Below, one piece after another: positions 1 through 33,879 of a stretch of 33,879 nucleotides of DNA (its first letter is position 1; each line of letters opens with the position of its first letter). The DNA lies in contig CAMKTN010000029.1 in the NCBI GenBank assembly GCA_946415705.1, positions 1-33,879 of the forward strand, given 5' to 3'. Both the position numbers and the translations under genes were made by a program. The notes beneath the pieces were generated by a model. The model saw nothing but the letters and a program-made list of their open reading frames with translations, was not told the DNA's origin and did no database searches. Source of the stretch: an uncultured Prevotellaceae bacterium (GTDB lineage: Bacteria; Bacteroidota; Bacteroidia; Bacteroidales; Bacteroidaceae).

Positions 1-54
1 GGCCCCCATCGTCAGGAGGCAAGTCAGACTTGTTTTCATCAGTATTTGTTTCAT
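1..54 (-). CDS. start of a secreted protein (partial, runs off the left edge)
   Basis: Eighteen codons are visible, reading MKQILMKTSLTCLLTMGA. This is a basic start followed by a hydrophobic run, as in a signal peptide. A full TTTG-N20-TAACTTTG promoter lies just upstream. The -7 box ends only 8 bases before the first ATG (52-54), so the transcript would have almost no leader. The second ATG (37-39, giving MKTSLTCLL...) is therefore also a credible start. The mature protein is outside the window and no function can be assigned. Confidence 0.5.
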   Translation of the reverse strand, partial: MKQILMKTSLTCLLTMGA

Positions 55-62
55 ATTTGCTG

Positions 63-94
63 CAAAGTTAGAGAAAAGAAACAATCCCCACAAA
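63..94 (-). promoter_or_regulatory. Bacteroidetes-type promoter of the leftmost gene
   Basis: On the minus strand TTTG (94-91) is followed by 20 bases and then TAACTTTG (70-63). This matches the known Bacteroidetes sigma-ABfr form TTTG-N19-21-TAnnTTTG. Transcription would start near position 56. Confidence 0.7.
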
Positions 95-128
95 ATTATT
101 TTTACAAAAAACGACAATCCCCACAAAA
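81..128. repeat. two 15-bp direct repeats over the promoter -33 region
   Basis: ACAATCCCCACAAAA occurs at 81-95 and again at 114-128, exactly 33 bp apart, or about three helical turns. The first copy overlaps the -33 element of the promoter for the leftmost gene. The spacing would suit a dimeric regulator, but that is inference. Confidence 0.5.
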
Positions 129-185
129 ATTTCTAATTGGATTTTTTATACATTCCCCATAGATCTGATTCTACAGAATCCACTC

Positions 186-278
186 TTCCCTCATCCTTCT
201 TCCCTCATCCTTCTTCCCTCATCCTTCTTCCCTCATCCTTCTTCCCTCTTCCCTCTTCCATCTTCCCTCTTCCATCTT
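186..278. repeat. polypyrimidine tandem repeat (14-bp unit x4, then degenerate units)
   Basis: TTCCCTCATCCTTC is repeated four times without change at 186-241, followed by degenerate CCCTCTTCCATCTT units to 278. The last 26 bases (253-278) recur exactly at 1262-1287, on the other side of the hicAB genes. The stretch lacks a convincing gene; short open frames here are only translated repeats. Confidence 0.85.
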
Positions 279-403
279 TCACTCCCAACCCTCATCATCA
301 TTGCTTTCCATATAGCGGCTCATGCCGTTGTCGTCCATGTCATCCTCTGATGCTGGATCAAAGTGGCACATGTCAAGTTGGACTTTTTTCACCCCACGCC
401 CCA

Positions 404-438
404 CAAAAAAGATGTGCCTCACAGCATGAAGCACATCT
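404..438 (-). terminator. Rho-independent terminator of hicA-hicB
   Basis: On the minus strand AGATGTGC (438-431) pairs with GCACATCT (417-410) across a 13-base loop and is followed directly by a run of T (410-405). It lies 28 bases after the hicB stop codon. Confidence 0.8.
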
Positions 439-466
439 CTGTTTCGATGTCATAAAAAGACTACGC

Positions 467-814
467 CTACAACGCGGCCACGTGTCTCAGTTCCTCCCTG
501 ATGGCTTTGTTGATAAACTCATTGATGGTCGTCCCCGTTGCCGAGACGAATGACGCTACGCGCGAATGCAGTTCCGACGACATCCGCAGATTCAATCGCC
601 CGCTATAAGGCTTAGCAGGTTCCACACCATCAGCCTTGCAGCCCTCCAGATAGCTGTCCACGCCCGCCTCGAAATCCTTGCGGAGCTCATCCAGCGTCTG
701 ACCCTCATACAAGATCAGCGCCTTGCTCATGCCCTGTACCTTGCCGAACAGGCAGTCGTCTTCCTTGCTATATTCAACACTGCCTTTATAACCTTTATAT
801 TCAAGAAAATCCAT
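467..814 (-). CDS. hicB: HicB-family antitoxin
   Basis: This 115-residue protein fits the HicB antitoxin layout. The N-terminal half (about 1-60) is the degenerate RNase-H-like fold typical of HicB: YKGSVEYSKEDDCLFGKVQGM followed by a segment like FxxxVDxYLExC. The C-terminal half (about 70-115) looks like a ribbon-helix-helix DNA-binding domain (SGRLNLRMSSELHSRVASFV then TTINEFINKAI). The antitoxin is expected to neutralise the adjacent HicA mRNA interferase and to repress the shared promoter. The gene starts 8 bases after the hicA stop, so the order is toxin then antitoxin, as in classical hicAB loci. A terminator follows at 404-438. Confidence 0.9.
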   Translation of the reverse strand: MDFLEYKGYKGSVEYSKEDDCLFGKVQGMSKALILYEGQTLDELRKDFEAGVDSYLEGCKADGVEPAKPYSGRLNLRMSSELHSRVASFVSATGTTINEFINKAIREELRHVAAL

Positions 815-822
815 CGTCGTTT

Positions 823-1080
823 CTATATTAAGTGATTACTCTTCAAATGCAGATAAATTGCCTTCACCATCCACTCTTTCATGATGCTGCCGGGGTGCGG
901 GCGATGTATGTCGATGTAAATGCCCGTCGCCTCATTCTTGAATCTCACGCGAGAGCCTGATGTTGCCCCTTTGTTGTGAACCTCGTAGCCGAAGTGTGAC
1001 AACAGGATAATCGTCTCCTCGTACGTAAAATCCTTTGGCCGCTTCTTGAAGCGTTCGACTAATTTATCCTTTGAACTCAT
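823..1080 (-). CDS. hicA: HicA-family toxin (mRNA interferase)
   Basis: This 85-residue protein starts MSSKDKLVERFKKRPKDFTY and has the small double-stranded-RNA-binding-like fold expected of HicA: a helix (KLVERFKKRP), a segment with YEETIILLSHFGYEV, the loop NKGATSGSRVRF, and a C-terminal HRPHPG motif followed by a helix. HicA toxins cleave mRNA and are held in check by HicB. The loop carries GSR where many HicA proteins have GSH; the Bacteroidetes branch commonly has this form as far as I recall. An ATG 36 bases further up (1116) is in frame, but it falls inside the promoter spacer. The start at 1080 is therefore preferred. Confidence 0.88.
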   Translation of the reverse strand: MSSKDKLVERFKKRPKDFTYEETIILLSHFGYEVHNKGATSGSRVRFKNEATGIYIDIHRPHPGSIMKEWMVKAIYLHLKSNHLI

Positions 1081-1102
1081 TCGTATTACTTGTTTTCGGC
1101 GG

Positions 1103-1134
1103 CAAAGGTACCACAAATGGTACTAACCGCCAAA
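1103..1134 (-). promoter_or_regulatory. hicAB promoter with an operator-like palindrome
   Basis: TTTG (1134-1131), a 20-base spacer and TACCTTTG (1110-1103) match the Bacteroidetes promoter. A perfect palindrome, GTACCA-N4-TGGTAC (1108-1123), overlaps the edge of the -7 box and the spacer. This is where the HicB ribbon-helix-helix domain would be expected to bind for autoregulation. The binding is inferred; the promoter match and palindrome are seen. Confidence 0.75.
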
Positions 1135-1242
1135 TTTTTGCCACAGATTTTCAAGCATCGCACAAAAATTCCCGACGACCTCAAAGCCGCCGGGATTATA
1201 GGAGATTTTATCATGGGGGAAAGCGTGACGCTTCTTGTCTGT

Positions 1243-1390
1243 ATCCTACATCAAACCACAACTCTTCCATCTTCCCTCTTCCATCTTCATCGTTCCACAC
1301 CTTATTATATATTATACGATACTTACTGTAATCGTATCCATCGTGAAGCTTCTAAGGCTATGCTGGTTTAATGCAGGTTTGATGTAGGAT
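1243..1390. repeat. gene-free stretch bounded by a 15-bp perfect inverted repeat
   Basis: The stretch 1140-1539 has no convincing gene. Within it, ATCCTACATCAAACC (1243-1257) is the exact reverse complement of 1376-1390, leaving 118 bases between the arms. Inside sits a smaller hairpin, ATACGAT-N10-ATCGTAT (1314-1337), and the second copy of the 26-base pyrimidine repeat (1262-1287). It could be a MITE-like remnant or a small RNA. No target-site duplication is obvious. Confidence 0.55.
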
Positions 1391-1482
1391 TGAAATTATG
1401 CAATCCGCTAACCTTCGGCTGATTAGACGCAAAATGATGAAGGTATGTCAAATTCATGAGCAGCAAGCTTCATCGCCTTACA

Positions 1483-1514
1483 CAGCAGGCTGCATCGGGT
1501 GATGCAGCCTGCTG
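1483..1514 (-). terminator. perfect 14-bp hairpin after the secreted-protein operon
   Basis: CAGCAGGCTGCATC (1483-1496) and its exact reverse complement (1501-1514) flank a 4-base loop. It lies 25 bases beyond the stop codon of the last operon gene. There is no T-run on the exit side, so it may act as a 3'-end stabiliser or a non-canonical terminator. Confidence 0.6.
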
Positions 1515-1539
1515 GATATTATACGCCTAAGGTCACACC

Positions 1540-1728
1540 CTACCATTGATATTCGAATTCAAATGGGTTTTCCTTGGTGCTGGGATCGAGAGTTCCAGCT
1601 TGGTCAACACCACCGTAACCGATACCGTTGTTGCTTGTGACACCACTTGTGGCCAAAGGCATTACCGATTCTGCCTGCTCAACCTGAATTTCAGGGATTA
1701 TATATATCTTCTTCATGACCGCTCTCAT
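1540..1728 (-). CDS. small Bacteroidales peptide, last gene of the secreted operon
   Basis: The peptide has 62 residues if it starts at 1728, where its ATG overlaps the upstream TGA as ATGA. It has 58 if it starts at the in-frame ATG at 1716 (MKKIYIIPEIQVEQ...). The second form resembles short Bacteroidales peptides that begin MKKxYIxPxxxV and continue with a glycine/serine/aspartate-rich tail, often beside large surface proteins. No signal peptide, lipobox or known domain is visible. The tight overlap suggests translational coupling to the cohesin-like gene. Function is unknown; the family resemblance is from memory. Confidence 0.65.
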   Translation of the reverse strand: MRAVMKKIYIIPEIQVEQAESVMPLATSGVTSNNGIGYGGVDQAGTLDPSTKENPFEFEYQW

Positions 1729-2855
1729 TTCATTATTTTTTTCCCGTTTATGATATATACACCATGATTCCGCATCTCTGAAACGCGACGACCACTCAGG
1801 TCAAAGGCCTGTGGCAGAGGAGTCTCCACGTGAATATCGTTGACTTGCGTCGCAACGCCATCGACATCGAGATTGAACTTAACGGACGCGACATCGTAGT
1901 ACGCATCCAAGACATCACGGAACTCAAAGAAACCACGGAATGCCTTGATAGAAGTAGCACCTGTGGAGTACCAAAACTTATTGCCGCTGAGGAACAAATT
2001 TTCTTCCGGAACTTTCGTAGCGACATAGGTTCCATAAAAGTAGCCACGCTGCGATGCTTTCTTGCCTACTTGTACTACAGGCTCTTCCTCGGGTTCCAGC
2101 GTCACGCCATCGAATGTGGCTTCCGCCACCGCCTCACTCACCATGATGAGCATAGGCGTGTTAGCCTCAATGCCGTCCTCCGCGTCTGCCTCAGTGAAGG
2201 TGACGTTGATGGCCACGATGGCCCCGTCATCATCCTCCTCGCTCTCCCAACCCGTGAATGCCGACAAGCGAACATCATTGCCGAAGGCCGCCTTCACCTG
2301 CTCGCCCGTCGCCGTGAACGGCAGGCAGATCGTGCTCCATTCATTGGCTTTGATGGTGCGCTTCAACCGAATGTTGACATCCGAGACTTCCAACAGCATT
2401 TCATCTGAGGTCTCATCAAGGGTGATGTAGTCGGACACGGTGACATTGAACGTTGTCTCCTCCACATTCTTTCCGTTTATACGGACGTTGGTGAGGGTGA
2501 TAGCATATGTGCCTAATTCAACACTGGCATCTGCCGTTAGTTCAATACTTGCGATATCGCCTTCCCCACTAAAAGCCTTGTCCGACGTGCTGATGGCACT
2601 TACGCCCTCGCTTCCTGCAGAGAAAATAGCGGCCCATGCTGTCGTAGCAGTTGCGCCACTGATAGCAAATTTACCTGATGGGTCATTAAGTTCAAAATGC
2701 ATCGAGGTCATAGCCTCTGCATCCTGTATGTGGAGCACGAATGTGGATGTATGCCCGCTTTGCAGCATCTCCACATCCCCCACGCTTATTGTCTGTGCGG
2801 CTGCCGTTGAACATACCATCAAGGCAGCCATTAGATTGATTATTTTCTTTTTCAT
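1725..2855 (-). CDS. secreted cohesin-like protein with a C-terminal sorting-type tail
   Basis: This 376-residue protein begins with a clear signal peptide (MKKKIINLMAALMVCSTAAA, cut before QT). Residues about 22-140 read like a cohesin-type beta-sandwich: HIQDAEAMTSMHFELNDP, then IASIELTADASVELGTYAI. The middle (about 165-310) is another beta-rich region with WSTICLPF, a motif frequent in Bacteroidales extracellular proteins. The last 30 residues, with FDLSGRRVSEMRNHGVYIING and then KKIMK, resemble the C-terminal tails of Bacteroidales surface proteins that may be type IX secretion signals. It sits 16 bases after the dockerin-like gene and overlaps the next gene by 4 bases. A structural or binding role at the surface is likely; the ligand is unknown. 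Confidence 0.75.
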   Translation of the reverse strand: MKKKIINLMAALMVCSTAAAQTISVGDVEMLQSGHTSTFVLHIQDAEAMTSMHFELNDPSGKFAISGATATTAWAAIFSAGSEGVSAISTSDKAFSGEGDIASIELTADASVELGTYAITLTNVRINGKNVEETTFNVTVSDYITLDETSDEMLLEVSDVNIRLKRTIKANEWSTICLPFTATGEQVKAAFGNDVRLSAFTGWESEEDDDGAIVAINVTFTEADAEDGIEANTPMLIMVSEAVAEATFDGVTLEPEEEPVVQVGKKASQRGYFYGTYVATKVPEENLFLSGNKFWYSTGATSIKAFRGFFEFRDVLDAYYDVASVKFNLDVDGVATQVNDIHVETPLPQAFDLSGRRVSEMRNHGVYIINGKKIMK

Positions 2856-2871
2856 TGTATCTAATTATTAC

Positions 2872-4392
2872 TCACCAAGGTTTCTCCTTAGCCACTGAAT
2901 AGTCAAGCACGATCTGTGCATTGACCTCCAGTGCATCATTGCTACCGCCAGGGACGTCAATCACCTCAGGCACTTCAAGCTCATCCTTTTTGACAATACC
3001 CGCCGATACATCCAATATCTGCTGAGCATCCACTTCGTTCACCTCATCGTCACCATTCACATCTCCAACCCTAAACACACCTATGAGTCCGTTGCGTGTT
3101 CGTGCGGTCACGGCTGTTCCGTCCGCCATTGTCATCGAAATCTGGTTGATTTTCACCTGATGACGATGGCCGGTGTCAATGGTGTCGGGCAGGAACACGT
3201 CGAAAGTTAACAGAGCCTGAGTAGCTGGTTCTGTTGTGCCACCAATGAAGGTGAAATCCCATAATTGCGCACCTTCCTCGATAATGGAAATGGTATCCAC
3301 TGCCTCGCAGATGGTTACCTCGTAGCCCACGGCCTTGTCGCTCAACACATAGTTGCTTGGATCCACCACAACGCCGGCGGGGAAGGTGATACGAATGTTC
3401 AGGTCTTTCACCACCTGGGTGCTGACCAGATTGATGCCATACTTGAGTGTGTCGCCAGGACGACCCGTCACAGTGTACAGGTAGTAGGCATAATCCGAGA
3501 TGGCTGGCATGTTGGGCTCACCGGGTGAACTGGGATTGAAGACAAACTGGGCATAGAAGTTCATATTCTCCTTACCCATCGTGTAGCTGAACGAGCGCAG
3601 GTTGGTATACAGCTCTCCGTTCAGGTACCAGCCCACAAAGTCATAGCCGCTGTTGGCATAGGCCGTGAAGGTATAAGTGCCGCCTTCGAGGAAGCGACCT
3701 GTGCTGCCATTGTAGTAACCACCGTCGGAACAAGTGGCTGTTACCGTGTGTCGCAGAATGGGGTCGTTGGGTTCAGCCGGCGAGCTGGGATTGAACACGC
3801 AGTTGGCCTTCAGCGTGTCGCCATCAACGGGCATCGTGTAGCTGAACGAAGTGCTCGTGGAAACGGTCTCGCCCTTGCGGTTCGTCCAGCCCTGGAAGCT
3901 GTAGCCACTCTCGATGTAAGCACTCACATTCACGCTCTTCCCAGCCAGATAGCGGCCCGCACCGCTGACTGAGCAGCCTTGCGTGGCCTCCAACCCAAGA
4001 CGGTAGTAGAGCGTAGTGCTTGGTTCGCTGGGCTCACTGGGGTTGCTGGGTGTAAACGCGTAATTGGCAACGAGTGTGTCCGTCAGTTCTGTGTTCACGA
4101 AGTTAAAGGAGGTTGCCGTACTGAGCACATTGCCCTTGGTGTCCGTCCAGTTCCGGAAGGTGTAGCCGGTGTTGACGTAGGCATAGACTTTCACGCTATT
4201 GCCCACGACATACCGCCCCGCACCGGAAACGCTACCAGCGTCGTCGATATTGCGCAAAAGCACAATCCGCGAGTACACGGTCGGCGGGCCAGGCTCCTCA
4301 GGCGACGACGGGTTGAAGTCGCCCTGGGCCTGGGCTGCGGTGTGCCCCATGAGGCACACCACAGCTGTTAACAGAAAACGTATCTTTTTCAT
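2872..4392 (-). CDS. secreted protein with three InlB-B-like repeats, a cohesin-like domain and a dockerin-like end
   Basis: This 506-residue protein has a signal peptide (MKKIRFLLTAVVCLMGHTAAQAQ). Three repeats follow at about 41-113, 128-200 and 213-293, each with a SGAGRYxxGxSVxVxAY-like strand and a GYxFxxW motif. These match divergent InlB B-repeat domains. Each is bracketed by a linker of the form FNPSSPxEP, seen four times. Residues about 300-435 look like a cohesin-type beta-sandwich. The end (438-506) has two dockerin-like calcium-loop helices, VGDVNGDDEVNEVDAQQILD and a second with DALEVNAQIVLD. The gene is 36 bases downstream of the LRR gene and 16 upstream of the cohesin-like gene. 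An adhesive or assembly role is inferred. Confidence 0.75.
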   Translation of the reverse strand: MKKIRFLLTAVVCLMGHTAAQAQGDFNPSSPEEPGPPTVYSRIVLLRNIDDAGSVSGAGRYVVGNSVKVYAYVNTGYTFRNWTDTKGNVLSTATSFNFVNTELTDTLVANYAFTPSNPSEPSEPSTTLYYRLGLEATQGCSVSGAGRYLAGKSVNVSAYIESGYSFQGWTNRKGETVSTSTSFSYTMPVDGDTLKANCVFNPSSPAEPNDPILRHTVTATCSDGGYYNGSTGRFLEGGTYTFTAYANSGYDFVGWYLNGELYTNLRSFSYTMGKENMNFYAQFVFNPSSPGEPNMPAISDYAYYLYTVTGRPGDTLKYGINLVSTQVVKDLNIRITFPAGVVVDPSNYVLSDKAVGYEVTICEAVDTISIIEEGAQLWDFTFIGGTTEPATQALLTFDVFLPDTIDTGHRHQVKINQISMTMADGTAVTARTRNGLIGVFRVGDVNGDDEVNEVDAQQILDVSAGIVKKDELEVPEVIDVPGGSNDALEVNAQIVLDYSVAKEKPW

Positions 4393-4428
4393 ACGCGTAC
4401 ATTATTAATTAGTGCACGACAACATCTC

Positions 4429-7400
4429 TTAGCGCACAACAACCTTGCTAACCTTCTTACCCTGTCGCAGCACATAGACACCAGCCCCGAGGCTCTTGGC
4501 ATTCTTGCCCAGATATTTGCCATCTACGCTGAAGACATCAGTCTGCACACCGTCGCCAGCTCCTTCTGTTTCAGTGATGCCCGTAGCATTGCCCGCAACG
4601 AAGCTCAGCGTGAAGCGTGAGTTGTAGGTACCACTTTCGGCGGCAAAAGAATATGCAGAAGAGGTGATTTCAGTGGTCTCACCTGTCTGGTTGTCGGTAA
4701 TGAACACTTGCGTTGCATCGCAACGGGTCACATTGATGCTGAAGTTGCCTGTGTGTCCGGCATAGAAGCCGAGGTTCACAGTGCCATCACCCATCGGGCG
4801 CTCGTTGATGGCATACTGCGTGCCATCGCTATCAAGCGTGTAGAGCTGCGGCACACTTGTTTCCATGCTCATAAACTTGGTGGCATCGCAGGAGGTTTCA
4901 TAAGCCATGCTGGCCTTCTCGTTCAGCACCACGCGTGTCTGGTCCTCCCATTCGCCGTCGCTGACGGTAAGGTTCACGAGCTGACGGGTGCGCACCTCTG
5001 GGAACTCTGCCTTCACTGCGTTCTGGCTCTCGATGACGGAGGTAAGTTGACGGCCTTGCAGGGGGAAACTGATGGTGTTGTACTCCTCATTGGGGCACTG
5101 CACGAAGAATGCCTCATTGGGACGGATGGCATAGTCGTCATCGGTCAGCGAGTAGGCGGTGTAAGTATTGTTATTTGGACTCCATACTGTAATGGGTGCG
5201 GTGAAGTTCAGGCAATGGTTATTATAGAAGCACTGGTAGGGGTTTCCCACGAGGTTCCAACCTCTGTCACTTGCCGTCTCGCTGGCGTTCACTTCAAGCG
5301 TTTTGATAAACTCATTATTCCTCAGTGTGCCATACTTGTTCTCCGTGTCGGCAGCATAAAACTTTGTCCAAATGTTATTTGTGGTAATGTTTGTCTGGAA
5401 AATGAAGCCTGTACCCGCAGGAATAATACTTGTGCGATCAACATTCTTCCAGTTGCCCGACTTACCATTTGCAGCACGACCAGCACCATCGTAATAGCGG
5501 ATGGCATATTGCGCACCATCACCTGGCTCTATTCTTGATACATCCAAATCAAAAGGTAGGGATACGAAATACCATTTCTTTGCTTCTGTGCCGAAACTCA
5601 AGATATTATCCCCTGTAGCCGTAATATTGTCACAATTATTCAGTAACTGTGTTTTACTACTGCTTGAGCCGGATTGGTTAACTTTTATATTGTTAAATAT
5701 TTGTTCGCCGTCACCATTAATTTTCAGGTAGTTATTCCCTGAATGGATTTCTATGTTTGGCTGTCCACCGAAACGCTCATGATTCAGTATCAAACTGCCA
5801 TAAAGATGAATGTCACCAATAGTGCTGTAGTCGAACGGCTCAATAGCCTTGGCATTGTACCAGTAGCTGTGAAGCTTATACTCGTTCACCAGATAGTGCG
5901 GCACTTGCAGGGTGACAGCAGTGATGTTGCTTAGGGGATATTCGCTGCTGATGGCAATTACGGTAGGTGACTTCAGTTTCACGGTCGTCAGTTTACCACA
6001 ATCCTGGAACACACCGTTAGCCAGCCAGTATTGGTTTATACCCAGTTCCACAGTTTCCATGTTTGTGCAGTTGGCAAAAGCATACTGACCGATGCTCGTA
6101 ACACTCTGTGGGATAACAAGAGACTTATATCCACGTGCATATCCAAACGCCTCTTCACCAATTGTAGTCAATGTTGATGGCAGGGGAGAGTTTATAGCCG
6201 CACAATTATAGAAAGCATATTTTTCTATGGTTTTCAAGCCTTCAGGTAGCGTAGTTTGCATACGATGACAAGTATAAAAAGCTGCTTCTCCTATGGTCTG
6301 AAGTTTCTCTGGCATCACGGCCTCGGTGATATAAGCCCCCCAATAGAAGGTGTTATTAGGTATCCTTGTCAGATTCTTTGGCAACACCAATTTCTCTAAC
6401 CAATACATATAGCTAAAGCAATAACCATCATAAGCCCCTCCATAGAAGTCTGTCATATTTTCGGGCATTATTAGTTCCTTCACATGACTATAGGAAAAAG
6501 CATTTTTACCGACCTTTCTCATAGTGGAGGGCAGGTTGATTTCCTCCACAAAAGAATATCTGAATGCCTCATCTCCCATCGTGGTCAGCCCTTCAGGCAG
6601 CACCACCTTATGCAGGAAATTCATTGTGGTGTCGTTGTAGCTAACCATGAACTGTTTGGCGGGAATCTCCGTGAACTGTGCCTCGCTGAGGTCAAGTTCT
6701 AAGAGCGTGGACATCATCTTGATTCTTCCCCAGTCATCGCTGTTCATCGGTCCCTTCACTTTCAGTCGACGCACATTCTTGATGTGGTCGGTATTATACA
6801 GGACTTCTGTGCCAAGACTACCCGGCTCTAACAGATTAACCGAAATTTGTTGCTTCGACATTACACCCACATCATATAAATAATATTCATCCCAAGAGGA
6901 AGTACTATTTCTTTCGCATGTCCAAGTAATCGTGTGCAGTCCAGGCTCCAGCTCTTCAAAGAAGCGAGTATGTGTTTTGTCCGTCGGATAATTTTGAAAT
7001 TGCTCTTGAGACAAGTATCGTACCTCTTCGCCATCCACATAAACCTTAAACCAATAGCCTCCACCATACAATCCATATACCAACGTGGAAGGTTCCTCCA
7101 CCAAGACGGTGGCACTGATGGAAGATTGGCCTTGACCCCAAATACGCCTCACAAAATAAGTGCTATGGTTATTCAAAGTCCAAGTATAATCTGAATTCTG
7201 TCCGAAACTGCCGTCTGCAGTGTAGAATAGGATTGGCCGCTCGTTCCACCACGGAGCCTGATAGCCAACGGACATAGAAAGAGACTTTCCAAGTGTACTG
7301 GCTGCATTATTAAGTTCTTCATTTGTACTTGCTTCATTGGCATAGATGGCCTCAAACTGGTCAATATAGTAATGATATTCATCAGCCCGACAGAGACGGT

Positions 7401-7932
7401 TATAAAGACGCATTCTTGCTATGTAGTCAAAACTCTCTTCCTCAGCAGGGAGTATCTTCCACACAATATAGCTTGTCGCATCTGCCCGAAGATCGTCATA
7501 GCCTGATACGAAACCCATATACTGGCTTTCATCGTAATAGCTGCTCTTCGGCGTCTGGAAGGTGTAGCCCCCATCAACTTCTGTAATAGAAAAAAGGGTC
7601 TTACTTGAACTATTTGCCTCAATTGTTGAGGATGAAGAGCGGTAAAAGTATCTGTTCGCGTCCGTCAATTTGATGGTGTAGTAGCCGTCATCTGTTGGCG
7701 TAATAGTCACTTTCGTAGCATGGCTACTGAATTGACGAGGATAGATAGTGTAGGTGCTGGCGGAAGGATTATAATGCACGGCTTGGTCATACCCCACATT
7801 GTACAGATAAAACTCGCCTCCGTCTGTTAGTGTTACGGTGGGTTCAGTTGGTGCAACTCTTTCAGCCCATGCATCCTGCACAAGACCTACACTTGCCAAA
7901 ACAACGGCAAGTAACAATCTAATTTTTTTCAT
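4429..7932 (-). CDS. BspA-like leucine-rich-repeat surface protein
   Basis: This 1,167-residue protein starts with a signal peptide (MKKIRLLLAVVLASVGLVQDAWA). Roughly residues 395-690 hold LRR_5/BspA-type repeats: repeated phrases such as LPEGLTTMGDEAFRYS, LPSTMRKVGKNAFSYS, LPEGLKTIEKYAFYNC and IPQSVTSIGQYAFANC. The region before them is beta-rich. Residues about 780-960 have WYFVSLPFDLDVSRI and WNLVGNPYQCFY motifs often seen in Bacteroidales surface proteins. The last 40 residues (FSVDGKYLGKNAKSLGAGVY, then VLRQGKKVSKVVVR) look like a C-terminal sorting tail. BspA proteins bind host or extracellular proteins; the ligand here is unknown. It is the first gene of the leftward operon and lies about 70 bases after the structured RNA. 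Confidence 0.85.
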   Translation of the reverse strand: MKKIRLLLAVVLASVGLVQDAWAERVAPTEPTVTLTDGGEFYLYNVGYDQAVHYNPSASTYTIYPRQFSSHATKVTITPTDDGYYTIKLTDANRYFYRSSSSTIEANSSSKTLFSITEVDGGYTFQTPKSSYYDESQYMGFVSGYDDLRADATSYIVWKILPAEEESFDYIARMRLYNRLCRADEYHYYIDQFEAIYANEASTNEELNNAASTLGKSLSMSVGYQAPWWNERPILFYTADGSFGQNSDYTWTLNNHSTYFVRRIWGQGQSSISATVLVEEPSTLVYGLYGGGYWFKVYVDGEEVRYLSQEQFQNYPTDKTHTRFFEELEPGLHTITWTCERNSTSSWDEYYLYDVGVMSKQQISVNLLEPGSLGTEVLYNTDHIKNVRRLKVKGPMNSDDWGRIKMMSTLLELDLSEAQFTEIPAKQFMVSYNDTTMNFLHKVVLPEGLTTMGDEAFRYSFVEEINLPSTMRKVGKNAFSYSHVKELIMPENMTDFYGGAYDGYCFSYMYWLEKLVLPKNLTRIPNNTFYWGAYITEAVMPEKLQTIGEAAFYTCHRMQTTLPEGLKTIEKYAFYNCAAINSPLPSTLTTIGEEAFGYARGYKSLVIPQSVTSIGQYAFANCTNMETVELGINQYWLANGVFQDCGKLTTVKLKSPTVIAISSEYPLSNITAVTLQVPHYLVNEYKLHSYWYNAKAIEPFDYSTIGDIHLYGSLILNHERFGGQPNIEIHSGNNYLKINGDGEQIFNNIKVNQSGSSSSKTQLLNNCDNITATGDNILSFGTEAKKWYFVSLPFDLDVSRIEPGDGAQYAIRYYDGAGRAANGKSGNWKNVDRTSIIPAGTGFIFQTNITTNNIWTKFYAADTENKYGTLRNNEFIKTLEVNASETASDRGWNLVGNPYQCFYNNHCLNFTAPITVWSPNNNTYTAYSLTDDDYAIRPNEAFFVQCPNEEYNTISFPLQGRQLTSVIESQNAVKAEFPEVRTRQLVNLTVSDGEWEDQTRVVLNEKASMAYETSCDATKFMSMETSVPQLYTLDSDGTQYAINERPMGDGTVNLGFYAGHTGNFSINVTRCDATQVFITDNQTGETTEITSSAYSFAAESGTYNSRFTLSFVAGNATGITETEGAGDGVQTDVFSVDGKYLGKNAKSLGAGVYVLRQGKKVSKVVVR

Positions 7933-7951
7933 TTGCTCAGTTTGTTTATAA

Positions 7952-7983
7952 GGGTTAATAATAAGTTCAACTTATGGGAACCC
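7952..7983. promoter_or_regulatory. nested palindrome in the leader of the LRR operon
   Basis: GGGTT (7952-7956) pairs with AACCC (7979-7983). Inside, ATAAGTT (7961-7967) and AACTTAT (7969-7975) form a 7+1+7 palindrome. It lies 20-51 bases before the LRR start codon. It could be an operator or a leader hairpin. No full TTTG/TAnnTTTG promoter is present between the structured RNA and the gene. Confidence 0.45.
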
Positions 7984-8002
7984 TGTACAAACCTTTGAGC
8001 AT

Positions 8003-8219
8003 AAGAAAAGCGCAGGCATTCACCATACGCGACTCAGGTCTGGACCAACCTCCAACACATTAGGGAATACCTGCGTTTATAACGCAGCTCCTATGTGTTG
8101 GATATGGGAATAGCAATGATATAGCCATCCCACTATTGCTCGTTTAGCTTTTCGAGGGTCCAGTTCGAGTCGCGATTGAGCAAATAAGATGTCGTGCGAG
8201 CCCACTTTCAAGTGAATGC
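8003..8219 (-). ncRNA. structured RNA of about 215 nt, closed end to end (6S-like or leader RNA candidate)
   Basis: Read on the minus strand, the predicted 5' end GCATTCAC (8219-8212) pairs with GTGAATGC (8023-8016) near the 3' end. Nested inside are CGCGACTC (8174-8167) with GAGTCGCG (8035-8028), then CTGGACC (8163-8157) with GGTCCAG (8046-8040). Within that lie three inner elements: a small CTCG...CGAG hairpin (8139-8156), a 9-bp stem CCAACACAT/ATGTGTTGG (8101-8093 with 8060-8052), and a 7-bp hairpin with a 3-base loop (8071-8087). The 3' side runs into TTTTCTT (8009-8003). A consensus promoter sits so that transcription would start at the first stem. No reading frame fills it. Candidates are a 6S/Bacteroidales-1-type RNA or an operon leader; I cannot decide between them from sequence alone. 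Confidence 0.65.
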
Positions 8220-8225
8220 ACGGGG

Positions 8226-8256
8226 CAAAAATAGGGAGATTTCCTGAACTAACAAA
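8226..8256 (-). promoter_or_regulatory. promoter of the structured RNA (and perhaps of the LRR operon)
   Basis: TTTG (8256-8253), a 19-base spacer and TATTTTTG (8233-8226) match the Bacteroidetes consensus exactly. The expected start, about 7 bases after the -7 box, falls at about 8219, the first base of the outer stem of the RNA. Confidence 0.8.
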
Positions 8257-8309
8257 AGAAAATGCACAAAAAGTGCATGGTACAACAGAATTTTGGATTT
8301 ATGGAAGCA

Positions 8310-8345
8310 CGGAAAATCCCGGAAAGGAACGGAAATACGCGGAAA
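8310..8345. repeat. four CGGAAA boxes at an exact 10-bp period
   Basis: CGGAAA begins at 8310, 8320, 8330 and 8340, one helical turn apart. The stretch 8257-8454 has no other gene or recognised element. Confidence 0.6.
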
Positions 8346-8454
8346 AGTTACACCTTATTCAATTACGTGCACAATAAAAGCGGATGAAATCATCAGCCGC
8401 TGGGAAGTTTTACTTCACTGCTATTGTTTTTCCAGCACTGTTTTTCCTCGAAAG

Positions 8455-9251
8455 CTAAAGCATATCCGCAAAATCCTTTATCACCTCAATGTCCTTTTCA
8501 ATCTCATCTATATTATGATTCATGAGTGTCTGGTTAAGTTGGTAATATTGGCATCTGTTGGCCATTGTTTGCTTTGGTCTTTTTGTGTCCATGGCAAGCT
8601 TCTTATAGAGTTTACTATCTTGCCTTTGGTTTCATACAAACGAGCCTTAAAGCAGTTGACAAGTGCAGTCCTGCTTAAGCCATTTGCTATCACTTGGTTT
8701 ATGTAAAACAGGGCTTCTTCTACACTTCTACTTCTGCTAACAATCTCAATATGCTGCCCCCATGGAACAAGTGCAAAAGGCAGAGGGAAATTAGCAGACG
8801 TGGTATTCCAAATTTCTGAAACAGGCTGTTTCACAATTTCTCCAACGGATCGTTGGAGTTTTATGCGCTCCTGATTTATAGACGCTTGCAATTCTCCAAC
8901 GAGTCGTTGGAGTTTTTCGGTATCAGCATCGTTAGAATAGAACAGATACCACTTTTTCATATACCATAGATTGGATGTAGAGAAACCATCCTCATTGGGA
9001 AACTCTCGTCTCAAATCCAGGCTTACCTGTTCAACTATTCCAGCGCCCCATCGCTCCTCGGCTTTCTTCTGCACAAGGTCACGCCCCATCTGCCAATTCC
9101 AAACCAGTTTCTCGGCATTCACTTTAACGGCAGCCTTTACTTGCGCCGAGCGGTAGCGGTGTTTCACCTCCGCTATCCACTCTGCATAATCAGCGTCTAA
9201 TGTTACATCGTGCGACTTCACAAAGAGTGGTTCGTTGCTATCTATTTCCAT
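8455..9251 (-). pseudogene. DUF1016/YhcG-family gene lacking its nuclease domain
   Basis: The open frame 8520-9251 (243 residues) gives the N-terminal DUF1016 domain: YAEWIAEVKHRYRSAQVKAA, WNWQMGRDLVQKK, RREFPNEDGFSTSNLWYMKKWY, PFALVPWGQHIEIV, then EEALFYINQVIANGLSRTAL. Full YhcG-like proteins continue past YETKGKxxxNF with a long C-terminal PDDEXK nuclease domain. Here the homology stops at LYETKGKIVNS and the frame ends after about 30 unrelated residues. A different frame (8455-8592) then gives a protein-like tail, MDTKRPKQTMANRCQYYQLN and ending KDIEVIKDFADML. This looks like a deletion that joined the gene out of frame to the 3' end of another. A lone TATCTTTG -7 box (9319-9312) lies upstream. 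Loss of function is inferred. Confidence 0.7.
8840..8917. repeat. two palindromic hairpins encoding the repeat KLQRxVGE
   Basis: CTCCAACG-GAT-CGTTGGAG (8840-8858) and CTCCAACGA-G-TCGTTGGAG (8894-8912) are near-identical palindromes 54 bases apart, each followed on the plus strand by a T-run. On the coding strand they give KLQRSVGE and KLQRLVGE. The same short DNA unit therefore acts as a hairpin and a protein repeat. Confidence 0.7.
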
Positions 9252-9319
9252 ATTGCCGAAAATAACTATTTCATTCAGGTGTATAGAGCCTTAATTTCAG
9301 TTTGTCGCCAGCAAAGATA

Positions 9320-9430
9320 GGCAAAAAGTGAAAAATGAAGGAATGAAAAATGAAAAATCTTCGAGGAAAAGAGAAAAATGAAGGAAAAGTGAGAAAAATG
9401 AGAAGAGAAGCACGGAAAAATGACAGGAAC
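9320..9430. repeat. purine-rich low-complexity spacer
   Basis: GAAAAATGAAGG-like words repeat irregularly between the DUF1016 remnant and the nqr terminator. The stretch 9252-9446 has no gene. Confidence 0.5.
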
Positions 9431-9446
9431 AGTGGAATAATGGCGC

Positions 9447-9487
9447 GCAAAGAAAACGCTCCGCTGGTGTGAGACAGCGGAGCGTTT
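9447..9487 (-). terminator. Rho-independent terminator of the nqr operon
   Basis: On the minus strand AAACGCTCCGCTG (9487-9475) pairs perfectly with 9466-9454 across an 8-base loop, followed by TTTTCTTT. It lies 19 bases after the nqrF stop codon. Confidence 0.9.
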
Positions 9488-9506
9488 GTTTGAGGGTGGG
9501 TTGGTA

Positions 9507-10796
9507 TTAACCTCCGAAGTTATCGAAGCGGATCATGTCGTCTTCGACGCCGAGGGAGTGCAGGAGGTCGAGGACGGTCTTGGCCATCATAGGAGGACCG
9601 CAGAGGTAGTACTCACAGTCTTCGGGTGCCTCGTGAGCCTTGAGGTAGGTGTCGCCCATAACGGGAGCCACGAAGCCCGGGGTGTACTTGATGCCTGCTG
9701 CGTCGGCCTTGGGATCGGGACGGTCGAGAGCGAGGTGGAAGTGGAAGTTGGGGAAGTCCTTCTCGAGCTGCAGGAAGTCGTCGAGGAAAGGAATCTCTTC
9801 CAGCGCACGGGCGCCATAGAAGTAGTGCATGGGGCGCTTGCGGTCTTCGTCCTTCACGCCGTGGCCCTTGAGCATGTGCATGATCTGTGCACGCAGGGGA
9901 GCCATACCGGCACCACCGCCGACCCAGATCATCTCGCGACCAGTGCCGTACTGCGGACGGAACTCACCGTAAGGGCCACTCATGATGACCTTGTCACCGG
10001 GCTTCAGGCTGAAGATGTAGCTGGAAGCGATACCGGGGTTGACGTCCATGAAGCCAGGACCTTGCTCCTTCGGCTTGAAGGGAGGTGTAGCGATACGGAC
10101 GTTGAGGGTGATGATGTCGCCCTCGTCGGGATAGTTGGCCATGGAGTAAGCACGGATGGTGGGTTCGGGGTTCTTACACTTGAGCGGGAAGAGGCCGAAC
10201 TTCTCCCATGCGGGCAGATAGGTGTCGCCGATGAGGGACTTGTCGAAGTCCTTGTCGTAGTCGATGCAGTCGAAAGCGGGAATCTTGATCTGAGCGTAGG
10301 AACCGGGCTCGAAGTCCATGTGCTCGCCAGCAGGCAGAGCCACCTTGTACTCCTTGATGAACGTTGCCACGTTCTTGTTGCCGATAACGGTGCACTCCCA
10401 CTCCTTGACGCCGAGGACGCTGTCGGGCACCTTGATGCCGAGGTCGCCCTTGACCTTGCACTGACAGCCGAGGCGCCAGTGGTCCTTCTGTTCCTTGCGG
10501 GTGAAGTGTCCCTTCTCAGAGTCAAGAATCTCACCGCCACCTTCTACGACCTGGCATTTGCACTGGCCGCAGGAGCCCTTACCACCACAGGCTGAGGGGA
10601 GATAGACACCTTCAGCGGCGAGGGTGGAGAGCAGGCTTGCGCCCTGCGGCACGGACAGCTTGTCCTTGCCATTCATTGTAATCGTGACATTACCACTCGG
10701 CGAGAGGTATGCCTTTGCGACAAGCAGAATGATGACCAACGCGATGATAATCACGAGGAAAACCACAATGCTTGTGAGAATTAAAGAAGTATTCAT
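9507..10796 (-). CDS. nqrF: Na+-translocating NADH:quinone reductase subunit F
   Basis: NqrF is the NADH-oxidising entry point of the Na+-NQR complex. It passes electrons from NADH through FAD to a 2Fe-2S centre on the cytoplasmic side. The 429-residue protein has one N-terminal membrane helix (about 5-28). A plant-type ferredoxin domain follows with C70, C76, C79 and C111 ([11 protein letters not shown] then GCQC). The FAD domain has RAYSMANYP, and GPYGEF follows. The NADH domain has [13 protein letters not shown] and [11 protein letters not shown]. Length fits the family (about 410-430). It is the last gene of the operon, separated from nqrE by a 112-base spacer with repeats and followed by a strong terminator. 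Confidence 0.97.
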
Positions 10797-10804
10797 TTTC
10801 TTTT

Positions 10805-10905
10805 TAGTTGACGAGTTATTAGTTGACGAGTTGACGAGTTATTTGACTTGGTGTTGAGTCTTGGATAGTACCAACTTGTTTACTTGTCAACTTGTCAACT
10901 TGTCT
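10805..10905. repeat. octamer repeats forming an imperfect inverted pair between nqrE and nqrF
   Basis: The spacer carries tandem GTTGACGA units on one side (about 10806-10840) and tandem ACTTGTCA units on the other (about 10882-10904). The two are imperfect reverse complements, so the transcript could fold into a hairpin between nqrE and nqrF. It could lower or protect nqrF expression relative to upstream genes; that is inference. Confidence 0.65.
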
Positions 10906-10908
10906 ACT

Positions 10909-11535
10909 TTAGAGATTTAATCCGCTGAAGCACATGAAAGCCATAGCCATCAGGCCGACGGTGATGAACGTAATGCCGAGGCCCTGGAGGGGCTTGGGCA
11001 CATCGGTGTAGGCCATCTTCTCGCGAATGGCAGCCAGGCAGGTGATAGCCAACAGCCAGCCGATACCGGAACCAAGGGCGTAGGCCACAGCATCCCAGAT
11101 GCCGGTGATAGCCTGGGAGTTGGTGTCGGGCATAGTGATGCGCTGCTGCATGAACAGCGAGGCACCCATGATGGCGCAGTTCACGGCAATCAGGGGGAGG
11201 AAGATACCGAGGGCGGCATACAGCGAGGGGCTGAAGCGCTCGACGATCATCTCCACCAGCTGCACGATGGCGGCAATCACGGCGATGAAGAGGATGAATG
11301 ACAGGAAGCTCAGGTCAACGCCCTCCACCAAGCAGTCGGGGCCAAGGACATAAACTTGCAACAGGTAGTCAACGGGAACGGTGATGAGCAGCACAAAGGT
11401 GACTGCCACGCCGAGGCCGAGGGCGGTCTTCACGGTCTTGGACACGGCCAGATAGGAGCACATACCCAGGAAGAACGCGAAAATCATATTGTCCACAAAG
11501 ATGGAGCGGACGAATAGGCTTAATAGATGTTCCAT
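10909..11535 (-). CDS. nqrE: Na+-translocating NADH:quinone reductase subunit E
   Basis: NqrE is a membrane subunit with six helices that, with NqrD, holds an iron centre in the membrane and forms part of the sodium path. The 208-residue protein shows the family start [20 protein letters not shown], then [13 protein letters not shown], and the later segment [11 protein letters not shown], containing the family cysteines. Hydrophobic helices fill nearly the whole length. It begins 2 bases after the nqrD stop codon, so the two are almost certainly co-translated. Length matches the family (about 200). Confidence 0.97.
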
Positions 11536-11537
11536 AA

Positions 11538-12161
11538 TTACTGAAGGTCTTTATTATATGCTCTGTGTGCCCAGATGACGCAGCCGACGAGGATCAGGGA
11601 CATCGCGGGCATGGTCATCATACCATTGTTCACATAACCGTGGTCATAGCACCACTGCGGAACAACCTGGAAGCCGAGCAGTGTGCCGGCACCGAGGAGT
11701 TCACGGAAGAAGCCTACGATGACGAGGATGATGGCGTAGCCGATGCCGTTGCCAATACCGTCGAGGAACGAAGGCCAGGGTTTGTTCATCATGGCAAACG
11801 CCTCGAGGCGACCCATGAGGATACAGTTGGTGATGATAAGACCGACATAGACGGAGAGCTGTACGCTAACGTCATAGGCGAAGGCCTTGAGGACCTGGCT
11901 GACGATGGTCACCAGCGCAGCGACAACCACCAGTTGCACGATGATACGTATGCGGTTGGGGATGGTGTTGCGCAGGAGAGAGATAATCAAGTTGGAGAAG
12001 GCGGTGATGATGGTCACGGAAAGACCCATCACGATGGCAGGCTCGAGCTGAGCCGTTACAGCCAAGGCCGAGCAGATACCGAGCACCTGCACTACAACGG
12101 GGTTGTTCAGGTTCAGCGGACTGATCAGTGCCTCCTTATTTGCTTTGGATAACATACTCAT
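11538..12161 (-). CDS. nqrD: Na+-translocating NADH:quinone reductase subunit D
   Basis: NqrD is a six-helix paralogue of NqrE, arranged in the membrane with opposite topology so that the two share an iron centre. The 207-residue protein has [20 protein letters not shown] near the start and [15 protein letters not shown] in the middle, both family hallmarks with conserved cysteines. It follows nqrC after a 40-base gap containing AAAGTTT repeats and is 2 bases from nqrE. Confidence 0.97.
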
Positions 12162-12201
12162 ACTTTCGTAAAGTTTAATGTTGAAAGTTTAAAGTTTAAA
12201 G

Positions 12202-13380
12202 TTAGCGCTGTCCACAGCAAGCCTTGTCGCCATCGCAACCGGGCTTCCCGCAGGAACCACTCTTGTCACATTTGCCGCTCTTGCAGCAGTCGCTGCCGCT
12301 TTGGCACTTAGGGGCTTCAGCCTTCTCAGGGCAGCCACCGCAGCCCTGCTGAGCTTGGGGACAACCCTCGAGCTGTCCGCAGCCCTCGTGCTTCTTCTCG
12401 CAGGGAGCAGCCTTCTCGCAGCAGGCGCAAGGGCACTCTTCGCGAGCGCAGCACTTAGCATCGGAAGCACAGTTGCAAGCTGCATCACCACAGCTGCCGT
12501 CCTTGCAAGCGCAGGCCTTCTTTTCAGCACAATTGCAGTCGGGCTTCTCGCAGCACTTGGGAGCATTCTTGCAGCTTCCAGCAGGCTTGCCAGCACCGAG
12601 AGCATCTACATACTGTTGGATACCGCTGAGCACCATTTCGCCAACACCCTTGGAGGTGAGGGTTGCGCCGGTGACGCCGTCAATCTGAGTCTCGGCTTCA
12701 CTGGCACCTTTCTTCACAACGGTGAGGGCCACCTTGCCATCAGCGCCCATCACAGGACGACCGATGAACTGGCTCTGGAACTTCTCCTCCTTGATGAGGG
12801 CACCGAGACCGGCGGTCTCGCTCTCATGGTCGAAGTAAGCACCGAGGACCTTCTGGAAGTCGGGTGTCACAGCTACATAACCCCAGAGGCCACCCCAAAG
12901 GCCGCGACCTTTCAAGGGCAGGACAAGGGCTTCGTCGCCAGCGGCGGTCTTAGCCTTATAGACAGGGAACTTCTCGCCAATCTCCTTGGTCTCGACCTCG
13001 AAGGCACCGCCTTCGGTGACCTGACCGTCGGGCGTGACGACACATGTCTCCTGAATCAATTCGTCGAACTTCGCTTCCACGTCGCTCTTAGCGATGCCGC
13101 GAACGTTGAGGGAAGCAAGAATCTGTTTCTTCTTATCGATAGCCACGTTGGCATCCTGAGCAGGCTTCAGCGCGCTGCTGACGAAGGCCAACAGGAAGGC
13201 TACGAGCACCACCATTACGGCTGCATAGCAGATGGTATAGACATTGCCGTTGGTGTTAATGCCCTTTGCTTTCACCTCCTTGATATGTGAGGCGTCAGCG
13301 CCGCAGATAGGGCACTTGTCGGGCATTGATGCGGCTTCAAATGTCTGGCCGCACTGACTGCATATAAATTTCTTTGCCAT
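12202..13380 (-). CDS. nqrC: NqrC with an N-terminal rubredoxin-like knuckle and a cysteine-rich C-terminal tail
   Basis: The core is NqrC, the periplasmic FMN subunit of Na+-NQR. It has one membrane helix (about 48-70) and a FMN-binding domain with GLGALI (about 191-196) and the flavinylation motif DGVTGAT, whose T240 should carry FMN by a phosphoester bond. Usual NqrC proteins are about 200-260 residues; this one has 392. Two additions explain it. Residues 1-35 form a rubredoxin- or zinc-knuckle-like unit (FICSQCGQ...DKCPICGA; C7, C10, C23, C26) that should lie in the cytoplasm. Residues 269-392 are a tail with 29 cysteines in 124 residues, many as CC or CxC, like a metallothionein, likely on the outer side. 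The reading frame is continuous. Metal binding is inferred from composition. Confidence 0.95.
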   Translation of the reverse strand: MAKKFICSQCGQTFEAASMPDKCPICGADASHIKEVKAKGINTNGNVYTICYAAVMVVLVAFLLAFVSSALKPAQDANVAIDKKKQILASLNVRGIAKSDVEAKFDELIQETCVVTPDGQVTEGGAFEVETKEIGEKFPVYKAKTAAGDEALVLPLKGRGLWGGLWGYVAVTPDFQKVLGAYFDHESETAGLGALIKEEKFQSQFIGRPVMGADGKVALTVVKKGASEAETQIDGVTGATLTSKGVGEMVLSGIQQYVDALGAGKPAGSCKNAPKCCEKPDCNCAEKKACACKDGSCGDAACNCASDAKCCAREECPCACCEKAAPCEKKHEGCGQLEGCPQAQQGCGGCPEKAEAPKCQSGSDCCKSGKCDKSGSCGKPGCDGDKACCGQR

Positions 13381-13385
13381 ATCTG

Positions 13386-14555
13386 TTACTTTTTAATTGC
13401 GCGTTTAGCACGTTTTGAAATATTACTGCTGACGAAGCAGTAGTCGATGAGCGGAGCGAACAGGTTCATGAGCAGGATGGCCAACATCATTCCTTCGGGG
13501 TAACCGGGGTTCATCACACGAACCGTGACAGCCACGAAGCCAATGAGGAAGCCATAGATCCACTTACCGCCTTCCGTGCGGGCAGAGGTGACAGGATCGG
13601 TAGCCATGAAGACGGCACCGAAGCAGAAGCCACCGAGCACGAGGTGCTGCACAGCATCGAGGGGCGAGAGGCCGAGGGCGTTGTAGAGCCAACCCGTGCA
13701 GGCACCGCCTACGAACACGCTGAGCATGGTCTTCCAGCTGGCAACACCAGTCCACAGCAGCAGGCAGGCGCCAAGGGCAATGGCAATGACACTGGTCTCG
13801 CCGATGGAACCGGGGATAAGACCTGTGATCTGGTCGCTGAGAGAGGTGCTGAGGGCACTGGCGCCGGCGGCAATCTCACCCAACGGGGTAGCAGCTGAGA
13901 ACGTGTCGGGCACATCGAAGCCGAGGCCCCAGATAGCGTTCTGGGCCACCCAGACGGAGTCGTCGCCCGTCATGCTGGAGGGATAAGAGAAAAAGAGGAA
14001 CGCGCGCGTGATGAGAGCGACGTTGAAGATGTTCATACCTGTGCCACCGAAAATCTCCTTGGCGAAGATGACGGAGAAGGCCACGGCGATGGCGAGCATC
14101 CACAACGGCGTGTTCACGGGGACGATCATGGGGATGATGATACCTGATACGAGGAAGCCTTCCTGGATCTCCTCGTTCTTCCACTGCGCAACGGTGAACT
14201 CGATGCCGAGACCCACGACATAGCTGACAATCAGCTTGGGCAGCACGGCCAGGAAACCAAACCAGAACATGCCCCAGAAGGTGGCATTCTCCAGTTGACC
14301 GGCAGCGAGCGCATTCTGATAACCTACGTTATACATTCCGAAGAGCAACGCAGGCACAAGCGCGATGACAACGAGCGACATAATGCGCTTGCTGTCGATG
14401 GCATCGTGGATGTGCGTACCGCCCACGCGTGCCGTGGTGTTGGGCACGAAGGCGAACGTCTCGAAGCCATCATAAAGCGAACGGAAGGCGTGGAGCTTGC
14501 CACCCTCCTCGAAGTTCGGCTTTATCTTGTCGAAATATTTTCTTAATGCATTCAT
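13386..14555 (-). CDS. nqrB: Na+-translocating NADH:quinone reductase subunit B
   Basis: NqrB is the large membrane subunit that carries a covalent FMN and riboflavin and forms the main sodium channel. The 389-residue protein has many hydrophobic helices and the family segments KEIFGGTGMNIFNVALITRA and NPGYPEGMMLAILLMNLFAP. The flavinylation site usually reads (S/T)GAT; here it is DTFSAATPLG with T223, so alanine replaces the glycine. The gene lies 5 bases after nqrA and 5 before nqrC. The sequence and operon position leave little doubt about identity. Confidence 0.97.
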   Translation of the reverse strand: MNALRKYFDKIKPNFEEGGKLHAFRSLYDGFETFAFVPNTTARVGGTHIHDAIDSKRIMSLVVIALVPALLFGMYNVGYQNALAAGQLENATFWGMFWFGFLAVLPKLIVSYVVGLGIEFTVAQWKNEEIQEGFLVSGIIIPMIVPVNTPLWMLAIAVAFSVIFAKEIFGGTGMNIFNVALITRAFLFFSYPSSMTGDDSVWVAQNAIWGLGFDVPDTFSAATPLGEIAAGASALSTSLSDQITGLIPGSIGETSVIAIALGACLLLWTGVASWKTMLSVFVGGACTGWLYNALGLSPLDAVQHLVLGGFCFGAVFMATDPVTSARTEGGKWIYGFLIGFVAVTVRVMNPGYPEGMMLAILLMNLFAPLIDYCFVSSNISKRAKRAIKK

Positions 14556-14560
14556 AATCT

Positions 14561-15889
14561 TTAAGCGTTTTCCTTGCGGAGGATGTCAAGACCCTCGCGC
14601 ACAATGCGTTGCAATTCCAGTTTTGAACTATCCACGAACTCGGCGATGGCGAAGTCCTCGGGAGCCACCTCGTAGATGCCGAGGGCTTCCTGGCGGTCAA
14701 TATCACCGGTGATGATAGCCTTCACGAGATAGCCGGCATAGATGTCCATGGGGAACACACGGTCGTACTCGCCCGACATGATCATGTGGCGCTCGCCACC
14801 TTTGATGCGGGCATCCAGCGTGTATTCGGCCTTCTTCGGACGCAGCCAGCTGAAATAGCTGCGGCTAGTGGAGAACTCCTTGAAGCGGGGAGCAATCCAT
14901 CCGAGCATCTCATAGACGTCATCGCCCTCGGGAATCACGGTGACCTCCGTAGCGTGTGCTGCGAGCCAGCCGTCCTTCGAGGTCTTCACGCCGACCATGG
15001 GGTTGCCGTTGATGATGCGGAGGCTCTTGCTCTCGTCGATCTGTCCAGCGAGGATGGCCTTGATGGGCTGTCCCACGAGCGTCTTAGCGTACTTGGGTGC
15101 CTTTACCTCGGAACCTGCGACAGCGATGGTGCGCGTGAAGTCCACCTTCTTGGTGAGAGCCAGACGGCCGATGAAGATGACCTCCTCAGCGCCGAGCGTC
15201 CACACGACCTCGCCCTTGTTAATGGGATCCACGTGGTTGATCTGCACGCCTACATTGCCAGCAGGAGCAGGACCGTTGAACACGTTGATGGTGCAGTCCT
15301 TGGCTGCGGTCAGCGCCTGCGCCTTCTGCTTACTGCTGATGCCGAGGTTCACCTTGGCAATCTTGGCCAGCAGCGAGAGACCTGCCTGCCACTCCTTCTC
15401 CTGTCCCTGGAGGACATACTCGAAGTCAGCAGCCAGCGGCATGCTGTTGAAAGCACTCACGAAGATAGCCTTGGGCTTGTCCTCGGGGTTAGCCACCACG
15501 TCATAAGGACGCATGCGGAAGAACCCGAACAAACCGCTTTCGAGCAGCAGCTTCAGCGCGTCCTTCTCGTCGAAGGTCTTGGCTGTCTGCTTGCCGTCGG
15601 CATCTACGCGTACGCTCATCACCTTACGGCGCTCGCCGCGCTCCACAAGAGCCACGGTGCCACTGACAGGTGAAACGAACTTTACTTCGGGATGGCTCTT
15701 GTCCACAAACAAGGCATCCCCGACCTTGACGGCATCACCCTCCTTGACAACGACCTTGGGTTTCATGCCACAAAAGTCATCGGGGACCAGCGCATACTGG
15801 CCCTCCACCTTTGTCTGCATGCTTTCCAAGCTCGCTTTGCCCTTCAGGTTTACGTCGAGGCCTTTGCGTAACTTGATTACATTTGCCAT
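14561..15889 (-). CDS. nqrA: Na+-translocating NADH:quinone reductase subunit A
   Basis: NqrA is the cytoplasmic peripheral subunit associated with quinone binding in Na+-NQR. The 442-residue protein begins MANVIKLRKGLDVNLKGKA, the usual start of the family, and has GMKPKVVVKEGDAVKVGD and KFVSPVSGTVALVERGERR near the N-terminus (a lipoyl-like beta domain). The frame is open for a further 220 codons upstream, but that part is unlike NqrA and crosses the promoter and the divergent tamB gene, so the start at 15889 is used. It is the first gene of nqrABCDEF. Confidence 0.96.
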   Translation of the reverse strand: MANVIKLRKGLDVNLKGKASLESMQTKVEGQYALVPDDFCGMKPKVVVKEGDAVKVGDALFVDKSHPEVKFVSPVSGTVALVERGERRKVMSVRVDADGKQTAKTFDEKDALKLLLESGLFGFFRMRPYDVVANPEDKPKAIFVSAFNSMPLAADFEYVLQGQEKEWQAGLSLLAKIAKVNLGISSKQKAQALTAAKDCTINVFNGPAPAGNVGVQINHVDPINKGEVVWTLGAEEVIFIGRLALTKKVDFTRTIAVAGSEVKAPKYAKTLVGQPIKAILAGQIDESKSLRIINGNPMVGVKTSKDGWLAAHATEVTVIPEGDDVYEMLGWIAPRFKEFSTSRSYFSWLRPKKAEYTLDARIKGGERHMIMSGEYDRVFPMDIYAGYLVKAIITGDIDRQEALGIYEVAPEDFAIAEFVDSSKLELQRIVREGLDILRKENA

Positions 15890-15912
15890 ATAAAATAAGT
15901 AAGAATAAATGG

Positions 15913-15938
15913 TTTTAGCTAAAAACTGCGCAAAAATA
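15913..15938 (-). promoter_or_regulatory. nqr operon promoter (-7 box) and start-site palindrome
   Basis: TATTTTTG (15938-15931) matches the Bacteroidetes -7 box; no clear TTTG is seen at the -33 distance. The expected start near 15924 falls at the edge of the palindrome TTTTAGCTAAAA (15913-15924), leaving a leader of about 35 bases before nqrA. Confidence 0.55.
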
Positions 15939-15978
15939 AAGAAAAATCGGCATTCGACACGCATAAACGGCCAACTAT

Positions 15979-16010
15979 TTTGTCTAGAAAGCAAAAAAAC
16001 ACTACTTTTG
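15979..16010 (+). promoter_or_regulatory. promoter match inside the annotated start of tamB
   Basis: TTTG (15979-15982), a 20-base spacer and TACTTTTG (16003-16010) fit the Bacteroidetes consensus on the plus strand. The only usable tamB start codon upstream of the membrane helix (TTG at 15980) overlaps the -33 box. A transcript from here would begin near 16017. Confidence 0.6.
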
Positions 16011-19000
16011 CTCTCACAAAACACCAAGGAACCATCAAAAGGCTCAGTTATATCGTCCGCTTTGTGGTAGTATTCGCACTCGTCGGCTACCTCGGGCTGT
16101 TGCTCTTCACGGCGATGCCGGCGTGTCAGCGCTGGTTGGCCGCGAAGTCTTCTGATATCCTGTCGCGTGAGCTGCAGACCGATGTGCAGATTGGCAACGC
16201 GCGCATCGGCCTGCTGAACCGCATCGTCCTTGACGATGTACTGCTTCACGATCAGCAGGGGGATACCCTCGTGAGTGCTACGCGCCTCAGCAGTAAGCTG
16301 GATGTCTGGCAGCTCCTCAACGGCCGCATCCGCATTGCCAATGTGCAGCTTTTCGGCTACGACATACGCCTGCATCGAGCGGACACGCTGTCGCCATATA
16401 ACTTCCAGTTCCTCATCGACCGCTTTGCCTCCGAGGACACCACCTCTACCCCACTCGATTTGGCCATCAACAGCATCCTCATCCGACGTGGAAACATCTC
16501 TCACGACATCGACAGCGAACCCTTCGCAGACCATTTCACGCCCGCCCATGCCAGGCTGGAGAACTTCAATCTAAAGGCCCAAATCAATACTCTCACCAAC
16601 GACAGCATATCTCTCGACATTAAAGAGTTATGCTTCACGGAATCTCGCAGTGAGTTTATTCTTGAGAACCTTTCCATGCAGCTGGAAGGCAACCTGCAAC
16701 ACGCAGCCCTCACAGACCTGTCCGTGGAGTTACCGCAGTCTAACATAGAGGTTCCCATGCTGACCCTTGACGGCGGCATCACCTCGTGGCGCAACAACCA
16801 GGGGCGCCTGCGTCTGCACGGGCAGCTGACGCCCGCAGACATCGCGGCCTTCGCGCCCGTCCTTAAATCCTTCCAGGCGCCTCTACATATCGACCTCAAA
16901 GCGGACAAGCAGGCAAGGTGGCTTGGCCTGCAGGAGCTCTCGCTGGACGCACATGGCTTCGACCTACAGCTGCAGGGGCATGGACTGCTGTCCCCCACCG
17001 ACAGTAGTGCCCACCCCATTGATGAGCTGCAGCTCACGCTCGACCGCCTGCAGATGAATCCATCTTTCTACCTGCCTATCCTACAAGCGCTCAGCGATAC
17101 CCAGCCAAAACCCGTCATCCCCGTGGAAACCGCTGAAATGATCAGCCGTCTGGGCGCCGTCTCGCTCGCAGGCGAATGGGAAAAAAGCTTCCTCCACGAC
17201 GTGATGAAGGGGCATCTACTGGCGCAGACGGAATTAGGCAATGTGAAAGCCGAAGGTCGCATGACAGCTCACGACCTCTTCACGGCGCAAGTCGAAAGCG
17301 AATCCATCCAGTTGGCCTCACTCCTGTCCGCCGACGGCCAGTTCCCCATCAACGACCTCACACTGACAGGTGATTTCGAAGGCAGCATCAGCCAGCGTCA
17401 AATCAAAGGCAGCGCCAAGCTCAGGGACTTCATCGTCAAGGGCTCCCGCCTCGACCTCCTCACCACGACCTTCAACATCTCGCCCCAAATCCTCCGCAGC
17501 CAGACGGAGCTCATCGACGACGAGTACAACCTGAAGCTCACCACCGACCTGCAAACGCCCAAGGAGTGGAAAATGGATCTCGCCTCGCTGGAGGACCTGC
17601 AGGGCTTTGTCGGCTTGGACCGCGTGAGCGTGCGCCACGAGGACGAGGCCTATGAGCTGCGCCAGCTACATGTTTCTACCGCCAACGACAGCCATGGCCA
17701 CCACTTGCTGCTCAGCGGCGACTTCATCGAAGCCCACGCCGACGGTAAGTTCCGCTACGCCAGCCTGGCGCCCGCCGTGCAACAGCTCCTGCATCAAGCT
17801 TTGCCTTCACTCGTTGCGGCACCTAAGACCGGCGCTGTGGAGCCCGATGAGAAGCTGAACTTCTCCGTCAGCATCTGGAACTCCACACCGCTACTTCAGC
17901 TGGCTGGTATCAACCTCACCCTGCCCCAGCCCGGATATATCGAGGGCGAGCTGAACGTGCCTACCAGCGAGTTCTCCGTGATGGCCGACTTCCCGCACAT
18001 CATCTACGGCGGCGAGGAGATGCGTGCCGTGAGTATGCTGGCCCGTCAGGAGCGCGACAGCCTTACCTCCTTCATCACCCTGCAACGCATGATGGAGAGC
18101 GGACCGATGGATCTCTCCGTGCTGGCCGAAGGCGGGCATGACCGCCTCCATTCCGTACTCGCGTGGGACGACCACAACGAGCCCTCGCAGCGCGGTGAGC
18201 TCTCTACCATCGCCACCTTCTTCAAGGACGAGAAATCGAATCTGGGCGCCGACATCCGCTTCCAGCCCACGAGTATCATGATCTCCGATACCATCTGGAA
18301 TGTCCACGAGTCACAGGTACGCTACCATGACCGTATCGTGGATGTAAGCGGCTTCCAAGTTTCGCAGGCAGGGCGCCATCTGCGCGTGGATGGCCGCGTC
18401 TCGCAGAACAGCGCCGACACCCTCTATGCTGACCTGAGCGGTATCAACCTCCAATATATCTTCGGTATCATTGACTTCCACGATGTAGAGTTCGAGGGCT
18501 TCGCCACTGGCGGTGTGAAGATCCACAACATCTACGAGAACATCGCTGTCGATGCTGACCTGCGCGTGGATGACCTGAAGCTCAACGGTGGCTTGCTGGG
18601 CGAGGCTCACGTCATCGGCGGCTTCGGGCGCAAGGATGAGCGCGCCATAGACCTTGATATTCTTGTGCGCGAACCCGTGCGCAACGAGCTCAGTCATATC
18701 TTCGGCATCGTGAAGCCCGGGCACGAACCGGGACGCGGCATGGACCTCAACATACAGGCCCGCTACCTGAACATCTACTTCATCAACTTCTTCACCGAGG
18801 ACATCTTCGATAACCTGCAGGGGCGCTCCACCGGCTACGCCTACCTCCACGGTCCCTTCAAGCAGCTTGACCTCGAAGGGCTACTGACCCTCGATACGCT
18901 CGACGTGGGTATCCCTGTCCTCGGCACGCGCTACCACACGCTCGGAGGCGACACTCTCCGTCTCTACCCGGGCGGCATCAGCGTCGCCAACGCTCACATC

Positions 19001-20413
19001 TACGACCAGCACCACGGCACCGACAACCGCCGCCACGAGGCCCTTCTCAGCGGCGCGCTGAGCTTCGAGCATTTCAAGAACCTGCGTTATGTCTTCGACA
19101 TCGAAGCACATGACTTTCTTGGCTATGACTTCAAGGAATTCGGCGACCAGGTCTTCTGCGGCACCGTCTTCGCCGACGGCAACGTTCACCTCGCTGGCCA
19201 GCCCGGCACGCTAAATGTGGATGTGCAATGCAGTCCCACACAAGGCACCGTCTTCACCTACAATGTCTCCACGCCCGAGACACTGACGGAGAATGAGTTT
19301 ATAACCTACAAGGAGAAAAACCACCTGGCCCCCCCTTCGCCCCCCGAGGGTGGCACTGATGCTCAATCCAATACTGATGATGGTAATGTAGCCCCCTCGG
19401 GGGCAGAAGAGGGGGCCACTTCTGACGAGCCCACGGATATGTACATCAACTTCGACCTCGACATCACGCCAGCGGCACAGATGCGGTTGTTGATGGATCC
19501 CCGTACTGATGATTATATAGACCTCTACGGCGATGCGCATATACGCGCGAACTTCTATAATAAAGGGCGTTTCCAAATGTACGGCACCTACCGCGTCGAT
19601 CACGGCACCTATCGCCTCTCGCTGCAGGATGTCATCCGCAAGGAGTTCCGCTTCCAACAGGGCAGCACCATCGTCTTCGGCGGCGACCCGATGAAGGGTA
19701 GCCTGAACCTGCAGGCCATCTACACCGTCCCCAGCGTCTCGCTCAACGACCTGGCCGTGGGTAATAATTTCTCCAGCGGCAATGTGCGCGTGAACTGCCT
19801 CATGAACATCGGCGGCACGGCCGGACAGCCGCAGGTGACCTTCGACTTCGACATTCCCAATGTCAACGAGGACGAGAAACAGATGGTTCGCTCGCTCATC
19901 TCTACCGACGAGGAACGTAATATGCAGGTCATCTACCTCCTCGGCATCGGACGTTTCTACACGCAGGACCTCGCTGCAGGGCAGAGCCAGACCAATGCTG
20001 CCATGACGAGCCTCCTCTCCTCCACCATCTCCGGACAGCTCAACAACCTCCTCGGCACCATCATCGGCAACAGCAACTGGAACTTCGGCACCAGCCTCTC
20101 CACCGGCACACAAGGCTGGAACGAGGTTGATGTCGAAGGAATGCTCAGCGGACGCCTCCTCAACAACCGCCTCCTCATCAACGGCACCTTCGGCTACCGC
20201 GACACTCCCATCGCCAACACCAACTTCATCGGCGACTTCGATGTCCAGTGGCTCCTCACCCCCAACGGCGGCATCAGCCTGAAAGCCTACAGCGAGACCA
20301 ACGACCGCTACTTCACTAAGACGGCCCTCACCACCCAGGGCGTAGGCATCCAGGTGAAGAAAGACTTCAACACCCTCCGCGAGCTCTTCCGCTTCCGCCG
20401 ACGCAAGCAATAA
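15980..20413 (+). CDS. tamB: TamB-like translocation and assembly module protein
   Basis: This protein of up to 1,477 residues has an N-terminal membrane anchor (IVRFVVVFALVGYLGLLLFT, about 25-45). A long AsmA/TamB-type beta-helical body follows (ILSRELQTDVQIGNARIGLL and onward). The C-terminal DUF490/TamB domain includes NIGGTAGQPQVTFDFDIPNV and ERNMQVIYLLGIGRFY. TamB family proteins span the periplasm, linking the inner membrane to outer-membrane assembly or lipid transport. A palindromic repeat at 19326-19418 adds a proline/glycine-rich segment (about residues 1116-1147). The start is uncertain: TTG at 15980 lies in a promoter match, and no ATG occurs before the one after the membrane helix. 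The gene is divergent from nqrA and ends 13 bases from the convergent clpC end. Confidence 0.88.
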   Translation: MSRKQKNTTFALTKHQGTIKRLSYIVRFVVVFALVGYLGLLLFTAMPACQRWLAAKSSDILSRELQTDVQIGNARIGLLNRIVLDDVLLHDQQGDTLVSATRLSSKLDVWQLLNGRIRIANVQLFGYDIRLHRADTLSPYNFQFLIDRFASEDTTSTPLDLAINSILIRRGNISHDIDSEPFADHFTPAHARLENFNLKAQINTLTNDSISLDIKELCFTESRSEFILENLSMQLEGNLQHAALTDLSVELPQSNIEVPMLTLDGGITSWRNNQGRLRLHGQLTPADIAAFAPVLKSFQAPLHIDLKADKQARWLGLQELSLDAHGFDLQLQGHGLLSPTDSSAHPIDELQLTLDRLQMNPSFYLPILQALSDTQPKPVIPVETAEMISRLGAVSLAGEWEKSFLHDVMKGHLLAQTELGNVKAEGRMTAHDLFTAQVESESIQLASLLSADGQFPINDLTLTGDFEGSISQRQIKGSAKLRDFIVKGSRLDLLTTTFNISPQILRSQTELIDDEYNLKLTTDLQTPKEWKMDLASLEDLQGFVGLDRVSVRHEDEAYELRQLHVSTANDSHGHHLLLSGDFIEAHADGKFRYASLAPAVQQLLHQALPSLVAAPKTGAVEPDEKLNFSVSIWNSTPLLQLAGINLTLPQPGYIEGELNVPTSEFSVMADFPHIIYGGEEMRAVSMLARQERDSLTSFITLQRMMESGPMDLSVLAEGGHDRLHSVLAWDDHNEPSQRGELSTIATFFKDEKSNLGADIRFQPTSIMISDTIWNVHESQVRYHDRIVDVSGFQVSQAGRHLRVDGRVSQNSADTLYADLSGINLQYIFGIIDFHDVEFEGFATGGVKIHNIYENIAVDADLRVDDLKLNGGLLGEAHVIGGFGRKDERAIDLDILVREPVRNELSHIFGIVKPGHEPGRGMDLNIQARYLNIYFINFFTEDIFDNLQGRSTGYAYLHGPFKQLDLEGLLTLDTLDVGIPVLGTRYHTLGGDTLRLYPGGISVANAHIYDQHHGTDNRRHEALLSGALSFEHFKNLRYVFDIEAHDFLGYDFKEFGDQVFCGTVFADGNVHLAGQPGTLNVDVQCSPTQGTVFTYNVSTPETLTENEFITYKEKNHLAPPSPPEGGTDAQSNTDDGNVAPSGAEEGATSDEPTDMYINFDLDITPAAQMRLLMDPRTDDYIDLYGDAHIRANFYNKGRFQMYGTYRVDHGTYRLSLQDVIRKEFRFQQGSTIVFGGDPMKGSLNLQAIYTVPSVSLNDLAVGNNFSSGNVRVNCLMNIGGTAGQPQVTFDFDIPNVNEDEKQMVRSLISTDEERNMQVIYLLGIGRFYTQDLAAGQSQTNAAMTSLLSSTISGQLNNLLGTIIGNSNWNFGTSLSTGTQGWNEVDVEGMLSGRLLNNRLLINGTFGYRDTPIANTNFIGDFDVQWLLTPNGGISLKAYSETNDRYFTKTALTTQGVGIQVKKDFNTLRELFRFRRRKQ
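19326..19418. repeat. palindromic element in frame inside tamB
   Basis: The 25-base arm 19326-19350 is a near-perfect reverse complement of 19394-19418, with about 43 bases between. It is made of C- and G-runs with central CCCGAGGG / CCCTCGGG words. It keeps the frame and codes for a proline/glycine/glutamate-rich loop (PPSPPEGG ... APSGAEEGA). Confidence 0.8.
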
Positions 20414-20426
20414 AGAATCTTAGGAT

Positions 20427-22958
20427 TTATGCACTTGCCATGTCGGCTGCCTTCAACGTCAGCTCCTTGGCATCGGGCGCAGCGGCATCCACCTCTATGG
20501 TCTGCCCTGCCTGGATGTTGCCGTCGAGCAACAACTGACAGAAGGCATCCTCCACAGCTGTTTGGATGAGGCGCTTCAGCGGACGAGCTCCGAACTGCAC
20601 ATCGTAGCCCTTCTCGGCCAGCCATGTGCGTGAAGCGTCCGTGAGTTCCAGCTCATAGCCCATTTCCCTGACGCGCTTCTGCAGCGGGCGCATCTCGATA
20701 TCCACAATCTGATGAAGGCCTTCCTTCGTGAGCTGGTCGAAGAAGATGATGTCGTCGAGGCGATTCAGGAACTCGGGCGAGAACTGCTTCTGCAACGTTT
20801 TCTGAATGATGCTTCGTGCCAGCTCGCGGTTTTGTGTGTCGCCGCCACGCGTGAAGCCGATGCCTTGTCCGAACTCCTTCAGCTGACGCGTGCCACTGTT
20901 GGAGGTCATGATGATGACGGTGTTGCGGAAGTCCACGGTCGTGCCGTTGCCGTCGGTCATTCGGCCTTCATCCATCACCTGCAATAGGATGTTGAAGACA
21001 TCGGAGTGCGCCTTCTCGATCTCGTCGAGTAGCACGATGCTGTAGGGCTTGCGGCGCACGCGGTCGGTGAGCTGTCCGCCCTCCTCATAGCCGACATAGC
21101 CCGGAGGCGCGCCAACCATACGGCTGACGGTGTGCTTCTCCATATACTCGCTCATGTCGATGCGGATGAGGGCATCCTCGCTGCCGAAAAGTTCTACGGC
21201 TAAGCGCTTGGTCAGGTAGGTCTTACCCACGCCCGTGGGGCCCAGGAACATGAACGTGCCGATGGGCTTGTTGGGGTCTTTGAGGCCGACGCGCGAGCGT
21301 TGAATGGCGCGCACCAGCTTATCTACGGCATCGTCCTGTCCCACGACCGAACCCTTCAGCGCATTACCAAGGTTACGGAGACGTTCGTTCTCGCCCTCTC
21401 CAACTCGCTGCACGGGAATGCCCGTCATCATGGACACGACCTCAGCAATCTGCTGCTCATCGATCTGCTCGCGGACATCCCGCATCTGGTGATCCCAGTC
21501 TTTCTTCATCAGCGCCAGACGCTCCTGCTCGTTGGCCAGCTGGTCGCGATACTCAGCCGCCAGCTCGAACTGCTGCTTGCTCACGGCTTCGTCCTTCAGG
21601 TCTTTCAGATGCTGGCAGAGTTCCTCCTTGCGAGTAATTTCCTCGCTCACGGGAATGTTGATGAGATGTATGCGCGAGCCGGCTTCGTCCATCGCGTCGA
21701 TGGCTTTGTCGGGCAGACAGCGGTCACTCATATAGCGGTCGGTGAGCGTCACGCAGGCCCGCAGCGCCTCCGGCGTGTAGCGGACATTGTGGTGATCCTC
21801 GTAGCGCTCCTTGATATGTTCCAGGATGGTGACGGTCTCCTCGATGGTCGTAGGCTCTACGAGCACCTTCTGGAAGCGACGCTCCAGGGCACCGTCCTTC
21901 TCAATGCTCTTCTTGTACTCGTCGATGGTCGTAGCGCCGATGCACTGCACCTCACCACGCGCCAACGCAGGCTTCAGCATATTGGCGGCATCCATGGTGC
22001 CGGCAGCCGAACCCGCGCCAATGAGCGTGTGTATCTCGTCGATGAAGAGGATGATCTCCTTGTGCTGCTGCAGTTCGTTGATGATAGCCTTGATGCGTTC
22101 CTCGAACTGACCACGGTACTTGGTACCTGCGACTACGCCAGCCAAGTCAAGCACGATGACGCGCTTGTCAAACAGCAGACGTGCCACCTTGCGCTGCACG
22201 ATGCGCAATGCAAGTCCTTCCACGATGGCACTCTTGCCCACGCCGGGCTGTCCTATGAGGATGGGATTATTTTTCTTGCGGCGGCAGAGGATCTGTGCCA
22301 CGCGCTCAATCTCGCGCTCACGACCCACGACGGGATCCAAGAGCCCTTCGGCTGCAGCACGTGTCAAGTCGGTGCCGAAGGTGTCGAGCGCAGGCGTGCC
22401 GTTCTCCTTGCCGCCCTTGCGGGTGGCGGTCTTCGTGGCACCCTGCTGACCGGGGCGACCGGTGTTGTGGAGGTCGTTGTCTTCCTCCTCGTCATCCTCG
22501 TCCTCATCCGTGAAGCCGAAGCCTGCCTGCGGCGTGTCCTGCGTCTGCGTCAATGCATTCTTGACACGCGGGTAGTCGATATCCATGGCCTTGAGCATCC
22601 GCGTAGCGGGCTCCTCGATGGAACGCAGCAGCGCAAGCAGCAGGTGCTCCGTGTCGGCCTGTGCAGCCTTCATGGCGCGCGCCTCCAGGAACATCAGTCG
22701 GAGAATGCGGTTGCAGTCATCGTTCAGCTCAGGCTGAAGGATGTCCGACGTACCCTTGGAGATGCGTTCCAGCTCAGCCTTGAACGCGCGGAAATCCACC
22801 CCCATCTGTCGCAGGATGGCCATCGCGGTGCAGTCCTCCTCGCGCATCATTCCCAGCATCAGGTGGGCCGGCACGACCGTATCGCAGCGGAGGCGATGCG
22901 CCTCCTCGCTGCTATAGGTCACAATCTTGGTTATGTTGGGTGATATCTCGTAATCCAT
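20427..22958 (-). CDS. clpC: ClpC-type AAA+ chaperone/protease ATPase
   Basis: ClpC unfolds proteins and feeds them to ClpP. The 843-residue protein has a double Clp-N domain (about 1-145) and an acidic linker ([10 protein letters not shown]). The first AAA+ module has Walker A GQPGVGKS (about 236-243) and [19 protein letters not shown] coiled segment, which marks ClpC rather than ClpA or ClpB, includes [15 protein letters not shown]. The second AAA+ module has GPTGVGKT and [11 protein letters not shown]. The IGF tripeptide in [10 protein letters not shown] is the likely ClpP-docking loop. The start at 22958 is chosen because AAGGAGG lies 5 bases upstream, a strong ribosome site rare in this phylum. 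A start 36 bases further up would overlap the promoter. Confidence 0.94.
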
Positions 22959-22991
22959 GAATCCTCCTTCTCTTGTTTTTGAATGTGCGGG

Positions 22992-23023
22992 CAAAGATAG
23001 GCCTTTTCGTTGGGCCGTGCAAA
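22992..23023 (-). promoter_or_regulatory. clpC promoter
   Basis: TTTG (23023-23020), a 20-base spacer and TATCTTTG (22999-22992) match the Bacteroidetes consensus. It begins 5 bases after the htpG stop codon, so clpC has its own promoter although it follows htpG on the same strand. Confidence 0.8.
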
Positions 23024-23027
23024 TTTT

Positions 23028-25076
23028 TTACAATAATTCTACGCTGCGCTTCACGAAGCGGGTCAGTGCCTCGCCCGTGAGCAGACCGTTCTGCAGCAGT
23101 GCCAGGTCGATGAGCTGATGCACGCGCTCGTTGCCCTTAGCGTACTCGCCCAGCACCTCACGACGCTTACCTTCCTGGGCTTCAATGTCAGCACGGCACT
23201 GTTCCATGTCCTTGCGCTCGTCCTCGGTGATCTCGTCGTACTTCTTCTTGTCCTGCTCAGCCTGCAGCACTGCCTTGCGGGCGTTGAGTCCACGCAGCTC
23301 GGCCTCGATGGGCTTCAGCGCTTCGGCGGTGGCGGCTTCGCTCTGCTCCAGCACCTCCTTGATGAGGCGGTTGTCGGTGTTCAGCACCAAACTGTACATA
23401 TCCGGCATCTCGCCATAGAAACCCATGCCCGGCTGTATGCGGGCCATGTCCTTCATGCGGCGCATATACTCGCTCTGGGTGATGACCACGGGCATCGCGT
23501 CCTCGCCCATCGGCTGCGTTTCGACATGGTACGTGGTCTTGTCAGTCTTCGGCAGCTGTGTCTCGAATACGGCTGACAGATTGGCAGAGCGCTCGGCTGA
23601 CAATTCTTCACCCTTGGGCTCGTCCTTCTGAATCAGGCGGTCGATAACGTCGCTATCGACACGTGTGAAGGTAGTCTTCTCCAGCTTGCGCTCCAGCATC
23701 TGCACGAGCGGCGTGTCCAGCTGGCCATCCATGAGCAGGACGTTGTAGCCCTTCGCGTGTGCGCTGTCAATATAGGTATAGTGTGCCTCGCGGTCGGCAG
23801 CGTAGAGATAGACGAGCTGGCCGTCCTTGTTCGTCTGCGCGTCCTTGATGAGCGTCTGGTACTCCTCCAGCGTGTAGAACTTACCCTCGGTGTCCTTCAC
23901 AAGGAAGAAGCCCTTGGCCTTCTCGTAGAAGTCATCCTCGGTGAGCATACCGTAGGAAATGAATATCTTGATGTCATCCCACTTGGCCTCGAAGTCCTTG
24001 CGGTCGTTCTTGAAGAGCGAGCTCAGGCGGTCGGCCACCTTCTTGGTGATGTAGCCGCTGATTTTCTTCACATTGCTGTCGCTCTGCAGGTAGCTGCGGC
24101 TGACATTCAACGGAATATCCGGCGAGTCAATGACGCCGTGCAGCAGTGTCAGGAAGTCAGGAACGATGCCTTCCACCTGATCGGTCACGAAGACCTGGTT
24201 GCAGTAGAGCTGGATCTTGTTGCGTTGCAGGTCAAGGTTGTTCTTGATCTTCGGGAAGTACAGAATACCTGTGAGGTGGAAGGGGAAGTCCACGTTCAGA
24301 TGAATCCAGAACAGGGGCTCATCACCCATGGGATAGAGGCTGCGGTAGAACGCCTTGTAGTCCTCGTCCTTCAGCTCGCTGGGCTTACGTGTCCACAGCG
24401 GTGTGGTGTCGTTGATCTGGTTGTCCTCGTCGGTGTCCTGCATCTTGCCGTCCTTCCACTCCTGCTTCTTTCCGAACACTACGGGCACGGGCAAGAAGTG
24501 GCAGTACTTCTTCAGCAGGCCCTCCAGCTTGTCCTTCTCCAGGAACTCCTTGCAGTCCTCCGAGATGTGCATCACAATGTCTGTGCCGCGGTCGGCCTTC
24601 TCCACCTCTTCGAGCGTGAACTCAGGCGAGCCGTCGCAGCTCCATTTCACGGCAGGAGCATCCTGATAGCTCTTGGTGATGATGTCCACGCGGTCGCTGA
24701 CCATGAACGAGCTGTAGAAGCCCAGTCCGAAGTGGCCAATGATGGCATTGGCATCCTCCTTGTACTTGTCCAGGAAGTCGTTGGCGCCGGAGAAGGCTAT
24801 CTGGTTGATATACTTGTCGATTTCCTCGGCTGTCATGCCGATACCGCGGTCGCTGACGGTGATGGTGCCGGCCTCCTTGTCGATGCTGACGCTGACCTTC
24901 AGCTCGCCCATCTCGCCCTGGAAATCGCCCTTACCTGCCAGCGTCTTCAGCTTCTGCGAAGCATCTACTGCGTTACTGACAATCTCACGGATGAAAATCT
25001 CGTGGTCTGAATACAGGAACTTCTTGATGACCGGGAAGATGTTCTCGGTCGTTACTCCGATATTACCTTTTTGCAT
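23028..25076 (-). CDS. htpG: HtpG, bacterial Hsp90 chaperone
   Basis: HtpG is a dimeric ATP-driven chaperone of the cytoplasm. The 682-residue protein starts MQKGNIGVTTENIFPVIKKF and shows the GHKL ATPase motifs: EIVSNAVDAS (E31, N35), VSDRGIGMT, and IGHFGLGFYSSFMVSDRV. The middle domain has FWIHLNVDFPFHLTGILYFP and LNVSRSYLQSD, and the helical dimerisation domain follows. The open frame extends 18 codons upstream, but that part is not HtpG-like and overlaps a promoter match. Length is near the 620-690 range of the family. Confidence 0.96.
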   Translation of the reverse strand: MQKGNIGVTTENIFPVIKKFLYSDHEIFIREIVSNAVDASQKLKTLAGKGDFQGEMGELKVSVSIDKEAGTITVSDRGIGMTAEEIDKYINQIAFSGANDFLDKYKEDANAIIGHFGLGFYSSFMVSDRVDIITKSYQDAPAVKWSCDGSPEFTLEEVEKADRGTDIVMHISEDCKEFLEKDKLEGLLKKYCHFLPVPVVFGKKQEWKDGKMQDTDEDNQINDTTPLWTRKPSELKDEDYKAFYRSLYPMGDEPLFWIHLNVDFPFHLTGILYFPKIKNNLDLQRNKIQLYCNQVFVTDQVEGIVPDFLTLLHGVIDSPDIPLNVSRSYLQSDSNVKKISGYITKKVADRLSSLFKNDRKDFEAKWDDIKIFISYGMLTEDDFYEKAKGFFLVKDTEGKFYTLEEYQTLIKDAQTNKDGQLVYLYAADREAHYTYIDSAHAKGYNVLLMDGQLDTPLVQMLERKLEKTTFTRVDSDVIDRLIQKDEPKGEELSAERSANLSAVFETQLPKTDKTTYHVETQPMGEDAMPVVITQSEYMRRMKDMARIQPGMGFYGEMPDMYSLVLNTDNRLIKEVLEQSEAATAEALKPIEAELRGLNARKAVLQAEQDKKKYDEITEDERKDMEQCRADIEAQEGKRREVLGEYAKGNERVHQLIDLALLQNGLLTGEALTRFVKRSVELL

Positions 25077-25114
25077 AGTAGTATATGATGTTTTGTTAGA
25101 TTGTATTCTGTTGT

Positions 25115-25145
25115 CAAAAGAAAAACACAATCTTCACCATGCAAA
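25115..25145 (-). promoter_or_regulatory. possible htpG promoter
   Basis: TTTG (25145-25142), a 19-base spacer and TTCTTTTG (25122-25115), one base off TAnnTTTG, lie 39-69 bases before the htpG start. No inverted repeat of the HrcA/CIRCE kind is visible. Confidence 0.45.
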
Positions 25146-25171
25146 AGGCGTGCCAAAACATCTGCCCAGGA

Positions 25172-26680
25172 TTATTCCTTCCATTCATAGCACCCCGCAT
25201 CGGGTGTGCCGTCGGTCATGCGGTCGTGTCCGCGACGATCTGTAGGCCATGCCACGGAGTAGGCAGGATTAGCCATCTTGCAGATCAACGAGATGGGCAG
25301 CGGCATGAAGTTATAGACGAAGGCATGTGTGTCCATGTATGCAAAGTTCTTTTCATGGGCATACTCGCCCTGCGGGTCGTCATAAACACATCCTACGAAG
25401 CGGTTGACATACTCACTGCCTGTCGGGATCTCCGTAGCCAGGAAGCAATAGAGGAAGTGGTACTCCGCCAGCGCCTCGCTGACCTCTGCCGGCAGCTCCG
25501 TCACATCGGCCCACTCGCCCATCACCACATCGTCGGCGTAGCCGGTGATGACGGTGTTCACGAAGTCTGCGCGATAGAGGGGGTGATAGACGCCGTCGCG
25601 GATATTCGCCAGATGCAGCGCTTCGCCGCGGTTGGCATCTAAGGGATAGAACTGTGCGATGGTGCAATGTGTCATCGCCACGTCGCCTCCCAGCACATCT
25701 ACACTGCGCCCCAGCGTGTTGGAAATCTCGCAGTTAGCCACCTCCGCGCGGCAGTCATAGAGCACGAGGCCGTCGCCCTTGATGTTGTGAATGAGGCTGT
25801 TCGTGAGGCGCAGCTTTTGGGGCGTATTCTCATCGAAGGGTGCTACCGTGCTACCCTCCTCCGGCAGGGGACAGAGGATGCCGTAGCTGCCACTGTGTAG
25901 GTCAATGTAATCCATCTGGTTCCCCATGCTTTCGGGGGCGATGATGATACCTTGCCATCGTCCCGGCAGACGATCATAGGGCAGATAGTCGAAGATATGG
26001 TCGGTGCGGTCGCCGCGGAAAGTGACAGGTTTCTCCAACGTGCCTTGTGCCACGACACACCCGTGAACATGCATGAAGGCATCGTCATGGAACAGCAGGC
26101 GTGTGCCGGCTTCCATCGTCACCGTGACGCCCTCGGCCACCGACAGCTCACCACGTACGATAATCGGTCGGCGCGCAGTGAGGGTGGTGTCTTGTGCCAG
26201 CGTGCGATTGATCAGATAGAAGGCATCCTGTCCTACCACCTTCAGTGTCACGCGCTGCTCTACCCCGCTCTCCAGCTGCACGATAAAGTCATCACTCACA
26301 TCCTGCGGTTCGTCGCCGCCAATCTCGGGCACCGTCACCTCCATGCGAACAATGATGCTGTCGCGACGGCGCACCTCGAAATCTGTAGCGCGATTGTCAG
26401 CCGTGCGACTCAGATCCTGTCCATCGACATTCAGGCGGAAGGGGCTTGCCGCGCCACGGGCTAAGCTCACGCTGCGCACGCGCAACCCTTTGTCGCCTCG
26501 GTTGTAGATGGTCAGTGTTTTCGTGGCCGACGGGATGGTTGTGATGAGCGTATCGAACACCACCTGCTCCGTGCTGAACTGCAGCACAGCCGAGCGGTCG
26601 GTCGTGAACGTGTCATAGTCATCGCAGGCTGCCAGCACGCTGGCAGCCGCGATGATCATTATCGTCAGTCGTTTAAACAT
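25172..26680 (-). CDS. surface lipoprotein with a parallel beta-helix
   Basis: This 502-residue protein starts MFKRLTIMIIAAASVLAAC, a lipoprotein signal with lipid-anchor C19. Acidic residues follow (CDDYDTF), a pattern reported to mark surface-exported lipoproteins in Bacteroidetes. After a beta-sandwich region (about 30-150), residues about 170-400 look like a right-handed beta-helix: AEGVTVTMEAGTRLLFH, RLTNSLIHNIKGDGLVLYDC, EISNTLGRSVDVLGGDVAMT. The end PDAGCYEWKE is typical of such proteins. Its ATG lies 8 bases inside the end of pepD (shared ATGTTTAA), so it is co-transcribed with pepD. The longer open frame to 26713 is pepD sequence in another frame. Substrate unknown. Confidence 0.82.
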   Translation of the reverse strand: MFKRLTIMIIAAASVLAACDDYDTFTTDRSAVLQFSTEQVVFDTLITTIPSATKTLTIYNRGDKGLRVRSVSLARGAASPFRLNVDGQDLSRTADNRATDFEVRRRDSIIVRMEVTVPEIGGDEPQDVSDDFIVQLESGVEQRVTLKVVGQDAFYLINRTLAQDTTLTARRPIIVRGELSVAEGVTVTMEAGTRLLFHDDAFMHVHGCVVAQGTLEKPVTFRGDRTDHIFDYLPYDRLPGRWQGIIIAPESMGNQMDYIDLHSGSYGILCPLPEEGSTVAPFDENTPQKLRLTNSLIHNIKGDGLVLYDCRAEVANCEISNTLGRSVDVLGGDVAMTHCTIAQFYPLDANRGEALHLANIRDGVYHPLYRADFVNTVITGYADDVVMGEWADVTELPAEVSEALAEYHFLYCFLATEIPTGSEYVNRFVGCVYDDPQGEYAHEKNFAYMDTHAFVYNFMPLPISLICKMANPAYSVAWPTDRRGHDRMTDGTPDAGCYEWKE

Positions 26681-28118
26681 TCTCCAGAATCGCCAGCAGG
26701 TGTTTCCACACAAGGTCCACGGTGGGAATCAGCAGGCGCTCGTCGGGCGAGTGTACGCCACGCAGTGTAGGACCGAAGCTGACCATGTCCAGCCCCGGGT
26801 ACTTCTCCGAGAACAGACCACACTCGAGACCGGCGTGGATACCGCGCACAATGGGCTCCTTGCCGAACAACCGCACATACTGCTCACGCGTGATGCGCAG
26901 CAGCTCGCTCTTCGGGTTCATCGCCCAACCCGGGTAGCCCTCGCCAATTTCCACTTCGGCACCTGCGAGCTCGAAGACAGCCGCCACGGTGTTCGCCATA
27001 TTCTTGCGATTGCTCAGCAGCGAGCTGCGCTGGCTGGTGTTGATGGCAATGACGCCGGGCTCCGTCTGCTTGATGCTGGCCAGGTTCGAGCTGGTCTCCA
27101 CGAGGGCGATGTCCTGACTCATAGCATACACGCCGTTATCCACAGCCTGCAATGCGCAGATGAGTCGGCGGTTCACATCCTCGGGCAGCACTGTGGCTGC
27201 GGCCTCGGCGCTCTCCAAAAGGAACTCCATCGTCTTCTCCGTGACGCTGAACTCCTCCTGCACCTCAGCAGCGAAGATGTTCCATTGCACGCGCGCCTGT
27301 TCCTTATATTTATTAGGAATACACACCAGACAGGAAGCCTCGCGCGGAATGGCGTTGTGCAGGCCGCCGGCCTGAATATCGCTCAGGCGCAGGCCCCACG
27401 CTTTCATGCCATCGTAGAGAAAGCGTGCCAGCAGTTTGTTGGCATTGGCACGTTTCTTCTCGATATCGTCGCCGCTGTGGCCACCCGTCAGACCTTTGAT
27501 GGTCAGCTGCAGGAAGAACGCATCTGCGGGAGCAGCCTCCGGCGTGAAGCGGAAGGTGACAGCCGTGCGGCAACCGCCTGCGCAGCTCACGAACATCTCG
27601 CCTTCATCCTCGCTATCCAGATTGATGAGCATCTGTCCCGTCATGAAACCGGCTTTCATGCCCTCGGCACCCGTGAGGCCTGTTTCCTCGTCGCGCGTGA
27701 ACACGCATTCCAGCGGGCCGTGCTTCAGGCTGTTGTTAGCCAGGATGGCCATCTCCATCGCGCAGCCGATGCCGTCGTCGGCACCCAACGTTGTACCCTT
27801 GGCTTTCATCCATTCGCCATCGACATAGGTCTGAATGGCATCACGGTCAAAGTCGAAGTCCACGTCGTTGTTCTTCTCGCAAACCATGTCCATGTGACTC
27901 TGAAGAATCACCGTGGGCTTGCTCTCCATACCGGCACTGGCGGGCTTGCGAATGAGCACATTACCTGTTTCATCCACTTTCGTCTCCAAGCCCAGTCCCT
28001 CACCGAAATCCTTGAGGAAGGCTATCATCTTCTCCTCACGCTTCGAGGGGCGAGGCACTTGATTGATGCGAGCGAACATTTCAAAAACACTGGCGGGTTT
28101 CAATTCAATCTTTTCCAT
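26673..28118 (-). CDS. pepD: aminoacyl-histidine dipeptidase (peptidase M20C)
   Basis: PepD cleaves Xaa-His and other dipeptides in the cytoplasm with two zinc ions. The 481-residue protein matches family length (about 480-490). Visible motifs are LQSHMDMVCEKN (metal ligand H75 and D77), TTLGADDGIG (D114/D115 bridging region), TRDEETGLTGA (E144/E145, catalytic glutamate and ligand), INLDSEDEGE, and the late segment RGIHAGLECGLFSEKYPGLD. It is the first gene of a two-gene unit with the beta-helix lipoprotein and is divergent from the small membrane protein gene. No full consensus promoter is visible on its side. Confidence 0.94.
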   Translation of the reverse strand: MEKIELKPASVFEMFARINQVPRPSKREEKMIAFLKDFGEGLGLETKVDETGNVLIRKPASAGMESKPTVILQSHMDMVCEKNNDVDFDFDRDAIQTYVDGEWMKAKGTTLGADDGIGCAMEMAILANNSLKHGPLECVFTRDEETGLTGAEGMKAGFMTGQMLINLDSEDEGEMFVSCAGGCRTAVTFRFTPEAAPADAFFLQLTIKGLTGGHSGDDIEKKRANANKLLARFLYDGMKAWGLRLSDIQAGGLHNAIPREASCLVCIPNKYKEQARVQWNIFAAEVQEEFSVTEKTMEFLLESAEAAATVLPEDVNRRLICALQAVDNGVYAMSQDIALVETSSNLASIKQTEPGVIAINTSQRSSLLSNRKNMANTVAAVFELAGAEVEIGEGYPGWAMNPKSELLRITREQYVRLFGKEPIVRGIHAGLECGLFSEKYPGLDMVSFGPTLRGVHSPDERLLIPTVDLVWKHLLAILENV

Positions 28119-28180
28119 TTGAATATTGCTAATTTAGGTTAAAGTCTGTTGATTCGTGCTTGAGACACATAAGTTTGGTG

Positions 28181-28188
28181 TATCTTTG
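28181..28188 (+). promoter_or_regulatory. -7 box upstream of the small membrane protein
   Basis: TATCTTTG lies 31 bases before the start codon at 28220. A matching TTTG is not seen at the -33 distance; the nearest candidate is CTTG. The following leader is AT-rich. Confidence 0.5.
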
Positions 28189-28219
28189 CAACGTTTTTAT
28201 ATAAAATATAACGCAAAAG

Positions 28220-28438
28220 ATGCTGAAATTATTGCTTATCACGGCAGGAATTGTTGCTTTGGCGGTCGCTTTGCTGGCGCTGAAGCTGCTGGTGAAGGGC
28301 GATGCACGCGGGCCTATGACCCATATCGGCGCCTCCAAGGCCATGCGTGAGCGTGGCATTCACTGCGTCGAGAGCATGGACGCCATCGAGCGCCACCAGC
28401 GCGCCAACCGCCCCCATGCCGCAGAACAACGAAAATAA
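28220..28438 (+). CDS. small conserved membrane protein
   Basis: This 72-residue protein has one N-terminal membrane helix (MLKLLLITAGIVALAVALLA). A short soluble tail follows with KGDARGPMTHIGASKAMRER, GIHCVESMD and a basic end. The pattern of a helix, then THxxxxKAxRxxGIxC, recurs as I remember it in short Bacteroidales proteins of unknown role. It is the first gene of a rightward cluster, 25 bases before the Skp-like lipoprotein gene. A role in the envelope is a guess from context. Confidence 0.7.
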   Translation: MLKLLLITAGIVALAVALLALKLLVKGDARGPMTHIGASKAMRERGIHCVESMDAIERHQRANRPHAAEQRK

Positions 28439-28463
28439 AAAAATCAAAAATAACACATCATCA

Positions 28464-29078
28464 ATGAAAAAAACATTCTTCTTCGCGCTCAGCGCCCTCG
28501 TCGCCCTGACCGCTTGCAACAACAAACAGGAAAACGAAACCGAAGCCGAGGCCGCAGCGCCCGCCGACACTGAAGAGATCACAGGACTGAAGGTCGCCTA
28601 CATCGAGATTGACAGTCTCATGAGCCAGTACCAGTTCTGCGTCGATTACAACCTGCTCCTCAACCAGAAGAGCGATAACGCCGCCAACACCCTGCAGCAG
28701 AAGCAGCGCGCCCTGCAACAGCACGCCGCCGCCCTGCAGAAGAAATACGAGAGCAACGGCTTCACCACCCGCGATGAGCTGGAGAACGCACAGAACCAGC
28801 TGGCCCGCGAGCAGCAGGATCTGACCGAACTCGAGCAGCGCCTCACCAACGAGCTGGCCATGGAGAACGCCAAGCTCAACGCCGAGCTGCGCGACTCCAT
28901 TCAGGCTTTCCTGAAGGTCTATAACAAGACCAAAAAGTACGACTATATCATGTCCAAGCTGGGCGATAACCTGCTGTGGGCCAACAAGAAGTTCGACATC
29001 ACTAAGGAAGTCATCGCCGGTCTCAACAAGCGCTACAAGAATGGCAAGCCCGCCGCTGCCAAGGACGACAAGAAATGA
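28464..29078 (+). CDS. Skp/OmpH-like lipoprotein
   Basis: This 204-residue protein starts MKKTFFFALSALVALTAC, a lipoprotein signal with C18, then an acidic, alanine-rich linker. Residues about 45-150 read as a Skp/OmpH domain: GLKVAYIEIDSLMSQYQFC, then a long coiled coil rich in Q, E, L and A (QQKQRALQQHAAALQKKYES). YDYIMSKLGDNLLWANKKFD and ITKEVIAGLN close the family pattern. Skp-like proteins hold unfolded outer-membrane proteins in the periplasm; the lipid anchor is a variant on the free chaperone. The longer open frame from 28347 is the previous gene read in another frame. It overlaps prmA by 4 bases (ATGA). Confidence 0.85.
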   Translation: MKKTFFFALSALVALTACNNKQENETEAEAAAPADTEEITGLKVAYIEIDSLMSQYQFCVDYNLLLNQKSDNAANTLQQKQRALQQHAAALQKKYESNGFTTRDELENAQNQLAREQQDLTELEQRLTNELAMENAKLNAELRDSIQAFLKVYNKTKKYDYIMSKLGDNLLWANKKFDITKEVIAGLNKRYKNGKPAAAKDDKK

Positions 29079-30121
29079 AATATCTGGAACTCACCTTCCA
29101 TATCACCCCCTACAACGAGGCGGCAGCTGATGTGCTAGCCGCCTTGTTGGCTGACGCCGGTTGCGATACCTTCGAGCCGCTGCCGTCCGATGCGCAAGCC
29201 CTCTCGCAACCCCTCTCGCAGCCCGCCGGCCTCCGCGCCTTCATTCAAGAATCCGCCTACAGCGAGCCCGCCATCCGCGCCGCCATCTCCAACACCCTCG
29301 CCCTCTTCCCCATTACGGTTCCCGAGGGCTCTCCCGAGGGCTTCACCGAGGGTTCTCCCGAGGGCCTTCGCATCACCTTCACCACCTCCCCCGCCCCCGA
29401 TGAGAACTGGAACGCCGCCTGGGAAGCCGAGCACCACTTCGAGCCCATCGCCCTCCCCGACGGCCAGCTCATCCACATCATCCCCCGCCAAGCCTTCGGC
29501 AGCGGTGAGCACGCCACCACCCGCCTAATACTCTCCCTCCTCTCCCAGCTCGCTGCCACTCCCGAATCCCCCTCCCCTGCCACCGTGTCCGAAGCATCAG
29601 CTTCGCTCTCCGCCCCCCTCGCTGGCGCCACCGTCATTGATGCCGGCTGCGGCACGGGCATCCTCGGCATCGCGGCCTTGAAGCTCGGCGCCGCCCGCGT
29701 CTTCGCCTACGACATCGATGAATGGAGCGTGCTCAACGCCCAAGACAACTTCGCCCTCAACGGCCTCGAGGCCACCATCGCCCCCACAGCCCCACAAGGC
29801 GCCCTCGGCACCCCCTCCACAGCCCCTCGTAGCAGTGCGTTCGGCGGTTCACCCGCCGAGATCGCCCTCGGCGATGCCCGCTGCCTCGCTGACGCCCCGC
29901 AGGCCTCCGTCCTGCTGGCCAACATCAACCGCAACATCCTCCTTGCCGACCTCCCCGCCTTCGCTGCCCACCTGCAGCCCGGCGGTCACCTGCTCCTCAG
30001 CGGGTTCTACGAGGCCGACATCGACGCTCTCCTCGCTGCCGCCGCCCCGCTCGGTCTCCGGCATCTCGCCACCCTCTCCGACGGCGACTGGCGCGCACTA
30101 CACTTTCAAATTGAGAATTGA
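29075..30121 (+). CDS. prmA: ribosomal protein L11 methyltransferase, expanded by repeat-coded loops
   Basis: PrmA methylates ribosomal protein L11 using S-adenosylmethionine. The core is clear: DENWNAAWE (109-117), FGSGEHATTR (141-150), the SAM motif DAGCGTGILGIAALKLGA (189-206), and LLANINRNILL (280-290). At 348 residues it is about 60 longer than usual. The excess sits in loops made of simple sequence: PEGSPEGFTEGSPEG (83-97), a serine/proline/alanine stretch (161-184), and PTAPQGALGTPSTAPRSSAF (237-256). These coincide with DNA repeats and hairpins at 29321-29368, 29590-29605 and 29841-29859. The frame and catalytic motifs are intact, so the enzyme is probably active. It is translationally coupled to the Skp-like gene. 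Confidence 0.92.
   Translation: MKYLELTFHITPYNEAAADVLAALLADAGCDTFEPLPSDAQALSQPLSQPAGLRAFIQESAYSEPAIRAAISNTLALFPITVPEGSPEGFTEGSPEGLRITFTTSPAPDENWNAAWEAEHHFEPIALPDGQLIHIIPRQAFGSGEHATTRLILSLLSQLAATPESPSPATVSEASASLSAPLAGATVIDAGCGTGILGIAALKLGAARVFAYDIDEWSVLNAQDNFALNGLEATIAPTAPQGALGTPSTAPRSSAFGGSPAEIALGDARCLADAPQASVLLANINRNILLADLPAFAAHLQPGGHLLLSGFYEADIDALLAAAAPLGLRHLATLSDGDWRALHFQIEN
29321..29368. repeat. 12-bp tandem repeat in frame inside prmA
   Basis: Four 12-base units (CCCGAGGGCTCT and close variants) at 29321, 29333, 29345 and 29357 code for PEGS/PEGF/TEGS/PEGL. The same unit recurs in the flavoprotein gene at 32842-32870. Confidence 0.85.
29841..29859. repeat. short hairpin in prmA, shared with the flavoprotein gene
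   Basis: TCGGCGG-TTCAC-CCGCCGA forms a 7-bp stem. Its right part, GTTCACCCGCCGA (29847-29859), recurs at 33365-33377 in the same reading phase, coding for SPAE in both proteins. Confidence 0.7.
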
Positions 30122-30186
30122 GGCGGCCAGCCAATTGTCGATATAACGTTATAACGCAATAACGATATTACGAGGCCGCTAAACCC

Positions 30187-30238
30187 TTGAACCCTTGAAC
30201 TTTTGAACTTTTGAACCCTTAAACCGCGGCGAAGCCGC
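30187..30238. repeat. octamer tandem repeat and GC hairpin between prmA and fbp
   Basis: TTGAACCC/TTGAACTT units of 8 bases repeat four times at 30187-30218. They are followed by GCGGC-GAA-GCCGC (30226-30238), just before the fbp start. The 125-base spacer has no visible promoter of the consensus type. Confidence 0.65.
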
Positions 30239-30246
30239 CCCCAGTC

Positions 30247-32298
30247 ATGTCCCCCGAAACAGACCATCGCGTACTCGAGCTTCTCTCGCGAAGCTATCCT
30301 AACGTCGCCGCCGCCTCCTCCGAGATCATCAACCTCGAGGCCATCCTGAACCTGCCTAAGGGCACGGAGCATTTCATGGCCGATATCCACGGCGAATACG
30401 AGGCCTTCCTGCACATCCTCAAGAACGCCTCCGGCAATATCAAGCGCAAGGTGAAAGAGCTCTATGCCGACACCCTTTCGTCCGACGAGCTGCGCGAGCT
30501 CTGCACCCTCATCTACTACCCCGAGCAGAAGCTGGAGATTATTAAAGAAAACGGCCCCAACCCCTCCCCTGTTAGGGAGGGGAGAAAAAATACTCCCATC
30601 AGCGAGGAAGCCCCCCTCCCTAACAGGGGAGGGGCCGGGGAAGGGGCTTTTTACACACTTACCCTCCAGCGTCTCATCCGCGTCTGCCAGTCGGTGTCTT
30701 CGAAATACACGCGCTCCAAAGTCCGCAAGGCGCTGCCCGCCGAGTTTGCCTATATCATTGAGGAGCTGCTCCACGAGTCGCCCTCCGACGATGACAAGCA
30801 GGCCTATTTCTCGCGCATCATTCAGACCATCATCGAGACTGGTCGTGCCGATGCCTTCATCATCGCCCTCGCCACCGTCATCCAGCAGCTGGCCGTTGAT
30901 CAGCTGCACATCCTCGGTGACATCTTCGACCGCGGCCCGGGCGCTCATATCATCATGGACCGTCTCTGCCAGCACCACAGCTTCGACATCCAATGGGGCA
31001 ACCACGACGCGCTGTGGATGGGCGCCGCTGCCGGCAACGACTGCTGTATTGCCAACGTCCTGCGCCTGTCGCTGCGCTATGGCAATATGCAGACCCTCGA
31101 GGATGGCTACGGCATCAACCTCGTGCCGCTGGCCACCTTCGCGATGGAGACCTACGCCAGCGACCCCTGCGACCTCTTCGGTCCGCGGCTGGACAAGGAC
31201 GACACCACACACAACGAGAAGACGCGCCGTCTCATCGCACAGATGCACAAGGCCATCTCCATCATCCAGTTCAAGCTCGAATCCCAGATGATTCTCCGCC
31301 GTCCCGAATGGCAGATGCAGGACCGTCTCGTGCTGCAATGCATCGACAAGGAACGCGGCATCTTCCATCGCGACGGGCAGGACTACGAGATGAAGGACAC
31401 CTTCCTCCCCACCCTCGACCCGGCACACCCCTTCGAGCTCACACCCGAGGAGGCCGAACTCGTGCGCCAGCTGCACCACTCCTTCCGCGTCAGCGACAAG
31501 CTGCAGAAGCACATCAAATGCCTCTTCACCCACGGCTGCATGTACGCCATCTACAACGGCAACCTCCTCTTCCACGCCAGCGTGCCCCTCAATGCCGACG
31601 GCACCCTCAAGGAAGTGGATCTCAACGGACAGCGATACAGCGGCCGCGAGCTGCTGCATCAGATTGGCATGACCATGCGCGCCGCCTTCAACGCCGACAC
31701 GCCCCGCGAGGAGAAACGCTTCGCCAAGGATTACTTCTGGTATCTCTGGTGCGGGCAGGACTCCCCGCTCTTCGATAAAGACCGCATGGCCACCTTCGAG
31801 CGTTACTTCCTCTGCGATAAGTCAACTCACGAAGAACGAAAGGGTTACTACTACCAGCTTCGCGACAACGCCGAGGTCTGCGACCGCATTCTTGATGCCT
31901 TCGGTGTCGAGGGCAAGCACCGCCATATCATCAACGGCCACGTCCCCGTGCGCGTGGCAGGCGGCGAGAGTCCCATCAAGGCCGACGGCCGTCTGATGGT
32001 CATCGATGGCGGCCTCTCCAAAGCCTACCACAACACCACCGGCATCGCCGGCTACACCCTCGTGTTCCATAGCCGCGGCTTCGAGCTCATCCAGCACGAG
32101 CCCTTCGAGAGCGCCGACGACGCTATCCGTCGCGGCACCGACATCGTCTCCAGCAAGCAGATCGTAGAGCTCAGCGGTCGCCGCCTGCGCGTCCGCGATA
32201 CCGACAAAGGTCGCGAGCTCCTCTCGCAGATCCAGGAACTCAAGCACCTCCTCTACGCCTACCGCCACGGCATCCTCAAGGAGCGCACCCGCCAATAA
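30247..32298 (+). CDS. fbp: class III fructose-1,6-bisphosphatase
   Basis: This enzyme removes the 1-phosphate from fructose 1,6-bisphosphate in gluconeogenesis. The 683-residue protein has a calcineurin-like metallophosphatase core: MADIHGEYEAF (44-54), HILGDIFDRGPGAH, and WGNHDALWMGAAAGND. The later part has INGHVPVRVAGGESPIKADG and MVIDGGLSKAYHNTTGIAGY, typical of FBPase_2 proteins of Bacteroidales and Firmicutes. Residues about 103-134 (PNPSPVREG ... APLPNRGGAGEGA) are coded by a palindromic element and are not part of the usual fold. The sequence resumes as expected at FYTLTLQRLIRVCQSVSSKY. It stops 6 bases before the flavoprotein gene. Confidence 0.95.
   Translation: MSPETDHRVLELLSRSYPNVAAASSEIINLEAILNLPKGTEHFMADIHGEYEAFLHILKNASGNIKRKVKELYADTLSSDELRELCTLIYYPEQKLEIIKENGPNPSPVREGRKNTPISEEAPLPNRGGAGEGAFYTLTLQRLIRVCQSVSSKYTRSKVRKALPAEFAYIIEELLHESPSDDDKQAYFSRIIQTIIETGRADAFIIALATVIQQLAVDQLHILGDIFDRGPGAHIIMDRLCQHHSFDIQWGNHDALWMGAAAGNDCCIANVLRLSLRYGNMQTLEDGYGINLVPLATFAMETYASDPCDLFGPRLDKDDTTHNEKTRRLIAQMHKAISIIQFKLESQMILRRPEWQMQDRLVLQCIDKERGIFHRDGQDYEMKDTFLPTLDPAHPFELTPEEAELVRQLHHSFRVSDKLQKHIKCLFTHGCMYAIYNGNLLFHASVPLNADGTLKEVDLNGQRYSGRELLHQIGMTMRAAFNADTPREEKRFAKDYFWYLWCGQDSPLFDKDRMATFERYFLCDKSTHEERKGYYYQLRDNAEVCDRILDAFGVEGKHRHIINGHVPVRVAGGESPIKADGRLMVIDGGLSKAYHNTTGIAGYTLVFHSRGFELIQHEPFESADDAIRRGTDIVSSKQIVELSGRRLRVRDTDKGRELLSQIQELKHLLYAYRHGILKERTRQ
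30554..30640. repeat. palindromic element in frame inside fbp
   Basis: Two 22-base arms (30561-30582 and 30613-30634) are perfect reverse complements separated by 30 bases, with flanking CCCC/GGGG runs extending the match outward with a two-base mismatch. The left arm is itself nearly palindromic around TGTTA. The insert adds about 32 codons and keeps the frame. Confidence 0.88.
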
Positions 32299-32304
32299 CC
32301 CCTC

Positions 32305-33657
32305 ATGAAGACGGCCATCATCGGAGGTGGCGCCGCCGGTTTCTTCCTCGCCATCACGCTCAAGGAGCTGTGTCCGCAGATGCATGTCACCATCTTCGAA
32401 CGCAGCCAGCACCTTTTGCGCAAGGTCAAGGTCTCTGGAGGCGGCCGTTGCAACTGCACCAACACCTTTGCCGACATCCGCGACCTCTCCGAGTGCTATC
32501 CCCGTGGCCATCGCCTGATGAAGCGCCTGATGAAGGGCTTCTCCGAGCGCGATGCCTACGCGTGGTTCGAGCGCCATGGCGTGCCCCTCACCGTGCAACC
32601 CGACCACTGCGTCTTCCCCGCTGCCCAGGACTCGCAGGCCATCATCGACTGCTTCCTCCGCCACGCCAGCCGTCTCTCCATCGACCTCCGCCTCTCCACC
32701 CCCATCACTTCCGTCACCCCCGCATCTCCCCTCCTTGATTCAGTTCCCGAAAGCCCCCTCCTCGTAACTGTTCCCTCGCCAGCCACCACTCCCTCCTCAG
32801 CCACCACTCCCTCCTCAGCCACCACTCCCTCGGTTTCAACCGAGGGCTCTCCCGAGGGCTCTCCCGAGGGCTTCGACTTCGTCGCCCTCACCACCGGCGG
32901 CCAGCCCCGCCTCGACAGCCTCCGCTGGCTCGCTGACCTCGGCCACGAGATCGAGCCGCCCGTCCCCTCCCTCTTCACCTTCAGCATTGAAGACCCTGCG
33001 TTGCGCGCCCTCATGGGCACCGTCGTCGAAGGCGCCATCGCCTCCATCCCCGGCACCAAGTTCCGCGCCACAGGCCCCCTGCTCATCACCCATTGGGGCG
33101 TCAGCGGCCCCGCCATCCTCAAGCTCTCCAGCTATGCCGCCCGCCATCTGGCCGACAACGCCTACCGCGCGCCCCTCGCCATCAACTGGACCGGCTTGAA
33201 CGAGGAGCAGGCGCGCGCCGAGCTCACCGCTCTTCTCGCCGCCAATCCCCGCAAACAGCTCGCCACCCTCCGTCCTTTCGGCCTCCCCTCGCGCCTCTGG
33301 CACTACCTGCTGTCAAAGGCAACTGCCAGCAGCACCTCAGCCCCTGCCAGTAGTACGCTCGCCAGTTCACCCGCCGAAGCCCTCTCCAAGAAAACCCTGA
33401 ACCGCCTCGTCGCCCTCCTCACGGCCGACGCCTACACCATCGCCTCGCGCGCCCCCTTCAAGGACGAGTTCGTCACCTGCGGCGGCGTAGCCCTCAGCGC
33501 CGTCAACCCCAGCACCCTTGAGAGCCGCCACTGCCCCCACCTCTATTTCGCCGGCGAACTCCTTGACATCGACGGTATCACCGGCGGCTTCAACTTCCAA
33601 GCCGCCTGGACCACCGCCTACACCGTTGCCCACGCCATCGCTACGACGATCAAATAA
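32305..33657 (+). CDS. HI0933/YhiN-family FAD-dependent flavoprotein
   Basis: This 450-residue protein has an N-terminal FAD-binding Rossmann motif (IIGGGAAGFFLAITLK, 5-20) and the family signature KVSGGGRCNCTNT (42-54). LTTGG (195-199) and FAGELLDIDGITGGFNFQAA near the end complete the family pattern (HI0933-like, also called YhiN/BaiN-like NAD(P)/FAD oxidoreductases). The substrate of most members is unknown. Two loops are enlarged by simple repeats: residues about 138-189 (SATTPS x3, then EGSPEGSPEG) and about 337-357 (SASST-rich, ending SSPAEA). It follows fbp by 6 bases and is probably co-transcribed. No Shine-Dalgarno site is seen. Confidence 0.9.
   Translation: MKTAIIGGGAAGFFLAITLKELCPQMHVTIFERSQHLLRKVKVSGGGRCNCTNTFADIRDLSECYPRGHRLMKRLMKGFSERDAYAWFERHGVPLTVQPDHCVFPAAQDSQAIIDCFLRHASRLSIDLRLSTPITSVTPASPLLDSVPESPLLVTVPSPATTPSSATTPSSATTPSVSTEGSPEGSPEGFDFVALTTGGQPRLDSLRWLADLGHEIEPPVPSLFTFSIEDPALRALMGTVVEGAIASIPGTKFRATGPLLITHWGVSGPAILKLSSYAARHLADNAYRAPLAINWTGLNEEQARAELTALLAANPRKQLATLRPFGLPSRLWHYLLSKATASSTSAPASSTLASSPAEALSKKTLNRLVALLTADAYTIASRAPFKDEFVTCGGVALSAVNPSTLESRHCPHLYFAGELLDIDGITGGFNFQAAWTTAYTVAHAIATTIK
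32781..32870. repeat. 18-bp and 12-bp tandem repeats in frame inside the flavoprotein gene
   Basis: AGCCACCACTCCCTCCTC occurs at 32781 and 32799, with a variant third copy at 32817. Then CCCTCGGTT-TC-AACCGAGGG forms a hairpin (32827-32846). GAGGGCTCTCCC is repeated twice (32842-32865) with a partial third copy. All keep the frame. The 12-base unit is the one found in prmA. Confidence 0.85.
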
Positions 33658-33713
33658 TAACGACCAAAAAGCGATTTCCCATCAAAAAGGATGGTCGATT
33701 CAATAATAAACCC

Positions 33714-33721
33714 TACCTTTG
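33714..33721 (+). promoter_or_regulatory. -7 box before the last gene
   Basis: TACCTTTG fits the Bacteroidetes -7 form, with a predicted start near 33728. No TTTG lies at the usual -33 distance. A CGACCA/TGGTCG inverted repeat (33661-33666 with 33692-33697) ends in the region where the -33 box would be. Confidence 0.55.
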
Positions 33722-33732
33722 CAGCGTTCATT

Positions 33733-33771
33733 CCCGGTAGCCTCTGGATTCCAAGCTATCGGGTGTTTTTT
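33733..33771 (+). terminator. terminator-like hairpin in the leader of the last gene
   Basis: CCCGGTAGC (33733-33741) pairs with GCTATCGGG (33755-33763), with one G-T pair, and is followed by TGTTTTTT. It lies between the -7 box and the ATG at 33780, so a transcript would meet a terminator within about 50 bases of its start. It suggests attenuation or a very short RNA. Confidence 0.65.
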
Positions 33772-33779
33772 GGTATGTT

Positions 33780-33879
33780 ATGGAACAGAAATTCAGCAAT
33801 AACAGTATAGATCTAAAGGTGCTGCGGGAGTTTTGCGAGCGGGAAGGCGAGGCTGTCTTTTACCGCAAGGGCGACCAGA
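33780..33879 (+). CDS. start of a probable Crp/Fnr-type regulator (partial, runs off the right edge)
   Basis: Thirty-three codons are visible: MEQKFSNNSIDLKVLREFCE followed by REGEAVFYRKGDQ. The pattern LREFCxxxGExVFYxKGD resembles the start of the cyclic-nucleotide-binding-like domain in Bacteroidales Crp/Fnr-family regulators. The ligand-binding and DNA-binding parts are outside the window, so the assignment is tentative. Expression may be controlled by the leader terminator just upstream. Confidence 0.55.
   Translation, partial: MEQKFSNNSIDLKVLREFCEREGEAVFYRKGDQ

Follow-up and report, generated by a model that had tools for sequence, protein, structure and literature searches.

The window, as we call the whole 33,879-nucleotide stretch of DNA analyzed here, contains an nqrA-B-C-D-E-F cluster that lies wholly on the minus strand, from position 15889 down to 9507 (Table 1). 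A mechanical reading of the nqrA ORF runs to position 16549 and would add 220 residues at the N terminus; we rejected this extension because matches to the NqrA family begin at residue 221 to 225, and the 442-residue version is a full NqrA. A first-pass annotation of this DNA had described the nqrC product as an NqrC with a CxxC...CxxC unit at residues 7 to 26 and 29 cysteines in residues 269 to 392. These coordinates and counts are right; the minus-strand orientation of the gene had gone unstated. The cysteines are at residues 7, 10, 23, and 26, then at 51 and 113, and the remaining 29 are all within residues 269 to 392.

Table 1. Features of the nqr cluster and of the nqrC product
Feature	Position	Strand	Description and basis
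nqrA	14561..15889	-	442 aa from likely true start; family profile matches
nqrB	13386..14555	-	Family profile matches
nqrC	12202..13380	-	392 aa, NADH:quinone reductase (Na+-transporting) subunit C; profile matches and fold match to 3lwx
N-terminal rubredoxin-like unit of NqrC, PF21349 RUBY_RBDX, residues 6-32	13285..13365	-	Profile match
Membrane part of NqrC N-terminal helix, about residues 48-70	13171..13239	-	AlphaFold2 model and known NqrC topology
FMN-binding domain of NqrC with T240	12625..12903	-	FMN_bind and TIGR01938
Cysteine-rich C-terminal tail of NqrC, residues 269-392, 29 Cys	12205..12576	-	Cysteine count and low pLDDT (AlphaFold2)
nqrD	11538..12161	-	Family profile matches
nqrE	10909..11535	-	Family profile matches
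nqrF	9507..10796	-	Family profile matches

In 79 of 80 named relative loci, nqrC is preceded by nqrB and followed by nqrD on the same strand, and the complete nqrA–F set is present in 70 of the 80. The source genome comprises 2.49 Mb in 76 contigs and is 83.6% complete. The named near relatives of the window are genomes of uncultured Bacteroidaceae, Prevotellaceae, or Bacteroidales, and the sources given for them are largely the rumen or other herbivore gut sites. A 243-residue DUF1016_N protein is encoded next to the nqr cluster (8520–9251, minus strand), and a 1167-residue BspA-type leucine-rich repeat protein lies beside an InlB-type repeat protein (4429–7932 and 2872–4392, both minus strand). 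No metal-resistance family was found among the 12 window ORFs scanned, which cover the window up to about 23 kb.

The first-pass annotation had allowed that the tail might come from an assembly error. We rejected an assembly error or a wrong frame in the tail-bearing nqrC as unlikely because full-length proteins 94 to 97% identical to it are encoded on other contigs (cluster P0002, with 39 member sequences and a longest contig of 122 kb), the same operon recurs in the named loci, and selection acts in the same frame.

The NqrC core and its N-terminal unit

The product of nqrC scored 166.1 bits against the TIGR01938 nqrC equivalog (cut-off 144), which places it within NqrC; the PRK05346 equivalog models listed scored below their own cut-offs. 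FMN_bind spans residues 160 to 252 (55.8 bits; cut-off 22). The motif GVTGATLTS puts the FMN-site threonine at T240, in agreement with the first-pass assignment, and we regard T240 as the putative site of covalent FMN. The flavin transferase ApbE is needed for covalent FMN. It is present in 29 of 31 genus-sample genomes, and the window's own incomplete genome is among the two in which it was not found; its absence there is perhaps a gap in the assembly.

Structure modeling, which had been proposed at the outset, gave an ordered N-terminal unit and core followed by a tail without a predicted fold. In the AlphaFold2 model, the mean pLDDT per 10-residue block is 89 to 96 over residues 1 to 30, 79 to 97 over residues 51 to 260, and 33 to 58 from residue 261 on, and the tail is predicted to be disordered. 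The model matches the fold of 3lwx (Foldseek, E = 3.0e-16). Its long helix extends from residue 43 to 90; the range of about 48 to 70 previously given for this helix holds for the membrane part. According to passages of PMC12174285, NqrC has a single N-terminal transmembrane helix, and its FMN domain lies in the periplasm and moves back and forth between NqrD/E and NqrB. If the known topology applies here, the N-terminal unit would be cytoplasmic. The tail would be periplasmic, since it is hydrophilic and is placed after the FMN domain, which is periplasmic in known NqrC.

Residues 1 to 40 alone, with their four cysteines in the CxxC...CxxC arrangement, scored 40 bits against PF21349 (cut-off 26.5), which assigns the N-terminal unit to that family. 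A Pfam scan of the full-length protein did not report PF21349, which we assume to be owing to the composition of the tail. Foldseek aligned the NqrC model with the rubrerythrins 1ryt and 1b71 at rmsd values of 1.6 and 1.4 over 36 and 35 columns, with probability 1.00 and weak E values (0.13 and 0.2); we take these matches to cover the N-terminal unit of the model, the range being absent from the output. PF21349 and FMN_bind are already paired in the precomputed annotation of many NqrCs. Among the 29 best order-level loci besides the window, three have the unit (L137, L140, and L142), and on a 93-row tree of NqrCs its state changes 17 times, so that it has been gained or lost repeatedly. The N-terminal unit is an ordinary, widespread, catalogued Pfam domain, and its story is separate from that of the tail. 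In the open-access literature, NqrC and rubredoxin were found together only in PMC5924567, which concerns Clostridium ultunense.

A rubrerythrin-like protein encoded on contig C41 of the same genome (L002) has an N-terminal rubredoxin unit 43% identical to that of NqrC. L002 is named a rubrerythrin from its sequence, and it is a possible source of the N-terminal domain of NqrC.

Composition and distribution of the cysteine-rich tail

Cysteine makes up 29 of the 124 tail residues, and the tail contains no phenylalanine, tryptophan, or tyrosine; it is thus metallothionein-like in the sense of high cysteine content without aromatics. Over 80 proteins (the window's included), the tails consist of 21.6% cysteine, followed by glycine, lysine, alanine, and glutamate, with 0.1% phenylalanine, 0.0% tyrosine, tryptophan not among the residues listed, and almost no hydrophobic residues. 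The interquartile range of the cysteine fraction is 0.19 to 0.23 despite tail lengths of 40 to 181 residues and cysteine numbers of 7 to 44. The cysteines are also regularly spaced. In 81 tails, 49% of the gaps between cysteines are of 4 to 5 residues (15% in shuffles) and 0.7% are of 3 residues (11% in shuffles), although the compared tails are related to one another, so that neither spacing nor composition amounts to independent observations. CC, CxC, and CxxC were not enriched over shuffles in the same tails. Cysteine number is even in 36 tails and odd in 45, a lack of even-number preference that gives no hint of a fixed disulfide fold. In a survey of 2822 ORFs of at least 60 residues, drawn from 1,014,632 bases of the window and the fetched loci, some of which overlap each other, every ORF with at least 12 cysteines within 50 residues was an NqrC. 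The cysteine richness of the tail is beyond chance.

We searched for relatives of the tail outside NqrC. It matched no Pfam family at E values up to 1 and no PDB chain, metallothioneins included, at E values up to 10, and short cysteine-rich sequences are hard for such tools; by sequence, then, neither Pfam nor the PDB places it in a metallothionein family. Against 5.8 billion clustered proteins, the tail region alone gave 64 matches among 69 candidates, and all 64 carry FMN_bind. When the search was limited to proteins of about 69 to 219 residues, one of two candidates matched, and it too carries FMN_bind; it is probably a fragment of NqrC. Within these protein searches, which depend on 5-residue words in common and could miss distant relatives, the tail is found on NqrC only, and an independent gene for it was rejected. 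The window's own genome shows a single copy, and the RnfG of its RNF cluster has no such tail.

Mapping both additions on a tree of relatives, as the first-pass annotation had suggested, placed the tail in the whole of the window's clade and a PF21349-type unit in 71 of 93 NqrCs. The 93 rows come from 112 loci after removal of L002, of L032 (a copy of L001), and of rows that duplicated another in both core and tail; the loci are the best matches to the query rather than a random sample, and the later loci L117–L136 and L137–L165 stand outside the tree. We counted a cysteine tail where at least 7 cysteines made up at least 12% of the tail. The window's clade of 25 rows, the window included, has support of 100/100 and carries 7 to 45 tail cysteines in every row; it consists of metagenome-assembled genomes, in which the tail is read from the gene sequences. 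Cysteine-rich tails also occur in eight rows on other branches (L022, L024, L026, L030, L065, L073, L074, and L109), where by eye they look to be built of other units. The tail state changes at least 5 times at the main threshold and at least 5 to 8 times over five thresholds, with gain and loss not distinguishable. In the window's genus (g1), 34 genomes were searched; at least 7 tail cysteines are present in 13 of the 31 whose NqrC was read. Beyond the window, none of the 29 other order-level loci (the best 30 from 119 genomes searched) has a cysteine-rich tail; one of them, L138, is from the same family as the window. L082, L091, L093, and similar loci have NqrC tails of about 30 to 60 residues that are rich in valine, proline, alanine, and glutamate and free of cysteine, so that extension of the NqrC C terminus reaches beyond the cysteine-rich cases.

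Across the 93 NqrCs, 24 have both additions, 9 the tail only, 47 the N-terminal unit only, and 13 neither. An independent-pairs test gave a median p of 1, with few informative pairs. The two additions show no association and are not one joint invention. The earlier picture of two added modules in different compartments is right as anatomy, if the known topology applies; the N-terminal unit is widespread and the tail is lineage-specific. It had also been anticipated that close relatives might lack both parts; 13 of 93 rows do, but the tail is present throughout the window's own clade.

These distributions bear on the earlier suggestion that the tail delivers iron to the NqrD/NqrE center. In its fullest form, the tail would store iron for the [2Fe-2S] site of NqrD/NqrE and replace the maturation protein NqrM. 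NqrM (PF04400) was matched in none of 61 genus-sample and none of 61 phylum-sample genomes, the own genome being in both; the search was equally silent in all 14 control genomes, so this silence carries no weight. Many relatives share the operon and have an NqrC without a cysteine tail (60 of 93 rows fall below the threshold), and passages of PMC6560451 describe a functional NQR in Prevotella bryantii with an NqrC of 210 residues. On both counts the suggestion is weakened: iron delivery to NqrD/E is unlikely as a general requirement, and we consider storage in place of NqrM highly improbable.

Alternatively, the tail could be a redox-active thiol sink, its thiols taking electrons from the NqrC flavin or quenching oxidants formed there. 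Instead of holding metal, it would then protect the pump of an anaerobe against air or disulfide stress. The tail directly follows the FMN domain, its many cysteines show no even-number preference, and a rubrerythrin-type domain occupies the opposite end of NqrC; PMC7283201 reports damage to the P. bryantii NQR by oxidation during oxic cell rupture. A mere thiol store, however, would not need cysteines spaced regularly at 4 to 5 residues, the tail has no predicted fold, and its occurrence is not associated with that of the N-terminal unit. We judge this alternative unlikely.

Selection and turnover of the tail

Among the 25 clade members, the cysteine columns of the tail are on average 94% conserved, compared with 73% for the other columns (30 cysteine and 103 other columns, each with at least 10 rows filled). 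The codons in the cysteine columns are TGC (451) and TGT (126), others being rare; this mixture indicates that synonymous change occurs while the cysteine stays. Over those 240 of 300 possible pairs with 60 or more aligned codons in the tail and a core dS above 0, median omega is 0.18 in the tail, against 0.09 in the core. The alignments behind the tail value are uncertain, and dS is close to saturation (median 1.25). The highest single-pair value, 0.95, belongs to the very close pair L001–L007 and derives from few changes. Judged by these comparisons, the tail is real and its cysteines are kept by selection.

The sequence around the cysteines is far less stable. The window and the named relative L041 share 99% DNA identity in windows over the NqrC core; in tail windows, identity falls to 78%, 46%, and 10% (with gaps of 0, 39%, and 89%) and then returns to 86% and 97%. 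Segments of nqrB, nqrD-E, and nqrF are 94 to 96% identical by blastn. Shallower dips occur near the end of nqrB (87%) and around the nqrE–nqrF junction (75–81%); the tail is thus the deepest but not the sole divergent place, which counts against its reading as a cassette. In the comparison with L007, the core protein is identical and a portion of the tail is missing. P0069 and P0077 have matching cores, and the match between their tails spans 46% of the longer tail. TRF found tandem repeats in 13 of 33 distinct cysteine tails, with periods of 18 to 48 that are all multiples of 3, although 3 of these tails have a consensus length that is not. The tail changes by in-frame repeats, deletion, and replacement.

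Over a larger stretch (window positions 9393–19191), the segment from nqrA upstream is 81% identical to L041, with 82 to 86% in upstream windows and 87 to 95% in nqrA windows. It looks as if part of the nqr operon had recombined between species.

One alternative is nearly neutral repeat growth: additions at the C terminus would be tolerated, slippage would expand GCT/TGC-rich triplets, and cysteine richness would be a by-product. The in-frame repeat periods, the relatives with cysteine-free tails such as L082 and L093, and the omega of the L001–L007 pair fit this account; the conserved cysteine columns with their TGC/TGT exchange, the low median omega, the regular spacing, and the retention of cysteine richness in all 25 clade rows while the unit sequences differ do not, and we find it quite unlikely. 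A variable interaction surface is another candidate: a tether or decoy under diversifying selection by partner proteins, phage, or toxins, with cysteines for cross-linking. The replacement of the tail in L041 beside a nearly unchanged core would suit it, as would the weak correlation between core and tail identity (Spearman 0.27; 3160 pairs, 80 proteins). A median omega well under 1 and conserved cysteine columns speak against diversifying selection, and the location is probably the periplasm rather than the cell surface; this account strikes us as very unlikely.

A candidate thiol/metal module on a sodium pump

A steady cysteine fraction, regular spacing, few hydrophobic residues, disorder, and free sequence change together fit a thiol module for metal or oxidants. 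The reading we favor, with middling confidence, is that the tail is a periplasmic metallothionein-like thiol/metal module in which spacing counts over fold and the cysteines are under selection, the N-terminal unit being separate. The NqrC helix and FMN domain would hold the disordered tail in the periplasm, where it would act through the number and spacing of its thiols rather than through a fixed fold. It would bind metal ions of soft or borderline character (zinc, copper, cadmium, silver), perhaps also buffer oxidants, and thereby protect the pump or lower free metal beside it. In-frame tandem duplication, deletion, and replacement would remodel the tail as selection kept its cysteines, and the rubredoxin-like unit would be a separate, more widespread addition on the cytoplasmic side. 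We infer metal binding, a benefit to the cell, and, from homologous structures, the compartments. Passages of PMC6560451 report that micromolar silver inhibits NADH:quinone activity in P. bryantii, which makes it plausible that the tail protects NQR from soft metals. More tentatively, this respiratory sodium pump may repeatedly have gained such a metallothionein-like module in the periplasm, attached to its moving flavin subunit, with selection acting on thiol density alone; the sequence of the module could then be freely reassembled out of short tandem units and exchanged among lineages.

We found no description of an NqrC with a cysteine-rich tail or metallothionein in the open-access literature searched. 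What appears to be new is the hypervariable cysteine tail on an otherwise ordinary NqrC; the N-terminal domain was already known. Within the papers searched, the first-pass view of an undescribed form holds for the tail and not for the N-terminal unit, which Pfam annotation already includes. NQR is described as an energy-converting pump of the Prevotellaceae, which are abundant in the rumen. If the tail is a large, selected, fast-remodeled thiol module, stress from metals or oxidants on the periplasmic side is presumably of importance to this pump in the gut, and related NqrC cores, with anywhere from 0 to 45 cysteines in the tail, form a natural series in which such a role could be tested.

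Relative to the NqrC of Parabacteroides distasonis (3lwx) and the NQR of Vibrio cholerae, the FMN domain, N-terminal helix, FMN-site motif, and nqrABCDEF operon are alike, and the window's NqrC adds the rubredoxin-like unit and the 124-residue cysteine-rich tail. The former shares its CxxC...CxxC unit and weak but close fold matches with the rubredoxin-like domain of rubrerythrin (PF21349); unlike that domain, it is fused to an integral-membrane pump subunit, and iron binding by its four cysteines is putative. Metallothioneins as a class are about a fifth cysteine with practically no aromatic residues, and so is the tail, likewise without a predicted fold. In contrast to metallothioneins, to which it has no sequence match, the tail is longer, is joined to a membrane redox enzyme, and spaces its cysteines at 4 to 5 residues rather than in enriched CxC or CxxC; a metal–thiolate cluster in it is putative. 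PMC6255694 describes a C-terminal extension of the plant zinc ATPase HMA4 in which di-cysteine motifs give nanomolar zinc affinity. This extension and the NqrC tail are both cysteine-bearing C-terminal extensions on membrane transport proteins, from different protein families, organisms, and compartments, so that the likeness is a functional analogy only.
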